Part shown: piece by piece, positions 1-64,000 of the stretch
How the letters are laid out: every line of letters starts with the position of its first letter
Numbering within the stretch: position 1 is the stretch's first letter
Source of the DNA: Ignavibacteriales bacterium
GTDB taxonomy: Bacteria > Bacteroidota > Ignavibacteria > UBA10030
DNA length: 64,000 nt
Direction: 5' to 3'
NCBI GenBank assembly: GCA_026390575.1
Contig: JAPLFR010000008.1
Location: 62,001-126,000 of the forward strand
Made by a program: the position numbers and the translations under genes
The notes under the pieces: model-generated
Seen by the model: only the letters and a program-made list of their open reading frames with translations
Told to the model about the DNA's origin: nothing
The model's database searches: none

Positions 1-63
1 AATGTCTCATGGTATTATTCCTCCTTTAATAATAATGGATCTTTAAATAATCGATTTTATTAT

Positions 64-160
64 GGTAGTCGCAATCTTCCTGCCCGACTGCTGATGCAGT
101 CACGCAGGCGGGTAGATTGCGTTTTTCCATTATTATCGCGAACTAAAGTTCGCGACTACC
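64..160. repeat. Nested palindromic element
   Basis: Three nested inverted repeats are visible. GGTAGTCGC (64-72) pairs with GCGACTACC (152-160), GCAATCT (71-77) with AGATTGC (114-120), and CGCGAACT (137-144) with AGTTCGCG (147-154). The first half has the CCTGCC...GCAGGCGG frame around a GACTGC/GCAGTC hairpin. That frame also occurs in several attC sites of the cassette array, so this is probably a free-standing copy of the same palindromic family. The function is unknown. Confidence 0.6.
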
Positions 161-366
161 GTTATTAAATTATTTATTAGAGGTCTCAATAATTAACTCA
201 TCATAAGAATATCACACTTTGTACGACGTATGAAAACTAATCCTAGGGTAAAAAGATCATGGGATTATCGTATGAATTCGATCAAGTCTTCATAAAGAAT
301 CTAAACGGATAACAACGTGATTGTAGTAGCGATATTATTTTTCCAACCCCCTTTTGTATAGATTGA

Positions 367-593
367 TTACGGCAAGAAACGTTCTTCACTTATTCTCATG
401 GAACGCAATAAATAAATTCCTCCATCAACGCAGATTTTTCGCCATAGGCCGGTCAAATCAATCGACATCACCATCCTCACCGTCTGGCTAGTCGATATTA
501 TGACATTAAAGTAGTAGAGTCTCAAGTTAAAAGCAAGAACAAAAAGGATCGGAAATTGCTCTCCGGGCTTTTCAGTATTGAAATAGGTCTTGG
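367..593 (-). pseudogene. Possible remnant of a secreted-protein C-terminus
   Basis: Reading the minus strand from about 593 to a TAA at 367-369 gives an open frame without a start codon. It ends in a segment resembling a type IX sorting tail: 'TVRMVMSIDLTGL', then 'GGIYLLRSMRISEER'. It lies directly downstream of the beta-helix gene in another frame and could be the left-over end of an older T9SS cargo gene. The similarity is by eye only and the call is weak. The rest of 1-593 holds no gene apart from the palindromic element at 64-160. Confidence 0.25.
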
Positions 594-3338
594 CTATTTC
601 AACAGGATCATCTTCTTCGTATCAACAAATCTGTTTCTCTGATCCGACAAATCAACTGCTTCTATCCTATAGAAATATATTCCACCTGCAACGGTAGCAT
701 TCCAAATAACAGATTGATATCCTGCAGCTTGTTCATTGTTTACCAGGTCGGTCACGACCTGCCCAAGCATATTGAATATCTGAATCTTCACGTTGCTCCT
801 CATTGGTAAAGCATATCGAATTGTTGTCGATGGATTGTAAGGATTGGGATAGTTCTGCGACATTGAAAAGGCTCTTGGCAGAGGAATATCCACTTCCACA
901 CTTTGAAAATATTTATAGGCACCGTCGTTGTCTATTTGCTTGAGACGATATTCGTACCGGCCAGAATTGAGACTCGCATCGGAATACGAATATTCGTGCG
1001 TAGCGTTGCTGGTGCCATTACCGGTGATAAAGGCAATTATCCGCCAAACAGTATCAGCGGAGGATTGAATAATATTAACTGTTCTCCTTTCCAATTCAAA
1101 ACCATAATTATTCACTTCTATTGCAGTGTGCCATCGAAGAACAATATTGCTCTTCGAAATCGATGCACTGAAATCCACCAATTCAACGGGAAGTTCTGAA
1201 GCATTACCGGAGAGAGGTATTTTTACTAATGGTGTTTGTGAGTTATTCCATACGTACAACGTGTCAGCATAACTTGAAAGAGTAGTTGGCGTGAACGAGA
1301 CAATGAACTTGAGTGTGTCTGATCCGACAGTCCCGTTAACTCGGTTCGCAATAAACGCATTGGTTTTCGTATAGATAGAATCCACCATCAAAGTGTTTAT
1401 CGAATTGTTGACCAATTTCACCGTGTCCTTCTTCGTTGTGTTCTTGGCAATACTGCCGTAGTTGATTGCTGTCTTATATGCAGATACTGTCGGGTATGGA
1501 GATGAACCTGACAAAATAACTTTGCCAGTTCCACTATTAGACATGATCGATAATGTATCTATAAATGAACCAAAAGCAGTTGGTTTGAAGACTATCTTTG
1601 TCTTCAATGTGTCGTTTCCATTTATTGTAACCGGCACTGTCATGTCCGGCCGGAAGATTGTGAGTTTGTTCGTTACTGAATTTATTGTGAATGCATAACC
1701 TGGAGCCGAAACCATCGGAAGTATTAAATCTGAAGGATCATTTTTAATGGTATTCTCAAAATTGATCGAAGAGGGAGAGGAAAAAAGTGGAGGGGCAGAT
1801 AAAGTCATAACACCACCGGCATTCCAACGATCAACGGCGGGAATGCTTTTGCAGGTTACGTTGCCGGAAAACTTGCAACCTAACGGCGGCCACGTATATG
1901 CAGTCGAGAGGAAAATCGGGCGTAAATCCTTGTAGTATGATGTTCTTTCCCCGCGGCTGAAACTACCATCTTTAACGACATTTAATCCAGTATTACCATC
2001 TTCATTGTCTAAATCATCCCAATTCCAATATAATGCCTTTACTTTATTATTAAATACGCAATCGGCATCACGCACAGCATTGCCAAGTACATAAAAATGC
2101 TGCTTGAAACTACTTTGATGATCAACTCTAATACCTCCTTCTTTGAGATCAAACGAATAACAGATAAAGATGGGCAGTCTATTTAACGCGTTTCTGAAAA
2201 GTGTATTGTACGGTCCGTTCAGTCCCCAGACAAGATCAGCTTGAGCAAATTCAGCATAATTTCCTTCGATTAAATTCGCAAATGGAAAGTGTCCATGAAA
2301 ACAGATATCCGGCTCCAGGGAAGAATATACATCTCTTGAATAATTAAATCCAAATACATTGCCATTCGCTCCGCCTGCTAAAATCATCGCATGTCGTAAT
2401 GTCTTAAAAATATTATTTTCGATAAGGCAGCTTGAGGAATGACCGGTCATGCAGATACCATAGCCATGCCCGCCTTCTCCATAATCCTGAGCTTCATGAA
2501 AATAGCAACCCTGGATTTCGATATTGGCACTGCTGCCCATTCCGACATGTGCAAAGCCAGATCCCTGACTTTCTACACCGGAAATCCAGCAATCTGTTGC
2601 GCAACTGAAATTGAAATTTGTACTAAAGTTTGAACTGCTCACCGGACTTTGATTGCTTACTTTAAAATTTTCAAATCCAACATTCGTTATGGTATGCATT
2701 TTTGCTACTTTGGGTGTTAAGCTGCTGTAATTCAAACGAAGTTTATCGTCGAGCATAATAGCAGATCCATTCACTTGTTTCACACGGACTACTTGCCCAA
2801 TGCAATAATACCAAACAGCTTCATCTCCTGGTACAACAAGTGATGGGTCATTGGCAGAAATTTCGATGAAATCTCCAGCTGAAACCGAGAACGGCAAAGT
2901 AATTGTTTGAGCATCCTTTACTAATTCTGCCGCAGCTGCCGCAGGAACTGACGCTTCTACATCTCCCTTGATTGCGAACACGGAATTTGAATGCGTATTC
3001 ATGAATACAGTATTCGAAGAACCAGCCCCCAGAATAACACAATTGCTCCTGAGTGTAATTGTGCTTCCGAGGAGGTATGTGCCGGCAGCAAAATAATAGA
3101 CAGCGAAATCCGAATATGCATTGATGGCACGCTGAATTTTCGGTGCATCGTCTGTAATACCGTCTCCCTTCACATCAAATTCTGTCTTTACATTGACAAT
3201 GCGATCAAATTGCCTTGGAATGTCAGCCGCCTTGCCGCGGTATCCAGCATTCGTCCAATCTATAGGTGCATCGGATGCTACCTGGCCGAATGAACATTGG
3301 ACAAACAAAATCATCAATATAAAAAAACAGTATTTCAT
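594..3338 (-). CDS. T9SS-exported pectate-lyase-like beta-helix protein
   Basis: The protein has about 914 residues from the Met at 3338, chosen over the upstream in-frame Met (3383) because a clean signal peptide starts there (MKYCFFILMILFVQCSFGQ). Residues about 30-110 match the N-terminal segment of the pectate lyase superfamily ('DVKGDGITDDAPKIQRAINA', then 'AAGTYLLGSTITL'). A right-handed beta-helix follows to about residue 450. Two repeats of the choice-of-anchor/Ig-like type ('VTINGNDTLKTKIVFKPTAFG') lie at about 550-740. The end is a T9SS type A sorting tail ('SQNYPNPYNPSTTIRYALP', 'GGIYFYRI', 'KKMILLK'). It is likely exported and anchored at the cell surface, acting on polysaccharide. 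No catalytic residues can be assigned with certainty and the substrate is unknown. It lies just outside the integron, in the same orientation as the intI remnant. Confidence 0.85.
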   Translation of the reverse strand: MKYCFFILMILFVQCSFGQVASDAPIDWTNAGYRGKAADIPRQFDRIVNVKTEFDVKGDGITDDAPKIQRAINAYSDFAVYYFAAGTYLLGSTITLRSNCVILGAGSSNTVFMNTHSNSVFAIKGDVEASVPAAAAAELVKDAQTITLPFSVSAGDFIEISANDPSLVVPGDEAVWYYCIGQVVRVKQVNGSAIMLDDKLRLNYSSLTPKVAKMHTITNVGFENFKVSNQSPVSSSNFSTNFNFSCATDCWISGVESQGSGFAHVGMGSSANIEIQGCYFHEAQDYGEGGHGYGICMTGHSSSCLIENNIFKTLRHAMILAGGANGNVFGFNYSRDVYSSLEPDICFHGHFPFANLIEGNYAEFAQADLVWGLNGPYNTLFRNALNRLPIFICYSFDLKEGGIRVDHQSSFKQHFYVLGNAVRDADCVFNNKVKALYWNWDDLDNEDGNTGLNVVKDGSFSRGERTSYYKDLRPIFLSTAYTWPPLGCKFSGNVTCKSIPAVDRWNAGGVMTLSAPPLFSSPSSINFENTIKNDPSDLILPMVSAPGYAFTINSVTNKLTIFRPDMTVPVTINGNDTLKTKIVFKPTAFGSFIDTLSIMSNSGTGKVILSGSSPYPTVSAYKTAINYGSIAKNTTKKDTVKLVNNSINTLMVDSIYTKTNAFIANRVNGTVGSDTLKFIVSFTPTTLSSYADTLYVWNNSQTPLVKIPLSGNASELPVELVDFSASISKSNIVLRWHTAIEVNNYGFELERRTVNIIQSSADTVWRIIAFITGNGTSNATHEYSYSDASLNSGRYEYRLKQIDNDGAYKYFQSVEVDIPLPRAFSMSQNYPNPYNPSTTIRYALPMRSNVKIQIFNMLGQVVTDLVNNEQAAGYQSVIWNATVAGGIYFYRIEAVDLSDQRNRFVDTKKMILLK

Positions 3339-3523
3339 CAACACTTCGTATTGATCATGATAAAATATGCAGTAAAGTAGCACAGACTGATTGAAAATGC
3401 AAGAATTACTCAGATCACGTTATCACTCTCCATGCCATGCAAATTAAGCATTTCGGATTTCCAATCAAACCTATCAACGGTGGAGCAGGTTGTTGTAGAG
3501 AAGATAACGGCAGGATTTTAGGA

Positions 3524-3898
3524 TTACGAGATTACGCAGCATTTGAATATCAGTCCAGCAGAGTTGAATGAGTTAATGAAGAAAGTTCGGGAGAAAGCGG
3601 TGGAATATTTATGCAGATTATGAAAACAGTCGATGCTTGACAGCACTGGTATTAAGTAAAGTGCGTTAGAGTTAATATTTATGAAGACATATTGAGTTGA
3701 AGAAAAGACATATTGCTCACAAGTGAGGTAAGTAAAAAAACTACGGATTTCATTTTCACCTATTTCAGCGGGATGGCGGTTATGGTGAAAAAAGATGTAC
3801 CGTTTTGTCCATTGAAGATAAGCTTCCTCGGTACGCAGGCTCAGATGTTGTGTACAAATGCAATTATGTACATGCTGTAGTATTATTTCGTTAGCCAT
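3524..3898 (-). pseudogene. Truncated integron integrase (intI remnant)
   Basis: From the Met at 3898, which has a GGGA ribosome-binding site just before it, the first 85 or so residues match the SAM-like N-terminal domain of integron integrases. They include 'LSLRTEEAYLQWTKRYIFFH', 'NRHPAEIGENEIRSFFTYL' and 'SSTQ ... NALYLI', which resemble IntI segments of the type 'SIRTEQAYVxWIRRFIxFH' and 'RHPxxMGxxEVxAFLTxLA'. After about position 3641 the similarity fades, and the frame ends at 3524 without the catalytic domain: no R, HxxR or Tyr motifs and no IntI-specific insert. The gene is therefore inactive. It points away from the cassettes, which start at 4164, in the canonical intI-attI-cassette layout. 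The open frame upstream of 3898 (to 4093) looks like leader sequence. Confidence 0.8.
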
Positions 3899-4169
3899 AC
3901 TATTTCCCTTGCAATTGAGTAAGACATTCGATAGTTTAGCGGAAACCTCAAGAGAAAATCCAAAGAAGTTTATTTTGAAGAAAGGGAATGGGCTGTTGGG
4001 GGCTATCTCGCGAAGGGCATAAGGACAAGCACAGACAGCACACTCCTTTTTAGAGGGCTGCGGAGGACGCAGTCTATAATACAAAACACTCATATTAGGC
4101 TGAATTACGCAGTCTAACCAACAGAAGTGAGGATTTAGACTGCGTTGCGCAGTCTAATCATAGTTAGGG
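3899..4169 (+). other. attI-like region of the integron
   Basis: This is the interval between the intI start and the first cassette. It ends with the core GTTAGGG at 4163-4169, after whose G the first cassette begins. Copies of (A/G)CGCAGTCTA lie at 4067-4076, 4107-4116 and 4147-4156. The last is half of a perfect hairpin, TAGACTGCG (4136-4144) with CGCAGTCTA (4148-4156). Repeated integrase-binding boxes next to the core are known from attI1, but whether these serve that purpose is inference. The array promoter Pc should lie here or inside intI, but I cannot name it with confidence. Confidence 0.55.
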
Positions 4170-4253
4170 CGCACGAATTAGTTAGGGGATATTTATACAA
4201 GTAATTTACTATTTGATTACAATCATATGATTTAATATTAAAAGACAATATCT

Positions 4254-5786
4254 ATGAAATATAGCAAACAATTCATTGTCGTTATTTTGGGAATTCTCTT
4301 GTCAACTGTTGAACTCAGTTCTCAATCGCCGCAAACCGATTCGGCGATTAACTATTGGCCAACATCCACTCCCGAAAAACAGGGATTTAATTCTTTAGAA
4401 CTTGCAAAGTTATTTGACAACGTCAAAGATAACAATATCGATCTCAATAGTATTATCATTATTCGCAACGGTCATCTGATTTTAGAGGCATACCTTTATC
4501 CATTTCAAAAGAATGTTATCCACGACATCGCATCTGTCACTAAAAGTATTACATCCCTAGCAACCGGGATTGCAATTGACAAGGGATATATCAAAAGCGT
4601 CAACGAACCGGTATTGGGTTTTTTCTCAGATCGTTCTGTCGCTCATCTTAATGAAAACAAAAAGGCCTTGACAATAGAGCACCTGCTCACGATGACATCT
4701 GCCCTCTGCCGGAACTTTCAAGAAGGCGAAGAACAAACAGTGCTCATGCGTCAAAGCGGCGATTGCGTGCAATACTTTCTGGATCTGCCGCTGGTAGATA
4801 CCCCGGGCAAGAAATTTGTCTATTCGTCTCTCGCACCCCATATTCTTTCAACCATTATCACGAGAACGACTGGAATGAACCTGCTTGAGTTTACCCAAAA
4901 GAATTTGTTCCAACCGCTTGGGATCAAAGACGTTCGGTGGGAAGCTGAACAGAACGGGAACACCAACGGATGGGGCGACCTTTTTATTGCCCCGGTTGAT
5001 CTGGCAAAGATAGGATACCTTGTGCTGAATGATGGCATTTGGGAGGGTAATCGAGTGATCTCGAAGGAATGGATAAAGCGTTCATCCCAACCGCATGTGT
5101 ATGAAGATTCTGGAACAGCGTACGGATATCTCTGGTGGCTGCCATTGGAAAGGCTCGGATTGTTTGAAGGACGAGGGAGAGGTGGCCAGAGGCTTATCAT
5201 ATGGCCTCAAAAAAATATTATTGTCATCTTAATCGGGAATGGCGGATATACCCTCGGAGACATTGGAGAATATATTGCGAGAGCTTTTGCATCAGACACC
5301 TCTTTACCGGAAAATCCGAAAGCTGTAAAACTTCTCGAGCAAAAGATCAACGAGGCAAGCAAAGCTCCTGCATCAAAACCGGTGACGACATTGCCCGCCC
5401 TTGCCAAAACATTATCGGGTAAGGAGTATTTCCTGGAAACTAATTCTCTGGGATTGCTGTCATTCACTATGGTCAATGGAACAGGAAAAGAAGATACGAT
5501 TAAAATGTCCTATGAAGGTGTTCACACAGTGCTACCGGTAGGACTGGATGATGTGTATCGAATATCAAACACATCAAAATATAATCTTCCTGCAGGGGCG
5601 AAGGGTTCTTGGACATCTGAAAATACTTTTTGCTTTACCTACAACGAACCATCAAATGATCGTTTGTTACAATTCCAGATAGAATTCAAAAGCAATCTCG
5701 TAGAGTTGAAGGTCTCAGAGCGCACAGGTCTCTTCGGCGAGATTACAATAAAAGGCAGGATGCGCCAGTCGCAAGGAAAGAATTAG
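4254..5786 (+). CDS. Class-C-beta-lactamase-type serine hydrolase, exported (cassette 1)
   Basis: 510 residues. An N-terminal signal peptide (about 1-23) is followed by the beta-lactamase/DD-peptidase fold. The nucleophile motif SVTK is at residues 94-97, the second motif reads 'VYSSLAPHIL' (YSS in place of the usual YxN), and 'GYLWWLP' and 'GRGGQRLIIWP' lie near the C-terminal motif. Residues about 370-510 form an extra C-terminal domain seen in many such esterase/peptidase-like enzymes. Family members include D-aminopeptidases, esterases and resistance enzymes, so the substrate cannot be told. It is the first gene of the array, 90 bp after the attI core, where Pc-driven expression would be strongest. 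Confidence 0.85.
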   Translation: MKYSKQFIVVILGILLSTVELSSQSPQTDSAINYWPTSTPEKQGFNSLELAKLFDNVKDNNIDLNSIIIIRNGHLILEAYLYPFQKNVIHDIASVTKSITSLATGIAIDKGYIKSVNEPVLGFFSDRSVAHLNENKKALTIEHLLTMTSALCRNFQEGEEQTVLMRQSGDCVQYFLDLPLVDTPGKKFVYSSLAPHILSTIITRTTGMNLLEFTQKNLFQPLGIKDVRWEAEQNGNTNGWGDLFIAPVDLAKIGYLVLNDGIWEGNRVISKEWIKRSSQPHVYEDSGTAYGYLWWLPLERLGLFEGRGRGGQRLIIWPQKNIIVILIGNGGYTLGDIGEYIARAFASDTSLPENPKAVKLLEQKINEASKAPASKPVTTLPALAKTLSGKEYFLETNSLGLLSFTMVNGTGKEDTIKMSYEGVHTVLPVGLDDVYRISNTSKYNLPAGAKGSWTSENTFCFTYNEPSNDRLLQFQIEFKSNLVELKVSERTGLFGEITIKGRMRQSQGKN

Positions 5787-5804
5787 AACTTTTTACTGCG
5801 TGCG

Positions 5805-6018
5805 TTCTAACCAGCAACTCAAGCTGACGGTTTGAGCGTGGGAGCAATCAACATGGCTAATAGAGGTTTGGTGCTTAATAATTCAGTTGATAGCGTGAAC
5901 TCGTTTCGTTGGTTGCATTACGATAATTATCAACGCCGCAGTCCGATCCTGCTCTGCAGGATCGCGATCGCGTCCCGATATGTAATATCGGGACGGACTT
6001 AGCGCCGGTCCGTTAGGT
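5805..6018 (+). repeat. attC1 recombination site
   Basis: It runs from inverse core TTCTAAC (5805-5811), through CAGC and an arm reading AACTCAAGCTGACGG, to core GTTAGGT (6012-6018). A full nested palindrome (GTCCG...CGGAC) occupies 5941-5998. The cassette start 'GTTAGGGCGCACG' (4163 on) is complementary to the end 'GCGTGCGTTCTAAC' but for one step. Confidence 0.8.
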
Positions 6019-6061
6019 CGCAAAAACTTTGAGAAGTAAATCAATTAACAACGGAGCAGAA

Positions 6062-6703
6062 ATGAAAAACTCATTGATTATGTTATTTCTCCTACCCTGT
6101 TTAGCTTTTTCTCAACCTTCTTCAAAAGTTGCTAACCCTGATTCATCATCCTCATCTAAAGACTCTACTTTGCTACCAGAAATAAAGAAAAGCTACTCGA
6201 GGCAGATCGGGGCTGCGTTTAAAATGTTGGAACATGTAATTGATAATGCCAACGATACAACATGGACGGCAAAAATAAGCAACGTGCCGTTCTGGCAAAT
6301 ATGTTATCATGTTCTATGGTTTACTGATTTTTATTTTCACGCTGATGAAGCAACTTTTCGACCTCAGAGTTTTGACATGAAAGGAATTCATAATTATTCG
6401 GTTTATCCAGATTCTCAAATGATTGAGGATCAAAAGCACCCAATCTCAAAAAGTAATATGAAAGCTTATTGCACATATGTGAGACAAAAAGCGAATCAAT
6501 TCATTCAAAATATAAATGTTACATATTTTACTACTCCTTCACCGTTTGAATGGCATGGTTTCCCTAAAATTGACCTAGTGGATTACAATCTCCGTCATCT
6601 TCAACATCATGTTGGACAATTGGACATTGTAACAAGAAGAGAACAAAATATTGGAAATCCTTGGATTATGTTTGATGATTTATCGAAAACGCCAAATAAC
6701 TAG
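6062..6703 (+). CDS. DinB-like four-helix protein, exported (cassette 2)
   Basis: 213 residues. Met 6062 is preferred over 6029 because GGAG lies 5 nt upstream and a signal peptide (MKNSLIMLFLLPCLAFSQ) follows directly. The body resembles the DinB/YfiT-like metalloprotein fold: 'FWQICYHVLWFTDFYFH' and the C-terminal helix 'LRHLQHHVGQLD', the two helices that supply the His ligands. Members of this superfamily include thiol-dependent transferases and many proteins of unknown role. A secreted version is unusual and its substrate is unknown. The gene ends 17 bp before the inverse core of its attC. Confidence 0.7.
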   Translation: MKNSLIMLFLLPCLAFSQPSSKVANPDSSSSSKDSTLLPEIKKSYSRQIGAAFKMLEHVIDNANDTTWTAKISNVPFWQICYHVLWFTDFYFHADEATFRPQSFDMKGIHNYSVYPDSQMIEDQKHPISKSNMKAYCTYVRQKANQFIQNINVTYFTTPSPFEWHGFPKIDLVDYNLRHLQHHVGQLDIVTRREQNIGNPWIMFDDLSKTPNN

Positions 6704-6720
6704 AACTATTATCGTTTGCG

Positions 6721-6989
6721 TTCTAACCAGTGGCTCCCCGCAAAAAGAGCGGGGTTTCACACAAAACGTTCAACAAGCTGACCGAATGAGCGTTGGTACA
6801 TTTTACATTGCTGGTGGTGGGTTGACATTTTTATAATTAACTTTTCAGTACCTCGTTGGTTGATTGCAGATTAATTTAGTTATCAGTATGAACTCATTTC
6901 GTTTAGTGTATTATGAAAGTTATCAACGCGGCAGTCCGATCCTGCTCTGCAGGATCGCGATCGCGTCACTTAGCGCCAATCCGTTAGGC
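6721..6989 (+). repeat. attC2 recombination site
   Basis: Inverse core TTCTAAC (6721-6727), left arm with a CCCCGC-AAAAAGA-GCGGGG hairpin and GTTCAACAAGCTGACCG, core GTTAGGC (6983-6989). The GTCCG palindrome is present from 6934 but lacks its second hairpin and CGGAC end. Cassette 2 starts GTTAGGTCGCAAA and ends TTTGCGTTCTAAC, which are nearly complementary. Confidence 0.8.
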
Positions 6990-7021
6990 AAACCACTCTC
7001 AACTAAAAAGGAGAAAATCAT

Positions 7022-7453
7022 ATGAGCGAACAATCTTCCAACACCAAGAAATTACAATGGAAATGGGTTGGCATCACACTGTTGCTTTATGTGGTATTTT
7101 ATCCAGCACCAGTAGTAATAGCTTATTACCTACTTACTCAAAAGGCCGTTCAAATTTTCATTGGTATGTGGTTATTTGCAGGCATCATCATTATTGGAGC
7201 CGTTGCAGGATATTTGTCAGAAGGAGTCACACTTTGGGAACCGGCAATTGCAGCAGCAGGATTTATCGTTCTTTTTTTCCTCGGCGCGATGGCAATGATG
7301 GTAATGATGGGCGGCGGGCTAGCAGGACTTACATTATTTCAATCCGTTATGCAAATCGTTATCACAATAGTAATATTCTTCTTTTTTTCGCTCTTAGGTG
7401 CCTGGATTGGAGAACGTGCACAAAAACTCTGGAGATCAAAAATTCCACAGTAA
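7022..7453 (+). CDS. Small integral membrane protein (cassette 3)
   Basis: 143 residues with four predicted membrane segments: about 15-38, 45-65, 72-98 and 103-128. A good AAGGAG ribosome-binding site precedes the ATG. The third helix is rich in Met and Gly. No family is recognised and no catalytic motif is visible. It could be a small channel or an accessory membrane protein, but that is only topology. Hydrophobic cassette proteins of unknown role are common in other integrons. Confidence 0.7.
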   Translation: MSEQSSNTKKLQWKWVGITLLLYVVFYPAPVVIAYYLLTQKAVQIFIGMWLFAGIIIIGAVAGYLSEGVTLWEPAIAAAGFIVLFFLGAMAMMVMMGGGLAGLTLFQSVMQIVITIVIFFFFSLLGAWIGERAQKLWRSKIPQ

Positions 7454-7468
7454 ATTTGTTGGTTGTTT

Positions 7469-7664
7469 GCCTAACCAGCGGCTCCCCGCATAAAGAGCGG
7501 GATTTCACACAAAACGTTCAACAAGCTGACCGGATGAGCGTGGGAGCAATTTACATTGCGAGTAGAGGTTTTGTGTTTAATAATTCAGTTGGTAGCGTGA
7601 ACCTGCTTCCTTGAGTGCAATATGATAATTGGTCACGCGGCAGCTTAGCCGCAGTCCGTTAGGC
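7469..7664 (+). repeat. attC3 recombination site (without the GTCCG palindrome)
   Basis: The shortest complete site: inverse core GCCTAAC (7469-7475), left arm with CCCCGC hairpin, core GTTAGGC (7658-7664). Before the core it reads GCGGC-AGCTTA-GCCGC, a simple stem-loop in place of the large palindrome found in most other sites, so it represents the empty state. Cassette ends GTTAGGCAAAC and GTTTGCCTAAC are exact complements. Confidence 0.85.
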
Positions 7665-7712
7665 GGGCGCTCGGTAAATTATTACTTTCAACGGATCAAA
7701 AGGAAGAGAAAA

Positions 7713-8663
7713 ATGGAAAAAATGAAAGCAGCCATTTGCACCAAGTATGGCCCACCTGATGTCTTTCATATTGTAGAGTACAACAAACCTGTGCCAAAAG
7801 ATGATGAAGTCCTGATAAAAATATACGCAGCATCTGTAACCAATAGCGACATTTTTATACGAAGCTCTAATATCCCGCTTAGGTTTCGCATTCCTATGCG
7901 ACTGATGATAGGTATTACAAGGCCACGGAATGAGATTCTCGGAGAAGTATTGTCGGGAGAAATCGTGAAGATAGGTTCTAAGATAAGACGATTCCATGTT
8001 GGCGATCAGGTATACGGCCTTACCGGATTTTCGCTCGGAGCATATGCTGACTATAAATGCATGAAGGAATCAGATTCGAAACAAGGGTGTGTCGCAATAA
8101 AGCCGAGAAACATCAGTTTTGAAGAAGCAACTTCAGCCGCATATGGTGGTCTCTTGGCCCTACAATTTCTTGAGAAAGGAAATATACAACCGAATCAGAA
8201 GGTTCTTGTTTACGGTGCGTCCGGGACATCTGGTACAATAGCAGTACAGTACGCCAAATCTCTTGGAGCCGAGGTCACTGCGGTGTGTAGTACGGCAAAT
8301 ATTCAATTCATAGAATCATTGGGAGCAGATAAGACACTAGATTACACTGACAAAGAATCAATTTCCAGAATAGAGAAATATGATTTCATCCTCGACTCCG
8401 TTGGAAAGGCAAGAACATCCAAGTTGAAAGAGGCATGCCAATTATCGTTGACACATAAAGGCCAACTCGCGTCTATCGATGATGGTGCATTGATCTTGAG
8501 TTCAGAACGACTTGATAGGATTAGAGGTCTTGTTGAATCGAAAGTAATCACGCCAATTAATGATAGATGTTTTCTTTTTGAACAAATAGTTGATGCCTAT
8601 AGATATGTTGAACTGGGGCATAAAAGAGGAAATGTTGCAATAACAATTAACAAGATACTCTGA
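7713..8663 (+). CDS. Zinc-free MDR-type NAD(P)H-dependent oxidoreductase (cassette 4)
   Basis: 316 residues from Met 7713, chosen for its AAGGAAGAG ribosome-binding site. The upstream in-frame ATG (7629) lies inside the preceding attC. It is a medium-chain dehydrogenase/reductase of the quinone-oxidoreductase type. The N-terminal GroES-like domain has 'PKDDEVLIKIYAASVTNSD' and lacks catalytic-zinc Cys residues. The Rossmann segment is 'VLVYGASGTSGTIAVQYAK' at about 165-185, followed by 'GADKTLDY'. It probably reduces alkenals or quinones with NADPH in the cytoplasm; the true substrate is unknown. It is one of the few cytoplasmic products in the array. Confidence 0.85.
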   Translation: MEKMKAAICTKYGPPDVFHIVEYNKPVPKDDEVLIKIYAASVTNSDIFIRSSNIPLRFRIPMRLMIGITRPRNEILGEVLSGEIVKIGSKIRRFHVGDQVYGLTGFSLGAYADYKCMKESDSKQGCVAIKPRNISFEEATSAAYGGLLALQFLEKGNIQPNQKVLVYGASGTSGTIAVQYAKSLGAEVTAVCSTANIQFIESLGADKTLDYTDKESISRIEKYDFILDSVGKARTSKLKEACQLSLTHKGQLASIDDGALILSSERLDRIRGLVESKVITPINDRCFLFEQIVDAYRYVELGHKRGNVAITINKIL

Positions 8664-8672
8664 CAAGCGCCC

Positions 8673-8925
8673 GCCTAACCAGCGGCTCCCCGCAAAAAGA
8701 GCGGGGTTTCACACAAAACGTTCAACAAGCTGACCGGATGAGCGTGGGAGCATTTTACATTGCGCTTAGAGGTTTTGGTTCTTAATAATTTCTTTTTCAT
8801 AATGAACTTGTTTCGTTTTCAGCATTATGAAATTTATCAGCGCCGCAGTCCGATCCTGCTCTGCAGGATCGCGATCGCGTCCCGATATGTAATATCGGGA
8901 CGGACTTAGCGCCGATCCGTTAGAA
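8673..8925 (+). repeat. attC4 recombination site
   Basis: Inverse core GCCTAAC (8673-8679), CCCCGC hairpin arm, core GTTAGAA (8919-8925). The GTCCG...CGGAC palindrome is at 8848-8905 with a CCCGATAT/ATATCGGG second hairpin. Cassette 4 starts GTTAGGCGGGCGCT and ends AGCGCCCGCCTAAC at its flanks (apart from a few bases), the clearest 14-nt terminal complementarity of the array. Confidence 0.85.
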
Positions 8926-9049
8926 CGCACGAATCACCAATGGCGCGAATAAAATAGTTATTTGTAAGATTCAGACTTCGAGCAGTTAGTAATTGCTAAT
9001 CAACCCTTTACATATATAACTTTGTGAATAATAATTAAATATAAAAATT

Positions 9050-10570
9050 ATGAAAAATATAAAATTCAAATTCTTCATTTTAATGATGGGTTTTGGGCTG
9101 GCATTAAATACTGCTTTAGCACAGAAATCTGCAATTATTAACGACTCCATTGATTCAAAAATTTTAAATGAACAACGCAAAATAAAGATTTGTCTTCCCG
9201 AAGAATATGAGCCGGGCTCCAATGCAAAATATGATGTTGTCTATATAATAGACGGTGAAACACACTTCGATGATTTTTTATATATCTATCAGTTTGCTAG
9301 AAAACAAAATTTTCTTCCTCCACTTATTTTAATAGCTTTACCAAATACCTATACCCGTGAAGGTAATATGCGCGCCCGCGATTTTTTACCCGAAAAAACA
9401 ACTGATAATCCAATGGCAGGCGGTGCGGATAATTTTATTGCTTTCTTTAAAAATGAACTCATGCCTTATATCAATAACAAGCTGCCCACCAGTGGAGATA
9501 ATAGCTTGTTTGGTCATTCTTTCGGTGGTTTGTTTACCATGTATACCATCATTAAAGAGCCTGGTTTGTTTACGAATTACTATTGTTCAGATCCGGCATT
9601 CCCCTGGAATAACAGGCGCATAATAACCATGGCAACAGAAACCTTCAAAAATACTGCTGAACTTAACAAAAATTTATGGATTATTGGCGTTGAGGAAACG
9701 TATAGGAATGTTGGTATTCAAAAAATGGATTCTGTTCTAAAAGAATTTGCGCCCGAAGGGCTTCGTTGGAAAGTTTCGATTTATCCGAACGAAAATCACA
9801 TGTCCGTACGTCTTAAAGGTATTTATGATGGTTTAAAATATACCTATGATGGTTACAACTCAAAGAAATTAGTAGAATTTCACGCCAATAACGGATCTCT
9901 GCTTGAAGGAAAACCCGCGCCGGTATTTCTTAATGGAAGCTTTCCAAATGTGTTTTATACCACCGATGGTTCGGAACCTGATACTTCATCGAAACGAGCT
10001 CCGCAAATGATCGAAATTACCGCTCCTGCAAAGGTCACAGTGAAATGGATTGGCGAAAATAAAAAATATATCACATCTTCAACAGGCAATTTTGAGTTGA
10101 GCAAAGTCTGGCCTGCTCTTCAGAATGTGAAGGATATTAAAACCGGTGGTTGCCGCTACTCGTACTACGAAGGAGCATGGAAAACATTGTCGGATTTCAC
10201 CAAGTTAAAGGCTGTAAAAACGGGTATTACCGACAGTTCGTTCAGTCTGGATAAACTTCACGCCAAGTCGAATTTCGGATGTGTTTTTGAAGGATATCTT
10301 AAGATAGACTTAGAGGGATATTATGGATTTGCACTTTGTTCCAGCGATGGATCGAAGTTTTTTATTAATGGGCGTGAAATCATCAATAATGATGGACAGC
10401 ATGGAAGCGAGTGGTACAAATCATACGTCGTTCCATTACAAAAAGGTTTTTATCCTGTTCGCCTGGAATATTTTCAGAGCGAGGGCAATCGTCGTTTGAA
10501 TTTAATATACCTGTCACCAATTACGCACGAGACTATCCATGTAACGTTTGGGATGATGTATTTCAAATAG
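9050..10570 (+). CDS. Enterochelin-esterase-like hydrolase with PA14 domain (cassette 5)
   Basis: 506 residues with a signal peptide (about 1-25, ending 'NTALAQ'). Residues about 40-270 are an alpha/beta hydrolase of the Fes/IroE type: 'YDVVYIIDGETHFDD', nucleophile elbow GHSFGG, and likely catalytic His in 'NENHMSVRL'. A short chitobiase-like/FN3 segment ('NVFYTTDGSEPDTSS') lies at about 300-350. A PA14-type carbohydrate-binding domain fills the rest ('FEGYLKIDLEGYYGFALCS', 'DGSKFFINGREI'). It is likely periplasmic or surface-exposed, cleaving an ester on a siderophore or polysaccharide. No T9SS tail is present. Its long AT-rich leader (8921-9049) differs from the tight spacing of other cassettes. 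Confidence 0.85.
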   Translation: MKNIKFKFFILMMGFGLALNTALAQKSAIINDSIDSKILNEQRKIKICLPEEYEPGSNAKYDVVYIIDGETHFDDFLYIYQFARKQNFLPPLILIALPNTYTREGNMRARDFLPEKTTDNPMAGGADNFIAFFKNELMPYINNKLPTSGDNSLFGHSFGGLFTMYTIIKEPGLFTNYYCSDPAFPWNNRRIITMATETFKNTAELNKNLWIIGVEETYRNVGIQKMDSVLKEFAPEGLRWKVSIYPNENHMSVRLKGIYDGLKYTYDGYNSKKLVEFHANNGSLLEGKPAPVFLNGSFPNVFYTTDGSEPDTSSKRAPQMIEITAPAKVTVKWIGENKKYITSSTGNFELSKVWPALQNVKDIKTGGCRYSYYEGAWKTLSDFTKLKAVKTGITDSSFSLDKLHAKSNFGCVFEGYLKIDLEGYYGFALCSSDGSKFFINGREIINNDGQHGSEWYKSYVVPLQKGFYPVRLEYFQSEGNRRLNLIYLSPITHETIHVTFGMMYFK

Positions 10571-10585
10571 TTTGATACGCGTGCG

Positions 10586-10843
10586 TTCTAACCAGTGGCT
10601 CCCCGCAAAAAGAGCGGGGTTTCACACAAAACGTTCAACAAGCTGACCGAATGAGCGTGGGTAGGTTACGCATGGCTGGTGGTGGTTTCTGATTTTTATA
10701 ATTAACTTTTCAGTACCTCGTTGGTTGATTGCAGATTAATTTAGTTATCAGTATGAACTCATTTCGTTTAGTGTATTATGAAAGTTATCAACGCGGCAGT
10801 CCGATCCTGCTCTGCAGGATCGCGATCGCGTCATCCGTTAGGC
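10586..10843 (+). repeat. attC5 recombination site
   Basis: Inverse core TTCTAAC (10586-10592), CCCCGC hairpin arm, core GTTAGGC (10837-10843). The right palindrome is cut short: the first hairpin (GATCCTGC/GCAGGATC) and GCGATCGC remain, while the second hairpin and the CGGACTTAGCGC segment are missing. Cassette 5 ends GTTAGAACGCACG / CGTGCGTTCTAAC are complementary. Confidence 0.8.
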
Positions 10844-10884
10844 CGGGACCGAATCTATTCACAACTGAAAGGAAATTTTCCAAA

Positions 10885-11631
10885 GTGGACATCCCCCGGA
10901 TATTTAACATCACTGAGAGTGCTCACCGTATCCACAACCCATTCACACCCGAAAAGCTCGCCACTCTCGGCGCGGCGCTGCGTCTAGAATCGGGAGCCCG
11001 AGTGCTCGACCTCGGCAGCGGTTCGGGGGAGATGCTGTGCACCTGGGCACGCGATTACGGAGTTATGGGTACCGGCATCGACATGAGCCAGTTGTTCACC
11101 GAGCAAGCGAAACTCCGCGCTGAAGAACTCGGCGTCGCCCATCAAATCAAGTTTATCCATGGCGATGCTGCCGGCTACATCTCTGACGAGAAGGTCGATG
11201 TGGCAGCCTGTGTCGGTGCCACTTGGATTGCCGGTGGTGTCGTCGGCACTATCGAGCTTCTAGCACGGAACCTGCGCACTGGAGGGATCATCCTCATTGG
11301 CGAGCCCTACTGGCGGCAGTTCCCGCCGACGGAAAATATTGCCAAGGAGTGTCATGCCAACTCCATCTCCGACTTTCTCATACTTCCGGAACTTCTCGCG
11401 TCTTTCGGCAACCTTGGCTACGACGTCGTTGAAATGGTTCTGGCTGACCAAGACGGCTGGGACAGATACGAGGCGGCCAAATGGCTCACCATGCGTAGAT
11501 GGCTTGAAGCCAATTCCGGCGATGAGCTCGCGAAAGATGTTCGAGCCAAACTGACCTCGGAACCCGAGCGCCACGCCGCTTACACGCGTGAATACTTGGG
11601 CTGGGGTGTGTTCGCTCTGATGCCGCGGTGA
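10885..11631 (+). CDS. SAM-dependent class I methyltransferase (cassette 6)
   Basis: About 248 residues from a GTG at 10885 preceded by GAAAGGAAA. The in-frame ATGs further up lie inside attC5, so GTG is the sensible start. SAM-binding motif I is 'VLDLGSGSGEMLC', followed by 'GTGIDMSQLFTEQAKLRAE' and 'IHGDAAGYI'. The C-terminal part carries 'GTIELLARNLRTGGIILIGE', usual for small-molecule methyltransferases. The acceptor is unknown. Base composition is clearly GC-richer than every neighbour (runs such as CCTCGGCAGCGGTTCGGGGG), so the cassette body seems recently acquired, although its attC is of the local type. Confidence 0.85.
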   Translation: MDIPRIFNITESAHRIHNPFTPEKLATLGAALRLESGARVLDLGSGSGEMLCTWARDYGVMGTGIDMSQLFTEQAKLRAEELGVAHQIKFIHGDAAGYISDEKVDVAACVGATWIAGGVVGTIELLARNLRTGGIILIGEPYWRQFPPTENIAKECHANSISDFLILPELLASFGNLGYDVVEMVLADQDGWDRYEAAKWLTMRRWLEANSGDELAKDVRAKLTSEPERHAAYTREYLGWGVFALMPR

Positions 11632-11730
11632 TGCGTTGGCGTATCCGGCGGATCGTCAACGGCTGTGTCGCGCAACAGCTGGTGGCTCGTCGAGATGTGA
11701 TTGCGCCTGAATTCATTTCTTACGGTCACG

Positions 11731-11983
11731 GCCTAACCAGCGGCTCCCCGCAAAAAGAGCGGGGTTTCACACAAAACGTTCAACAAGCTGACCGGATGAG
11801 CGTGGGAGCAATTTACATTGCGCTTAGAGGTTTTGGTTCTTAATAATTTCTTTTTCATAATGAACTTGTTTCGTTTTCAGCATTATGAAAATTATCAGCG
11901 CCGCAGTCCGATCCTGCTCTGCAGGATCGCGATCGCGTCCCGATATGTAATATCGGGACGGACTTAGCGCCAGTCCGTTAGCC
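11731..11983 (+). repeat. attC6 recombination site
   Basis: Inverse core GCCTAAC (11731-11737), CCCCGC hairpin arm, palindrome GTCCG...CGGAC at 11906-11963, core GTTAGCC (11977-11983). Nearly identical over its length to attC4. Cassette 6 starts GTTAGGCCGGGACCG and ends CGGTCACGGCCTAAC, complementary at all but one position. Confidence 0.85.
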
Positions 11984-12021
11984 AGCATAAATAATTCTTT
12001 AAATTAATTGGAGGATATATA

Positions 12022-12543
12022 ATGGATACGTCGTTCTTTTCATTCCATCTTAATTTTTGGGAACTGATTATTATTCTCATCAATACATGTTTTTCTGGTA
12101 TAGCTATTTATCTCATCCAAAGGGTAAAAAATAAGGTTGAAGAAAACGAACCGAATGTTTTAACAGGAATCATAGAAGAATATGAAGCACATGTAAATCA
12201 TGTTAGCGATCCACCTGTTGATCAATGGAAAGATGAGGCACTTTTAGGTGCATGCAAAGGAATGGTAAATAGCTTGATGGAATTTAGAAAATTCCAAGAA
12301 GGCCTTAAGAATTTACTTAATTCGCAAATTGATGAACTTAATGATTTGTTAAAAATAATCACGTCGAAACCAAAAATAAAACTTACGGAAAATGAAAAAG
12401 GTAAGATATCCTATCTGCTTGAATCTATTCGATCATCTTTGCCTAGTAAACGAGCGACAATATTTAGAATTGAAGAAGAAATGAAAGTCCTACTGAAAAA
12501 GAACAAAGAATTCAGAGCAAGAACTGGGAAACCTTCAAAATAA
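12022..12543 (+). CDS. Hypothetical protein with N-terminal membrane anchor (cassette 7)
   Basis: 173 residues. A single membrane segment (about 12-34, 'LIIILINTCFSGIAIYLIQ') is followed by a charged, largely helical cytoplasmic part with coiled-coil character ('FRKFQEGLKNLLNSQIDEL', then a Lys-rich end). GGAGG ribosome-binding site 10 nt upstream. No family recognised. It could be an anchored adaptor or sensor, but nothing in the sequence decides this. Confidence 0.65.
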   Translation: MDTSFFSFHLNFWELIIILINTCFSGIAIYLIQRVKNKVEENEPNVLTGIIEEYEAHVNHVSDPPVDQWKDEALLGACKGMVNSLMEFRKFQEGLKNLLNSQIDELNDLLKIITSKPKIKLTENEKGKISYLLESIRSSLPSKRATIFRIEEEMKVLLKKNKEFRARTGKPSK

Positions 12544-12574
12544 GCTTAAATAAAATATTTGATTATTTTGTGCT

Positions 12575-12904
12575 GGCTAACCAGGCGCTTCCCGAAGGGA
12601 TCTGCCAAAGGCATGGCATAGCTACCTTTGGGACAAGCTGACGGTTGCCAGCGGCAGGCTGGGTACGTTACGCATGGTGAACATAGGTTATAGTCTTAAT
12701 AATTTTTTTTTCAGCGTGAACTCGCTTCGCTGGGTGCATATTGAAAGTTATCACCTGCCTTCCGGCTTGTCCGCTGAAACGAAGTGCAAGCGGAAGTGCC
12801 TACGGCACGCAGGCAGGGCGCCGCAGTCCGATCCTGCTCTGCAGGATCGCGATCGCGTTCCATTGCAATGGCAATGGAACGGACTTAGCGCCGATCCGTT
12901 AGCT
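12575..12904 (+). repeat. attC7 recombination site (longest)
   Basis: Inverse core GGCTAAC (12575-12581), core GTTAGCT (12898-12904). It carries both palindromic inserts: the CCTGCC...GCAGGCAGG type at 12754-12817 and the GTCCG...CGGAC type at 12826-12884, the latter with a TTCCATTGC/GCAATGGAA second hairpin. Cassette ends GTTAGCCAGCA / TGCTGGCTAAC are exact complements. Confidence 0.8.
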
Positions 12905-12935
12905 GGCAACGCATAACATAACAAGGACAATCTCA

Positions 12936-13520
12936 ATGAAGAATATCGGAACCCTAAAGCAAGCAATAGTTCGTTGTTTTGCCATCTCTGGATTTATAAT
13001 CGCAATCGCCTTTTTAATTTATCGGGCTGAAGTTTTTACTCCAACAATGTGGCCATTCCAATTTCTTGTTTCAGGCATTACGATAGGAATCGCATTTACT
13101 ACATTTCGAGAAAAGAATTATCGAGGAGGTATTGCATTATTAATACTTTGGTACCTTGTTCTTACCATTCCAACTTCGCAAGGCAATTCTTGGATATTCA
13201 TTCTAGAAGGTGTGTATGCAGTCATCATATCTGCAGCAGTCTATTTATACATTCATATTGTTGGGAAATCATTCATAAAAAATGAAATATTCCGAATTAT
13301 TACTTCGACTTTAATCATCGGGATATTCAACTCTTTGATTATTCTTGTCTTAGGTCTATATACTCTTCAATCACTATTTCGCAATTTCCCAAGCATAGTA
13401 GATGCAATGTTTCTGAATTTGAAGATTGGAGGAATGCTCGGTTTGTTTATGGGAGTAGGGATTGAGTTGTCAGATTATCTAATCGATACATTGTACAAAA
13501 ACAAGGAAGTTGCCAGCTAA
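12936..13520 (+). CDS. Integral membrane protein (cassette 8)
   Basis: 194 residues with about five membrane segments (residues about 10-28, 36-54, 63-80, 87-108, 120-145, and a weaker one near 165-180). 'ACAAGGACAATCTC' before the ATG gives a ribosome-binding site. No motif or family is recognised. The TAA stop (13518-13520) lies inside the inverse core AGCTAAT, so the coding sequence runs into the recombination site itself. Confidence 0.7.
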   Translation: MKNIGTLKQAIVRCFAISGFIIAIAFLIYRAEVFTPTMWPFQFLVSGITIGIAFTTFREKNYRGGIALLILWYLVLTIPTSQGNSWIFILEGVYAVIISAAVYLYIHIVGKSFIKNEIFRIITSTLIIGIFNSLIILVLGLYTLQSLFRNFPSIVDAMFLNLKIGGMLGLFMGVGIELSDYLIDTLYKNKEVAS

Positions 13521-13802
13521 TCAGGCGCTCCCGCCCAACAAAACGGCGGGCAAGCAAGCTGACGGTTGATAGCTGCCTGCCTACATTTAAAAGCAAACTT
13601 CAGCGAGCTTGGTACGTTAAGCATGGCGCGCAACGGTTTTGTATATTTTGAAGGCTATCAGCATGAACTCATTTCGGTTTCAACAACTTGAAAATTATCA
13701 CCTGCCTGTCGGCTTGTCCGCTGAAACGAAGTGCAAGCGGAAGTGCCTACGGCACGCAGGCAGGACGCCGCATCCGAATTATCGGGAGCCGATCCGATAG
13801 GG
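13515..13802 (+). repeat. attC8 recombination site, both cores mutated
   Basis: The left core reads AGCTAAT (AAC changed to AAT) and the right core GATAGGG (13796-13802, GTT changed to GAT). The arm CAGGCGCTCCCGCCC is intact, and the CCTGCC...GCAGGCAGG palindrome is at 13701-13764. The GTCCG palindrome is replaced by a short 'CATCCGAATTATCGGGAGCC'. Probably a dead site. Cassette 8 ends GTTAGCTGGCAAC / GTTGCCAGCTAAT still pair. Confidence 0.7.
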
Positions 13803-13835
13803 TGCATGTCTTAAAGTAGTAACATCAGAGTGATT

Positions 13836-13973
13836 ATGGAAATAATCGATGTCTTTGGAATTGCAATCACACTAATTTTGATTATTACAGCTATTTTTTT
13901 ATTCATTGGAGGATTTTTCTCTTCTACCTTAAAGTATAGGAGAAGAATATATTGGGGAAAAATTGTTGATTGA
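13836..13973 (+). CDS. 45-residue single-span membrane peptide (cassette 9)
   Basis: ATG at 13836, TGA at 13971-13973. The product begins MEIIDVFGIAITLILIITA, has one hydrophobic segment of about 22 residues (8-30) and a basic tail ('KYRRRIYWGKIVD'), the layout of small inner-membrane peptides. Ribosome-binding site is weak ('CAGAGTGATT'). It sits 40 bp after the degenerate core of attC8, where the gene of a cassette is expected. Function unknown; it might be a toxin-like or modulator peptide, but that is only from size and topology. Confidence 0.45.
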   Translation: MEIIDVFGIAITLILIITAIFLFIGGFFSSTLKYRRRIYWGKIVD

Positions 13974-14372
13974 TTAAGGGATAGCTATAATGTATAGTTA
14001 TCTCATGCATGTCTTGTTTGCCGGAGATCCACCGGAATGTGAATATAAGAAATCCATTGTTGGCAATGGATAGATGTCGCTAGTGGATTGCCTATTCACT
14101 CAATCGGCTACACTTTGGAAAAAACTGATGTCATTATCTAGATTATTGTCTGATTCCCTATTAGTATAATAATGTATTTCTTTTTAACTGCGGCCTAATC
14201 ATAATCGTTACTTCGATAAAGTTCTGCTCTCGAAAGTGAGCTGTTCTAAATCGCAGATATGAGTATTTATTTGCTCTAAAAAATGATATGTTGTAATTAT
14301 TGAATTTCACAATTGTAATTCGTAAAACTCTTCGAGAAAAAGAGTTCTTTTTACCAACAAAGGGAATGAATT
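13974..14372 (+). other. Gene-free stretch inside cassette 9
   Basis: About 400 bp without a credible open frame on either strand, between the small membrane peptide and the GH31 gene. It holds the promoter region of the GH31 gene and probably an eroded attC or cassette boundary, as the 45-codon gene and GH31 gene are unlikely to have been one cassette. I find no clear core or inverse core here; a run such as 'CCATTGTTGGCAATGG' forms a small hairpin at about 14055. Confidence 0.4.
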
Positions 14373-17063
14373 ATGCCGAAAAAAGGTTTACGATATATCA
14401 TCCTCTGCTTTTTCATCACTTCCAGTTTTGCATACAATAAATTAACTGCACAAAGCATCAGTAATATTACAAGTATTAAAATCGAAGATAATACGTTGAT
14501 AATATCTGCAGGCACCAATATTGTAATTATTAAACCATGCACAGACAATATTGTTATGATCAATTATCGACCGAATGGCGTGAAAGATCCCGACACGCTT
14601 GTTGTAGCTGATACCGTTTGGCCATCAATATCAGCAATGATCGATACATCCGGAGATCCGCTGCGCATAACAACAGCGAAATATAAAATAGAAATCGACA
14701 GGAATCCTCTTCGATATCATTTATACGACAATATCGGCCAGATGCTTTGCTATGAGTCGTCATCGTGTAGCATGCAAGCGAACAGTGTTTGCTTATCTAC
14801 CTCGGGCGGGACATTTTATGGAGTTCACAATCGCTCACAAGGCTCTCTTAGCACGCAGAACACGAATGCGATCAGCGCTGGTAGTCAGGGGCAGGCAGGG
14901 GGTCCGTTTACGTGGACCAATCATGGCTGGGGATTTCTTGCCGATGTTGACGGAGGTTCCATAGCGATCAGCGGTAATTCGTTTTCATTTTCACGTAGCT
15001 CTTCTACAGTAAAAAGAGATTTAGAATTTTATTTAATCATCGGAACACCGAAAGAAATCATTAAAGGATTGAATCAGATTACCGGCATGCCCCCACTTTT
15101 CCCAAAGTACACACTCGGTTTTATGAACACCGAATGGGGGATTGACCAGACAGAACTGTACAGTGACATCCGCAAATATCGTCAGAAATCGATTCCGATC
15201 GATTCGTACATTCTTGATTTCGATTGGATGGATTGGGGAAGCGACAACTACGGCGAATTCCGATGGGGGCCTAAGTTTCCCGACGGTCAGTCGGGGGCGA
15301 TAGTAGACACGCTGAAAAAATACAGCATGCACTTGATGGGAATTCGCAAGCCGCGCGTCGGGACCGGAACCATCCAAGGGAATTATTGTCAGGACAATAA
15401 TTTCTTTGTGGATTATCAGACCGATTATTTTAGCGGCAAGCAGGTTGGACGCATGAATTATTTTCTTCCCGCTGCGCGTCAGTGGTACTGGAATAGCTTT
15501 GCAGTGCAAGGCAATTCATACACGAAAGGAATTACCGGTTATTGGAACGATGAAGCCGATGAGTATGGGGGTAATTTAATGTTCATGCAAATGCAGCGTG
15601 CACAGTATGAAGGGCAGCGTGCGTTCAACAACAACCGTGTCTGGTCGATCAACCGGAATTTTTATACCGGCGCACAGCGCTATGCTTACGGGCTCTGGTC
15701 TGGCGACATTAATTCTGGATTTTCATCGATGGCAGATCAACGACTTTTCATGCTTTCAAGTATTACCCTTGGTGTTTCATGGTGGAGCATGGATATCGGT
15801 GGATTTCAAAGTACACCAGTCGCGGAAAATTATTATCGCTGGATACAATTCGGAGCTTTCGTGCCGATTTTTCGCGTTCATGGTTCATACAATCAGGAAA
15901 GAGAGCCTTGGTACTTTGGGACAGTCGCGGAATCTATTGCGACACGGTATATTCGTCTCCGTTATAAGCTGATGCCTTATATTTATTCCGCCGCATGGGA
16001 AAATCATCTTACTGGAATTCCAATCACACGCCCTCTTGTGTATGAATATCCTAATGATGTCGCAGTTGAGAATATTTTTTCCGAGTGGATGTTCGGCAGA
16101 AGCCTGCTCGTCTCTCCTGTCGTCGTTTCCGGTGCAACACAGCAATCGGTCTATCTACCGGAAGGAGATTGGTACGACTACAATACAGGCACACACTATT
16201 CTGGAATGGCAAACTATAATGTTCCTGTTACGAAGGAAGACATTCCGATCTTTGTCAAGGGAGGAGCGATAATCCCAATGTCTCCCGTTGCACAATATAC
16301 CGATAACCCTGATGCTTTAAAGACTCTGATACTCAGCAGTTTTCCCGGTGGATCAGGGGGATGCGTTGTGTATGACGACGACGGATTAACCTATGATTAC
16401 GAAAAAGGAATTTTCAACGCTGTTACAATCGCTCACGATCGCAATGACGCACGTGCGATCATTAGTATCGGTACAAAAACCGGTGCATACAGCTTGCCTC
16501 AAAGAGACTGGCTGGCCGATCTGAATTGGGTCGCTTCACTTCCCGACAGTATTGTGCTTGACGGCGTTCATTTGAATATTCTGTCAGTCGATTCTATCAG
16601 TCTAGTTTCAATTAAGGGCTGGGCATACGATAAATCAGGAGAGTACTGTTATGCAAAATTTCCAGACGACGGTGCATCGCATTTGTTGACGGTTTATTTT
16701 AGTTCTCAAACATCAGTAGGGAAGTCAAACGGAAATGAATTGCCGCAGCATTACGAGCTAAAGCAGAATTATCCCAATCCATTTAATCCCAGCACAACTA
16801 TATCATTTAGTCTGCCATCCAAATCGTATGTATCACTGAGAATATATGATGCATTGGGAAGAGAAGTTTCAACGCTCGTCAATGAAGAGCTGCCTGCTGG
16901 AACTCACAAGAAACAATGGAATGCAATGAATATGGCTAGTGGAATCTATTACTATCGTTTGTCCGCCGTGCCCTCAGCACGGCGAGATCTCGTCCCGACC
17001 AAAGGTCAGGACGGACAGGCAGGGTCGTTTACAGAAACAAAGAAACTTGTTTTATTGCGATGA
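14373..17063 (+). CDS. GH31 family alpha-glycosidase with T9SS tail (cassette 9)
   Basis: 896 residues. Signal peptide about 1-25. GH31 fold: N-terminal beta domain, then the (beta/alpha)8 barrel with 'DFDWMDWGSDNYGEFRW', nucleophile Asp in 'GYWNDEADEYGG', acid/base Asp in 'LWSGDINSGFSSM', and 'FVPIFRVHG'. Family members are alpha-glucosidases, alpha-xylosidases and related enzymes; the preferred sugar is not evident. The C-terminus is a T9SS type A tail ('KQNYPNPFNPSTTISFSLP', ending KKLVLLR), so it is exported to the surface. Odd feature: between 'YYYRLSA' and 'GSFTETKK' lie 18 extra residues (VPSARRDLVPTKGQDGQA) encoded by a nested palindrome at 16961-17016; other tails in this window read RLQAGSFTETKK there. 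RBS GGGAATG precedes the ATG. Confidence 0.9.
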   Translation: MPKKGLRYIILCFFITSSFAYNKLTAQSISNITSIKIEDNTLIISAGTNIVIIKPCTDNIVMINYRPNGVKDPDTLVVADTVWPSISAMIDTSGDPLRITTAKYKIEIDRNPLRYHLYDNIGQMLCYESSSCSMQANSVCLSTSGGTFYGVHNRSQGSLSTQNTNAISAGSQGQAGGPFTWTNHGWGFLADVDGGSIAISGNSFSFSRSSSTVKRDLEFYLIIGTPKEIIKGLNQITGMPPLFPKYTLGFMNTEWGIDQTELYSDIRKYRQKSIPIDSYILDFDWMDWGSDNYGEFRWGPKFPDGQSGAIVDTLKKYSMHLMGIRKPRVGTGTIQGNYCQDNNFFVDYQTDYFSGKQVGRMNYFLPAARQWYWNSFAVQGNSYTKGITGYWNDEADEYGGNLMFMQMQRAQYEGQRAFNNNRVWSINRNFYTGAQRYAYGLWSGDINSGFSSMADQRLFMLSSITLGVSWWSMDIGGFQSTPVAENYYRWIQFGAFVPIFRVHGSYNQEREPWYFGTVAESIATRYIRLRYKLMPYIYSAAWENHLTGIPITRPLVYEYPNDVAVENIFSEWMFGRSLLVSPVVVSGATQQSVYLPEGDWYDYNTGTHYSGMANYNVPVTKEDIPIFVKGGAIIPMSPVAQYTDNPDALKTLILSSFPGGSGGCVVYDDDGLTYDYEKGIFNAVTIAHDRNDARAIISIGTKTGAYSLPQRDWLADLNWVASLPDSIVLDGVHLNILSVDSISLVSIKGWAYDKSGEYCYAKFPDDGASHLLTVYFSSQTSVGKSNGNELPQHYELKQNYPNPFNPSTTISFSLPSKSYVSLRIYDALGREVSTLVNEELPAGTHKKQWNAMNMASGIYYYRLSAVPSARRDLVPTKGQDGQAGSFTETKKLVLLR
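16961..17016. repeat. Palindromic mini-element inserted in frame in the GH31 gene
   Basis: Outer arms GTCCG (16961-16965) and CGGAC (17012-17016) enclose hairpin GCCGTGC/GCACGGC, the small palindrome GAGATCTC and hairpin GTCCCGACC/GGTCAGGAC. The same order (GTCCG, hairpin, GCGATCGC or GAGATCTC, hairpin, CGGAC) is found in seven attC sites here. It adds 18 codons without breaking the frame. Confidence 0.7.
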
Positions 17064-17080
17064 GGCAATAGCAGCTTATC

Positions 17081-17196
17081 ACTTAAAAAGGAAAAAGTCC
17101 CCGCACGCGGGATTTCGCAAGCTCAACAAGAGGTCGCCATCACTGCTATTTGAATTTTGATTGACTAGTTCGCGGGAGCGCCGATCTCATTGTAGG
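17081..17196 (+). repeat. attC9, degenerate
   Basis: Partial site between the GH31 and C25 genes. It starts CACTTAA, followed by AAAAAGGAAAAAGTCCCCGC-ACGC-GGG and 'GATTTCGCAAGCTCAACAAG', the same arm as attC10. It ends 'GCGCCGATCTCATTGTAGG', an altered version of the usual 'GCGCCGATCCGTTAGG'. The centre is mostly deleted. It should not be functional. Confidence 0.5.
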
Positions 17197-17281
17197 AATA
17201 CCCCGCCTTTATTTTTTGTAATATTGAAATCGGTAGGTTGCAATTCTTCTTTTGACTTTGACAAAGGAATGTAGATCCGAA

Positions 17282-18721
17282 ATGAAAATGCTCCGTTTCT
17301 TAATAATTGTTTTATTTGGATCATCATTTTTCATGGCATTTTCAGTTGGTAGTCTAGGCAGTAATCTAAGAGATGTAAACAACCGCGCTGACTATGTCAT
17401 AATTACTCCAATATCTTATTACGCCTTAGCGGAAACATTAGCGATATATCGTCAGGGGAAGAACAATTATACCACAATGGTTATCAATGTGGACACTGTG
17501 CTTGCTCAGTTTGGATCTGGGGTTTCTCCAGATACGGCTTTAAAGAACTTTATTCAATATGCACTCAATAATTGGAGTGATCCTAAGCCTCAATATTTCG
17601 TATTAGCTGGAAATATAAATACTGTTCCTTCTCATCCCGAACCGGAATCCATTTCATCTGAATGGGTTACCGTTCGCGACACACTTTTAATGATCGATCA
17701 ATGGTTTGTAGAAGTCCCTGGTACATTGCAAGTAAATGCATGTATCGGACGTTTACCGGCATGGGATTCGCTCGGACTTTCTGTTATGATTGCTAAAACC
17801 ATAAATTACGATCAAGAAGCGGTTGGTGAATGGTACAATAAGGCTATTTGTCTATCCGATTATGATAGCAGCGATGGTTACATTTTCGAAAACAATGCGA
17901 ACTCTATCAAGTCCATTCTCGGTTCACTCTGGAGTGATACTATTACTGTCAACATCAGAAGCAGTTCGCCTAATCATCTTGATACAGCTGGTTTTCTACG
18001 TCTCTGGAATGAAGGCGCTGCAATAATCACGTATTGGGGTCATGCGAACCAGAATCAATTCTCGAAGAGCCGATATTTTTATACAGAGAGTATAGATTCC
18101 CTTATTAATGGCAACCAATTGCCTGTGTGTCTTCTGGCTGGATGCGATTTGTTATACGATAGTCGTCCCCCGCTTTCTATTCCAACCCATCTACTTGAGA
18201 AAAATGGCGGAGGTGCAGTTGCAGTTATTTCATCCGAAGGATTGTCTTATGAGTCTGAGGTGTTTAATTTCTACACTACTTTAATAAACTCAATGATTCA
18301 GAAACCGAACGAGCCGATTGGGATGTTGTTCAAAGAAGCGAAGTGTAGTTTAAATTATTTTGACGTTATTAGAAAATTAACGTTTTTAGGTGATCCGGCT
18401 TTAATAGTTAAACATCCTGTCGCTCTCACTGATGTGCAAAACCAGTTTTCTCATCCTGAATCGTTTGCACTTAAACAGAATTATCCAAATCCATTTAATC
18501 CGACAACTGTAATTGTTTACCAATTGCCAGCTCAAAGCAATGTTACGTTGATAGTATTTGATATGCTAGGAAGAGAAGTTAAAACGCTAGTAAATGATAG
18601 ACAATCTGCCGGTCTTCATTCGGTAATTTTCAATGCGAGTGGTCTGACGAGCGGTGTTTATTTTTATCGGTTGCAAGCTGGTTCATTTACTGAAACAAAG
18701 AAATTATTATTTCTCAAATAG
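17282..18721 (+). CDS. Gingipain-type (C25) cysteine protease with T9SS tail (cassette 10)
   Basis: 479 residues from Met 17282, chosen over 17252 because the signal peptide (MKMLRFLIIVLFGSSFFMAFS) starts there. Peptidase C25 fold: 'DYVIITPISYYALAETLA' at the start, 'YFVLAGNINTVPSHPE', catalytic His in 'ITYWGHANQNQFS' and Cys in 'PVCLLAGCDLLYD', then 'GAVAVISSEGLSYE'. A T9SS type A tail completes the protein ('KQNYPNPFNPTTVIVYQLP', ending KKLLFLK). No prodomain of the long gingipain type is visible, so it resembles the shorter C25 proteins common in this lineage. It would be exported and cleave proteins outside the cell or process surface proteins. Specificity is unknown. Confidence 0.85.
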   Translation: MKMLRFLIIVLFGSSFFMAFSVGSLGSNLRDVNNRADYVIITPISYYALAETLAIYRQGKNNYTTMVINVDTVLAQFGSGVSPDTALKNFIQYALNNWSDPKPQYFVLAGNINTVPSHPEPESISSEWVTVRDTLLMIDQWFVEVPGTLQVNACIGRLPAWDSLGLSVMIAKTINYDQEAVGEWYNKAICLSDYDSSDGYIFENNANSIKSILGSLWSDTITVNIRSSSPNHLDTAGFLRLWNEGAAIITYWGHANQNQFSKSRYFYTESIDSLINGNQLPVCLLAGCDLLYDSRPPLSIPTHLLEKNGGGAVAVISSEGLSYESEVFNFYTTLINSMIQKPNEPIGMLFKEAKCSLNYFDVIRKLTFLGDPALIVKHPVALTDVQNQFSHPESFALKQNYPNPFNPTTVIVYQLPAQSNVTLIVFDMLGREVKTLVNDRQSAGLHSVIFNASGLTSGVYFYRLQAGSFTETKKLLFLK

Positions 18722-18737
18722 TATCAAATGCATTTGC

Positions 18738-19022
18738 ACTTAACCATTATAAAAAGGAAAGAGTTCCCGCCGAAGCGGGATTTCGCAGGCTCAACAAGCA
18801 AATAAAATTCTTCCCATACGTCCCGCGAAGAGAGATGCGAATGTTCAATAAACTTGTTTCGTTTTCGCAACTTAAAAATTATCACCTGCCTGCCGCATCC
18901 CGCTTTGCGGGACGGAAGGCGGGCACGCAAGCAGGGCGCCGCAGTCCGATCCTGCTCTGCAGGATCGCGATCGCGTTCCATTGCAATGGCAATGGAACGG
19001 ACTTAGCGCCCATCCGTTAGGC
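18738..19022 (+). repeat. attC10 recombination site
   Basis: Inverse core ACTTAAC (18738-18744) is less canonical; the left arm has GTTCCCGC/GCGGGA and GGCTCAACAAG. It carries a CCTGCC...GCAAGCAGG palindrome (18885-18935) with an inner CATCCCGC/GCGGGACG hairpin and a GTCCG...CGGAC palindrome (18944-19002). Core GTTAGGC is at 19016-19022. Confidence 0.7.
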
Positions 19023-19062
19023 GGCCTATGTAGGTTAGCTGATTATTTATTGTTCGATTATC

Positions 19063-19767
19063 ATGAAGAAAATTATTATGGAAAATACTCAAATATCTCA
19101 ATCAGAGGTGATAAAGTTAATATGCAGTAGATTAATCATAGGTATTCCTGCATTAGTACTAATTCTATTCCTTCCCGCGGGAACGTTTGCTTATTGGGAA
19201 GCTTGGATTTATCTGGCGATATTATTAATTCCAATGTCGCTAGTTATGTTTTACTTCCTAAAAAAAGCACCGGAATTCTTGGCGCGAAGAATGAAATTAA
19301 AGGAAAAGGAAGCTGAGCAAAAATTAATAGTTAAGATCTCATATATTCCATTTCTATTGTCATTCATTATTCCGGGAATTGACAATCGATTTGGTTGGTC
19401 AAATGTTCCCTTTATTATCATTGTTATAGCTGATGTATTAGTATTTACTGGCTATATATTTGTTTTTCGCGTATTCAAAGAAAACCAATTTGCATCTCGC
19501 ATTATTGAAGTCGAAAAAGGACAAAAAGTAATTCAAAGTGGACCGTATAGAATAGTTCGGCATCCTATGTATATGGGAGCAATATTGATATATATCGCAT
19601 CACCATTGGCGTTAGGTTCATATTGGGCAATTATCCCAGCGATATTCATAGTTCCAATTTTCGTTGCAAGGATTATAAATGAGGAAAGTGTACTTATAAA
19701 AGAACTTGAGGGGTACTCGGAATACAAACTATACACTAGATATCGCCTCATTCCAGGTATTTGGTAA
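19063..19767 (+). CDS. Isoprenylcysteine-carboxyl-methyltransferase-like membrane enzyme (cassette 11)
   Basis: 234 residues, five or so membrane segments (about 20-40, 45-65, 100-120, 125-145, 170-205). The C-terminal half has the ICMT/PEMT hallmark: 'SGPYRIVRHPMYMGAIL' and 'RIINEESVLIKELEGYSEYK', ending 'TRYRLIPGIW'. Such enzymes use SAM to methylate isoprenoid, lipid or other membrane-bound acceptors; bacterial substrates are mostly unknown. Met 19081 is an alternative start six codons in. Its cassette ends match: GTTAGGCGGCCTATG at the start against CATGGGACGCCTAAC at the end. Confidence 0.85.
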   Translation: MKKIIMENTQISQSEVIKLICSRLIIGIPALVLILFLPAGTFAYWEAWIYLAILLIPMSLVMFYFLKKAPEFLARRMKLKEKEAEQKLIVKISYIPFLLSFIIPGIDNRFGWSNVPFIIIVIADVLVFTGYIFVFRVFKENQFASRIIEVEKGQKVIQSGPYRIVRHPMYMGAILIYIASPLALGSYWAIIPAIFIVPIFVARIINEESVLIKELEGYSEYKLYTRYRLIPGIW

Positions 19768-19783
19768 AAATATTTCATGGGAC

Positions 19784-20010
19784 GCCTAACCAGCGATTCC
19801 CGCCAAAAGGTGAAACACGGCGGGTTTTCAACAAGCTGACCGGATGAGCATCGCCCGCCTGCGTTGATAAGAAAACTTCGGCGGGCTTGTACGTTAAGCA
19901 TGGCAAGCAGAGGTTTTGATGTTTAATAATTTAGTTTTCAGCATGAACTCATTTCGTTTTGTTTATTTTGAAAGTATTCATCGCGGCAGCTTAGCCGCCA
20001 TCCGTTAGGC
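19784..20010 (+). repeat. attC11 recombination site (without the GTCCG palindrome)
   Basis: Inverse core GCCTAAC (19784-19790), arm GCGATTCCCGCC/GGCGGG and CAACAAGCTGACCGG, core GTTAGGC (20004-20010). Before the core it reads GCGGC-AGCTTA-GCCGC, the same simple stem-loop as in attC3. A different GCCCGCC/GGCGGGC palindrome lies in the left half at about 19853-19888. Confidence 0.85.
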
Positions 20011-20055
20011 AACGTTGCCACCATATAGACTTGAATATATTCATGGAGGGCACAA

Positions 20056-21468
20056 ATGAAAAATCGACTTGTTTTTTTCTGTTTGTTCGTTTTTCTACTT
20101 CCAGAATTTCTCAATGCTCAAACAAACACTCACCTTACTCAAGAGCAAAAATCCTGGCTCTCTAAAGCCAATCGCCATAAAAAAAACGGCTGGTTGTATC
20201 TCCATATTGAAGGAGCACCAAAAGAACGCGGTTTCCAGCATGGATACTTACTTGCAAAAGAAATTAAGGAATCAATTAGAATACTCAGCGAGTCATGGAA
20301 ATATGAAAGTGCCTTAGAATGGCAGTGGCTTGTTCAGGAAACTGGTAGGATGTTTACTGCCAAAATTGACACGGAAAATCTTACCGAAATCGATGGGATA
20401 GTCGAAGGGATGAATGCTTCCGGTGATTCAACAAGCCGAGATGAAATTGTAACGCTAAATGGAGTTATAGAAATTACGGGATATTGGTGGCCGACAGTAA
20501 AAGATACAATATCGACCAATTCACCGGAACCGAAGAAAGAATCTTGCAGTTCGTTTATCGCAACGGGAAACATGACTGCCGATGGCAGTATAGTACTTGG
20601 ACACAACACGATGAGTGGTTATTGTTCCCCCTTCTTTAATATTATATTGGATATACTTCCCGATAAAGGTTACAGGGTGTTCATGCAATCCTGTGCAGGT
20701 TTTATTCATAGCGGAACTGATTTCTTTGTAACAGCCTCTGGACTTGTCGGATCAGAAACAACAATTTCTGGTTTCCTACCATTCGATAAAAAGGGCACTT
20801 TAGAATTTACACGAATGCGGCATGCCACACAATATGCATCTTCGATTGATGAATGGTGTGAAATAATGAAAAAGGATAACAACGGTGGTTATGCAAATGC
20901 ATGGCTGATTGGTGATATAAATACTAACGAAATTGCCCGGCTTGAGCTCGGATTGAAGTATGTTGGATTTGAGAAAAAGAAAGACGGCTATTTTATAGGC
21001 TCTAACGTTGCTGAAGACTTAAAAATCTTGCGCTTCGAAACCAAAATGAGGGAAACCAACATTAAGAATGATTGCATTGCCCGCCGTGTTCGCTGGAAAC
21101 AACTGATGAAAGAATATAAGGGCAAAATTAACTTGAAACTTGCCAAACAATTTGAATCCGACCATTTTGATACCTATTTGAATTCAATGAAACCCGGCGG
21201 ACGAACGCTCTGTTTACATGCGGAAATCGATCCTCAATTCTTTAGTTCTGGTATTCCTTTTGATCCATCGGGAACGCTTGATGGAAAAGTTGTCGATTCA
21301 AAGATGGCAAAGAAAATGTCTTTTCTTGCACGCTGGGGATCGGCATGTGGAAGAGCATTCATTGCCAAAAATTTTCTTGAAGAACATCCACAATTCGAAT
21401 GGATGACCGGTTTGCTCAAGGATCGTCCGACGCAGCCGTGGACAGAGTTCAAATCCGGAGAGAAATAA
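20056..21468 (+). CDS. Phospholipase-B/C45-like Ntn hydrolase, exported (cassette 12)
   Basis: 470 residues with signal peptide (about 1-22, 'LLPEFLNAQ') and a GGAGG ribosome-binding site. Features of the phospholipase-B-like / acyl-CoA:6-APA acyltransferase (C45) group: 'GAPKERGFQHGYLLAKEI' near residue 55, and the candidate N-terminal-nucleophile Cys in 'KESCSSFIATGNMTADGS' followed by 'VLGHNTM'. Later come 'GLVGSETTISGF' and 'NAWLIGDINTNEIARLELG'. These enzymes hydrolyse amide or acyl bonds after autocatalytic cleavage before the Cys. The lipid or peptide substrate cannot be inferred. No T9SS tail. Confidence 0.8.
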   Translation: MKNRLVFFCLFVFLLPEFLNAQTNTHLTQEQKSWLSKANRHKKNGWLYLHIEGAPKERGFQHGYLLAKEIKESIRILSESWKYESALEWQWLVQETGRMFTAKIDTENLTEIDGIVEGMNASGDSTSRDEIVTLNGVIEITGYWWPTVKDTISTNSPEPKKESCSSFIATGNMTADGSIVLGHNTMSGYCSPFFNIILDILPDKGYRVFMQSCAGFIHSGTDFFVTASGLVGSETTISGFLPFDKKGTLEFTRMRHATQYASSIDEWCEIMKKDNNGGYANAWLIGDINTNEIARLELGLKYVGFEKKKDGYFIGSNVAEDLKILRFETKMRETNIKNDCIARRVRWKQLMKEYKGKINLKLAKQFESDHFDTYLNSMKPGGRTLCLHAEIDPQFFSSGIPFDPSGTLDGKVVDSKMAKKMSFLARWGSACGRAFIAKNFLEEHPQFEWMTGLLKDRPTQPWTEFKSGEK

Positions 21469-21525
21469 ACAATATTTTGCAATTCATTGAATCTTAGACT
21501 TCAATAACATCTTGGGCGTTACGCT

Positions 21526-21830
21526 GCCTAACAAGACGCTCCCGCCCAACAAGACGGCGGGCAAGCAAGCTGACGGATGTTAGCTGAGTGCAATTTACAT
21601 GGCACGCATAGGTTTTAGTCTTAATAATTTCTTTTTCAGCATGAACTCACTTCGCTGGTTACATGTTGAAAGTTATCACCTGCCTGCCGGCTTGTCCGCT
21701 GAAACGAAGTGCAAGTGGAAGTGCCTACGGCACGCAGGCAGGGCGCCGCAGTCCGATCCTGCTCTGCAGGGATCGCGATCGCATTCCATTGCAATGGCAA
21801 TGGAACGGACTTAGCGCCGATCCGTTAGTT
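21526..21830 (+). repeat. attC12 recombination site
   Basis: Inverse core GCCTAAC (21526-21532), arm CCCGCC-CAACAAGAC-GGCGGG, CCTGCC...GCAGGCAGG palindrome (21679-21742), GTCCG...CGGAC palindrome (21751-21810), core GTTAGTT (21824-21830). Cassette ends GTTAGGCAACG and CGCTGCCTAAC pair at all but one or two bases. Confidence 0.8.
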
Positions 21831-21868
21831 GCACTTGCCCGATACAGTTTATAAAAGGAGAATAATAC

Positions 21869-24166
21869 ATGAAAAACCTATTTCGGTTTTCGGCACTGTT
21901 AGTTTTGTGCTACGCCAGCGCAGACCTATCAATTGCTCAATGGGTTCAAAGTAACGGACCGTATGGTGGCAGTATTCATACCATTGCAATCAGCCCCGAC
22001 GGAAGTAACATCTTTGCAGGCACTTGGGGCGGGGGAGTGTTTCTCTCCACAAACAACGGTTTAAGTTGGACATACTCCGGATTGACAAACGCTGGTGTTA
22101 GCGCTCTTGCTATCAGCCCCGACGGAAAAAATATCTATGCGGGCTGTTCAGCCTGGACCAGTGGAGTTTTCCTTTCGACAGACAATGGTTCGAGTTGGAC
22201 GGCAGTCAATAATGGTTTGCCAAACGTCGGCGTCAGTTCACTTACAATAAGCTCTGATGGGTCGAAGATATTCGCTGGAACCAGTAGTGGCGCCTTTCTG
22301 TCAACGAATAACGGTTCAAGCTGGATGACAATAAACAATGGACTTACGAACACAAATATTTGGTCTCTCGCCGTCAGTCATGATGGATCAAAGATATTTG
22401 CAGGTACCTTAGGTGGCGGGGTCTTTCTATCAACGGACAATGGCTCTAACTGGACAAGCGTCAGCAACGGATTGACGAATATGAATGCCATTTCTCTAGC
22501 TATTAGCCCGGATGGTGCAAATATATATGTTGCGGTCTGTACCAAAGGGTCGATCATCCAAGAGGGGCCCACGGGCGGTCGGGTTTTTCATTCCACGAAC
22601 AACGGTTCTAGCTGGACAAAATGCGATTCCATATTGGTGAGTGCAGGTGCGGATGCTTCCTCTCTCGCGATCAGCCCGGATGGTGCGAATATTTATGCGG
22701 GAACTTGGAGCAACAGAGGAGTTTATCTTTCCACAGACAACGGATTGAGTTGGAGCCCGGTCAATAATGGATTCAATACTCCGTCTTTGGTTCCTCCAAA
22801 CATTTGGACTCTGGCTACAAGTCCCGATGGGGGAAGTATTTTCGTCGGCACGCATGGTAATGGACTGTATCGTTCCACCACTAGCAATGTAAATTGGATA
22901 GAGACGAATTCCGGATTGACAAACCTCGGCATTCAATGTTTCGGATTCTATTTGAACGATACACACGTCTTTGCAGGCAGCGGCGGTGAAGGAATTTTCC
23001 TTTCTACGGACGACGGTTTAAACTGGACCACAAACAACATTGGGTTGACAGGTGGCAACGTTACCTGTCTTGTTGTCAACCCGGCCGATTCGAATATATT
23101 TGCAGGTACTTGCGGGTGGTGGTCAGGAATCTATGTTTCTACGAATCCCGGTGCCAGCTGGGCCGCAGGTCATAACGCATTAACATACGTCAACATCAGG
23201 ACCCTTGCAATGAATTCTGGCGGGATGAATATCTTTGCGGGTACCGACAGTGGAGTTTTTCTTTCCACGGACAATGGATCATCCTGGAGTGCGGTAAACA
23301 ATGGGTTAACCAACCTTACAGTGTACTCTCTCGCAACTACCCCCAGTGCGACGGATATCTTTGCTGGTACTCTCGGCGGCGGTGTGTTTCATTCCACAAA
23401 CAACGGTTCAAGTTGGACGGCAGTTAACTCTGGATTAACTAATGATTCTGTCTATTCTCTTGTGATCAGCCCGGATGGGACGAAACTCTTTGCCGGTAGT
23501 TGTAGCAATAATGGTGGAATTTTTCTCTCCACGAACAATGGTGTAAGCTGGGTGGCAGTAAACAATGGATTTCCAAATCCTTATATCAATTCCAATTCCC
23601 TTGCAATTACGCCAGATGGGAAGTATATCTTTGCCGGTACTGCCTTTAGCGGGATGTATCTATCTGCGGACAATGGTTCATCCTGGACAGCGGTCAATGA
23701 TGGATTGCCGAATCTATTGATTACATCAGTTGCAGTCAACAGAAGCGGAACATTTCTCTTTATCGGAGCTGCAGGTGGAAGTACCACAAGTATGATGAAG
23801 ATGAGTAATAGAACCGTAGGGGGGAGTACCGCATATGGAGTGTGGCGACGCCCGGTGTCACAGTTGATCAGTGGCATTGAAAATAGGTCAGAACAGATTC
23901 CGATTCGTTTTGCTTTGGAGCAAAACTATCCAAATCCGTTCAACCCATCAACAGTCATAAACTATTCCATGCCAACAAGTGGCATGGTAACTCTGAAAGC
24001 CTACGATGTACTTGGCAGAGAATTACGAACATTGGTCAGTCAGCATCAGACCGCAGGGAGTCATTCCGTCACTTTCAACGCGGGCAATCTCACAAGCGGA
24101 TTGTATTTTTATCGTTTACAAGCCGGCTCATTTTCAGAAACAAAGAAACTTGTTCTATTGCGATGA
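21869..24166 (+). CDS. BNR/sortilin-type beta-propeller repeat protein with T9SS tail (cassette 13)
   Basis: 765 residues, signal peptide about 1-23 and AAGGAG ribosome-binding site. About 14 repeats of roughly 45 residues follow the pattern 'ISPDGxNIFAGTxGGGVFLSTDNGSSW', containing the BNR Asp-box (S-x-D/N-x-G-x-x-W). They should build one or two beta-propellers. A T9SS type A tail ends the protein ('EQNYPNPFNPSTVINYSMP', ending KKLVLLR). Such proteins are surface-exposed binding proteins; Asp-boxes alone do not prove sialidase or other catalysis. At about 2.5 kb this is a very large integron cassette. Repetitive DNA makes slippage and length variation likely. Confidence 0.9.
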   Translation: MKNLFRFSALLVLCYASADLSIAQWVQSNGPYGGSIHTIAISPDGSNIFAGTWGGGVFLSTNNGLSWTYSGLTNAGVSALAISPDGKNIYAGCSAWTSGVFLSTDNGSSWTAVNNGLPNVGVSSLTISSDGSKIFAGTSSGAFLSTNNGSSWMTINNGLTNTNIWSLAVSHDGSKIFAGTLGGGVFLSTDNGSNWTSVSNGLTNMNAISLAISPDGANIYVAVCTKGSIIQEGPTGGRVFHSTNNGSSWTKCDSILVSAGADASSLAISPDGANIYAGTWSNRGVYLSTDNGLSWSPVNNGFNTPSLVPPNIWTLATSPDGGSIFVGTHGNGLYRSTTSNVNWIETNSGLTNLGIQCFGFYLNDTHVFAGSGGEGIFLSTDDGLNWTTNNIGLTGGNVTCLVVNPADSNIFAGTCGWWSGIYVSTNPGASWAAGHNALTYVNIRTLAMNSGGMNIFAGTDSGVFLSTDNGSSWSAVNNGLTNLTVYSLATTPSATDIFAGTLGGGVFHSTNNGSSWTAVNSGLTNDSVYSLVISPDGTKLFAGSCSNNGGIFLSTNNGVSWVAVNNGFPNPYINSNSLAITPDGKYIFAGTAFSGMYLSADNGSSWTAVNDGLPNLLITSVAVNRSGTFLFIGAAGGSTTSMMKMSNRTVGGSTAYGVWRRPVSQLISGIENRSEQIPIRFALEQNYPNPFNPSTVINYSMPTSGMVTLKAYDVLGRELRTLVSQHQTAGSHSVTFNAGNLTSGLYFYRLQAGSFSETKKLVLLR

Positions 24167-24174
24167 GCAATTGC

Positions 24175-24390
24175 ACCTAACCAGCAACTCAATCTGACGG
24201 ATTGCGCGTAGGTGCATTGAACATTGCGCTTAGAGGTTTTGATGTTTAATAATTTTGTTTTTAGCATGAACATAGTTCGTTTTGTGTAACATTGAATTTG
24301 ATCACGCGGCAGTCCGATCCTGCTCTGCAGGATCGCGATCGCGTTTCATTGCAATGGCATTGGAACGGACTTAGCGCTGATCCGTTAGGG
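24175..24390 (+). repeat. attC13 recombination site
   Basis: Inverse core ACCTAAC (24175-24181), CAGC, simple arm AACTCAATCTGACGG as in attC1, GTCCG...CGGAC palindrome (24312-24370), core GTTAGGG (24384-24390). Cassette 13 starts GTTAGTTGCACTTGC and ends GCAATTGCACCTAAC, complementary except at two positions. Confidence 0.8.
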
Positions 24391-24485
24391 CGCATGCGCA
24401 GAAATGAATTTACCTTTTACTCATCAGTAATATAAATCTTTATAGATTGTTCTAATCTTCCTATAACATACGAAAGGGTAAGAGA

Positions 24486-26531
24486 ATGATATTACGAAGA
24501 CATAAAAGTAAAATGTTTTGGCCAATGACAATTCCTGTGAAACCACATAGTTCAACAGTTTTCTCAGTGGCTGCCGTCATCGTGGCGATGTTCCTCTGTG
24601 CTCCATCGCCATTTCCGCACAAGGCCGGAAACACCAAGGGACGACCAATTGCGCAAACCGTAAAGCCAATGTCACCGCCCGTGGATTCAGCTTCACTTGT
24701 GCGTCTCCTAGATTCTCTCATCGTTCCGGGACTGGAGAAATATCACATACCCGGGATGGTCGTTGCAATCGTCCATGACAGCAACATCGTTCTGGCAAAA
24801 GGATACGGCTACGCCGATGTCGAGCGTAAGATTCCTTTTGATCCGGACAGCACCGTTATACGGATAGCCTCGGTCTCGAAGCTCATCACAGGAACGGCAG
24901 TGCTGCAGCTTGTCGATCGCAGAGTGCTCGACATGCATCAGGATATCAACACCTATCTGACACAGTTCAAGGTTGACAATTGGCCGGGAAAGCCGATCAC
25001 GCTTCACCATCTTCTCACGCATACGGCCGGATTCGATGACCGGTCTATCGGGAAATCAGCATGGACACAAGAAACCCAGGTTCCTTTGGGTAACTTTCTT
25101 GTGACGCGCCTTCAACGGATATGCCCGCCGGGCGAAGTGTATACTTATTCGAACATCTCCAACGCGCTTGCTGGCTTCGTGGTGGAGGAAGCCGTGCATG
25201 AGGACTATGCCGCGTATGTCCGCCACAACATATTCGAACCCCTCGGGATGGCAAGAAGCGACTACCGGCTGCGCCCGGATCTCCAGCCGCTTTTGGCGCA
25301 ATGTTACTCTCATGCCGGCGCGGGCTTTCAGCACAACCCGTTTGACTTTATCAATGATTATCCCGGCGGGCAGATGCTTTCAACCGCGAAGGATATGTCA
25401 AAGTTCATGATTGCCCACCTTCAGCTCGGACGGTATGCAGGCAAGAGGATCCTGAGCGAGGAAAGTGCTGTGGCTATGCACTCAGTTCAATTCACGCATC
25501 ATAAGGGATTGGAACATCCGGTCGGGTACAGTTTCGGAATCGTCCCGGCCAAGTCACAGACAGTACTCATGCATGACGGTGGATATACGGGAATCGGTTG
25601 TAGACTTTGCCTCAGTCCTGAAAACCGGATCGGTTTCTTCGTGGCGTGCAACATCATGGATGGCAGGCTGCTCGACGAGGTGAGCCGCAATATTCTTGAC
25701 TTGTTTATTCCCGATTCGCCGCAGGATAGCACGAAATATCCTTTGACCATCCTTCCACAGTATGACAGGGGCATCGCGGAGTTTGCCGGAACGTACCGGT
25801 TCTCCCGATATGTGCACAGCGATGTCACAAAGATGGGCGTCCTGATCGGCATGAGCGGCCCCGAACTGAACATCGGGCGGAACGAGGATGGAATGATTTT
25901 GATGGACACGTACTATGGCAAGCCGCGCCGAATGATCCAGATCCAGCCCTGCGTGTTCCAGTCGATCGATGACAAATATATGTGCGCATTTCGAAGGGAT
26001 GAGTCGGCGAAAATTACGCACCTCTTCACGAACGGCAATACTGCTTTTGAGAAGATTTCGTGGTATGAGACGACGAGTTTTCAGCGCAGCTTGCTTGCCG
26101 TTTGTATGATATTTTTTGTGTTTGTGTCAATCGCACTCCCGATCATCCGGAAGATTAGGAAAACGCAAAAACCATCCAGGCTGGATGTTGATCCTATACG
26201 CTGGTTCTCACAGAAGACGGCATCCACGTTTCTCATCTATTTTCTGGGATTAGGAGTCGTGATGGGATTTGTCATTCCCCAAGAGGAACTGATGTTAGGA
26301 TTTGCTCACGGGATGCACTGGATAACCTATATCGTGCAGACTATTGCACTTCTGGGCATCTTGTTTCTAGCGGGACTGCTCGGGTTATTGTTCTGGCAGT
26401 CTATTGGAAGATCTGATGCGAGACCTAGTGAACAAGCGTGGTCAGGATGGCTGGGTCTCATGACCGCTGTTATTGGAGTGACATTTGTCTGGTTCCTCTG
26501 GTACTGGAACCTGATCGGATACCAGTTCTAG
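24486..26531 (+). CDS. Class-C-type serine hydrolase with C-terminal membrane domain (cassette 14)
   Basis: 681 residues. N-terminal hydrophobic segment (about 24-44) acts as signal or anchor. The beta-lactamase-type domain spans about 75-400, with nucleophile motif SVSK ('RIASVSKLITGTAVLQL'), YSN ('EVYTYSNISNALAGF') and 'HDGGYTGIGC'. After a linker domain, four membrane segments lie at about 535-555, 580-600, 615-640 and 660-680. This layout, a periplasmic hydrolase on a membrane stalk, is known from Ignavibacteria and Bacteroidetes; substrate unknown. Its coding sequence is richer in GC than its neighbours. The first residues (MILRRHKSK) could be leader if a later start is used. Confidence 0.85.
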   Translation: MILRRHKSKMFWPMTIPVKPHSSTVFSVAAVIVAMFLCAPSPFPHKAGNTKGRPIAQTVKPMSPPVDSASLVRLLDSLIVPGLEKYHIPGMVVAIVHDSNIVLAKGYGYADVERKIPFDPDSTVIRIASVSKLITGTAVLQLVDRRVLDMHQDINTYLTQFKVDNWPGKPITLHHLLTHTAGFDDRSIGKSAWTQETQVPLGNFLVTRLQRICPPGEVYTYSNISNALAGFVVEEAVHEDYAAYVRHNIFEPLGMARSDYRLRPDLQPLLAQCYSHAGAGFQHNPFDFINDYPGGQMLSTAKDMSKFMIAHLQLGRYAGKRILSEESAVAMHSVQFTHHKGLEHPVGYSFGIVPAKSQTVLMHDGGYTGIGCRLCLSPENRIGFFVACNIMDGRLLDEVSRNILDLFIPDSPQDSTKYPLTILPQYDRGIAEFAGTYRFSRYVHSDVTKMGVLIGMSGPELNIGRNEDGMILMDTYYGKPRRMIQIQPCVFQSIDDKYMCAFRRDESAKITHLFTNGNTAFEKISWYETTSFQRSLLAVCMIFFVFVSIALPIIRKIRKTQKPSRLDVDPIRWFSQKTASTFLIYFLGLGVVMGFVIPQEELMLGFAHGMHWITYIVQTIALLGILFLAGLLGLLFWQSIGRSDARPSEQAWSGWLGLMTAVIGVTFVWFLWYWNLIGYQF

Positions 26532-26655
26532 TGCCACTACAATTAAGTAATATTGTGTTTTATTACTGCTAAGTTCATTATTTTCGCGGCACTGTGCCGC
26601 ATGGAATACAAGATCATTTATTAGAAACGGCACTAGAATTCACACAAGACAGTAT

Positions 26656-27657
26656 ATGATTCAAACCATAAGAATTATTTTTAAATATTTTGTCAGTGCC
26701 ATGCTAGTCCTTGCCGCCCTAGCAGTATTGGGTTTTGCATTGATTATTGGACCTCACAATATTACAGTTATGGCTATTATAGTACCGCTATGCACATGGT
26801 GTATTATGTTAGTTTGGTTCCTCCACTTTCGACAGCGAGTCTCTGCAACAGTCCGGCGATGGATGGCTGTAGCACTCTTTATAGTGTTTCCTATCAGCAT
26901 CTATTTTGCATGGGTGAATGTGTGGCGTCTGGAACAGTATCTCGAGCATCGCAACTGGTTAAGCTACAAAAGCGATCACTTTATTTTCCACTATTCATCC
27001 AACTATCCCCGTTCAAACGAGCTTTCTACCTTTGTCAGCACCCGTGATAAGGCATTTGAGCAAAACTGTGAATATCTAAATGTATCTCTTAAGGACAGGA
27101 TTGATTTCTATATTTACGATACGCTTGATGAGGGATTTGCTGTGCCCGATTGGAATGTGATCTATGCAGATGATGACCAAAGTATCGGCCATGAAATGAC
27201 GCATATCATCGCTTACCACATTGCCGGTGAGAGACAGAATATCAAATTTCTTGATGAAGGTATTGCAACTTGGCTGAACCATAGTACACGGGTGAAAGAC
27301 CATCACCATGTTGCATGGGAGCTTATTCAGAAAAACGGCTTATCGCCTCTTAGTGAATTAGGGGACTCAAGGACATTTCGTCACCAGAGAATTTCGCCAT
27401 ACTATCCTGCAGCTTCTTTTCTGGGTTACTTAATTGATAATTATGGAGTAGATACTTTTCGGCGACTTTGGATAGCAAATGCAAGGTATCCTGAGCTATA
27501 TAGTATCTTAGAAGATTTAAAGTTGTCAAAGTATTTCTCGTTTATTCCTGGTGAACGAGATCACTTTGAATCTACTGTATTGAATGTCTGCGGTCTTACT
27601 TTAGATGAGCTAGATACTAATTGGAGAGCTTGGCTAAAAGGGCGTTATGGAAGATAA
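26656..27657 (+). CDS. Membrane-anchored gluzincin metallopeptidase (cassette 14)
   Basis: 333 residues with three N-terminal membrane segments (about 8-30, 35-55, 70-90) and a zinc peptidase domain outside. HEMTH ('SIGHEMTHIIAYHI') supplies two His ligands and the catalytic Glu; 'LDEGIATWLNH' 19 residues on supplies the third ligand, the peptidase MA/M1-like spacing. It follows the serine hydrolase by 124 bp, so cassette 14 carries two genes, or a lost attC once separated them (a small GCGGCACTGTGCCGC palindrome lies between). It ends 26 bp before the last inverse core. No clear ribosome-binding site. Confidence 0.8.
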   Translation: MIQTIRIIFKYFVSAMLVLAALAVLGFALIIGPHNITVMAIIVPLCTWCIMLVWFLHFRQRVSATVRRWMAVALFIVFPISIYFAWVNVWRLEQYLEHRNWLSYKSDHFIFHYSSNYPRSNELSTFVSTRDKAFEQNCEYLNVSLKDRIDFYIYDTLDEGFAVPDWNVIYADDDQSIGHEMTHIIAYHIAGERQNIKFLDEGIATWLNHSTRVKDHHHVAWELIQKNGLSPLSELGDSRTFRHQRISPYYPAASFLGYLIDNYGVDTFRRLWIANARYPELYSILEDLKLSKYFSFIPGERDHFESTVLNVCGLTLDELDTNWRAWLKGRYGR

Positions 27658-27683
27658 TCTACATATTGCTTTCTCTACTCGCC

Positions 27684-27700
27684 GCCCAACCAGGCGCTAC
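27684..27700 (+). repeat. attC14, truncated array end
   Basis: Inverse core GCCCAAC (27684-27690) is followed by CAGGCGCTA, as in attC7 and attC8, then the similarity stops. No right half or GTTRRRY core follows. The preceding 'CTCGCCGCCCAAC' pairs partly with the cassette start GTTAGGGCGC. This marks where the array was cut. Confidence 0.6.
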
Positions 27701-27711
27701 TACTAATGACA

Positions 27712-27909
27712 TCATCCTGAAATAAGTTGAAACCCTAACGACTTAGCTTTTTTTTGTAAGAGTCGTAATTGTTGTTCTTTGAATTTTTGTTGATCGCATA
27801 CAATATGGTTGTAATCCAAAGAGACGAAATTCTCCGCAAACCCAAAAATATAGTTTTCAATCCTGAGCTTGTGATTCGCACATCTGCATAAAAGTAAATA
27901 ACTAGAGAC
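27712..27909 (-). pseudogene. Transposase-like C-terminal remnant
   Basis: The minus strand is open from about 27909 to TGA at 27712-27714 with no start. It reads 'NHKLRIENYIFGFAENFVSLD', then 'DQQKFKEQQLRLLQKKAKSL' and 'GFQLIS'. The closing pattern (Q/L-rich helix, KKAxxLGF-L-hydrophobic) recalls the ends of several insertion-sequence transposases, but I cannot assign a family. It begins within 12 bp of the truncated attC, so an insertion here probably removed the end of the array. Confidence 0.4.
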
Positions 27910-27914
27910 GACGA

Positions 27915-28134
27915 TGTTCTAGGAAACTCGGTTCAAACGTAAAAATATTTCGATGAACGATCAATCCGAATGAATATCGAGCCTGTGACTGATGTGAATG
28001 CGTTAAGAATTGTTTGTGTAGAGTTTATCAAGAAATTCTGTTGTGATAACAAAAGATACTTGAATATATGCTGCTTGTTGATTTCAGGTATGATATATCA
28101 ACGGTAATGTATTTACGTATAAGAAGAGATAATA
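27915..28134. other. Gene-free stretch
   Basis: No credible reading frame, hairpin or repeat unit is seen between the transposase-like remnant and the small minus-strand gene. The sequence is AT-rich and resembles decayed DNA. Confidence 0.4.
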
Positions 28135-28302
28135 TTAAGTCCTTTTCTGGAATCCGAGTGATGTCCCCTTGAGCTTTGGCAGGTTCGTTTTCTTGCCATT
28201 TACCCACGGGCCGCGGGGATTTATCCTCATCTGATCAACTATCAATGCTTTTTCCTCGGCCTGTTTAGGTGTGAGCACGAAATGTTTAATAGGATTTGGC
28301 AT
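28135..28302 (-). CDS. Small basic protein of 55 residues
   Basis: Starts MPNPIKHFVLTPKQAEEKAL at 28302 with an excellent AAGGAG ribosome-binding site 8 nt upstream. It is preferred over the longer frame to 28344, which would run back through the tRNA-like fragment. The end is Lys-rich ('GKKTNLPKLKGTSLGFQKRT'). No family is recognised. The good start supports a real gene although it lies among remnants. Confidence 0.5.
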   Translation of the reverse strand: MPNPIKHFVLTPKQAEEKALIVDQMRINPRGPWVNGKKTNLPKLKGTSLGFQKRT

Positions 28303-28320
28303 GCCTTTACTCCTTGATTG

Positions 28321-28360
28321 TATTAAGTCTGCCGCTCTGACCAACTAAGTTAAAGGCACG
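28321..28360 (-). tRNA. tRNA-like 5' half (pseudo-tRNA)
   Basis: On the minus strand from about 28360, GTGCCTTTAACTTAGTTGG followed by TCAGAGCGGCAGACTTAA matches the acceptor, D-arm and anticodon-arm start of a tRNA (compare TAGCTCAGTTGGTTAGAGC). The D-stem has an A10-C25 mismatch, and the 3' half, T-arm and CCA are absent: after the would-be anticodon loop comes the ribosome-binding site of the small gene. It is a fragment, perhaps left by insertion into or loss from a tRNA locus. Confidence 0.55.
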
Positions 28361-28730
28361 ACTTTAAAAAGTGGATATCAAATGTTTTCTAATGTATTAA
28401 AATAAGATACGCAATTTTTATGGTTTATTCAATGGCAACTCGCGCTTTCCTTTTGAGACTGCTGCTGATGAGTTCTTTGATGTATAGTTCAAAATAGAGT
28501 TCACTGAGATCGCGATAATTGGCACGGTTTCAGCCTTTGAATATTGCATCTAAAATTATATCGATCATTATGTTCCAAATGTTTTTTTCTATGTTTACAA
28601 TATGCAGTCTCCTTGACTGCACACGGTGAGCTCTCCTAAGTTCGGTGTCCGTTCGTGTAAGAATATATTCTTTCTAAAAATCTCTTATCAGGTTTATGTC
28701 CTCCCAATGCACTTTACTTCAAAGAATTAT
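28361..28730. other. Stretch with decayed coding traces
   Basis: No intact gene. The minus strand of about 28430-28580 gives phrases such as 'YRDLSELYFELYIKELISSSL' split by one stop codon; I do not recognise them. A perfect TGCAGTC/GACTGCA hairpin lies at 28602-28620. Confidence 0.3.
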
Positions 28731-31700
28731 TTACTTCTTCGGATATGCCGGAGTAGCAGGGAAGGTGAACGGATTTTTCTTGATGCACTCAAGAATTGTT
28801 TCGATTGCCTTTTCCAATTGTGGATCTTTTCCGGCTATAACTGATGCGGGATCATTGTCTATCATAATCGTCGGATCTGCTCCATGATTTTCAACCAGCC
28901 ATGTGCCCTCTTTTCCGTAGAAGGCATTGTTGGATTGCTCCACCGATCCGTTATCGATGGTGATCTGCCGATTCAGAATACCCACTAATCCGCCCCACGA
29001 GGGGACTCCGACAACTTCGCCGAGTTTATTTGCCTTAAAATCCTCGATGAATGCTTCACCATCTGAGCCATTGTATTCATTAGAAACGGCTACGTAGTTG
29101 CCATTTCCGGCGCTTCCCGGGTACCGGAATGGAACCATACCCTGAAGCACGTTATAGGCCGTCATCTTACGCTCGAGTTTATCTATGAGAAAGTACTCCG
29201 TCCACCCTCCAGAGTTGCGGCGAACATCCAGGATCACTCCTTCTTTATAACGGAATGCGCGCCAGAATTTATCGAACTCAGCAATACCGCCTGAACCCAT
29301 TGCATTGATATGGAGGTAACCAACTTTACCGTTCGTTGCGGCGAGTACTTTATTCATATTATTCGTCAACCATCGAAAATACCGCGGAGTGCTGCTATTC
29401 CGGATGGGTGAGACTTCGTATGTCATTGCGCCTTGTGATGAAGGTTTACTGTTTACCGTGATCATCACCTTCTGACCCTCGATGATTTGGAGTAATTTGT
29501 AATAGTCGTCCGGTACACGCACTTCGGTTCCGTTGATAGCAATGAGGAAATCTCCTTCTTTGACATTGATATCGGGACGGGCAAGTGGAGTCGTCAGGGA
29601 CATATTGAGTTCTGTTGGGCCATAGATCGTCTGGAATTTGTAGTACCGCGATGATTGATCCGGTACGAGATCGGCGCCAAGCCAGCCGGTGAAGAGCGGG
29701 TTATCAACTTTCATGGATGGCCCGTTATCGCCGCCTCCAATGTATGTATGTGATACTGAAAGCTCACCCACCATTTGCAGAAGCACCCAATTCAGTTCAT
29801 CTCGCGAAGAGAGCTGAGGAATATAAGCACGGTATCGATCGCCCAGCATTTTCCAATCCCGTCCATGCATGTTCTTATCGTAGAAGAAATCGCGATACCA
29901 TCTCCAGGTGTCATTGAAGATCTGGTTCCATTCTTTCTGCACGTCTACAGCATAAAGCAGTTTGTCGAGGTTCACTTTCGAATCGATGGATTTCGATTTG
30001 TAAGCATCATCAACGGAAGATGTGAAGAAATCCTTCTCCTTTCTTGTGAGAATGTTTTCTCCATTCGTCGAAAGAACGAACTCCCGGATCTTATCCGCAA
30101 GCACAACTTCTTTCTTCGATTTCATATCAAAGATGTGGAGGTTCCATTTTGATTCTCCACCCGGTTTGAATATCTCTTCATATTCGTCTTCGGTGAATTT
30201 ATCGATTGAACACCACGCTAATATATTACTCCCGGCTTTGAGGAAGAAGAAGTTACCGGGTGAAACGGGAAGTGGAGTGACCCGGGAACGGATGCCGTTC
30301 AGATCGATGTGGAATCCTTCCGTCGGCGATTTTTTATCGGGTGCTGAATCGGAGAACGGAGGCGGTTCGTTTTCCTGCAACTGCACGACCATAATTTTCT
30401 GAGGTGCAGAGAGAACGTGGTTATCCTCATAGAAGTCCATTTGCACGTCGTAGTTCTGACTGGATAAGTAATAGAGATACTTTCCTTTGGCATCGAAGCA
30501 AGGATTGAGATTATCATAGAAATCGTCGCTGATTGTGAATTTCTTTCCCTGCTCCAAACTATAGAGGAATATCTGGCTGTTCCGATTTGCTTGAACGAAG
30601 CTGTAGCAGATCCATTTACTGTCCGGCGACCAATTGTAATCTGCCATCTCCCAGTAGAATTCATCGTTCTTCATCTGGTTCGATGCATCGACTTTTGTGA
30701 GCTTCTTGGTATCGACATCGATATATTGAATTGCGTATTCTTTGTTCCCGAAAAGGATTTTCTTGCCGTCAGGTGACCAAAGGAGTTTGTAGTTCGTTCT
30801 CTCCAATGTTGCGGTGAGCGGTATCAAGTCGCCGCCATCGATCTTCTGTTTATAAAGTTGGTATTCGCCGGATTTATCTGAAAAGAACGCTACCCATTTC
30901 CCATCTGGCGAAATCTGCGGATACATCTCACGGCACCCTGGAGTATTGGAGAGATTCAACGCTTTTCCTTTTTCAATTCCTATAATAAAGATATCACCGC
31001 GCGCTTCTAACACGACGGTGCTGTCATTATTCGAAATCGACATAAAATGGATATAGTCCTTGGGATTGATCGTATGGTTGCGCAGAGCCCACCGATCGGA
31101 AGGGATCGTTATGGTCAGTTTTTTGTACTGTCCCGTTGCCACATCGAGAATATTCAGGTACCCGTCGTGCAGATAAATGATCTGCGAACCATCGGTTTCC
31201 GGACGGATGACATCGACATCGGTGTATTTCGTAATTTGTGTGATCTGGTGAGAGGCGATATCATATTTGTAGATATTCGCCACGCGATCTGTTCGGTCGG
31301 AAACGAAATACATCGCATCGCCGATCCACATCGGATACGCATTCTTACCGACATAATCCGTGATCGGTGTAAAAGTTTTTGTCCCGAAGTCATAGAGCCA
31401 AATGTCCGTATATTCGCCCCCTTTGTAGCCCTTCCAATTATATTCCTCGTTCCCTTTGCGGACATAAACCATTTTCTTACCGTCTGCCGAGAAGCTGCAA
31501 AGTGTTCCTCGATCAATGGGGAACTGTTCAGGTGCTGATCCATTTTTAGAAACGAAATAAAGATTCGTTGTTCTACCAATCACATTTTGCATGTAGGATC
31601 GGAAGATCACTCTTTCGCCATCCGGAGTCCATCCGATTGACTGATGACTTCCAATCGCATAAGTAAGGCGCATGGGTGTACCGCCCTCGGCCGGCATGGT

Positions 31701-31970
31701 ATAAACCGTTTGCGGTCCATCATATGACGCGGTAAAGGCAATGGTTTTGCCATCCGGAGAGAATCGTGCCGAGAATTCATCACCTGGGAAGGAAGTAAGT
31801 CGGATCGCAATTCCTCCTGCGGACGAAGCCGACCACAGATCTCCTTCGTACGTAAAGACAATTTTGTCTTTGTGGATGGTCGGGTAACGCATAAATCTTC
31901 CCTCATCCGCGCCAAGGAGAAATTGAAGCGACAGGAAAAGAAGAATGATAATGATCGAATAACGTTTCAT
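28731..31970 (-). CDS. Tricorn-protease-like S41 peptidase
   Basis: 1079 residues. Signal peptide about 1-20 (MKRYSIIIILLFLSLQFLLG). Residues about 25-560 form WD40/PD40-type propellers ('SARFSPDGKTIAFTASYDG', 'PQISPDGKWVAFFSDKSGE'). Then come a tricorn C1-like helical segment ('WNQIFNDTWRWYRDFFYDKN'), catalytic His in 'LSVSHTYIGGG', a PDZ domain ('VKEGDFLIAINGTEV') and the S41 core ('EGVILDVRRNSGGW', nucleophile Ser in 'EYNGSDGEAFIEDFKA'). Tricorn degrades peptides of 6-12 residues; bacterial exported relatives probably do so in the periplasm. Monocistronic, with a gene-free region on either side. Confidence 0.92.
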   Translation of the reverse strand: MKRYSIIIILLFLSLQFLLGADEGRFMRYPTIHKDKIVFTYEGDLWSASSAGGIAIRLTSFPGDEFSARFSPDGKTIAFTASYDGPQTVYTMPAEGGTPMRLTYAIGSHQSIGWTPDGERVIFRSYMQNVIGRTTNLYFVSKNGSAPEQFPIDRGTLCSFSADGKKMVYVRKGNEEYNWKGYKGGEYTDIWLYDFGTKTFTPITDYVGKNAYPMWIGDAMYFVSDRTDRVANIYKYDIASHQITQITKYTDVDVIRPETDGSQIIYLHDGYLNILDVATGQYKKLTITIPSDRWALRNHTINPKDYIHFMSISNNDSTVVLEARGDIFIIGIEKGKALNLSNTPGCREMYPQISPDGKWVAFFSDKSGEYQLYKQKIDGGDLIPLTATLERTNYKLLWSPDGKKILFGNKEYAIQYIDVDTKKLTKVDASNQMKNDEFYWEMADYNWSPDSKWICYSFVQANRNSQIFLYSLEQGKKFTISDDFYDNLNPCFDAKGKYLYYLSSQNYDVQMDFYEDNHVLSAPQKIMVVQLQENEPPPFSDSAPDKKSPTEGFHIDLNGIRSRVTPLPVSPGNFFFLKAGSNILAWCSIDKFTEDEYEEIFKPGGESKWNLHIFDMKSKKEVVLADKIREFVLSTNGENILTRKEKDFFTSSVDDAYKSKSIDSKVNLDKLLYAVDVQKEWNQIFNDTWRWYRDFFYDKNMHGRDWKMLGDRYRAYIPQLSSRDELNWVLLQMVGELSVSHTYIGGGDNGPSMKVDNPLFTGWLGADLVPDQSSRYYKFQTIYGPTELNMSLTTPLARPDINVKEGDFLIAINGTEVRVPDDYYKLLQIIEGQKVMITVNSKPSSQGAMTYEVSPIRNSSTPRYFRWLTNNMNKVLAATNGKVGYLHINAMGSGGIAEFDKFWRAFRYKEGVILDVRRNSGGWTEYFLIDKLERKMTAYNVLQGMVPFRYPGSAGNGNYVAVSNEYNGSDGEAFIEDFKANKLGEVVGVPSWGGLVGILNRQITIDNGSVEQSNNAFYGKEGTWLVENHGADPTIMIDNDPASVIAGKDPQLEKAIETILECIKKNPFTFPATPAYPKK

Positions 31971-32489
31971 ACATGCTCCTGGAAAATTATTAATGGATAA
32001 TTTTAAGATGGCTCAATATAGGAAAAAGAGGATTAAGAATGGATTAAAATGCGATAGAATATCCGTCAAAAGTGAATGTAACCGATCCCTTCGGTTATGT
32101 TCTCGATCATTGGCATAAAAGATTAGCTACTTTACGATCCTTTTTTTAGTTTGAGGATAGATAGATTCGGATAATGAAAGTAAGAGCGATAAAACAGAAC
32201 CATTTGAAATTTTAACCTGAAGATATGGATAAAAGTTCCCTGTTCTGCGCAAGATAGAAGGAAGTTGGAGCTGATTGACGTGTTTGACAATCCCGCTCAA
32301 CAATAATATATTATTGTATAGTAGTTTGGTTTTATTATCTCACGACGGAACGGATCTATAAGTCATCGTCTCCATGATCACGGATTTCATCCGTCAATAA
32401 GAAAATGAATAAGATAACCTGCTGTGTCATCCCTGAACAGATACGATGTGCATTATCACGAACCCAATCATGAATACTGTGGGTGCAAA
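31971..32489. other. Intergenic region between divergent peptidase genes
   Basis: About 500 bp between two genes that point away from each other; it must contain both promoters. No RNA gene or clear repeat is visible. 'AATAATATATTATT' near 32310 is a short AT palindrome. Confidence 0.4.
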
Positions 32490-34484
32490 ATGAAACGAAC
32501 TATTGGAACCATTCTACTCATTCTTTTCTGGTATAGTGTAGGTGTTTCAAGGCAAATAATTTTTCCATCGCCGCTGAGTCCATGTATTGCCAATTATGAT
32601 ATTGCCGTCACGCTTGATACGCAAAAGAAAATGCTTCACGGTAAAGAAACGCTTGTCTGGCGTAATAAATCGCTGGATAAAATCAAGGAACTGCAATTCC
32701 ATCTATACATAAATGGATTCAAGAATACAGAATCCACGTTTATGAAAGAATCCAGACAGCGAGATGGTGAAGTGGAAGGAATTCCCTGGGGCTGGATCGA
32801 TGTTAAAAAAATGGTCATTCGTAATGGTGAAGACTTGACGAATAAGATGAGATACATTCATCCGGATGATGATAATGATCAAGACCAGACGGTCATCAGT
32901 GTTCCTCTTACAAAACCTGTTCGCAGAGGTAAAATAATTACTATCGATTTGGAATTTGAAGTTCAGCTTCCAATGATATACGCTCGTACAGGATACAAGG
33001 ATAACTTCTTTATGGTTGCACAATGGTTCCCCAAGATCGGTGTGTATGAAGCGGCAGGCGACCGGTATGCCACGAAAGGAAGTTGGAATTGCCACCAGTT
33101 CCATGCTGAGACAGAATTTTTTTCTGATTACGGTGTGTATAATGTTGAAATCACAGTTCCGCAGAACTATATCGTCGGAGCTGTCGGTGTGCTTCAACAG
33201 GAATTGAAAAATAGTGATAGCACAAAAACGCTGAAATTCCGAGCCGAAGACGTTCATGATTTCTCATGGTCAGCATCGCCAGATTTTACGGTTATTGAGG
33301 ATCAATGGCGTTCTGTTCACATCCGCCTGCTTACACAGAAATATAAAGTTGGCAGCATATCGGAGAGATATATTCAATCAATGAAGGTTGCACTTCAGCA
33401 TCTCAACGATTGGGCTGGAACATATCCCTATCCAAATGTGACCATTGTCGATCCTCCCCTGATGGCGGAGAAAGCAGGTGGTATGGAATATCCAACTCTC
33501 ATAACCGGACTTTCTATTTGGGGATTGCCAAAAAAAATCCGCATGGTGGAGGTGGTAACAATCCATGAGTTTGGGCATCAGTACTTTTACGGACTTTTAG
33601 GAAGCAATGAATTTGAAGAGGCATGGCTCGATGAAGGTTTTACGCAATACTTTGAGACACGCATCATGGATGCAGCATACGGCGAGAAAACTTCTTTTGT
33701 GGATATTTTTGGATTGCGTATCGGCGATTTTGAATTTTCTCGCTGGGGATATATCGATATGAGAAATAATAAGATCGCTCCTACACTTCAACCTGCGTGG
33801 CAGTATCGTGCTGGGGGATACGGCAGCCTGACATACATGAAAAGTGCAGCACTGCTTGTCACGCTGGAACGGATGGTGAGCCGACCGGTGATGGATGAAA
33901 TTATGCATACATACTTTGAACGATGGAAGTTTAAGCATCCGTGTACGCGTGATTTTATTGCTGTGGTCAATGAAATTGTTCCCAAGCATCATGGCGAGAA
34001 ATTCGGAAAGGATATGAATTGGTATTTCGATCAGGTTCTCTCGGGCACGGATGTTTGTGACTATGAACTGACGAGCATTGCAGTAAATGAAATTCATCAT
34101 TCGACGGGTATATTCGATGTAGAAGGGAAGAAAACAAATATTCATAGGCAACGTGGAGAAAAACCTGATTCACTCTTTAGATCAGTCGTTCTCGTGAGCC
34201 GGCTTGGGGAAGTGAAAATGCCTGTTGATGTTCTCATACGCTTCGATGACGGCAAGGATGTTCGTGAAACCTGGGATGGACAGGTCAGGTGGAAACAGTA
34301 CATCTATTCAGGAAAATCGAAGGTCGTTTCCGCGACGGTTGATCCTGACAATATTCTCGTACTGGACATTAATATGAATAACAATAGCAGGACAGTGCAG
34401 CCGTCTTCGATTCCTTTCTGGAAATACACAACAAAATTCATGACGCTGGTTCAAGCGATTCTTCAATCCACACTTCTGTTCTGA
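32490..34484 (+). CDS. M1-family metallopeptidase
   Basis: 664 residues from Met 32490, where a signal peptide begins (MKRTIGTILLILFWYSVGVS); the Met at 32424 would put 22 polar residues before it. M1 fold: N-terminal beta domain ('IANYDIAVTLDTQKKMLHGK'), 'AEKAGGMEYPTLI' (variant of the exopeptidase GAMEN motif), zinc site 'HEFGHQYFYG' and, 18 residues later, the Glu of 'AWLDEGFTQYF'. It is therefore a zinc aminopeptidase-like enzyme outside the cytoplasm. No T9SS tail. The next gene starts 25 bp downstream, so the two are probably co-transcribed. Confidence 0.9.
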   Translation: MKRTIGTILLILFWYSVGVSRQIIFPSPLSPCIANYDIAVTLDTQKKMLHGKETLVWRNKSLDKIKELQFHLYINGFKNTESTFMKESRQRDGEVEGIPWGWIDVKKMVIRNGEDLTNKMRYIHPDDDNDQDQTVISVPLTKPVRRGKIITIDLEFEVQLPMIYARTGYKDNFFMVAQWFPKIGVYEAAGDRYATKGSWNCHQFHAETEFFSDYGVYNVEITVPQNYIVGAVGVLQQELKNSDSTKTLKFRAEDVHDFSWSASPDFTVIEDQWRSVHIRLLTQKYKVGSISERYIQSMKVALQHLNDWAGTYPYPNVTIVDPPLMAEKAGGMEYPTLITGLSIWGLPKKIRMVEVVTIHEFGHQYFYGLLGSNEFEEAWLDEGFTQYFETRIMDAAYGEKTSFVDIFGLRIGDFEFSRWGYIDMRNNKIAPTLQPAWQYRAGGYGSLTYMKSAALLVTLERMVSRPVMDEIMHTYFERWKFKHPCTRDFIAVVNEIVPKHHGEKFGKDMNWYFDQVLSGTDVCDYELTSIAVNEIHHSTGIFDVEGKKTNIHRQRGEKPDSLFRSVVLVSRLGEVKMPVDVLIRFDDGKDVRETWDGQVRWKQYIYSGKSKVVSATVDPDNILVLDINMNNNSRTVQPSSIPFWKYTTKFMTLVQAILQSTLLF

Positions 34485-34509
34485 CATCGCGCGGAAAGGC
34501 AAGGTTCCA

Positions 34510-35586
34510 ATGACAATTCAAAAAGCATGTGTTGAAGGAATTCGACAGACAAATCGTTCCTTTCTTGTAGTTTTGTTACTCTTCGGAGTGAATTTCTTGT
34601 TCGCCGGTATTATAGCGATGTTATTTCGATCGGTGGTGAGTACTACATTTGGAAATTCACTCGCCCCTTTGAAACTTGTACACGATTTCGATTTTACGGT
34701 GTATATCGATTTTATAACGAAAAACCAGGGCAAACTCAGTGCTGTATATGCACTGATTACATGGTTTGTCGTATTAAACAATTTTTTAAGTATGTTCTTT
34801 GACGGAGGTATTATCGCTTCTGTTCAATCGGATACAGAACGATTCAGATTTCAATCATTCTGTGCTTCGTGCGGAGAATATTTTGGGAGATTTATGCGTT
34901 TGTTTTGTATCGTTGTGCCTGTCATGCTCGTATCAGGATTTGTGATGATATTTCTGAGCGGCTTTGTTTCTTCTGCTCTAGTGGGTTCTGGTGAAACAGA
35001 AATTCAATTGCTCAGAGGGTTTGTCATTGCCGCGGTTATCTTCCTTCTGCCTATGTCGATACTCTTCCTTGCTTCCGATTATGCAAGAGTCATCACTGTT
35101 GTAGAAAATGAGCGTCGGATGTTGCGCGCGTTTTGGCATGGACTTCGATTCGTCTTAAGAAATTTATTCAAAGTATTCACTCTTTTTCTTCTCTATTTCA
35201 TTTTTTCCTTACTCTTTCTTGGATGTTGGGCTGCGTTGTCGACTCAAGTGGTCGTTGATTCAGGTCTTTTGGTGCTTGGTGTCTTTCTGATTCAACAAAT
35301 CATTGCAATTGGAAGATCATGGGTACGAGTTGCGGCAATCAGCAGTCAGGTTGCGTTATACGCAGGTTCCCGACCTGTAGTGCAGGTAGAACTGCCATTT
35401 GTTCCGGAAATACCAATTGAAAAGGAAAAGGAACCTCAACAAATTCCCGCTCCTGCGGAAGTAATAGAAGAAGAAACTACACGTGTTATGAAAACAAGAC
35501 CAAAACGACCTGTCTCGAAAAGGCGAATAGTACCGAAGCGGACGAAACAGACGATAAAGCGTACTATGAAACGATCAAAGAAATAA
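34510..35586 (+). CDS. Integral membrane protein with Lys/Arg-rich tail
   Basis: 358 residues, about six membrane segments (about 18-42, 75-95, 130-155, 170-190, 215-245, 255-275). The C-terminal 60 residues are charged and end in a strongly basic stretch ('RPKRPVSKRRIVPKRTKQ'). No family recognised with confidence. The position right behind the M1 peptidase suggests one transcript; the basic tail may contact nucleic acid, phospholipid heads or ribosomes, but this is speculation. Confidence 0.75.
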   Translation: MTIQKACVEGIRQTNRSFLVVLLLFGVNFLFAGIIAMLFRSVVSTTFGNSLAPLKLVHDFDFTVYIDFITKNQGKLSAVYALITWFVVLNNFLSMFFDGGIIASVQSDTERFRFQSFCASCGEYFGRFMRLFCIVVPVMLVSGFVMIFLSGFVSSALVGSGETEIQLLRGFVIAAVIFLLPMSILFLASDYARVITVVENERRMLRAFWHGLRFVLRNLFKVFTLFLLYFIFSLLFLGCWAALSTQVVVDSGLLVLGVFLIQQIIAIGRSWVRVAAISSQVALYAGSRPVVQVELPFVPEIPIEKEKEPQQIPAPAEVIEEETTRVMKTRPKRPVSKRRIVPKRTKQTIKRTMKRSKK

Positions 35587-36179
35587 TGAATCGCTTCGAC
35601 TCAAAATATATTATTGAATTCTGGTAGTGCTACGATACTATACTAAAGCTGGATTGCTTCAACCATGAAATTATTTTCGGCAGCAGGATGACGATATACC
35701 AGTCTTTAACCTTTGACTTCATAGATGGATTGTGATGAGGCTGTCGCAATCCATCTCGGAAGAAATTGATCCAGAGTAATATTGACGAGGCATACAATCG
35801 AAAATTGAAGAACGAAACAAGGCTGGTAAAAATTTTAATATGATGTCAAAACGCAGGCAGGGCTTACGAACGGTTGTTCCTCGTATGAACGATATTGATA
35901 CAGAGAAGTCTTCTGTCATTCCATTCATTTCCATCGTAGATTCTCCATTTGCATTGAGTCCTTGGACGTTACCGGTCGGCCTTACCGATTTAAAAACACG
36001 GGTGCCATAGAAGGAAAAAAAGGCACAGATGACGACGGAGATATTCATTCACTTTTTGTGCCTGGTATATATCCATTTTGACTATACAGGACAAGAGGAT
36101 TGGATGATTTTGATGCGGTAGTCCTTGCCACTTGATTCTCGCCTGTTGATAAAGTAGATTTGTATCCGTTGAATTCATA
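35587..36179. other. Gene-free region with one hairpin
   Basis: About 590 bp without a convincing gene. GATGGATTG (35724-35732) and CAATCCATC (35747-35755) form a hairpin that may end the upstream transcript. A minus-strand frame (35719-36048) has no signal, motif or ribosome-binding site and is not counted. A GCAGGCAGGG word near 35853 recalls one arm of the palindromic family but has no partner. Confidence 0.4.
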
Positions 36180-36503
36180 ATGATCACTTTTATCAAAACA
36201 CTTCATACAGTCATCTGGGTCATTATGACTCTCTCAGTCTGTTATATCGGATATTCTGTCGCGAGAATGCATTTCGATATATTGTTCTATATTTCCTTTT
36301 TCCTCATTATGACTGAGTCTATGGTGATCGCGATAAATGCATGGAAGTGTCCGCTGACAAACGTTGCACGGAAGTACACTGAAGAGAAGACCGCGAATTT
36401 CGATATTTATCTGCCGGAATTCATTGCTCACTACAACAAAGAGATATTCAGCATCATCTTATGTGCCATCGTAGTATTCTATTTGTATAATCTGATAAAA
36501 TAA
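36180..36503 (+). CDS. Small membrane protein, function unknown
   Basis: 107 residues with three hydrophobic segments (about 9-28, 36-52, 86-105) and Cys residues in 'AWKCPLTNVARKYTEE'. No family I can name. It ends 21 bp before the acyl-CoA synthetase and probably shares its transcript. Confidence 0.6.
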   Translation: MITFIKTLHTVIWVIMTLSVCYIGYSVARMHFDILFYISFFLIMTESMVIAINAWKCPLTNVARKYTEEKTANFDIYLPEFIAHYNKEIFSIILCAIVVFYLYNLIK

Positions 36504-36524
36504 TTTTCACTGAGATACATAGAA

Positions 36525-38447
36525 ATGGAAACCGAGATGACAAAACAAAGAACACTTCCGCAAATGTTTGAAGACAGCGTCGTAAAATATCCTAACAATA
36601 TTTTACTGTGGGAAAAGAAGGGTGACGTATACAAAGGAACGACGTATCGCGAGATCCAAACACTCGTGTATCAATGCGCGGCAGGACTTATCCATCTCGG
36701 TATCAACAAGGGCGATCGATTGGCACTTATCTCCGAAGGGCGAAATGACTGGGTCGTGTCGGAGCTTGGCATTCTCTTCATTGGCGCTATCAATGTGCCG
36801 CTTTCAGTGAAGATCGACGAGTTATCGGATTTGAAATTCCGGTTAGCACATTCCGGATGCCGGGCAGTTATTGTCTCTGGAGCGCAGGCACAAAAAATAC
36901 GTGCAATTAAAAATGATCTACCCGAATTGACAAAAGTCATTTTACTGGACGGTGACCCGCAAGCTGAAGAGGAAATGGCATTCCAAACTCTGCTCCATGA
37001 TGGTCAGAGTTATCTTGGCGCGCATCAAAATGAGTTTGACATTCGTTGGAAATCGTTACGTGAAAACGATCCTGCGAACATCTGCTACACTTCCGGCACT
37101 ACTGCAGATCCAAAAGGAATTATTCTCACGCATCGCAATTACACTGCAAACGTCGAACAGTCGTCAATGCTCTTAACGATACCAGAATGGTACTGCTCGC
37201 TTCTTATTCTCCCATGGGATCATGCCTTTGCACACACTGCAGGTATCTACACGCTGATGAACAACGGTGCAAGCATGGCATCTATTAAGCTTGGTAAAAC
37301 ACCAGTTGAAACGTTGAAGAATATTCCAGTAAATATTAAAGAGACACGTCCCACATTTCTTCTCAGCGTGCCGTCGTTAGCGAAGAATTTCCGCAAGAAT
37401 ATCGAGAAAGGAATTCGAGAGAAGGGTGAAGGGATTGAGAAACTCTTCAAGAAAGCGGTCACTCTTGCCTATGCATATAACGGCCTTGGCTGGGACCGCG
37501 GCAAGAACGCAACTGTTGCGGAAAAACTCCAATTGAAGATGTATGACGTACTACTCTTTCGGAAAATTCGGAAAAACTTTGGTGGGCGGCTCGAATTTTT
37601 TATTGGCGGCGGTGCATTGCTGGATATTGAATTACAGCGGTTCTTCTATGCCATTGGCATTCCGATGTTCCAGGGATATGGTTTGACAGAAGCTGCGCCG
37701 GTGATTTCTGCAAATGTACCAAAGAAACACAAACTTGGTTCGTCAGGATATATCGTTCCAAATCTTACCGTCAAAATATGCGATGAGAAAGGGAACGAGC
37801 TTCCGGTTGGTCAGCAAGGTGAGATTGTGGTAAAAGGTGAGAATGTTATGATCGGTTACTGGAAGAATGAAAAAGCAACCCGCGAAACCATTCGTCATGG
37901 ATGGCTGTATAGCGGCGATCTCGGGTACATAGACAACGATGGATTTCTGTACGTGCTTGGCCGTGCAAAAAGTTTGCTCATAAGCCACGATGGCGAGAAA
38001 TACAGTCCGGAAGGAATTGAAGAAGCGATTGTTGGTAATTCGCAATATATCGATCAAGTGATGCTTCACAATAACCAGTCAACGTATACAGTAGCGCTGA
38101 TTGTTCCGAATAAAGACAATGTGTTGAAGTATCTGAACGATCGACATCTCTCTCCGTTAGATGATGTTGCGCAAGATATGGTGTTGAAATTGATAGAATC
38201 GGAAATTGCAGAATACAAGAGTGGGGGAAAATATGCCGGAGAATTTCCGGAACGCTGGATTCCCTCCGCTATTGCAGTATTAGGCGAGGGATTCACAGAA
38301 CAGAATCATTTCCTCAATAGCACATTGAAGATGGTTCGAGGGAAGATTACAGAGTTCTACAAAGACCGGATCGATTTTCTCTTTACTGCCGAAGGAAAAA
38401 ATATATGCAATCATCAGAACAGGATGATTCTTAAAAGGATGGGTTAA
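36525..38447 (+). CDS. Long-chain fatty acid-CoA ligase (AMP-forming)
   Basis: 640 residues of the ANL superfamily. It activates fatty acids with ATP and CoA through an acyl-adenylate. P-loop 'YTSGTTADPKGIILTHRNY' (about 188-206), 'GYGLTEAAPVISANVP' (about 385-400), hinge 'YSGDLGYIDNDGFLYVLGRA' (about 462-482) and the C-terminal 'SHDGEKYSPEGIEEAI' in place of the usual GENVSPxEIE. Met 36537 is an alternative start. It is probably membrane-associated and feeds fatty acids into lipid synthesis or oxidation. No other fatty-acid gene is adjacent. Confidence 0.92.
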   Translation: METEMTKQRTLPQMFEDSVVKYPNNILLWEKKGDVYKGTTYREIQTLVYQCAAGLIHLGINKGDRLALISEGRNDWVVSELGILFIGAINVPLSVKIDELSDLKFRLAHSGCRAVIVSGAQAQKIRAIKNDLPELTKVILLDGDPQAEEEMAFQTLLHDGQSYLGAHQNEFDIRWKSLRENDPANICYTSGTTADPKGIILTHRNYTANVEQSSMLLTIPEWYCSLLILPWDHAFAHTAGIYTLMNNGASMASIKLGKTPVETLKNIPVNIKETRPTFLLSVPSLAKNFRKNIEKGIREKGEGIEKLFKKAVTLAYAYNGLGWDRGKNATVAEKLQLKMYDVLLFRKIRKNFGGRLEFFIGGGALLDIELQRFFYAIGIPMFQGYGLTEAAPVISANVPKKHKLGSSGYIVPNLTVKICDEKGNELPVGQQGEIVVKGENVMIGYWKNEKATRETIRHGWLYSGDLGYIDNDGFLYVLGRAKSLLISHDGEKYSPEGIEEAIVGNSQYIDQVMLHNNQSTYTVALIVPNKDNVLKYLNDRHLSPLDDVAQDMVLKLIESEIAEYKSGGKYAGEFPERWIPSAIAVLGEGFTEQNHFLNSTLKMVRGKITEFYKDRIDFLFTAEGKNICNHQNRMILKRMG

Positions 38448-38457
38448 GCAGAGTCCC

Positions 38458-38650
38458 CGCCAAAAAGATTGCGTGTAAGCTGCTCGTAGCAAGACGAACA
38501 CGACGGGGCCATCTTCTTTGACCTCACCCCCGCATAAAAACATTGCGGGGCAGGCCTAACTGGCGCGAAGCGCCATGTTGAAAACGGCGCACAATGCGAC
38601 GGCGCCAAAGGCGCTCACCTCTCCTAAGAAGAGAGGAAATTTTTCCTCTA
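38458..38650. repeat. Cluster of small palindromes
   Basis: Several hairpins stand in a row: CCCCGC/GCGGGG (38527-38550), GGCGC-GAA-GCGCC (38562-38574), GCGCC-AAA-GGCGC (about 38602-38614), and AGAGGAAA...TTTCCTCT (about 38631-38649). 'GGCCTAACTGGCGC' between them resembles an attC left end, but no core follows. They may act as a terminator of the ligase gene or be copies of palindromic mini-elements. Confidence 0.4.
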
Positions 38651-38691
38651 TTTATATAAATGCTGAGCAGTTACGAAATGACGGAAATAAT

Positions 38692-40062
38692 ATGAAAATC
38701 ATAGAACCTTATTTTAAAAAGCCGCTTCTCATTTTTTTTCTTGCTGTGGTTGCCGTTATAGAATCTATTTGGATTCTTAAATCGAACGGTTTTTATTATA
38801 TCGACGAATTATCACATTATCTTTATAGCAGATTTGTGCTGCAAGCGTTACCAATAACAGTACAAACCTGGCATAGGCCTATACCTCAATGGCTATTTGC
38901 TCTGCCGGCACAACTCGGACATACATTCACAATGTTTTTTGCGTGCGGGCTTTTCCTTTGCCTTCTTCTGATCGCATACCGGATTGCCGTGCTTCAAGGA
39001 ATAAAGCATGCTGAGTGGGTTGTCATTCTCGTCGGGCTGCAACCAATCCTCTTTGATCTCTCGTATGCATGTATGACGGAAATGCCAACTGCTTTTCTAA
39101 TTTCGCTCTCCTACTACTATCACCTGAAGAGAAAACACGGATGGAGCCTGGCATTAGCTTCAGCAGTAATATTATGCCGGAGTGAAATGTACATTTTTGC
39201 AGGTTTGATGTTCCTCGTATACACCCACAAACGAGAATGGAAAATATTGCCACTCGTACTGATCGGTCCGTTGCTCTGGATTAGTTCGACAACGATCATA
39301 TCAGGAAATATCATGACATTCTTCAAGGAATGGAAACATTTTACGGATATAGGGAAGTTTATACCTGGCGCCTCGTTAACACATTATGTAGAAAATCTGC
39401 AAACAACATTCGGATTTGCCCAAGTGATTCTATTTATTGCAGGCGTCATATTTATTAGGCGGGCAAAGAGGAGCGCCGACTTTGGAATTATCTATGCCGC
39501 AATAGCGATTACCATTATCTTTCATACGATTGCCGGAGCAGAGATATTTCACTGGACAGGAAGCATTGGAGAGTTAAGGTATATTACCGTTATCGGGCCT
39601 TTATTCGGGATCGTATCTGTCTATGGTATGTCGGAGATTCTTGATAGATTAAAATCATCAAGCGGTCGATTTGCACTTTCAATTCTTGTCTTCGGTGTTG
39701 TTGTGTTCAATTGCACATTGACGGCTCATCCTCGGCTATGGGCAAATTATAACAGGGTTGTGATTACTCTGACAAAAGAGTTTCTGAACGAATATCCGGA
39801 TCTGACTGTACTGAGTAATAATTGTATTGTTGCATATATTATGGATGTGTCTCCGGCCGGGGGGAGGCATTATGCGCTATTCAATAAGGATACACTGAAG
39901 AAGTATCCAGAATGTCTTATCTTTTGGGATCCTTTCTCCTCAAATTCTATTTTCTATCAGACAGAATTGACAAAAGAAATGATGCTGCAGGATACGACAA
40001 TAAAGGTGTTGAAAAAATATAATTATTGGAGTGCGGAGTACCTTTTATTATATAGGCATTAG
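38692..40062 (+). CDS. Multi-span glycosyltransferase-like membrane protein (GT-C type)
   Basis: 456 residues from Met 38692; the longer frame to 38575 begins within palindromic DNA. About ten membrane segments. The first outer loop has 'FYYIDELSHYLYSRF' and 'TWHRPIPQWLFALPAQLG', the acidic-residue position typical of ArnT/mannosyltransferase-like GT-C enzymes. It would move a sugar from a polyprenyl carrier on the outer face of the inner membrane. Sugar and acceptor unknown. No cell-wall neighbours are near. Confidence 0.7.
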   Translation: MKIIEPYFKKPLLIFFLAVVAVIESIWILKSNGFYYIDELSHYLYSRFVLQALPITVQTWHRPIPQWLFALPAQLGHTFTMFFACGLFLCLLLIAYRIAVLQGIKHAEWVVILVGLQPILFDLSYACMTEMPTAFLISLSYYYHLKRKHGWSLALASAVILCRSEMYIFAGLMFLVYTHKREWKILPLVLIGPLLWISSTTIISGNIMTFFKEWKHFTDIGKFIPGASLTHYVENLQTTFGFAQVILFIAGVIFIRRAKRSADFGIIYAAIAITIIFHTIAGAEIFHWTGSIGELRYITVIGPLFGIVSVYGMSEILDRLKSSSGRFALSILVFGVVVFNCTLTAHPRLWANYNRVVITLTKEFLNEYPDLTVLSNNCIVAYIMDVSPAGGRHYALFNKDTLKKYPECLIFWDPFSSNSIFYQTELTKEMMLQDTTIKVLKKYNYWSAEYLLLYRH

Positions 40063-40150
40063 GGTATAAAAGTTCATGAACCGAATTCGGTGGTAGTAAG
40101 TATTCTTATCATGGTCGATTTCTCTTAACAGGTTCATCTTTGAACTTCAT

Positions 40151-40774
40151 CTACTGGTTTTTCTTCGGCTTATAGTCCGGATACAGCTTGTCTATGCAGG
40201 CCGGACACAGACTATGCGAAAAATGCACATCGCTATTTTCTGATAGGTATTCCTCTACTGCCTTCCAATAACCTTTATCATTACGAATGCTTTTGCAATT
40301 GGCACAGATAGGGAGCAATCCACCTAATACCTTAACGTTATCTAAAGCTTGTTTCAATTCTGCATTGAGCCGGCGTAATTCCAAGAGGTCTGCAAAACGC
40401 GCAGCTGCAATGATCATTGTCCGTTCAATTTCCTCTGCACTTGGTGGTTTCAAGAGATACGCACCAGCTCCTGCCTGACTTGCCCGCCTGACCATCTCCG
40501 GATCCTCGTGTGAGGTGAGCAGGACTACAGGTCTCGGATATTTATCCAATATTATTTTTGTTGCTTCGAGACCGTCCATCTTGGGCATCTCAATATCCAT
40601 GAGCACAATATCCGGTTCCAAGGATCTGGTGAGTTCGATTGCTTGCATGCCATTTGATGCCTTGCCTACAACCGTGTGCCCGATCTTCTCCAATTGGCGC
40701 CGCAAAAGTTCTCTGATAGACTCCTGATCGTCTACAACCAGGACTCGCAAATGTTTTTGTGTTGTCATGTTCAT
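40151..40774 (-). CDS. Response regulator with C-terminal four-Cys domain
   Basis: 207 residues. Receiver domain 1-120 with acidic pocket D15/D16, phosphoacceptor D60 ('PDIVLMDIEMPKMDG'), T87/S88 and K109. Residues about 115-150 form an ANTAR-like or signalling helix. The end has 'LLPICANCKSIRNDKGYW' and 'HFSHSLCPACIDKLYP', with C157, C160, C190 and C193 as a likely zinc site. That module is known at the ends of many PAS and response-regulator proteins of this kind, of unclear output. It has no DNA-binding domain. The hemerythrin gene 81 bp upstream on the same strand hints at oxygen or redox signalling. Confidence 0.88.
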   Translation of the reverse strand: MNMTTQKHLRVLVVDDQESIRELLRRQLEKIGHTVVGKASNGMQAIELTRSLEPDIVLMDIEMPKMDGLEATKIILDKYPRPVVLLTSHEDPEMVRRASQAGAGAYLLKPPSAEEIERTMIIAAARFADLLELRRLNAELKQALDNVKVLGGLLPICANCKSIRNDKGYWKAVEEYLSENSDVHFSHSLCPACIDKLYPDYKPKKNQ

Positions 40775-40854
40775 TCACCACATTATTAAATGTAAATTTG
40801 TCTCGATACATGTTGATGTTGCTAATTGACGGTAGGACAGTATAGTTAGAGGAT

Positions 40855-41256
40855 TTATATTTTTTTATTCAGATAAGGAATATATTTTCTATCTGTTTGA
40901 AGAATATGATTCTGGAGCCAATTGCTCAAGAAGTTCAGTACATCGATCGCAAGTTTATCATCTTTTCGTTCATAATCGATGATAAATTTATTTACTTTTT
41001 GTATAGCATCTTCATGCTCTGCCTTGTGACTGGAAATATTTGGATACGCGTACATTTTCATCAATGATTCTTCTGCTTTGAAATGATATTGAACATATTG
41101 CTGCAATTCTTTCAAAACAGGTAGGAGTATTTCTTCTTTTTCTCCAGTTTTCATTGAATCGAAGAGCATATTGATAATATGAAAGAATTTTTTATGATGC
41201 TCGTCAATCTCCCTATTGCCGACTGAAAATGCGTTATCCCACTCAATAAGAGGCAT
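40855..41256 (-). CDS. Bacteriohemerythrin
   Basis: 133 residues, the usual length. The signature 'IEWDNAFSVGNREIDEHHKK' and the His/Glu ligands in 'HFKAEESLMKMY' and 'SSHKAEHEDAI' give the di-iron oxygen-binding site of the four-helix bundle, plus 'NFLSNWLQNHI' at the end. It binds O2 for storage, delivery or sensing. Probably transcribed with the response regulator downstream. Confidence 0.92.
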   Translation of the reverse strand: MPLIEWDNAFSVGNREIDEHHKKFFHIINMLFDSMKTGEKEEILLPVLKELQQYVQYHFKAEESLMKMYAYPNISSHKAEHEDAIQKVNKFIIDYERKDDKLAIDVLNFLSNWLQNHILQTDRKYIPYLNKKI

Positions 41257-41521
41257 CTATATTATCAGTTCCCACATAAAGATTTTAGAAATCCTAATTT
41301 TCCTGAAACAGTTAAAATCTTTCATATTCAATCATACATAAAATTCTCTTAATTTACTCAGACTAAATAATCACCATCATAAAACAATGAGGAATTTTGT
41401 ATTTTATCCCCTCCAATACAATGCGTTTCTATGTTCTTCCTTGCTTTTCCGAGCCCGTGTGGCTATATTGACTCCGATTTGATTGATTGAATTTTATAAA
41501 AATTGGCGCTAATAAAAAGTT

Positions 41522-42421
41522 ATGGCAGTACTCAATAAGCTTATTACCACAGCATTTCCATTTATTCCAAAAGCAATTGTAGGACAAGTAGCGAAGCGTT
41601 ACATCGCCGGGGTTGCCTTATCAGATGGTATTCATCTCGTTAAGGAACTTAACAAGAGAACAATAATGGCGACAATGGATCTGTTGGGCGAAGATGTGAA
41701 AAATGTCGCTGAAATCGAAGAAGTGAAAAAGGGAATTCTTTCAATTCTCCATTCTGTCCAAGAAAACAGATTAATATCCAATGTCTCTATTAAACCTACA
41801 CAACTTGGCTTGAAGATCGATAAGGAACTCGCTCATCGCAATATAAAGACGATTATTGAAGAAGCACAGAAGTTTGGCAACTTCGTGCGGATTGATATGG
41901 AAGATGCAACAACAACAGACGATACTCTTGCAATCTATCAACATCTTAAGTCAGATGGATTGAGCAACACGGGTGTTGTCATTCAAGCGTACCTTCGTCG
42001 AAGCGAAGCCGATGTACGTGCTTTGGTAAAAAGCGGGGCAAATATCCGATTGTGTAAAGGAATTTACAATGAAGCGCCAGCGTTAGCGTATAAGGAACGA
42101 CAGGAAATTAGGAACAATTATCTAAAGCTCCTTCAGATCATTCTTGAAAACGGTTGCTATGTCGGTATTGCTACGCATGATGATTACTTGATAAATGGTG
42201 CGTACGCAATGATTGAGAAATTGGGATTGAAAAAAGAGCAGTATGAGTTTCAGATGCTTCTCGGTGTGCGCGAAAAGCGACGCGATCAAATCGTGAAAGA
42301 TGGACATCGGCTCAGAGTCTATGTCCCATTTGGTGAACAATGGTATGCCTATTCAACACGCCGGTTGCAAGAGAATCCGCAAATGGCTTGGTACATTACG
42401 AAAGCAATTTTTATTCATTGA
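41522..42421 (+). CDS. Proline dehydrogenase
   Basis: 299 residues, the monofunctional form. FAD-linked oxidation of proline to pyrroline-5-carboxylate. Motifs: 'TMDLLGEDVKN', 'FVRIDMEDATTTDD', 'AYLRRSEADVRAL', 'RLCKGIYNEAP', 'ATHDDYLI', and the substrate-binding 'RVYVPFGEQWYAYSTRRLQE'. It precedes an oligopeptide transporter and a dipeptidase, so these three may serve peptide and proline use. Confidence 0.9.
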   Translation: MAVLNKLITTAFPFIPKAIVGQVAKRYIAGVALSDGIHLVKELNKRTIMATMDLLGEDVKNVAEIEEVKKGILSILHSVQENRLISNVSIKPTQLGLKIDKELAHRNIKTIIEEAQKFGNFVRIDMEDATTTDDTLAIYQHLKSDGLSNTGVVIQAYLRRSEADVRALVKSGANIRLCKGIYNEAPALAYKERQEIRNNYLKLLQIILENGCYVGIATHDDYLINGAYAMIEKLGLKKEQYEFQMLLGVREKRRDQIVKDGHRLRVYVPFGEQWYAYSTRRLQENPQMAWYITKAIFIH

Positions 42422-42454
42422 TGTGGTAAGGAACTCAAACACAAGGAGCACTGT

Positions 42455-44545
42455 ATGGCAGATGTGAATAATGGAGTAAGCGGTAAGAAATTTATTTCAT
42501 ATGTTCCGTCGAACACCAATATGAAAGAATTTACAATCAGAGCACTGCTCATCGGTTTAGTGATGTGCGTTGTGCTGGGTGCGGCAAATGCGTACCTCGG
42601 TTTAAAAGCAGGAATGACAATTGCGGCAACATATCCTGCGGCAGTGATTGGGATGGCGCTGTTGAAAATTATGAAAGGATCCATTCTTGAAGAAAATTTT
42701 GCAAGAACAGTCGGTTCCATTGGTGAGTCGGTAGCCGCGGGCGCAATTTTTACTATTCCGGCATTTGTTATTTTACGCATTTGGAATTTTACACCGCAGA
42801 GTATGTTCACAGAGTATCTGACTGCCGTTGCGCTGATGATTCTGGGCGGTGTGCTTGGAATCATGTTTGTAACAATTCTTCGGCGTGTCATGGTGGAAGA
42901 TCAGACGTTGCCGTTTCCAGAATCCGTTGCAGCCTCGGAAATTCACAAAGCAGGTCAGCGCGGTGCCGATGCCGCGATTTCGCTTTTTAAAGCAATGGCA
43001 GTCGGCGCAGTCATTAAATTGATGGATGGTTTGGGAATATTTCATTCCTCGAATGATTTTCAAGTGATGGTCGGACGGTTGAAAGAATCTTTCGTAAAAC
43101 TTGGCTTGAACTCCGACTCTGAAAAAATTCTTGGCGGCGGTATCACGACAATTTCCGCTCCTGCGGCAACACCGGCCTATATTGGCGTTGGCTATATCAT
43201 CGGACCGGAACTTGGTGCTTTAAATTTCGCCGGTGGTGTTTTAGCATGGGGATTGTTTGTCCCATTGCTCGTCTTCTTCCTCGGCCCGCAAATGATTGAT
43301 AAGTATCTCGTTTCCAGCAATGGAGATTCTCTTGCAGCATGGGCTGCAATTACCGGACATTTGTACCGTTACATTGTACGCCCAATTGCAGTTGGTGGAA
43401 TGCTCGTCGGTGCGTGCTATACACTTTGGAAAATGCGGAAGAATTTGATTCTCGGTATTAAACGCGGTATTGCCGATGTAAAGAAATCTGCAACGGCAAC
43501 AGCCGCAACCGAGCGCACTCAGAAAGATTTATCGTTCAAGGTTGTCATCCTTGGTATAACAGTAATTTTCGCACTGATGATTGGGTTGTATTTTTATTTT
43601 ACAAATATGATTCTTGGTGCCGTCCTTGCTGCAATTGTGATGTTGGTGACAGGTTTCTTCTTCGCTGCTGTTTCTGGAAATTTGGTCGGAATGATTGGTT
43701 CATCGAATAATCCTATTTCTGGATTAACTCTTGCAACAACTGTTGTTGCCGCACTGACAATGGTGGTGGTCGGTGTCAACGGTATACAAGGCGTTGCTGC
43801 AGTCCTTGGTGTTGCAGCTGTTGTCTGTGTATCGTCAGCGGTAGCAGGCGAGATGCTGCAAGATCTTAAAGTTGGTTATATTCTCGGCGGCACTCCATCG
43901 AAAATGCAGATAGGCGACATAATTGGGGTTGTACTTGCGGGACTTGTGATGTTCTTTCCGTTGTACGTTCTTCACAATTCGGATTTAGCAAGTAATCCTT
44001 TAACCGGTGGGTTTGGTTCCAGTAATCTTCCTGCACCGCAAGCTGGGCTTATGGCGGCTCTATCACAAGGAATTGTCGGCGGTGAAATGGCTTGGCCGTT
44101 AGTTCTTGTCGGTATCGCATTAGGAATATCATTGATCCTGATAAAAGTGAAAAGTCCGATGTTGTTTTCGGTTGGAATGTATCTTCCGCTTGAAACGACA
44201 TTCGCAATATTCATCGGAGGGTTGATTCGCGGACATGTTGATAAACGAGCATCTAAACGCGGCTACAATGAGGCTCAAAAAGCACGAGTTGAAAACGCTG
44301 GTATTTTGTCGGCTTCGGGATTAATTGCGGGTGAAGCATTAATGGGATTGTTTATTGCAACTGTAGTCTTTGCCAAAGATCAGATGGGTCTTGAAGCGAA
44401 GTTCTGGACACTCGAGATGTTTCAGTCCATTGCATCGTGGCTGGCGATTCCGATTTTTGCAATCCTTGCTTTGTATTTAATTTACATCCCGCTTTCAAAA
44501 GCAGGCAGGGCAGATGAACCTGCACCGCCTACAGCGATGATGTAG
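42455..44545 (+). CDS. OPT-family oligopeptide transporter
   Basis: 696 residues with about 14-16 membrane segments. Features of the OPT family: 'ANAYLGLKAGMTIAATYPA', 'NFARTVGSIGESVAAGAIF', 'LPFPESVAASEIHKAG', 'GMIGSSNNPISGLTLAT' and 'DLKVGYILGGTPSKMQIGDI'. Proton-driven uptake of peptides (or metal chelates) across the inner membrane. It is 33 bp behind proline dehydrogenase with an AAGGAG ribosome-binding site, so co-transcription is likely. Confidence 0.9.
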   Translation: MADVNNGVSGKKFISYVPSNTNMKEFTIRALLIGLVMCVVLGAANAYLGLKAGMTIAATYPAAVIGMALLKIMKGSILEENFARTVGSIGESVAAGAIFTIPAFVILRIWNFTPQSMFTEYLTAVALMILGGVLGIMFVTILRRVMVEDQTLPFPESVAASEIHKAGQRGADAAISLFKAMAVGAVIKLMDGLGIFHSSNDFQVMVGRLKESFVKLGLNSDSEKILGGGITTISAPAATPAYIGVGYIIGPELGALNFAGGVLAWGLFVPLLVFFLGPQMIDKYLVSSNGDSLAAWAAITGHLYRYIVRPIAVGGMLVGACYTLWKMRKNLILGIKRGIADVKKSATATAATERTQKDLSFKVVILGITVIFALMIGLYFYFTNMILGAVLAAIVMLVTGFFFAAVSGNLVGMIGSSNNPISGLTLATTVVAALTMVVVGVNGIQGVAAVLGVAAVVCVSSAVAGEMLQDLKVGYILGGTPSKMQIGDIIGVVLAGLVMFFPLYVLHNSDLASNPLTGGFGSSNLPAPQAGLMAALSQGIVGGEMAWPLVLVGIALGISLILIKVKSPMLFSVGMYLPLETTFAIFIGGLIRGHVDKRASKRGYNEAQKARVENAGILSASGLIAGEALMGLFIATVVFAKDQMGLEAKFWTLEMFQSIASWLAIPIFAILALYLIYIPLSKAGRADEPAPPTAMM

Positions 44546-44565
44546 TAAACGAAGAAACCTTCCGA

Positions 44566-44628
44566 AGGTTATCTGAGCTATTATCAAGGCAACCTTCGGA
44601 AGGTTAGATTACCTTGCGAAGGTTACTC
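44566..44628. repeat. Tandem AACCTTCCGAAGGTT-type palindromes
   Basis: Three short palindromes lie in 65 bp: ACCTTCCGAAGGT, AACCTTCGGAAGGTT and ACCTTGCGAAGGT. They stand between the transporter and the dipeptidase. They can pair with each other as well as fold singly. Either attenuating hairpins or a further palindromic repeat family. Confidence 0.5.
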
Positions 44629-44724
44629 TTAACGAACTTATTAGGAGATTTTGCTGTTACAAGCTCATAAATTAGGGCTTACGTCAACAAAAAAAGTCTT
44701 TTCTCAACAATAAAAGAGGTTGAT

Positions 44725-46182
44725 ATGTCGAATTCATTATCAGGTCTGAAACCAGAATTAGTATGGAAGTATTTTGCTGAAATCAGCAAGATTCCACGCG
44801 GTTCTAAGAACGAAAAGAAAATATCAGCATACATCGTTGAGACTGCAAAGAAGCTGGGGCTGGAAGTAAAACAAGATAAAGTGCTCAACGTTGTCGTCAG
44901 CAAGCCGGCCTCTAAAGGGCATGAAAATGTTCCTTCCGTGTGCTTGCAAGGTCACCTTGACATGGTGTGTGAAAAAAATAAAGACAAAGTCCATAATTTC
45001 GAGAAAGATCCGCTCGATCTCGTTGTAAAGGGCAATTTTTTGATGGCGAATGGAACGACACTCGGTGCGGATAATGGAATCGCCGTTGCGACAAATCTTG
45101 CTATTATGGAAGACAAGTCGCTTGAGCATGGTCCGCTAGAGTTCTTATTCACCGTAGACGAAGAAACGGGATTGACGGGCGCGAACAATTTGCAGCCGGA
45201 TTTCATCAAAAGCAAAACGCTTATGAATCTGGACTCCGAAGAAGAGGGTGCTATTTATGTCGGCTGCTCCGGTGGAAAAAATTCTATTGGTACATGGAAA
45301 GCTTCATATGAAACTGTTCTGCCAAAATATGCTCCTGCAATCGTAAAAGTAAAAGGGTTGAAAGGCGGGCATTCGGGATTGGAAATTGATAAAGGACGCG
45401 GCAATTCAATAAAAATTCTGAATCGTGTTTTGTTGGAACTTGACAAGCTTGGTGTGCGAATTTCTACATTGAATGGCGGGAATAAAAGCAATGCAATCCC
45501 GCGAGAAGCCGAAGCTATGGTGTATATCCCGAATAAGAAATTAAATGATGCCAGCGCGGTTGTTTCCCAATACAATTCTATTATCAAAGATGAATTGCCA
45601 AATGTTGAATCTGATCTTGCAATTATTTTAGAAGAGGTAAAGGGAAAATCGAAAGGAAAAGTTTTAAAGAAAGTATTACAGAAAAAAATACTATTAACGA
45701 TTTCTGCATTACCTCATGGCGTAATAAAGATGAGCGCAGATATACCGGGATTAGTAGAGACATCGACAAATGTTGCGATTATCTGCACAGATACAAAAGG
45801 TGTCACGTTAACAACAAGCCAGAGAAGTTCAGTTGCATCGGAGATTGATGAAGTTGTGCATTCGGTCGTATCTGTCTTCATGCTCGGCGGAGCAAATGTA
45901 GAAACCACAGATGGTTATCCCGGATGGAAACCAAAAATGGATTCTTCAATTTTGAAAATTGCCAGAACGACCTATCAGTCGCTTTACAACAAAAAGCCAG
46001 ACGTAAAAGCAATTCACGCAGGATTAGAATGCGGCATTATTGGAGAGAAATATCCGGGTATGGATATGATTTCTTTCGGCCCAACCCTCGAAGGAGTTCA
46101 TTCCCCCGACGAAAAAATTCATATCGACACAGTGGATAAATTCTGGAATTTTCTCCTCGCGATCCTGAAGAACGTAAAGTAA
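44725..46182 (+). CDS. Aminoacyl-histidine dipeptidase (PepD)
   Basis: 485 residues, M20 family di-zinc peptidase. 'CLQGHLDMVCEKN' (metal His and catalytic Asp), 'LGADNGIAVA', 'FTVDEETGLTGANNL', 'GLKGGHSGLEIDKGRGN' and 'AIHAGLECGII' are all of the PepD type, which cleaves Xaa-His and other dipeptides in the cytoplasm. It fits as the next step after peptide import by the OPT transporter. Confidence 0.93.
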   Translation: MSNSLSGLKPELVWKYFAEISKIPRGSKNEKKISAYIVETAKKLGLEVKQDKVLNVVVSKPASKGHENVPSVCLQGHLDMVCEKNKDKVHNFEKDPLDLVVKGNFLMANGTTLGADNGIAVATNLAIMEDKSLEHGPLEFLFTVDEETGLTGANNLQPDFIKSKTLMNLDSEEEGAIYVGCSGGKNSIGTWKASYETVLPKYAPAIVKVKGLKGGHSGLEIDKGRGNSIKILNRVLLELDKLGVRISTLNGGNKSNAIPREAEAMVYIPNKKLNDASAVVSQYNSIIKDELPNVESDLAIILEEVKGKSKGKVLKKVLQKKILLTISALPHGVIKMSADIPGLVETSTNVAIICTDTKGVTLTTSQRSSVASEIDEVVHSVVSVFMLGGANVETTDGYPGWKPKMDSSILKIARTTYQSLYNKKPDVKAIHAGLECGIIGEKYPGMDMISFGPTLEGVHSPDEKIHIDTVDKFWNFLLAILKNVK

Positions 46183-46187
46183 AGGTA

Positions 46188-46243
46188 AACGGTAGAGGGT
46201 AGAAGGAAGAAGGAAATAAGTAGAGGGGAGAAAGTAAAAGGGG
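46188..46243 (+). repeat. Purine tract left of the S23 gene
   Basis: Almost pure A/G sequence: GGTAGAGGGTAGAAGGAAG, then AAGGAAATAAGTAGAGGGG. Opposed by the pyrimidine tract at 46638-46690 on the other side of the S23-like gene, so the two form a loose inverted repeat. Confidence 0.5.
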
Positions 46244-46606
46244 ATGGAGAAGAGCCACAAAAAACTTGATGTTTGGCTTAAAAGTTTTGAATTGACAAAA
46301 TCTATTTATGCGGTGACAAAGAAATTTCCATCTGAAGAGAAGTATGGATTGGTTTCACAAATGCGAAGGGCAGCTGTCTCAATTCCGTCAAATATTGCCG
46401 AAGGATCTGCGCGACAAACAAAAAAGGATGCATTGTATTTATTTGTTGTTGCGCGCGGCTCGCTCAGTGAACTCGATACACAAATAGAACTCTCTCGTTC
46501 CTTAGAAATGATCAATGACGCTGACTATCAGCTTTTAACAAATCAGATTAATTCTGTTGACTCATTGCTTTCAGGGTTCATCCGATATCGAAGGTCAAGG
46601 AATTGA
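46244..46606 (+). CDS. S23-type four-helix-bundle protein
   Basis: 120 residues of the 23S rRNA-intervening-sequence (S23) / bAvd-like four-helix-bundle family: 'LDVWLKSFELTKSIYAVTKK', 'QMRRAAVSIPSNIAEGSAR', 'ARGSLSELDTQIELSRSL'. Basic surface; related proteins bind nucleic acid, and bAvd works with reverse transcriptase in diversity-generating retroelements. No reverse transcriptase, TR/VR pair or rRNA gene is nearby. Flanked by opposed purine/pyrimidine tracts, which may mark a transposable or retro-inserted unit. Confidence 0.88.
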   Translation: MEKSHKKLDVWLKSFELTKSIYAVTKKFPSEEKYGLVSQMRRAAVSIPSNIAEGSARQTKKDALYLFVVARGSLSELDTQIELSRSLEMINDADYQLLTNQINSVDSLLSGFIRYRRSRN

Positions 46607-46637
46607 TTATTCATGGCTTCAGAATATTATTCTTTTA

Positions 46638-46690
46638 CCATCTTCCTTCTTCCATTTTCCCTTTCCTGTCTACTGTTCCCCTTCTACCAT
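46638..46690 (+). repeat. Pyrimidine tract right of the S23 gene
   Basis: ACCATCTTCCTTCTTCCATT and TCCCCTTCTACCAT. Read on the minus strand it repeats words of the left tract (GGTAGAAGG, GGAAGAAGGAA, GTAAAAG), in inverted orientation. Confidence 0.5.
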
Positions 46691-46725
46691 CAAGTTAAAG
46701 TGTTTATTCTAAAAGGATTAATTTT

Positions 46726-48057
46726 ATGACTGATTCAATCCCATCTTCCAGCAGTTACTTCCATCCATCGAGACGTCCATATCGATACGCAGTTTTATTT
46801 ATTGTTAGTTTTCTGACCTTCGGCAGTTATTTTGCCTATGACAGCGTTGGTGCGATTGCTCCTACACTTATTACTGCGCTTGGTATAGGCCGCGAATCCA
46901 TCGGGCAAATGTACACGCTCTACAGTATTGCGGCAATTCTTTCTGTGTTCATAGGCGGTTTGCTTATCGATCGGATTGGAACGCGCCGCGCTAGTCTTCT
47001 TTTTTCAGCACTTGTTACAGTCGGTGCGCTTATTGTTGCCGTAGCGCCAAACATTTGGGTTCTTTATTTTGGTCGTTTTATTTTTGGCTGGGGATCAGAA
47101 TCACTGGTAGTCGCACAAAGTGCAATCTTTACCCGTTGGTTCAAAGGAAAGGAATTGGCATTTGCATTTGGCATCGGACTTACAATCAGCCGGCTCGGGA
47201 CACTTTTCAGTTTCAACACAGAAGCATTGATAGCGGAATATTTTAAGAACTACAGTGCAGCCTTATGGGCAGCGGTCATTTTCTGCGTTCTGTCGCTGCT
47301 TGCGAATGCTCTTTATATATTTTTAGATCGCCGCGGTGAACGTATCCTCAAACTTCAGGAAGAAGGCGGTGGTGATAAAATTGTTCTTGCCGATATAAAG
47401 AAATTTCGTTCATCATATTGGTATGTCACGCTTCTCTGTGTCACATTCTATTCCGCAATCTTTCCATTCACAGCGCTTTCCACGGATTTTTTTAATAGTA
47501 AATGGGGATTACCGCTTACAGCCGGATCAGAAGGCGGATTCTTCACTCAAGTGTTTTACAATGTTATTCACATGTTTAGCACGGCAGGCGGTACTACCAC
47601 AATCATAATATTTGCTTCTATGGTTTTTGCGCCCTTTTTCGGGCAATTGGTTGATCGTTTTGGCAAACGTGCTACGGTAATGGTCGGCGGCTCAATTCTT
47701 ATGGTGCCTGCATTTCTCACAATGGCATTCACGATGATTCCCCCTGCACTTCCAATGATTGTCCTTGGAGCAGCATTTGTTATGGTTCCTGCGGCGATGT
47801 GGCCATCGATTCCGCTTATCGTGGAAAAGAATCGTGTGGGCACGGCATTTGGATTGACAACGACGATTCAAAATATAGGTCTTGCATTGTTTCCATGGCT
47901 TAACGGATTGCTGCGCGATGCGACGCAAGCATACACAGCAAGCATGGTAATGTTTTCCATGCTCGGCATTGTCGGATTGATCTTCGCTATTCTCCTCTTG
48001 CGTGCCGACAAACGCGAAGGGAATAAATTAGAAAAAGTGGATACTATTACTCCGTAA
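46726..48057 (+). CDS. MFS transporter
   Basis: 443 residues with 12 predicted membrane segments and the MFS loop 2-3 motif 'GGLLIDRIGTRRASLLFSAL'. It lies in the nitrate/sugar/organic-anion type range; 'ALFPWLNGLLRDATQAY' near the end. The substrate is unknown. Near the end a hairpin (48092-48126) probably stops transcription. Confidence 0.85.
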   Translation: MTDSIPSSSSYFHPSRRPYRYAVLFIVSFLTFGSYFAYDSVGAIAPTLITALGIGRESIGQMYTLYSIAAILSVFIGGLLIDRIGTRRASLLFSALVTVGALIVAVAPNIWVLYFGRFIFGWGSESLVVAQSAIFTRWFKGKELAFAFGIGLTISRLGTLFSFNTEALIAEYFKNYSAALWAAVIFCVLSLLANALYIFLDRRGERILKLQEEGGGDKIVLADIKKFRSSYWYVTLLCVTFYSAIFPFTALSTDFFNSKWGLPLTAGSEGGFFTQVFYNVIHMFSTAGGTTTIIIFASMVFAPFFGQLVDRFGKRATVMVGGSILMVPAFLTMAFTMIPPALPMIVLGAAFVMVPAAMWPSIPLIVEKNRVGTAFGLTTTIQNIGLALFPWLNGLLRDATQAYTASMVMFSMLGIVGLIFAILLLRADKREGNKLEKVDTITP

Positions 48058-48091
48058 TAATTTGTTCAGATCGTTATTACGCGACGAACGA

Positions 48092-48126
48092 TACCTCTCC
48101 GACCGCTTAGAGCGATCGGAGAGGTA
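48092..48126 (+). terminator. Strong palindrome, possible terminator
   Basis: TACCTCTCCGA (48092-48102) pairs with TCGGAGAGGTA (48116-48126), with CCGCT/AGCGA continuing the stem to a TAG loop. No T-run follows, so it may be a palindromic repeat rather than a factor-independent terminator. Confidence 0.4.
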
Positions 48127-48366
48127 CGTGCTTGTTTCTGACGTATGGCGGCTTGACATCTCCTTTGTATTCCGTTACATTAAATACAAGAATCGCTTCA
48201 GGGAGTTGCGGCGGTTTGGGCTTTCTTGAAGTGTTCTCTGGTTTTTTAATAGAAATTGTGACAATTGGTACGAGTACAATCGCTTCGAGCTTCTATGCCA
48301 ATTTCTTGACCACTAAATCGTTGAAGAGATGTATGAGCTGTACGGCTTGGCCGCCGAAATGAAATT
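48107..48366 (-). pseudogene. Possible decayed reading frame
   Basis: The minus strand reads 'HFGGQAVQLIHLFNDLVVKK', then a TAG codon, then 'LEAIVLVPIVTISIKKPEN', 'KPKPPQLPEAILVFNVTEYK' and 'GDVKPPYVRNK' before a stop. Amino-acid use is protein-like, but there is no start and I do not recognise the family. The rest of 48058-48490 has no gene. Confidence 0.25.
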
Positions 48367-48496
48367 ATGAATTAAAGTTGTGAATATCCCCAAGCCAGAT
48401 TTCTTCGTTCAACTCTTCTCTTCTCAAAGAGAAAATCGTATCTTATCACCAGCTATTTGGATTCTGTTGTTCTATTGAATTTCTCTGGAGATGACG

Positions 48497-48994
48497 ATGA
48501 AAAAAAATGTGTTCGGTTTGAGTATTGCTCTACTGCTAATTGCATCATTTTCCCATGCACAGGTCAGCACATCCGGTTTATCAAATGCTGAAGGATTAAC
48601 AAAGGCGGTCTACGGACTTGGTTTTTCTGCTGGGTGGGCTTCCGGTATCGGCCTAAGCTTTCGGTCGCACTTACCTTCCAAAGCATCCGTCCAAGGAGTC
48701 TTTGGTATAATAAAAACGTCAGATAAGCTTTCCATGAGCATCGGAGGAGAGTTTCAATATGATCTTGTGAGAAATAACACGACACGATTTTTTGTCGGTT
48801 CGGCGATGTCCTTTTTCTATAATGGGAATGGCTCGAATGAAGTTGCCGGGCCATTTCGTGTGGGTGCGGGTATCGGCGGTGAATTTCATGTGCAAGGCGC
48901 CTTGCACGTCACATTAGAAGGGATGTTCACATATTTTTCTGATGGACGCGTAATTCCTCTTCCGCAAATTGCGGCGCACTATTATTTCTTTTAA
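48497..48994 (+). CDS. Secreted beta-barrel-like protein
   Basis: 165 residues from Met 48497 (Met 48491 is two codons earlier). Signal peptide about 1-22 ('LLLIASFSHAQ'). The mature part alternates hydrophobic and polar residues with 'GLGFSAGWASGIGLSFRSHL' and ends in an aromatic run 'AAHYYFF', as in small outer-membrane beta-barrels. No family identified. Confidence 0.65.
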   Translation: MKKNVFGLSIALLLIASFSHAQVSTSGLSNAEGLTKAVYGLGFSAGWASGIGLSFRSHLPSKASVQGVFGIIKTSDKLSMSIGGEFQYDLVRNNTTRFFVGSAMSFFYNGNGSNEVAGPFRVGAGIGGEFHVQGALHVTLEGMFTYFSDGRVIPLPQIAAHYYFF

Positions 48995-49002
48995 GATCGG
49001 TC

Positions 49003-49431
49003 ATGCTTGCATCGCATATCGTTCTCTCACACTCGCTGAAAATTCCATACGCTGAATTGCAGTTTAAAACCAGCAGAAGCGGGGGGCCGGGCGGACAGAA
49101 TGTGAATAAGTTAGAAACCCGGGTCGAAGTATTATTCGATTTGGCAAATTCACCAAGCCTCCCAAATCACATCCATCAGCGCTTGCTGAACAGTCTCACT
49201 TCTCAACTTGATTCATCCGGGATATTGCATATTGTCGTGCAGGACACAAGAAGCCAATGGAAGAATAAGCAGTTAGCAATTGAACGATTGACAGATCTTC
49301 TAAAATCCGCATTGATTGTTCGTAAGAAACGAATCGCTACTAAGCCGACACACACTGCTCGTGAAGTGCGGTTACGCACAAAAAAAGCACGGAGCAAAAC
49401 AAAGCAATTGCGGAAAGTTGTTGTAGAATAA
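49003..49431 (+). CDS. arfB: ArfB-type ribosome rescue factor
   Basis: 142 residues. The GGQ motif in 'FKTSRSGGPGGQNVNKLETR' catalyses peptidyl-tRNA hydrolysis; a basic tail ('RLRTKKARSKTKQLRKVVVE') fits into the mRNA channel of stalled ribosomes, as in ArfB/ICT1. It lacks codon-recognition domains of RF1/RF2. The start lies 8 bp after the previous stop. Confidence 0.9.
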   Translation: MLASHIVLSHSLKIPYAELQFKTSRSGGPGGQNVNKLETRVEVLFDLANSPSLPNHIHQRLLNSLTSQLDSSGILHIVVQDTRSQWKNKQLAIERLTDLLKSALIVRKKRIATKPTHTAREVRLRTKKARSKTKQLRKVVVE

Positions 49432-49483
49432 GAAAACAGTAGTTCTTTTCTTAGCAAATTACAAATAGAAGAACAAGGTTCCC

Positions 49484-50293
49484 ATGACCACAAAACCTGC
49501 CTATTTCAAAAGAAGAAAAGTATGGTGGTGGAATCCATGGATTATTGCTGTTCCTATAGTTTTACTATTAGTCGCTGTACCTATGGTTTGGTGGATCTCG
49601 ACATATAACAGCTCAATAGCAGTTCGTATTTTTGTAATCACATATTTGAGTTTACTTGCATTTGTTATGTATATGATCAAGGGTTCTCTCCTTGATCCGC
49701 ACATGAAGGTTAACAAGGATGAAATAAATAAGCAGAAGAAGGAATTACTCGATCATCAAACTCGTGAAAAAACAATTGTTCATACGAAGGATTTATTGAT
49801 GCTCGAGAAGGGCGAAAAGACTACAGTGTTAGATATTTGGAAACTTGATTCAAGCCTTGAAAAACGTCATCCCTTCTTTTCTTGGACGGAGACATGTACT
49901 CTGGACCCAATAGTAAAGGAATTGCATATCAGAATACAGATCGATGAAATGCAATCTGATGCCGATCAAGCAATTACATCTGAAAAGGAAATCCTGAGAT
50001 CGGTATTCGCTTACCTAAGAATTCTTGGTTCAGATGAACATCTGATGAGCTTGAAACCACTGTTTAAACTCCTTGTCATAGAGATTTATTCATATAAACA
50101 TCTTCCGCAGCATAAAACAATTCCTTTTCCCATATTCAGTCTGATAGTGACTGCAACAGTTCTCCCGCAACTTGCGTATACAGCAGCAGGTGACATTCGA
50201 CAGATGAAAATCATAGGTGATGTCCGGTTCTCAGGTGGGAATGAAATCACTCCACACCGCGGCATCGTATCGAATGCAACACAGACGCTCTAG
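49484..50293 (+). CDS. Two-span membrane protein of unknown function
   Basis: 269 residues. Two membrane segments (about 17-38 and 46-64) are followed by a soluble domain of about 200 residues with no recognised motif ('MLEKGEKTTVLDIWKLDSSL'). It is followed within 22 bp by the PspC-domain gene, possibly one unit for envelope stress. Confidence 0.65.
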   Translation: MTTKPAYFKRRKVWWWNPWIIAVPIVLLLVAVPMVWWISTYNSSIAVRIFVITYLSLLAFVMYMIKGSLLDPHMKVNKDEINKQKKELLDHQTREKTIVHTKDLLMLEKGEKTTVLDIWKLDSSLEKRHPFFSWTETCTLDPIVKELHIRIQIDEMQSDADQAITSEKEILRSVFAYLRILGSDEHLMSLKPLFKLLVIEIYSYKHLPQHKTIPFPIFSLIVTATVLPQLAYTAAGDIRQMKIIGDVRFSGGNEITPHRGIVSNATQTL

Positions 50294-50314
50294 CAATCTA
50301 ACAGGAGGTACTAT

Positions 50315-50509
50315 ATGAAAAAGCTCTTTCGATCACAAACGAACAAGAAAATTGCAGGTATTTGCGGCGGTATCGGTGAAATGACAGACACCGATCCGAC
50401 CATTATTCGGCTCGTTGTCATCGTGCTTGGTATCGCGACCGGTTTCTTTCCATTCTTTATCGGTTACATCATAGCATGGTGGATTGTTCCTGTGAGAGGG
50501 CAAAACTAA
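50315..50509 (+). CDS. PspC-domain membrane protein
   Basis: 64 residues, a stand-alone PspC domain: 'KKLFRSQTNKKIAGICGGIG', then a long hydrophobic helix and 'AWWIVPVRG'. AGGAGG ribosome-binding site. Such proteins sit in the inner membrane and are linked to phage-shock/envelope-stress control. No PspA or PspB-like gene is seen close by. Confidence 0.9.
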   Translation: MKKLFRSQTNKKIAGICGGIGEMTDTDPTIIRLVVIVLGIATGFFPFFIGYIIAWWIVPVRGQN

Positions 50510-50591
50510 TCCTAAACTGCTGAAACTTTTCTCCCTGTGTTCAGTGTTGTACCATGAAATTCAATAAACTCGAATCACAAAGGGTGCAACA

Positions 50592-51167
50592 ATGAAATAC
50601 ACAAACGTCATAGTGCTTGCAGCATTGCTTATGTTTCAAATGAATGTATTGGCACAAACCAAGGAGAAGCAGATGGAAACACAACCGGCGCTGTATTCTT
50701 TTACAATGAAGACGATTGATGGCAACGATAAAAAACTTTCAGACTACAAGGGAAAAGTACTGATGATTGTGAATGTCGCATCTAAATGCGGCCATACACC
50801 GCAGTATAAAGGACTAGAAGCACTTTATGAAAAATACAAAGACCGCGGCTTCATGATTCTCGGATTCCCGGCGAACAATTTTTTATGGCAGGAGCCAGGT
50901 ACAGATTCTGTAATAAAACAGTTTTGCACAACGATGTATGGCGTAACATTCGATATGTTTTCAAAGATTAGTGTGAAAGGGAATGACCAGCATCCGCTTT
51001 ACCACTATCTTACCGAAGAATCTCCGGTTCCTGGAGCTGTAAAATGGAATTTCCAAAAATATCTTGTGGATCGGAAAGGAAATGTCGTGGAAAAATTTGC
51101 GCCAGGTACAGAACCGACAGAAAAAGAATTGATCGCTGAGGTTGAAAAGCTTGTGAGCGATCAATAA
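50592..51167 (+). CDS. Glutathione-peroxidase-family thiol peroxidase, exported
   Basis: 191 residues with signal peptide (about 1-21, 'LLMFQMNVLAQ'). GPx fold: peroxidatic Cys in 'NVASKCGHTPQYKGLEALY', 'FPANNFLWQEPGTD' where the common FPCNQF has lost its Cys, and Trp/Asn of the active site in 'VKWNFQKYLVD'. It reduces hydroperoxides, probably with thioredoxin-like donors in the periplasm. A terminator follows directly. Confidence 0.9.
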   Translation: MKYTNVIVLAALLMFQMNVLAQTKEKQMETQPALYSFTMKTIDGNDKKLSDYKGKVLMIVNVASKCGHTPQYKGLEALYEKYKDRGFMILGFPANNFLWQEPGTDSVIKQFCTTMYGVTFDMFSKISVKGNDQHPLYHYLTEESPVPGAVKWNFQKYLVDRKGNVVEKFAPGTEPTEKELIAEVEKLVSDQ

Positions 51168-51193
51168 TAAGCTGCATAAATAATTTATTTCGA

Positions 51194-51225
51194 AAGGTCA
51201 ACAAGATTCTCGTTGACCTTTTTTT
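51194..51225 (+). terminator. Factor-independent terminator after the peroxidase gene
   Basis: AAGGTCAAC (51194-51202), 9-nt loop, GTTGACCTT (51212-51220), then TTTTT: a perfect 9-bp stem with a T-run of seven in total. Confidence 0.85.
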
Positions 51226-51283
51226 GTTATACTGCTATCGGTTGAAACTACTTTAAAAAAGCGGTATGTTATTCCATCTTATG

Positions 51284-52156
51284 GCTTCTCTTATCCCATT
51301 ATTTAAAGAAAAACAGCTGAAACCGGCATGGATTTTCGATGCCGGCGCATTAATTTGGCGAATATTTTTCACTTCAAATAATCTCATTATTGGTGAAACA
51401 CGTAATCAAGAAACGAAATCGACAAGTTTCTTTTGCATTGACATACATTCCGGGAAACCTTTGTGGCAACATATTGGGTTTGATGAACCATGGTGGATTG
51501 GAATTGAAGCAGTGCATGAGAAATGGATGATTTTGCATGGATTTGTCAGGCCGGATATGCCGGAACATCGCGGCATTCGTGTTATTGACATTCCATCAGG
51601 CAAACTTCTCTGGAGAAACGATACTCTTGCGTTCTGGTTCATCGATCATGAAACACTCTACGCGCATAAATATCTCTTTGAAAAACATCTCGGCTGCGAA
51701 CTTGACATCAACACGGGAACATTATTACATGAGCACTCCGACACTCTTGATCTGTTGCAGGAACTTCGACAAAAAGTAACGCAAAAAGAATCAGAGCATC
51801 AGCAGGATGTAGTATTCCCTGAAGTATTTGATGAGAATGAAGCAGACGCAGCACTCAGGAAAATCGTTCAACGATTGACGGAAGGTAAGGCACTTGAAGG
51901 CTGGATTGAATATATTTCACATCGCGGAATTCTTATCGTAAGTCAATATCGCCGAATACAAAATCAATCAGATTCGTCATTGCTGAATAATCTCCTGGCA
52001 GTTTGTGATTTAAAAACAGAAAAGACGCTTTACAGTGACGTTATCGCTCAAGGCTTGAAGACGCCGAGCCCGAACTCGTTTTTCATTAAAGACGACTTAT
52101 TAATTTTCATCAAGCATCAAACTACATTAATAGCGCTGCAGCCATGGAAATCATAA
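51284..52156 (+). CDS. DUF4905-like protein
   Basis: 290 residues from Met 51284 (MASLIPLFKEKQLKPAWIFD; Met 51266 is six codons upstream). Repeated 'FFCIDIHSGKPLWQHIGFDE' and 'VIDIPSGKLLWRNDTLAFW' units look like PQQ/WD-type propeller blades, matching DUF4905 proteins of the Bacteroidetes/Chlorobi group as I remember them. Cytoplasmic, function unknown. Its end overlaps the YjbQ gene by 13 bp. Confidence 0.7.
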   Translation, partial: ASLIPLFKEKQLKPAWIFDAGALIWRIFFTSNNLIIGETRNQETKSTSFFCIDIHSGKPLWQHIGFDEPWWIGIEAVHEKWMILHGFVRPDMPEHRGIRVIDIPSGKLLWRNDTLAFWFIDHETLYAHKYLFEKHLGCELDINTGTLLHEHSDTLDLLQELRQKVTQKESEHQQDVVFPEVFDENEADAALRKIVQRLTEGKALEGWIEYISHRGILIVSQYRRIQNQSDSSLLNNLLAVCDLKTEKTLYSDVIAQGLKTPSPNSFFIKDDLLIFIKHQTTLIALQPWKS

Positions 52157-52563
52157 CAGAACATATTCGAGCAGCGACCAAAGGAAACTCGGAAGTTGTC
52201 GATATTACCGGCCAGGTCGATGCGTTGCTTCAGAAGCATAGTTTGAAAGAAGGCACTGCAACACTCTTTGTCGTTGGTTCTACTGCTTCTATCACGACGA
52301 CTGAATTTGAACCGGGATTAAAAAAAGATATTCCGGAAATGCTGGAACGGATTGCGCCAAGCGATGTGCGTTATCACCACGATGATACGTGGGGAGATGG
52401 AAACGGTCATGCGCATGTCAGGGCATCGTTTCTTGGTCCATCGCTCGTGGTGCCATTTGCCAGCGGTAAGTTGCTTCTTGGAACGTGGCAGCAAATTGTG
52501 TTGATAGATTTCGACAACCGAGCACGGAATCGCGACATCGTTGTTCAATTCATGGGAAGGTGA
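52144..52563 (+). CDS. YjbQ-family protein
   Basis: 139 residues, the normal length. Motifs 'LFVVGSTASITTTEFEPGLK', 'DTWGDGNGHAHVRASFLGPS' and 'GTWQQIVLIDFDNRARNR', including conserved His and Glu. The family has weak thiamin-phosphate-synthase activity in E. coli; the physiological role is unclear. Overlaps the genes on both sides in phase-shifted frames, a sign of translational coupling. Confidence 0.9.
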   Translation: MEIITEHIRAATKGNSEVVDITGQVDALLQKHSLKEGTATLFVVGSTASITTTEFEPGLKKDIPEMLERIAPSDVRYHHDDTWGDGNGHAHVRASFLGPSLVVPFASGKLLLGTWQQIVLIDFDNRARNRDIVVQFMGR

Positions 52564-52567
52564 GATA

Positions 52568-53491
52568 ATGAAAACTTACCGTATTAAAATTGTTGATGCA
52601 TTCACAAAGAAACCGTTCGCGGGCAATCCGGCTGGAGTGGTTCTCGATGCCAATGGACTGGCTGATAGTCAAATGCAGCTGATCGCACGAGAATTAAATC
52701 TTTCAGAGACGGCGTTCATTCTTCCTGCAACAGAACCGGATGCAAATCTTCGCATTCGCTGGTTCACAACGGTCGGTGAAGTGCCTCTCTGCGGGCATGC
52801 AACAATTGCAAGCTTTCATGCTCTTGCAGAAGAGGGGATGGAAGGTATGCGCACAAACGGTCAACATTACTTTCGGCTGCAAACAAAGAGCGGAATTCTC
52901 GCTGTGCGAGTGGAGAAAAATTTCTACGGTACAACAATTGAATTCGAGTTGCCGACACCAAAATTTCAAGTCAAAAAAATAGTATCCGATAAAATGCTTC
53001 ATGCGTTAGGGATGTATAGGAAAGATGTGAAAAAAGTTTTGCCTGTAGTTACTGATTCGTATCTCTATATACCGGTGACCGGACTTAAGGTTATCGAAAA
53101 ACTAAAACCGGAGTTTAAAACGCTTGATTTCGAGTTAACGAAAATGCGAATGGCAGGTGTTTGTGTCTTTACTTTGGAAACAAAGGACAAATATTCCGCA
53201 GTGCATTCCCGATTCTTTGCACCAAACTACGGTATCGATGAAGACCCTGTGACAGGTTCAGCGAATGGACCTCTTGGCTTCTATCTGCATAAATATGTAT
53301 TACCTGCAGGATATCCGGTTGCATGCCATGAGATGCCTGACGGTGGAATGGAATTTATTGGAGAGCAGGGAGATGACATTCAACGAGCCGGACGCGTGAA
53401 GATTCGGCTTCGACTTAAACAAAACATCGTTGAAGACATTAGTATTGCGGGCGAAGCAGTAACAATTATGGATTCAATTCTGAAGATGTAA
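52568..53491 (+). CDS. PhzF-family isomerase/epimerase
   Basis: 307 residues from Met 52568; the Met at 52541 would overlap the YjbQ gene. PhzF fold with two halves: 'DAFTKKPFAGNPAGVVLD', catalytic Glu in 'LNLSETAFILP', 'GEVPLCGHATIASFHAL' and 'GIDEDPVTGSANGPLGFY'. Family members isomerise or racemise small acids; the substrate here is unknown. Confidence 0.9.
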   Translation: MKTYRIKIVDAFTKKPFAGNPAGVVLDANGLADSQMQLIARELNLSETAFILPATEPDANLRIRWFTTVGEVPLCGHATIASFHALAEEGMEGMRTNGQHYFRLQTKSGILAVRVEKNFYGTTIEFELPTPKFQVKKIVSDKMLHALGMYRKDVKKVLPVVTDSYLYIPVTGLKVIEKLKPEFKTLDFELTKMRMAGVCVFTLETKDKYSAVHSRFFAPNYGIDEDPVTGSANGPLGFYLHKYVLPAGYPVACHEMPDGGMEFIGEQGDDIQRAGRVKIRLRLKQNIVEDISIAGEAVTIMDSILKM

Positions 53492-53512
53492 TCAATAAAA
53501 AGGAAAGATGGA

Positions 53513-55513
53513 ATGACAACGAAGGCAATCGTCTTTGCAGTTTTACTGTTAGGTGCATTCGGATTATTTGGAGTAAGTCTGAGGCGAATGATAAAGCTGA
53601 TCTCAATCGGCATGCCGGAGAATCGACTGGATCATCTATGGGAAAGATTTAAAAAGATGATGACAGTGGCATTCGGCCAATCGAAGCTCTTCCGCGAACC
53701 GATACCTGGATTGATGCACGCATTTATCTTCTGGGGATTCCTGGTATTACTGTCGTCCGTTTTGGAAGCAATCGGCGAAGGACTCTCTTCCGGCTTCACA
53801 TTTCGTTTTATAGGTATTTTCTATCAGCCTTTGCAATTCTGCCAAGAACTTTTTGCAGGATTAGTGATCGCAGGGATTTGTATTGCCTTGTACCGCCGCT
53901 ATATTCTTCGGCCAAAGAGGCTGCAAGTTGATAGGCATGCACAACTAGATGCAACCGCAATTCTCTTAACCATTTTTCTTATTATGACAAGTTTGTTAGG
54001 ACAGAATGCGGTACGGCTTCAAACTGATTTGAATCAAGGAGGTCGCTTCCTATCAGCGGCACTTGCTCCAATTTTAACTTCATCAAATGTATCGACAAAC
54101 AATGTCTTATTTGAAATCTATTGGTGGGTGCATATTGTCCTTGTGCTTGGATTTCTGAATTACCTGCCGTATTCAAAGCATGCACACATACTGACATCGG
54201 TGCCGAATGTCTTTCTTTCATCCTTGAAACCAAAAGGCGCATTGAAGCCAATTGATCTTGAAGCTGAAGGAGTAGAAAAATTCGGTGCAACAGATGTTGA
54301 TGATCTTACCTGGAAACAATTGCTTGATGGCTATACCTGCACTGAGTGCGGTCGTTGTACAGCGTCATGCCCGGCAAATATAACAGGTAAAAAGCTTTCC
54401 CCCAAGAAAATCATGACAGATATACGGCATCGTGTTGCAGAAAAGGGACCATTATTATTCGATGGTGATAAAGTAGCTAAAGTCAAAGAGGGGGAGAAAG
54501 ATCTTTTAGAAAACACACTGTTGCATCATTATCTCACAGCAGAGGAACTGTTTGCTTGCACGACTTGTATGGCATGTGTACAGGAATGCCCTGTCAACAA
54601 CGAGCATATTCCGGCAATTGTCGAATTGCGCCGTAGTCTCGTTTTGATGGAATCCAATTTTCCGCCAGAGGTTCAGGTTGTGTTCAAAAATCTAGAAACG
54701 AATTTTAGCCCATGGGCGTTCCCTGCATCAGCGCGCGCCGATTGGGCAGAAGGAATGAATATCCCGCAAATGTCGCAAGCAAACGATGCGGAGATTCTTT
54801 TCTGGGTTGGCTGTGCTGGAGCTTTCGATGCGCGTTACACAAAAGTGACTCAAGCTTTTGCAACGTTGATGCTGAAAGCGGGAATTAAATTCGCCATTCT
54901 TGGAACGGAAGAAAAATGTACCGGTGATTCTGCCCGGCGTATTGGCAATGAGTATCTTGCTCAAATGCTGATGAAAGATAACATAACGACTCTCAATGGA
55001 TACAATGTGAAGAAGATTGTGACAACATGTCCGCATTGTTTCAACACTCTGAAGAATGAATATCCTCAGTTTGGTGGTAATTATGAAGTTGTTCACCACA
55101 CTGACTTCTTACTCAATCTGATTCATGAAGGTAAACTGAAGGTTACAAAAGAAGAAGCGGCAAAGGTAACTTTCCACGATTCGTGTTACCTCGGACGGTA
55201 CAACGATATATACGATCAACCGCGAGAAATTCTCAAAGCAATTCCAGGTGTGAATACGTTGGAGATGAAACGGTCGAGATTTAAAGGATTTTGCTGCGGT
55301 GCAGGCGGCGGCAGAATGTGGATGGAGGAAAATGAAGGCAAACGCGTCAATAGTGAGCGAACGGAAGAAGCGCTTGCGCTCAAACCGGATATAATCGGAA
55401 CTGCTTGTCCATTCTGTCTGACAATGTTAGAAGACGGGGTGAAAGATAAGGAAGCAACAGAGAGTGTAAAAGTAAAGGACATAGCGGAAATGCTTTTAGC
55501 GGTGGTGGAGTAA
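53513..55513 (+). CDS. HdrD-like membrane Fe-S oxidoreductase
   Basis: 666 residues. About five membrane segments in residues 1-225 (NarI-like cytochrome part), then two 4Fe-4S sites ('CTECGRCTASCP' and 'CTTCMACVQECP', about 280-290 and 350-360), then two CCG domains ('TCPHCFNTLKNEYP' and 'FKGFCCGAGGGRMW') of heterodisulfide-reductase type. It should pass electrons between a soluble donor and the quinone pool; the partner is unknown, no EtfAB genes are near. Confidence 0.9.
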   Translation: MTTKAIVFAVLLLGAFGLFGVSLRRMIKLISIGMPENRLDHLWERFKKMMTVAFGQSKLFREPIPGLMHAFIFWGFLVLLSSVLEAIGEGLSSGFTFRFIGIFYQPLQFCQELFAGLVIAGICIALYRRYILRPKRLQVDRHAQLDATAILLTIFLIMTSLLGQNAVRLQTDLNQGGRFLSAALAPILTSSNVSTNNVLFEIYWWVHIVLVLGFLNYLPYSKHAHILTSVPNVFLSSLKPKGALKPIDLEAEGVEKFGATDVDDLTWKQLLDGYTCTECGRCTASCPANITGKKLSPKKIMTDIRHRVAEKGPLLFDGDKVAKVKEGEKDLLENTLLHHYLTAEELFACTTCMACVQECPVNNEHIPAIVELRRSLVLMESNFPPEVQVVFKNLETNFSPWAFPASARADWAEGMNIPQMSQANDAEILFWVGCAGAFDARYTKVTQAFATLMLKAGIKFAILGTEEKCTGDSARRIGNEYLAQMLMKDNITTLNGYNVKKIVTTCPHCFNTLKNEYPQFGGNYEVVHHTDFLLNLIHEGKLKVTKEEAAKVTFHDSCYLGRYNDIYDQPREILKAIPGVNTLEMKRSRFKGFCCGAGGGRMWMEENEGKRVNSERTEEALALKPDIIGTACPFCLTMLEDGVKDKEATESVKVKDIAEMLLAVVE

Positions 55514-55521
55514 ACAAAGAA

Positions 55522-56535
55522 ATGCCAATAACAAAGATTATACAGTTCTTCGGCGAACATCTGGATCCGGACGATATGAATGATGCAGTTGCAACGCTTC
55601 GTTCAGGAGGATTGGTTGCCTTCCCAACTGAAACAGTTTACGGTCTCGGAGCAGATGCATTCAATCCAGCTGCTGTACAAAAAATCTTTGATGCGAAGGG
55701 GAGACCTTCTGATAACCCCCTTATTGTACATGTTGCATCTCTGGAAATCGCATGGCATTTTACAACAGAGATTTCAGATAAAGGATTACAACTGGCGAAG
55801 CATTTCTGGCCCGGTCCGCTTACCCTTGTCGTAAAACGAAAAGCGAATATTCCGGATATTGTCACTGCCGGCTTGGATACTGTCGCAATAAGAATTCCAA
55901 ATCACCCGGTAACTTTAGAGTTGCTGACAAGATTTGAAGGCGGCATGGTTGGACCGAGTGCAAATATTTCCGGGCGCCCAAGCCCAACGTCGGCTGAGCA
56001 TGTCTATCATGATTTAAACGGAAAAATTGATATTATTCTTGATGCAGGACCGACAACCATTGGTATGGAATCGACCGTCATAGATGTGACACTTGACCCG
56101 CCAGCTATTTTACGCATTGGCGGATTAAGCCGTGAAGATATTGAACAGGAAATAGGAGAGACTCGCCGAACAAGTGATCAAGAATTACTTCGGCGTTCGC
56201 CGGGTACTCGCCATCGTCACTATGCACCGAAGGCGCACATAGTTCTTATTCCGAGAAACGACCGCGATGCTTTCGTACAACAGTTGCACAAGATGAAAGA
56301 CGATGGAAAAAAGGTTGGTATAATTACGTATTCAGAAGATTTGAACGCCATCGAAACAACAAGATTCCATATCATTCTCTCTTCCTCTGTTGAACGTTAT
56401 GGCCGGAATATTTTTCGGGCGCTTCGTGAATTAGATACCTTAAATGTTGACTGTATGCTTGTGGAGAGTGTTGAAGAAAAAGGAATCGGTGCAGCGATCA
56501 TGGATCGTCTTTCCAAAGCTGCGCAGAATATATAG
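55522..56535 (+). CDS. sua5: Threonylcarbamoyl-AMP synthase (Sua5 type)
   Basis: 337 residues, the two-domain form. YrdC domain: 'GGLVAFPTETVYGLGADAFN', 'KGRPSDNPLIVHV', 'VGPSANISGRPSPTSAEHV', then the Sua5 domain ('RRSPGTRHRHYAPKAHIVLI'). It makes the TC-AMP used for t6A modification of ANN-decoding tRNAs, from Thr, bicarbonate and ATP. Starts 8 bp after the Fe-S gene, so it is in the same unit. Confidence 0.93.
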   Translation: MPITKIIQFFGEHLDPDDMNDAVATLRSGGLVAFPTETVYGLGADAFNPAAVQKIFDAKGRPSDNPLIVHVASLEIAWHFTTEISDKGLQLAKHFWPGPLTLVVKRKANIPDIVTAGLDTVAIRIPNHPVTLELLTRFEGGMVGPSANISGRPSPTSAEHVYHDLNGKIDIILDAGPTTIGMESTVIDVTLDPPAILRIGGLSREDIEQEIGETRRTSDQELLRRSPGTRHRHYAPKAHIVLIPRNDRDAFVQQLHKMKDDGKKVGIITYSEDLNAIETTRFHIILSSSVERYGRNIFRALRELDTLNVDCMLVESVEEKGIGAAIMDRLSKAAQNI

Positions 56536-56607
56536 TATTCGTGTGCTTTATTGTAAATATTCATTTAAATTGAAAAAGAATATGCCATCCCGAAGGAGAT
56601 TATTTAT

Positions 56608-57111
56608 ATGATTCTATTAAATACTGAAAAGTCGGTTCAAATACCTATTGTTGCTGTACTTATGGGAAGTATATCTGATGCAGAGACGATGGAACCCGCA
56701 CGGCAGATACTGAAAGAGTTTGATATTCCGTGCGAAATGAAAGTCCTTTCCGCACACCGCACACCAGAACAGACAATTGCGTATGTGAAAGCAGCAAAGG
56801 TACGCGGAACAAAGATTATCATCGCTGGAGCCGGGGGTGCAGCGCATTTGCCAGGAATTATCGCCGCTGTCACAACATTACCGGTGATCGGCATTCCTAT
56901 CAAATCAAAATCCCTTAATGGATTAGATTCGTTGCTGTCTATCGTTCAGATGCCAGCTGGTATTCCAGTCGCTACAGTTGCCATCGATGGAGCGGTGAAT
57001 GCCGCATTGCTTGCCGTAGAAATACTTGCACTTGCTTCTCAGGAACTTACCACAAAACTTGAAGGCTATCGTACAAAATTACAAGAGAAAGTTCTGAAGT
57101 CTTCCGTTTAA
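56608..57111 (+). CDS. purE: N5-CAIR mutase (PurE)
   Basis: 167 residues. '[20 protein letters not shown]', '[19 protein letters not shown]', '[20 protein letters not shown]' and '[20 protein letters not shown]' are the class I PurE motifs, with active-site Ser, Asp and His. Converts N5-CAIR to CAIR in purine synthesis. PurK is not in the window. AAGGAG precedes the ATG. Confidence 0.95.
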
Positions 57112-57159
57112 TCAAATGGAGAGATAAAACTTATTCAAGGAATCCTATTCATTCTTGCA

Positions 57160-57276
57160 ATGGTCATGGAAACGTGTGTTTACTCAATGATCAAGGCAAA
57201 CGGTACAGCAGTTCATTCAAAGACAAATGAGACATCTACAACAGACCAATTACATATTAATAAAGAATACTTATGA
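57160..57276 (+). CDS. Possible 38-residue peptide coupled to the DUF47 gene
   Basis: ATG 57160 to TGA 57274-57276 (MVMETCVYSMIKANGTAVHS...). The stop overlaps the ATG of the next gene as ATGA, as in coupled genes. The frame is open upstream with a hydrophobic segment ('LIQGILFILA') but no start there. It could be a short leader or chance. Confidence 0.25.
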   Translation: MVMETCVYSMIKANGTAVHSKTNETSTTDQLHINKEYL

Positions 57277-57920
57277 AAATTGATAAAATTTTAAAAATGC
57301 TGCTCCCGCATGATGAAAACTTCTATAATTTATTGGAAGAATCTGCACAGAATCTGGTAAAGGCCGGCGTCGTATTGAGGACGCTCCCATTATGCAAAAC
57401 ACAAGCCCAGCGTGAGGATGCCGCAAGGCGAATCAAAGACATCGAACATGACGGTGATTCGATAACACATCGAATATTCTCGGAACTCAATTCAACGTTT
57501 GTTACTCCAATTGACCGTGAGGATATTCATGAACTTGCCTCGGCATTAGACGATATTCTTGATCATATAGACGGATGCGCAAACAGATTTGCGCTCTACA
57601 AGATAACACGCGTTCCGAAAGCGGTGATACAACTTATTGACGTGCTGATTCTGTCAATAGCTGAATTGACGAATGGAGTTCATCTCCTGCGCAAACTCGA
57701 TGAAATAGAAATATTCAAAGCGTCATTCACGAAAGTGAACGAGTACGAAAATCAAGCGGACGATATATTCGATAAGGCAGTAGCGGATTTATTTGACAAA
57801 GAAAAAGATCCGGTACAGATCATCAAGCTCAAAGAAGTTTTTGTCGGATTAGAAACTGCGACCGATAAATGTGAGGATGCGGCAAATGTACTTGAGGGCA
57901 TCCTGATAAAACACAATTAA
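57273..57920 (+). CDS. DUF47/PhoU-like phosphate transport regulator
   Basis: 215 residues, all-helical PhoU-like fold: 'MLLPHDENFYNLLEESAQNL', 'RRIKDIEHDGDSITHRIFSE', 'TPIDREDIHELASALDDILD' and 'GLETATDKCEDAANVLEGI', with the E/D-rich metal-binding motifs of the family. It pairs with the PiT transporter just downstream, the usual arrangement, and probably gates phosphate uptake. Confidence 0.92.
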   Translation: MKIDKILKMLLPHDENFYNLLEESAQNLVKAGVVLRTLPLCKTQAQREDAARRIKDIEHDGDSITHRIFSELNSTFVTPIDREDIHELASALDDILDHIDGCANRFALYKITRVPKAVIQLIDVLILSIAELTNGVHLLRKLDEIEIFKASFTKVNEYENQADDIFDKAVADLFDKEKDPVQIIKLKEVFVGLETATDKCEDAANVLEGILIKHN

Positions 57921-58027
57921 TGCCATTGCAATAACTCTAAACGGCAAAACACTCGCTTCCAACATACTATGCTTCAACGAATATTGAAAAATATTTTAGA
58001 AAGCATCACTAACCGGACATTTGTTAT

Positions 58028-59032
58028 ATGATGTCACTTATTGTTTTTATTGTTTTGATCGCGCTGGTTTTTGATTTCCTCAATGGATTTCATGATGCGG
58101 CAAATTCGATTGCAACGATAGTTTCAACACGTGTACTCACACCACGAAAAGCAGTCCTATGGGCAGCGTTTTTTAATTTCCTTGCGGCATTCCTTTTTAC
58201 TGGTCACAATGTTGCGAAGACAATCGGCAAAGGGCTTGTGACTCCTAGTTTAGTGAACGAAAATGTTATCTTGGCTGCGCTGCTTGGTGCAATAGCGTGG
58301 AATATAATAACATGGTATTACGGCATCCCGTCCAGTTCTTCACACGCATTAATGGGAGGATTGGGCGGTGCAGCAATTATGCGTGCAGGTTTTGGCTCCA
58401 TCATCTGGAGCGGTTGGATAAAAACACTTATTTTTATTGTTGTTGCTCCCGTGCTTGGTATGGTATTGGGGTTTGGTATGATGATGCTTCTCATGTGGAT
58501 GTTTCATAAACATCCATCATCAAAAATCAATGGTGTTTTTAGAAAACTGCAGCTTGTTTCTGCGGCTTTCTATAGTCTCGGACATGGTGCAAATGACGCG
58601 CAAAAAACAATGGGAATTATCACAATCTTGCTTATCAACGCACAGCTTATTCAAACGAGCGGCCCTGATGATTTTCCAATAAAATGGTGGATCATTATTC
58701 CATGTTATACCGCCATTTCGCTAGGAACGATGTTCGGCGGCTGGCGCATTGTGAAAACGATGGGACAAAAAGTGACAAAGTTGAAACCTGTAGGCGGGTT
58801 TTGTGCGGAAACGGCTGGTGCATTTACATTGCTTATTACCGCGTTCAGCGGCATTGCGGTCAGCACAACACATACTATTACCGGCGCAATTATGGGAGTA
58901 GGCGCAACAAAACGTATGTCCGCTGTGAAGTGGGGACTCGCAGGAAAAATTGTTATTGCATGGATCATTACAATTCCAGTATCTGCATTGGTCTCTGCCG
59001 GTTGTTACTGGATGATTGAACGATTTATATAA
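58028..59032 (+). CDS. PiT-family inorganic phosphate transporter
   Basis: 334 residues with about ten membrane segments. Two copies of the family signature: 'FDFLNGFHDAANSIATIVST' and 'SLGHGANDAQKTMGIITI' (GxNDxx). Symport of phosphate or metal-phosphate with a cation across the inner membrane. Follows the DUF47 gene by 107 bp. Confidence 0.93.
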   Translation: MMSLIVFIVLIALVFDFLNGFHDAANSIATIVSTRVLTPRKAVLWAAFFNFLAAFLFTGHNVAKTIGKGLVTPSLVNENVILAALLGAIAWNIITWYYGIPSSSSHALMGGLGGAAIMRAGFGSIIWSGWIKTLIFIVVAPVLGMVLGFGMMMLLMWMFHKHPSSKINGVFRKLQLVSAAFYSLGHGANDAQKTMGIITILLINAQLIQTSGPDDFPIKWWIIIPCYTAISLGTMFGGWRIVKTMGQKVTKLKPVGGFCAETAGAFTLLITAFSGIAVSTTHTITGAIMGVGATKRMSAVKWGLAGKIVIAWIITIPVSALVSAGCYWMIERFI

Positions 59033-59050
59033 CAACCTCAGTTCATAGTT

Positions 59051-61876
59051 TCATTTCAATAGAATCGCCTTTTTCACAGAGAAGTAATTACCTGCCTGCA
59101 CTTGGATTAAGTACACGCCGCTTGGCAACATTGACGCATCCCATGTAACCTTGTACTCTCCTGCTGGTTTTATCTCATCTACTAACATTGAGACTTCACG
59201 ACCAAGCATATCGAATACTTTCAATGTCACTTGACCTTTTGCAGGTATTTCATATCCTATCGTTGTGGTTGGATTGAACGGATTCGGAAAATTTTGATAT
59301 AGTCTCGCGGTAAAAGGAGTTGTCTTTCCGTTATTGACTGATGTGGGTTCAGTATTAAAATTGATCCAGTGAAGTAGAACATTATATGAAGGTATTTTGA
59401 CCTTTATTTTTTGTTCACCTGCTGGAAGTGTTAATGCTATGCTGTTTGTTGTTGTCCAATTGTTTGTTGTTGAAATTGGTACGCTTAAATTTTGTGTGCC
59501 ATAGGATATTTGTATACTGGATGATTCAAAACTCATAATCCTGAAGGTGAGATAGTATGTTCCGGCTGTAGGGACATTGACAAAGTACTCTGCCATCGCT
59601 TGGGGGCCAAAAATAAAAGAATCATTACTATCTCCATCACCTAGCGGATAAATAAAAATGTTATTCATATCAAAATAATTATCAACCATGATTTTTGCAG
59701 GAATCGCAATTGACGTCGGTGTGGCACCGTTGATTACCTCTAAGGAATTAAATGACTGAAGAACACCGCCATCGCTAGATTGTAGGTCTCCGCCTGTATA
59801 GGAAATTGTGCAAATATCGCTTCGTTGGATTTGGATACTATCTATCTGAACAATGAAAGTTGTGCTATCGCCGGTTTTGAGAGAAACTTTGTGCGATGAC
59901 GGAAGTGTTGTGTTGTTCTGTGTTACTGAGAAGGTACCGTTGAATGCGGACGGAGCACTCATTTGTTTATTGAATGTGAGTTCCAAAAAATGTGGATTAC
60001 TTGTAAGTAATACTGATAAACAAACCGGAGCAGAACCGCTTGGCGAGTCTGTAAAATTTTGAATTCCAAATCCGTACGCATAGCGAGGAGTATAGGAAGG
60101 ATCGCCATAATTGATTGGTATTTGTGACATATTCTTCGGCCATGTGTGCGATAACAAGCCTTTGGGTTGATAGTCGCCAAATAATACCTCAGCTATTCCA
60201 TCACCTTCTGTGCCAGGCAACCATGCGGCTACGATAACATCGGAATAATGTAAAACATCTTCTATGATGAGGGGCCTTCCGGACACAAGAATAAGAATCA
60301 CCGGTGCGCCATATCCTTTCATTTTCTTAACTAATGCGATATCATTTGCAGAGAGGCGAAGATCAAAAGCATCACCGTACATTTCTGCATAAGGCCGTTC
60401 ACCAATCACAACCAGTGAATAATCAGCTTTGGTATTTGTGAAGACACCCGTAGCACTGTAATCTATTTGTGTACCCGGTGCAATCTTTTTCAGACCGGCG
60501 AGTATTGTGGTGCCATTTGTAATATTGCCGCTTTGGCCCTGCCAGTCAATTGTCCATCCACCACATTGATTTCCTAAATCATCTGCGTTCGAGCCTGCAA
60601 CAAGTATTCTTGCATTCGTTTTTCGCAATGGGAGGATGCCGTCCTTCTTTTTTAAAAGTACCATCGATTCACGAACACACTGCCGTGCAACTGCGCGATT
60701 TGCGGAAGATCCAACTTGCGTAAGTAATGATCGATTGGCGAAAGGGTGTTCAAATAATCCGAGTTTGAATTTTTCGGTGAGTATTCTCCGCACAGCATCG
60801 TCAATACGGCCTAATGAAATTTTACCGCTGCTTACAAGGCTTTGCATGTCGGCAGCTGCCGTTGTCTGCGGTATCATAATCATATCTATGCCTGCGTTGA
60901 CCGATTGCTCGAGGCATGTTTTATAATCATTGTTCAATTGATCGATTCCACGCCAGTCTGATACAACAAATCCTTTGAACCCTAATTCATTCTTTAGCAC
61001 ATCTGTAATCCAATATTTATTTCCATGCATTTTCAATCCATTTATGCTGCTAAACGAAACCATAACGCTTCCTACACCGGCGTTGACAGCTGAGATATAT
61101 CCCGGCAGATGAATCAAACGCACAGAGCTTTCGCTGAGTATTGTATTTCCTTGGTCAAGCAGAGCGCTACTTGAAGTACCGAATATTGTTCCACCATCTC
61201 CCAGAAAGTGTTTTGCACAGGCGAGAATACTTGTTGGACCATTTAACGTATCTCCTTGAAAACCGCTTACTTCGGAGGCGGCGAACATTTGTGCAAGTTC
61301 TGGCGTTTCACCAAAACCCTCATACGTCCTACCCCATCGTATATCACGTGGAACAGCGATGCAAGGGCCGAATGTCCAGTTCAAGCCAGTTGCCCGGACT
61401 TCGGTTGCAGTGACTTGCGCCGCTTGTTTTGCAAGCTCCGGATTTCGTGTACATCCCATGCCAATGTTGTGCGGAAAAATTGTTGCGCTATAGACATTAT
61501 TGTTACCATGAACGGCATCAATTCCATAAATAATGGGAATTTTCAATCGACTCTTCAATGCATAAGTCTGGAGTGAGTCATACATATTTGCCCATTTTAA
61601 AGGGGTATTGCCAGCATTTGGTACAGAACCGCCACCGCTCAAAATTGATCCAACGGGAAATGTTGAGAGACGTGAAAGATTGTTTTCAACAGAGCCTCGT
61701 TCAAGCTGGAGCATTTGTCCGATTTTCTCATCCGTTGTCATTTGGTTAAGAAGATCTTCGACACGCGTTTGTATCGAAGCGGTAGAATCAAGATAAATCT
61801 GTGCAGAACTATTATCATGAATAAAAAGTGCTGATAATGTCACGATGAGCGCCAGTGAATATTTTTTTCTCCACAT
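59051..61876 (-). CDS. GH3 beta-glucosidase-type enzyme with T9SS tail
   Basis: 941 residues. Signal peptide about 1-26. GH3 N-terminal barrel ('IPIIYGIDAVHGNNNVYSAT', 'RDIRWGRTYEGFGETPELAQ', 'ILACAKHFLGDGGT'), nucleophile Asp in 'GFVVSDWRGIDQL', then the C-terminal sandwich ('VILILVSGRPLIIEDVL', 'AAWLPGTEGDGIAEVLFGD'). After an Ig-like domain and a CBM6/35-like carbohydrate-binding segment ('YFVNVPTAGTYYLTFRIMSF') comes a T9SS type A tail ('YQNFPNPFNPTTTIGYEIP', ending KKAILLK). An exported beta-glucosidase or xylosidase, likely shown on the surface. Confidence 0.92.
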   Translation of the reverse strand: MWRKKYSLALIVTLSALFIHDNSSAQIYLDSTASIQTRVEDLLNQMTTDEKIGQMLQLERGSVENNLSRLSTFPVGSILSGGGSVPNAGNTPLKWANMYDSLQTYALKSRLKIPIIYGIDAVHGNNNVYSATIFPHNIGMGCTRNPELAKQAAQVTATEVRATGLNWTFGPCIAVPRDIRWGRTYEGFGETPELAQMFAASEVSGFQGDTLNGPTSILACAKHFLGDGGTIFGTSSSALLDQGNTILSESSVRLIHLPGYISAVNAGVGSVMVSFSSINGLKMHGNKYWITDVLKNELGFKGFVVSDWRGIDQLNNDYKTCLEQSVNAGIDMIMIPQTTAAADMQSLVSSGKISLGRIDDAVRRILTEKFKLGLFEHPFANRSLLTQVGSSANRAVARQCVRESMVLLKKKDGILPLRKTNARILVAGSNADDLGNQCGGWTIDWQGQSGNITNGTTILAGLKKIAPGTQIDYSATGVFTNTKADYSLVVIGERPYAEMYGDAFDLRLSANDIALVKKMKGYGAPVILILVSGRPLIIEDVLHYSDVIVAAWLPGTEGDGIAEVLFGDYQPKGLLSHTWPKNMSQIPINYGDPSYTPRYAYGFGIQNFTDSPSGSAPVCLSVLLTSNPHFLELTFNKQMSAPSAFNGTFSVTQNNTTLPSSHKVSLKTGDSTTFIVQIDSIQIQRSDICTISYTGGDLQSSDGGVLQSFNSLEVINGATPTSIAIPAKIMVDNYFDMNNIFIYPLGDGDSNDSFIFGPQAMAEYFVNVPTAGTYYLTFRIMSFESSSIQISYGTQNLSVPISTTNNWTTTNSIALTLPAGEQKIKVKIPSYNVLLHWINFNTEPTSVNNGKTTPFTARLYQNFPNPFNPTTTIGYEIPAKGQVTLKVFDMLGREVSMLVDEIKPAGEYKVTWDASMLPSGVYLIQVQAGNYFSVKKAILLK

Positions 61877-62314
61877 AGTAAATGTCTCAGCATAGATGGT
61901 GAATGGAATGACAAGGTAATTATTTGATATGATTTAATACAATACTTCGGATATCTTTTCCTTTATTTTCGATCAATTAGAATTCTCTACGATAAATCGG
62001 TTTAATTTACATACTTGGCTTGATGTAACTAAATAGAGTTGACGGATATTTTATAATTTTGTTTCAGTATTGAATATTTTCTTGAGCGAATAGTTGAATC
62101 TATACTTCCAAAATGAAATCTTTAAAACCTATTGCGAAACAAATGAATAATTTAAATGATAGAAATATATACTGCTCAAGAAATATTTTTCACTTCGCTT
62201 GCCTCAAATCTCTATGGAATATAATAAATATTAAAACGTCCTATATCGGCAATTAAAGATCTACTCTTTAACAAATATGTTTAAAAGAACCCTGTCAATT
62301 ATATAACAAAATCT
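61877..62314. other. Intergenic region
   Basis: About 440 bp, AT-rich, between two minus-strand genes. It must hold the promoter of the GH3 gene. No RNA gene, repeat or reading frame noticed. Confidence 0.4.
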
Positions 62315-64000
62315 TTACTTAAGAAGCACCATTTTCCTTTGAATCTGCACACTCCCCGTATTCAAACGGTAGAAATATATTCCGCTCGCCATAATATGTG
62401 GATTCCATTGGTACTCATAGACTCCGGAATATTGTTTTGCATCTACAAGCGTTGTGACCTCACGTCCCAGGATGTCGTAGATCTTAAGAACAACCTGTTC
62501 CTGTCTTGGAATCTGGTATACAATAGTGGTTGTGGAGTTGAATGGGTTGGGATAGTTTTGTTCTAACAGGTAAATAGATGGAGGCCGATCGTTTTCACTA
62601 AACAAAAATTTCAATATCCAGCCCTCGGGATCGAGAAACACGACGGAAGGCTTTACAGGATATGGAATAGTAAAATTCTGTTGCTGTGCATTGTTAAATA
62701 CTATGATCGTCGTATCATGTCCGTTCGCAGAAATACGAATATCGATAGGCATTGTATAAAATGAAGGAGTAGTTCCAATCGTCGTCTGATTGATGGTAAG
62801 TAAAATGAAAGAAGAGTCACCCAATGAATTCCACGTCCACGCATAGCTGTAATCGGGAAACCTATCGCCATAAAGCCACTCTTGAAAGAAGAACGCAAGG
62901 CTTTTCCCCGCAACTGTTTCGCACACAGTTTGAAAATCCTTCATTGTGGCGCTGGAATATTTTAGTTTTGGATCGTTGGCATAAGTATAGACCGAAAGGA
63001 AAAATATGCTATCTCCCAATACATGTCGAAGCATATGCAACACAGTAGCTCCTTTCGAATATATTCTTTGTGGATTGAAAAGATTGAGGACACTAGACGT
63101 ATCGGGAATTCCAATAGCACCATGCGCTAACTTTGCTTGATCGAGCTGTGAGTTCATATATGTCCAGTACGATGTAACCCCGTACTGTCGTTCGCGATAG
63201 AGCGCCGAAGAGTACTGTGCAAAACCTTCGTTGAGCCATAGATCCGACCACGTTTGGCATGTAATCATATCTCCAAACCATTGATGAGCAAGCTCATGTG
63301 AAAGTACATCTTCGTTAAATGATGTAAGAGAAGTCATGGTTTGATGTTCCATAGAACTGCCACCGCTAATTTCCGAATGACCATATTTTTCTTTATTAAA
63401 TGGATACAGTCCAAAAAGGTTTGAATAAATCTCCAGCATATGAACCACATGCGGGAGATTTTGGCGGGCAGTCGAGTCATGTTCGGGAAGAACGTAGTTC
63501 AGAATTTCCATGGAATCAGTGGCGGAATACCTAAACCAATTGGAAAACTGAGTATAGTTCGTGATTGCAACTGAGATGAGATATGAAGCGATAGGGTAAC
63601 GCTCTTTCCAATGGTGAGTCGATGTTCCATTTCCATTGTTTACAACCGAGACGAGCGTACCTTCTGAACCGACCTTCAACGTTGAATCGCAAGTGACAAT
63701 GATATCTGCGGAATCGGCTTTATCGCTCGGATCATCTTTACAGGGCCACCAGTCTTTTGCTCCATAGGGTTCGCTGAGAGAGTACACCCAGGGTACGCCT
63801 GAGTGAGAATCAAACATGAAACTTCCGAATCCCGTTGCAAGGGGAGCACCCTCGTAAAAAACATCAACCGAAAGTACTTCTCCGGATGTAAAAGTACGAG
63901 CAAGTGAAATGTCGAAAGAATTGTCGTTGTGAGCAACAGATGTAGTATGTCCATCCACCAGCACAGAATCTACTTGCATTCGATTCACAAGGTCAAGTGT
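62315..64000 (-). CDS. M1-family aminopeptidase with T9SS tail (5' end outside window)
   Basis: The frame remains open to the window edge (about 561 residues seen), so the signal peptide and the first part of the N-terminal domain are missing. 'GGSSMEHQTMTSLTSFNEDV' is the GxMEN-type motif; zinc site 'LSHELAHQWFGDMITC' with third ligand Glu in 'LWLNEGFAQYSSAL'. After the catalytic domain a T9SS type A tail ends it ('EQNYPNPFNSTTTIVYQIP', ending RKMVLLK). Exported zinc aminopeptidase; differs from the M1 enzyme at 32490, which has no tail. Confidence 0.92.
   Translation of the reverse strand, partial: TLDLVNRMQVDSVLVDGHTTSVAHNDNSFDISLARTFTSGEVLSVDVFYEGAPLATGFGSFMFDSHSGVPWVYSLSEPYGAKDWWPCKDDPSDKADSADIIVTCDSTLKVGSEGTLVSVVNNGNGTSTHHWKERYPIASYLISVAITNYTQFSNWFRYSATDSMEILNYVLPEHDSTARQNLPHVVHMLEIYSNLFGLYPFNKEKYGHSEISGGSSMEHQTMTSLTSFNEDVLSHELAHQWFGDMITCQTWSDLWLNEGFAQYSSALYRERQYGVTSYWTYMNSQLDQAKLAHGAIGIPDTSSVLNLFNPQRIYSKGATVLHMLRHVLGDSIFFLSVYTYANDPKLKYSSATMKDFQTVCETVAGKSLAFFFQEWLYGDRFPDYSYAWTWNSLGDSSFILLTINQTTIGTTPSFYTMPIDIRISANGHDTTIIVFNNAQQQNFTIPYPVKPSVVFLDPEGWILKFLFSENDRPPSIYLLEQNYPNPFNSTTTIVYQIPRQEQVVLKIYDILGREVTTLVDAKQYSGVYEYQWNPHIMASGIYFYRLNTGSVQIQRKMVLLK

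Follow-up and report, generated by a model that had tools for sequence, protein, structure and literature searches.

What is the palindromic feature at 16961-17016 in the window (the whole 64-kb stretch of Ignavibacteriales DNA analysed here), and how could it lie within a coding gene without interrupting it? The initial annotation described an insert with the order GTCCG-hairpin-centre-hairpin-CGGAC in the T9SS tail of a GH31 gene, and we found the 56-nt feature exactly where that annotation placed it, with each of its parts located as follows.

14373..17063, + strand: GH31 glycoside hydrolase with C-terminal T9SS sorting domain (ORF and Pfam)
16740..17060, + strand: T9SS tail of the GH31 protein, with the insert between the last two predicted beta strands
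16961..16964, + strand: fixed frame, GTCC end
16962..17015, + strand: insert (54 nt), a double-hairpin element read as SAVPSARRDLVPTKGQDG
16965..16983, + strand: hairpin A, GCCGTGC-CCTCA-GCACGGC (7-bp stem)
16984..16991, + strand: central palindrome GAGATCTC
16992..17012, + strand: hairpin B, GTCCCGACC-AAA-GGTCAGGAC (9-bp stem, one mismatch)
17013..17016, + strand: fixed frame, GGAC end
18452..18718, + strand: paralogous T9SS tail without insert (peptidase C25 gene), empty site 18673^18674
23897..24163, + strand: paralogous T9SS tail without insert, empty site 24118^24119

The clean insert comprises 18 codons and keeps the frame of an uninterrupted 896-aa ORF in which Pfam recognizes GH31 domains followed by a Por_Secre_tail; the insertion is thus in frame, as had been proposed. 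Without the insert, the tail reads TTTG^CAGGCAGGG (RLQAGS) like the paralogous tails, and its joined flanks gave ungapped matches of 71/89 with L073, 68/89 with L072 and 68/89 with the window tail at 23897. In a predicted model of the tail, the insert (residues 75-92) forms an unstructured turn between strands 68-78 and 97-105, with pLDDT below 50 at residues 85-92. A PDB sequence search with the GH31 tail gave no match at E 0.01, and no Rfam family reached its gathering score in the 64-kb window. The tail of the closest GH31 homologue among 40 relatives (56% identity; G017, L034) lacks the 18 residues, which argues against a segment common to distant GH31 proteins, and the element is not peculiar to this gene either, with copies in attC sites, tRNA copies and other tails. 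We consider it likely that the feature is a copy of a small, non-autonomous mobile element of two hairpins that enters seamlessly, is mobilised in trans and came to be read in frame in this tail.

In the window, ten GTCCG..CGGAC pairs were counted against a mean of 0.61 in shuffled sequences, two of the ten (31404, 40175) lacking the architecture of the element. The corresponding genome-wide descriptor gave 27 forward matches, several of them without hairpins, and one match for the reversed pattern, and a two-hairpin descriptor run over 478 kb gave 26 matches (25 places, two overlapping) and none in the reversed sequence. The element matches in the window are not due to chance, and many of them are associated with attC sites.

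5941..5998, + strand: element in attC site, hairpin B of TCCCGATAT type
6934..6981, + strand: attC copy with hairpin A and centre kept, hairpin B gone
8848..8905, + strand: element in attC site
11906..11963, + strand: element in attC site
12826..12884, + strand: element in attC site, hairpin B of TTCCATTGC type
18944..19002, + strand: element in attC site
19983..20012, + strand: attC site without element, GCGGCAG^CTTAGCCGC
21751..21810, + strand: element in attC site, mutated
24312..24370, + strand: element in attC site, mutated

The attC copies share the architecture of the GH31 insert, a likeness that the initial annotation had pointed out. The element sits within some attC sites, yet it is not itself an attC site, and by eye no GTTAGGC-like attC core is present in the printed flanks of the GH31, tRNA and REP copies.

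Across Ignavibacteriales-related genomes, the element occurs in attC sites, truncated tRNA-gene copies, REP-like palindromes and other T9SS tails, and a few copies were found in KSB1 and Omnitrophota MAGs; the idea of one element family in attC hairpins and genes therefore holds over a wider range than first seen. A genome scan returned 26 matching genomes, 15 of which were kept and 11 dropped by eye for want of hairpins (G029, G049, G061, G065, G095, G117, G135, G155, G192, G242, G255); a further scan returned 13, of which 4, all belonging to the bacterium's own order, were kept and 9 without hairpins dropped by eye (G029, G242, G255, G401, G430, G462, G538, G584, G622). From 30 stretches, 12 without hairpins were likewise dropped by eye (L113, L114, L117, L119, L120, L121, L125, L132, L137-L140), and we kept 12 with tail copies and 6 others (L115, L122, L124, L133, L135, L142; imperfect ends in L115 and L133). 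The records named for their tail copies come from MAGs, and several copies adjoin a contig end; L201, being a coding match, was left out of the folding, pairing and length counts. Several copies lie inside REP-like palindromes. The Omnitrophota copy (L124) lies inside a 690-aa open frame with more palindromes adjoining; because its 58 nt are not a multiple of three and because of these palindromes, it was not counted as a proven in-frame insertion.

What the family shares is the frame GTCC-[hairpin A]-GMGATCKC-[hairpin B]-GGAC, in which the stems vary and are self-complementary; the 39 distinct non-tail elements are 41-64 nt long. Complementarity in 71 distinct hairpins is 91.5% within copies and 48.7% between copies, the former value being raised by a threshold of 3-3.5 net pairs, which 42 of the 69 distinct frame matches pass; with no threshold, 118 hairpin slots, chance matches included, average 68.1%. 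In the 18 distinct 54-nt tail inserts (identical inserts, the 17-residue G040 forms and shorter ones left out), 85.8% of pairs are kept. Their covariation score was 0.190 compared to 0.144 in shuffles (0/500 reaching 0.190) and 13 cells were changed on both sides compared to 6.9 (3/500), values that relatedness can inflate; neither the number of pairs changed on both sides (62/500 shuffles) nor that of further pair types (129/500) was exceptional. Hairpin sequences differ among copies and their pairing is preserved. The listed non-tail copies end in GTCC and GGAC, bases that are fixed by the search pattern; tail copies, found through the protein, start with TCC and end mostly in GGG or GGA.

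Because empty and filled versions occur side by side in tRNA copies, tails and attC sites, the point of entry can be placed at single-base precision: the filled site is G[TCC...GGA]C and the empty site GC, without target duplication. We hand-picked 17 tRNA sites from the listed copies, leaving out L268 beside a tRNA-Pro. At 13 of these, an intact tRNA lies beside the interrupted copy and matches the joined flanks at 21-29 of 30 positions, the junction being G^C in 11 cases and G^T in 2; the remaining 4 have no intact tRNA in the locus. Copies of tRNA-Ser(GCT) are split in the anticodon between G and C in five genomes (the bacterium's own, G039, G085, G209 and KSB1), and D loops have been entered as well. 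Such positions would suit an RNA element that is spliced out after transcription in the manner of a tRNA intron, but because an intact tRNA of the same kind is present in the locus at 13/17 sites and the interrupted copies inspected are truncated or run off the contig, splicing is not needed. The GH31 insert, moreover, is an open frame. We regard a spliced element as very improbable, and we rejected a tRNA intron on account of the intact tRNAs adjoining the interrupted copies.

Loop targeting was also considered as a general rule and dropped. In DNA folding of 23 distinct empty sites (near-identical sites merged on 26 bases only, short-flank sites left out), the mean hairpin-loop probability of the junction was 0.29 against a background of 0.19 (p = 0.30), and that of the GH31 empty site was 0.05 against a window mean of 0.22. 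Six sites (two attC, three tRNA, one REP) gave 0.65-0.91, and seven other tRNA-copy sites gave 0.02-0.37.

For the tails, the search on DNA recovered 18 copies, 17 of which read through in frame to the tail end (L116 judged by eye), one tail being broken; this frame-independent search requires a well-kept core, and the protein-based tail pattern sees open frames only. An additional tail-like match (L090) carries a stop codon within the insert. The expectation that insertions come in multiples of three thus held for nearly all tail copies but not elsewhere, the lengths of the 39 non-tail elements falling 15/16/8 into the classes 0/1/2 modulo 3 with no clear bias. Because the non-tail lengths show no clear bias, frame-keeping looks like selection after insertion. 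Frame-shifting tail copies would mostly have been lost, which would account for the read-through of nearly all those seen.

The element would have landed in, or come with, the GH31 tail at the turn predicted between its last two beta strands, adding 18 residues, and filled tails may have spread by duplication and exchange. It is a nearly balanced question, leaning slightly towards no, whether an ancestral tail was entered on one or a few occasions and a filled tail then passed to the GH31 gene by recombination between similar tails; the insert would then be an element by origin and not a new insertion at this place, which is compatible with the explanation that we prefer. The same insert residue recurs in many unrelated proteins, the tails of the genome are many and similar, and hairpin A is alike in most tail copies (mostly G[TC]CGTGCC..GGCACG[AG]C), so tail copies may share ancestral insertions, with tails entered only a few times. 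Two tails of the same genome nevertheless differ in stems, centres and ends (GAGATCTC with GGA in GH31, GAGACCTC with GGG in L063), the G040 tails have a different stem set and 17 residues, the L077 tail holds a miniature form of 12 residues, and canonical ends are kept in GH31 and L118.

We infer the mobility of the element from the comparison of empty with filled sites. Copies may build up at places where a further stretch of structure is largely harmless, and the contexts in which they are seen include attC sites, truncated tRNA copies and palindromes. Mobilisation would probably take place in trans, by an enzyme that reads the frame or the folded strand. In our survey no enzyme was firmly tied to the element, 37 of the Y1-transposase loci retrieved for this test lacking it and one broken RAYT-like gene having a degraded copy.

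REP hairpins moved by RAYTs carry a GTAG tag at their foot, and the cognate Y1 transposase gene is flanked by the element. A REP/REPIN-type element, moved by a Y1 tyrosine transposase (RAYT) that works on folded single-stranded DNA, either by itself or carried along with a REP, is a possible but doubtful reading here. Hairpins at both ends and the lack of target duplication fit a single-strand mechanism, and several copies lie within REP-like palindromes, but the GTAG tag is absent from the listed copies and hairpins. On contig C1 of the bacterium's own genome, a degraded element follows a broken RAYT-like ORF (L024:5249-5644) at 225 bp, on that side only, and a second element lies 3.4 kb on; this is the sole close case. 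The distance between a Y1 gene and an element is 1.2 kb in G001 and 1.7 kb in G024, both loci having been picked because of it. At 37 Y1 loci, by contrast, neither the strict nor the relaxed pattern found an element up to 1.5 kb on each side, and the relaxed pattern over 43 Y1 loci, which allows for degraded copies and took in the own-genome Y1 match at C1:145278, found elements in 3 (L024, L286, L287; reversed control 0), L286 and L287 having been chosen because the Y1-element distance was already noticed. Y1_Tnp is present in 12/12 genomes of the order with hairpin-bearing elements compared to 39/52 others, with no correction for relatedness (Fisher p = 0.048; p = 0.009 in a Mann-Whitney test).

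We think it unlikely that a GIY-YIG nuclease beside tRNA genes opens tRNA-derived sites and that double-hairpin elements fill the cut. GIY-YIG genes lie in the fetched stretch at 8/15 tRNA-context loci, 7/8 own-genome matches adjoin a tRNA or part of one, GIY-YIG ORFs beside tRNA genes begin or finish with an element in frame, and on the own-genome contig C5 the anticodon G^C is both the border of the unit and the insertion point. Genomes with elements also have more matches (mean 2.6 compared to 1.25, Mann-Whitney p = 0.008, relatedness not corrected), but presence across the 64 genomes of the order gives Fisher p = 0.09, two of the 12 element genomes (G017, G024) have no close match, and the examined attC, REP and tail loci have none except weak matches in L208 and L209. 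Over these 64 genomes, Y1 and GIY-YIG are both weakly associated with the element and not separable, with relatedness not corrected.

How does the element compare with known families? MITEs have target-site duplications and a parent transposon with the same ends. Our element is likewise non-autonomous with inverted terminal bases, but the inversion spans only 4-5 bp, and once joined the flanks correspond to the intact tRNA or the paralogue with no repeated bases. Allomyces double-hairpin elements combine two hairpins, a stem constraint and mobility. The same is described for yeast GC42 in the cited part of PMC4478555, where AG or ACT repeats resembling target duplications border the yeast GC clusters and a GTCC/GAGATCTC/GGAC-like frame does not figure. 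The two adjacent hairpins and the stem-preserving change, which relatedness may inflate, are shared with these organellar elements, whereas the hosts here are bacterial genomes and flanking repeats are absent. REP/REPINs, as covered in the cited part of PMC3733652, are also short palindromes, some of them in coding regions, and some of our copies lie within REP-like palindromes, but the stems here are not conserved between copies.

The likeness to Rickettsia palindromic elements that the initial annotation drew holds for behaviour and not for tag or size. As described in the cited parts of PMC10969869 and PMC3733652, those elements are palindromic DNA lying in frame within many unrelated genes, with no dedicated transposase known, and they are ~150 bp long and end in a CGTC tag. 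The present element shares the palindromic nature and the in-frame entry into coding genes, but it has about 41-64 nt (39 distinct non-tail elements), two hairpins and a GTCC/GGAC frame in the listed copies (pattern-fixed) in place of a CGTC tetranucleotide at one end, belongs to another phylum, and is also found in attC sites and truncated tRNA copies. We found no description of it in searches of an open-licence library, in keeping with the suggestion of a different, undescribed family.

Taken at its fullest, the finding would be a mobile element in which nothing is conserved but 16 frame bases and the capacity to fold into two hairpins. A possibly GIY-YIG-linked machinery would move it, leaving neither duplication nor scar, to the G^C of sites that are tRNA-derived, attC or palindromic, and the element would double as raw material for new peptide segments of secretion tails, a reading that we hold with rather little confidence. 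If it is true, the machinery would read structure and not sequence, because the hairpins vary freely; so broad a choice of stems within an unchanging frame is uncommon and suggests a mechanism that reads structure. Palindromic elements lying in frame have been described chiefly from Rickettsia, with no dedicated mover reported in the cited parts of the literature, and the present element adds another case, of a different kind and from a distant group. Elements of one type can get into proteins as well as into recombination sites and copies of RNA genes, which offers a testable origin for new loops of secreted proteins.

The initial annotation had described a palindromic element inserted in frame in the T9SS sorting tail of a GH31 protein, and comparison with paralogous tails bears this out. 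The gene lies in the window (contig 8, 62001-126000) of a genome of 3.82 Mb on 16 contigs, and its features are as follows.

14373-17063: GH31 gene (Pfam: GH31 barrel, GH31 C-terminal domain, DUF5110, Por_Secre_tail)
16962-17015: 54-nt insert SAVPSARRDLVPTKGQDG, between RL and QAGSFTETKK of the GH31 tail

The insertion is clean: once the insert is left out, the flanks fit paralogous tails of the own and sister genomes ungapped. The best match was L073 (L numbers denote stretches of DNA from this or other genomes) with 71/89, followed by L072 and the window tail 23897-24163 (both 68/89), L076 (67/89), L066 (63/89), the window tail 18452-18718 (58/89) and L082 (54/89). The tail of the closest homologue of the whole protein found among 40 relatives (genome G017, 56% identity over residues 22-865) likewise lacks the insert. 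All three forward reading frames of the insert, and one of the reverse frames, lack stops, and the insert region folded more stably than its shuffles both as DNA (z = -3.4) and as RNA (z = -3.9), with 0/200 shuffles equally stable in each case.

The element has a fixed frame of GTCC, hairpin A, GMGATCKC, hairpin B and GGAC. A search of the own genome with this pattern gave 27 forward matches, part of them without hairpins, versus 1 for the reversed pattern, and the element is not confined to the GH31 gene. A two-hairpin descriptor gave 26 matches in 478 kb, mostly stretches chosen for pattern matches, and 0 in the reversed sequence. Because its sole match in a single long stretch (contig 16, 90-350 kb) was a tail copy at 97.7 kb known beforehand, the element appears to be thinly spread beyond the integron arrays. 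Across 294 genomes of the class, 26 matched the frame pattern, 15 of them with hairpins (reversed pattern, 0); across 395 genomes of the phylum, 13 matched, 4 with hairpins and all 4 from the own order (reversed pattern, 1 genome); in both scans, the presence of hairpins was judged by eye at the listed places. A narrower pattern retrieved 30 stretches from an 84,980-species collection, among them 12 with tail copies, in records titled Ignavibacteriales, Bacteroidetes, Bacteroidota or 'bacterium' MAGs, and 6 with other copies, whose record titles name Ignavibacteriae (two), Bacteroidota, KSB1, Omnitrophota and Elusimicrobia. Judged by sequence, the GH31 insert is a member of a family and no singleton.

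A second own-genome protein (L063) also has an insert at the tail spot YxYRL^QAG, as do proteins of other genomes. Counting the own genome, 21 of the order's 98 genomes matched a tail-plus-insert query at E 0.001, a count that takes in some genomes with other spacers instead of this element. Inserts of 18 residues are commonest, with 17 in G040, 12 in L077 and 10 in L075. The proposed keeping of frame was seen mainly in tails: of 18 distinct copies located by their DNA behind a tail strand, 17 continue in frame to the tail end (16 recognised by pattern, L116 by eye) and 1 sits in a broken tail, whereas 39 distinct non-tail elements have lengths of 0, 1 and 2 modulo 3 in 15, 16 and 8 cases. One further tail-like match (L090) has a stop inside the insert. 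In the own-genome DNA covered, 14 tails fit a tail pattern, which is not a random sample; 9 have a bare 7-residue spacer, 3 a spacer of 11-14 and 2 the element. In an AlphaFold model of a 107-residue tail (mean pLDDT 79.5; 14 sequences), the insert (residues 75-92) falls in a turn, modelled with low confidence, that joins strands 68-78 and 97-105, and this predicted position would explain why the tail tolerates it.

Other palindromes occur near the same tail spot (CCCGCCAAACATCCGGCGGG, GTGGCGAAGGCCATCCCTTCGGGA), with CTTCGACAAGCTCA types farther downstream. Several different short palindromes stand in frame in T9SS tails (L065, L067, L070, L071, L074, L078, L088, L107, L127), in the same turn, further downstream or in another loop (LSGVEGSV in L127).

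The architecture is shared with the attC insert, as had been claimed: filled sites read GGCA-G[TCC..GGA]C-TTAGC or CGCA-G[..]C-TTAGC, and empty sites read GGCAGCTTAGC. REP-like palindromes also carry the element, for example ATTCCCG[..]CTTAAAATCCGCGGGAAT and ATTCCCGAATG[..]CTTCTATCGGGAAT, and further copies lie in L122, L196, L209 and L276. In the window, the attC copies at 6934-6981 and 10799-10849 retain hairpin A and the centre with hairpin B gone. Beside the cassette array, a 189-aa ORF at 3524-4093 on the reverse strand is possibly a truncated integron integrase; its sole Pfam match is to the N-terminal SAM-like domain of phage-type integrases.

We examined 17 sites in truncated copies of tRNA-Ser, -Ala, -Leu, -Met and -Pro. 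Thirteen of these have an intact tRNA within the locus, and the joined flanks agree with it in 21-29 of 30 positions. Eleven junctions read G^C and two (L211, L256) read G^T, which fits a one-base shift of the element border or a subsequent change. The element enters the D loop; the tRNA-Ser(GCT) anticodon, between its G and C, in the own genome, G039, G085, G209 and KSB1; and, in L267, the G^C steps near positions 28 and 41. Two elements occupy one KSB1 tRNA copy, the D-loop one with a degenerate hairpin B. Hairpin loops as the insertion target found no support as a rule in a folding test. Near TTC^GA, the T loop of some partial tRNA copies (L025:8834-8894, L203:200-260, L262:1748-1815) holds other double-hairpin inserts, such as TGAGCC..GGCT TATGCGCC..GGCGCA, which apparently represent a second family or families.

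Stem sequences vary among copies while pairing is kept. In 71 distinct hairpins that clear a low threshold, pairing at positions 2-6, counted from the foot, is 91.5% within versus 48.7% between hairpins, at a 5' arm identity of 49%; the threshold raises the former value, which is 68.1% over 118 unthresholded slots, chance matches included. Among 18 distinct 54-nt tail inserts, 85.8% of cells pair, falling to 29-43% when the partner is slid by 1-3 columns, and none of 500 shuffles reaches their covariation score. Two measures stay within the shuffled range, namely pairs with changes on both sides (62 of 500) and additional pair types (129 of 500), and the other measures may be inflated by relatedness. 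A further hairpin is nested within hairpin B at G000:C1:148999-149067 (L284, own genome), in G001 (contig 123) and in G209 (contig 57).

Our analysis establishes seamless insertion, a fixed frame, varying stems and in-frame tail copies; the element is probably moved in trans. As candidate movers we examined Y1 transposases (PF01797) and GIY-YIG nucleases (PF01541). Y1 transposases are common, with 13 matches in the own genome, one locus of interest being the following.

L024:5249-5953 (own genome, contig 1, 145248-145952): RAYT-like ORF and degraded element

This ORF (L024:5249-5644), whose first part is missing, is followed 225 bp behind by the degraded element (L024:5869-5953), with a further element at L024:9000, and Y1 genes lie 1.2 kb from an element in G001 and 1.7 kb in G024. 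At 37 Y1 loci (10 own), neither a strict nor a relaxed pattern found the element. Taken together, these loci make a REP/RAYT link possible but leave it unproven.

Because a GIY-YIG gene lies within the stretch examined at 8 of 15 tRNA-context loci (L257 giving only a partial match) and, on contig 5, the unit border coincides with the anticodon G^C and the element position, with ORFs reading through the element, we consider the GIY-YIG nuclease a lead. Three of the 8 own GIY-YIG matches lie in tRNA-Ser arrays of contigs 5 and 3, 4 adjoin tRNA-Pro, -Arg, -Gln and -Leu, and the remaining one is near a contig end where no tRNA was found. The parts are ordered as intact tRNA, GIY-YIG gene and partial tRNA copy. 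Small GIY-YIG genes directly adjoin intact tRNAs at L026:7635-8581 (own contig 5), L258-L264, L142:6700-7150, L205:27-386 and L216:1-640, often with part of the same tRNA repeated after them, and this arrangement resembles a mobile unit that targets a tRNA and restores it. Across 64 genomes of the order, however, co-occurrence does not set GIY-YIG (10/12 with elements versus 30/52 without; Fisher p = 0.09, Mann-Whitney p = 0.008) apart from Y1 (12/12 versus 39/52; p = 0.048 and 0.009).

Among the matches listed from open-licence literature (titles and abstract starts), we found no description of this element and nothing on palindromes in T9SS tails, nor, among those listed, on GIY-YIG genes beside bacterial tRNA genes. 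Rickettsia palindromic elements (RPEs) and intragenic REPs are described in a review (PMC10969869) and a survey (PMC3733652), the latter giving a CGTC tag for RPEs and CGTC elements without a dedicated transposase; PMC4478555 describes yeast GC42 clusters as structurally constrained hairpin elements flanked by short repeats. As far as these were compared, none has the GTCC/GMGATCKC/GGAC frame. The element acts like an organellar double-hairpin element yet lacks some tested features of that class, and it behaves like an RPE yet lacks some tested RPE features; the observation and main interpretation of the initial annotation, an RPE-like but different family, stand.
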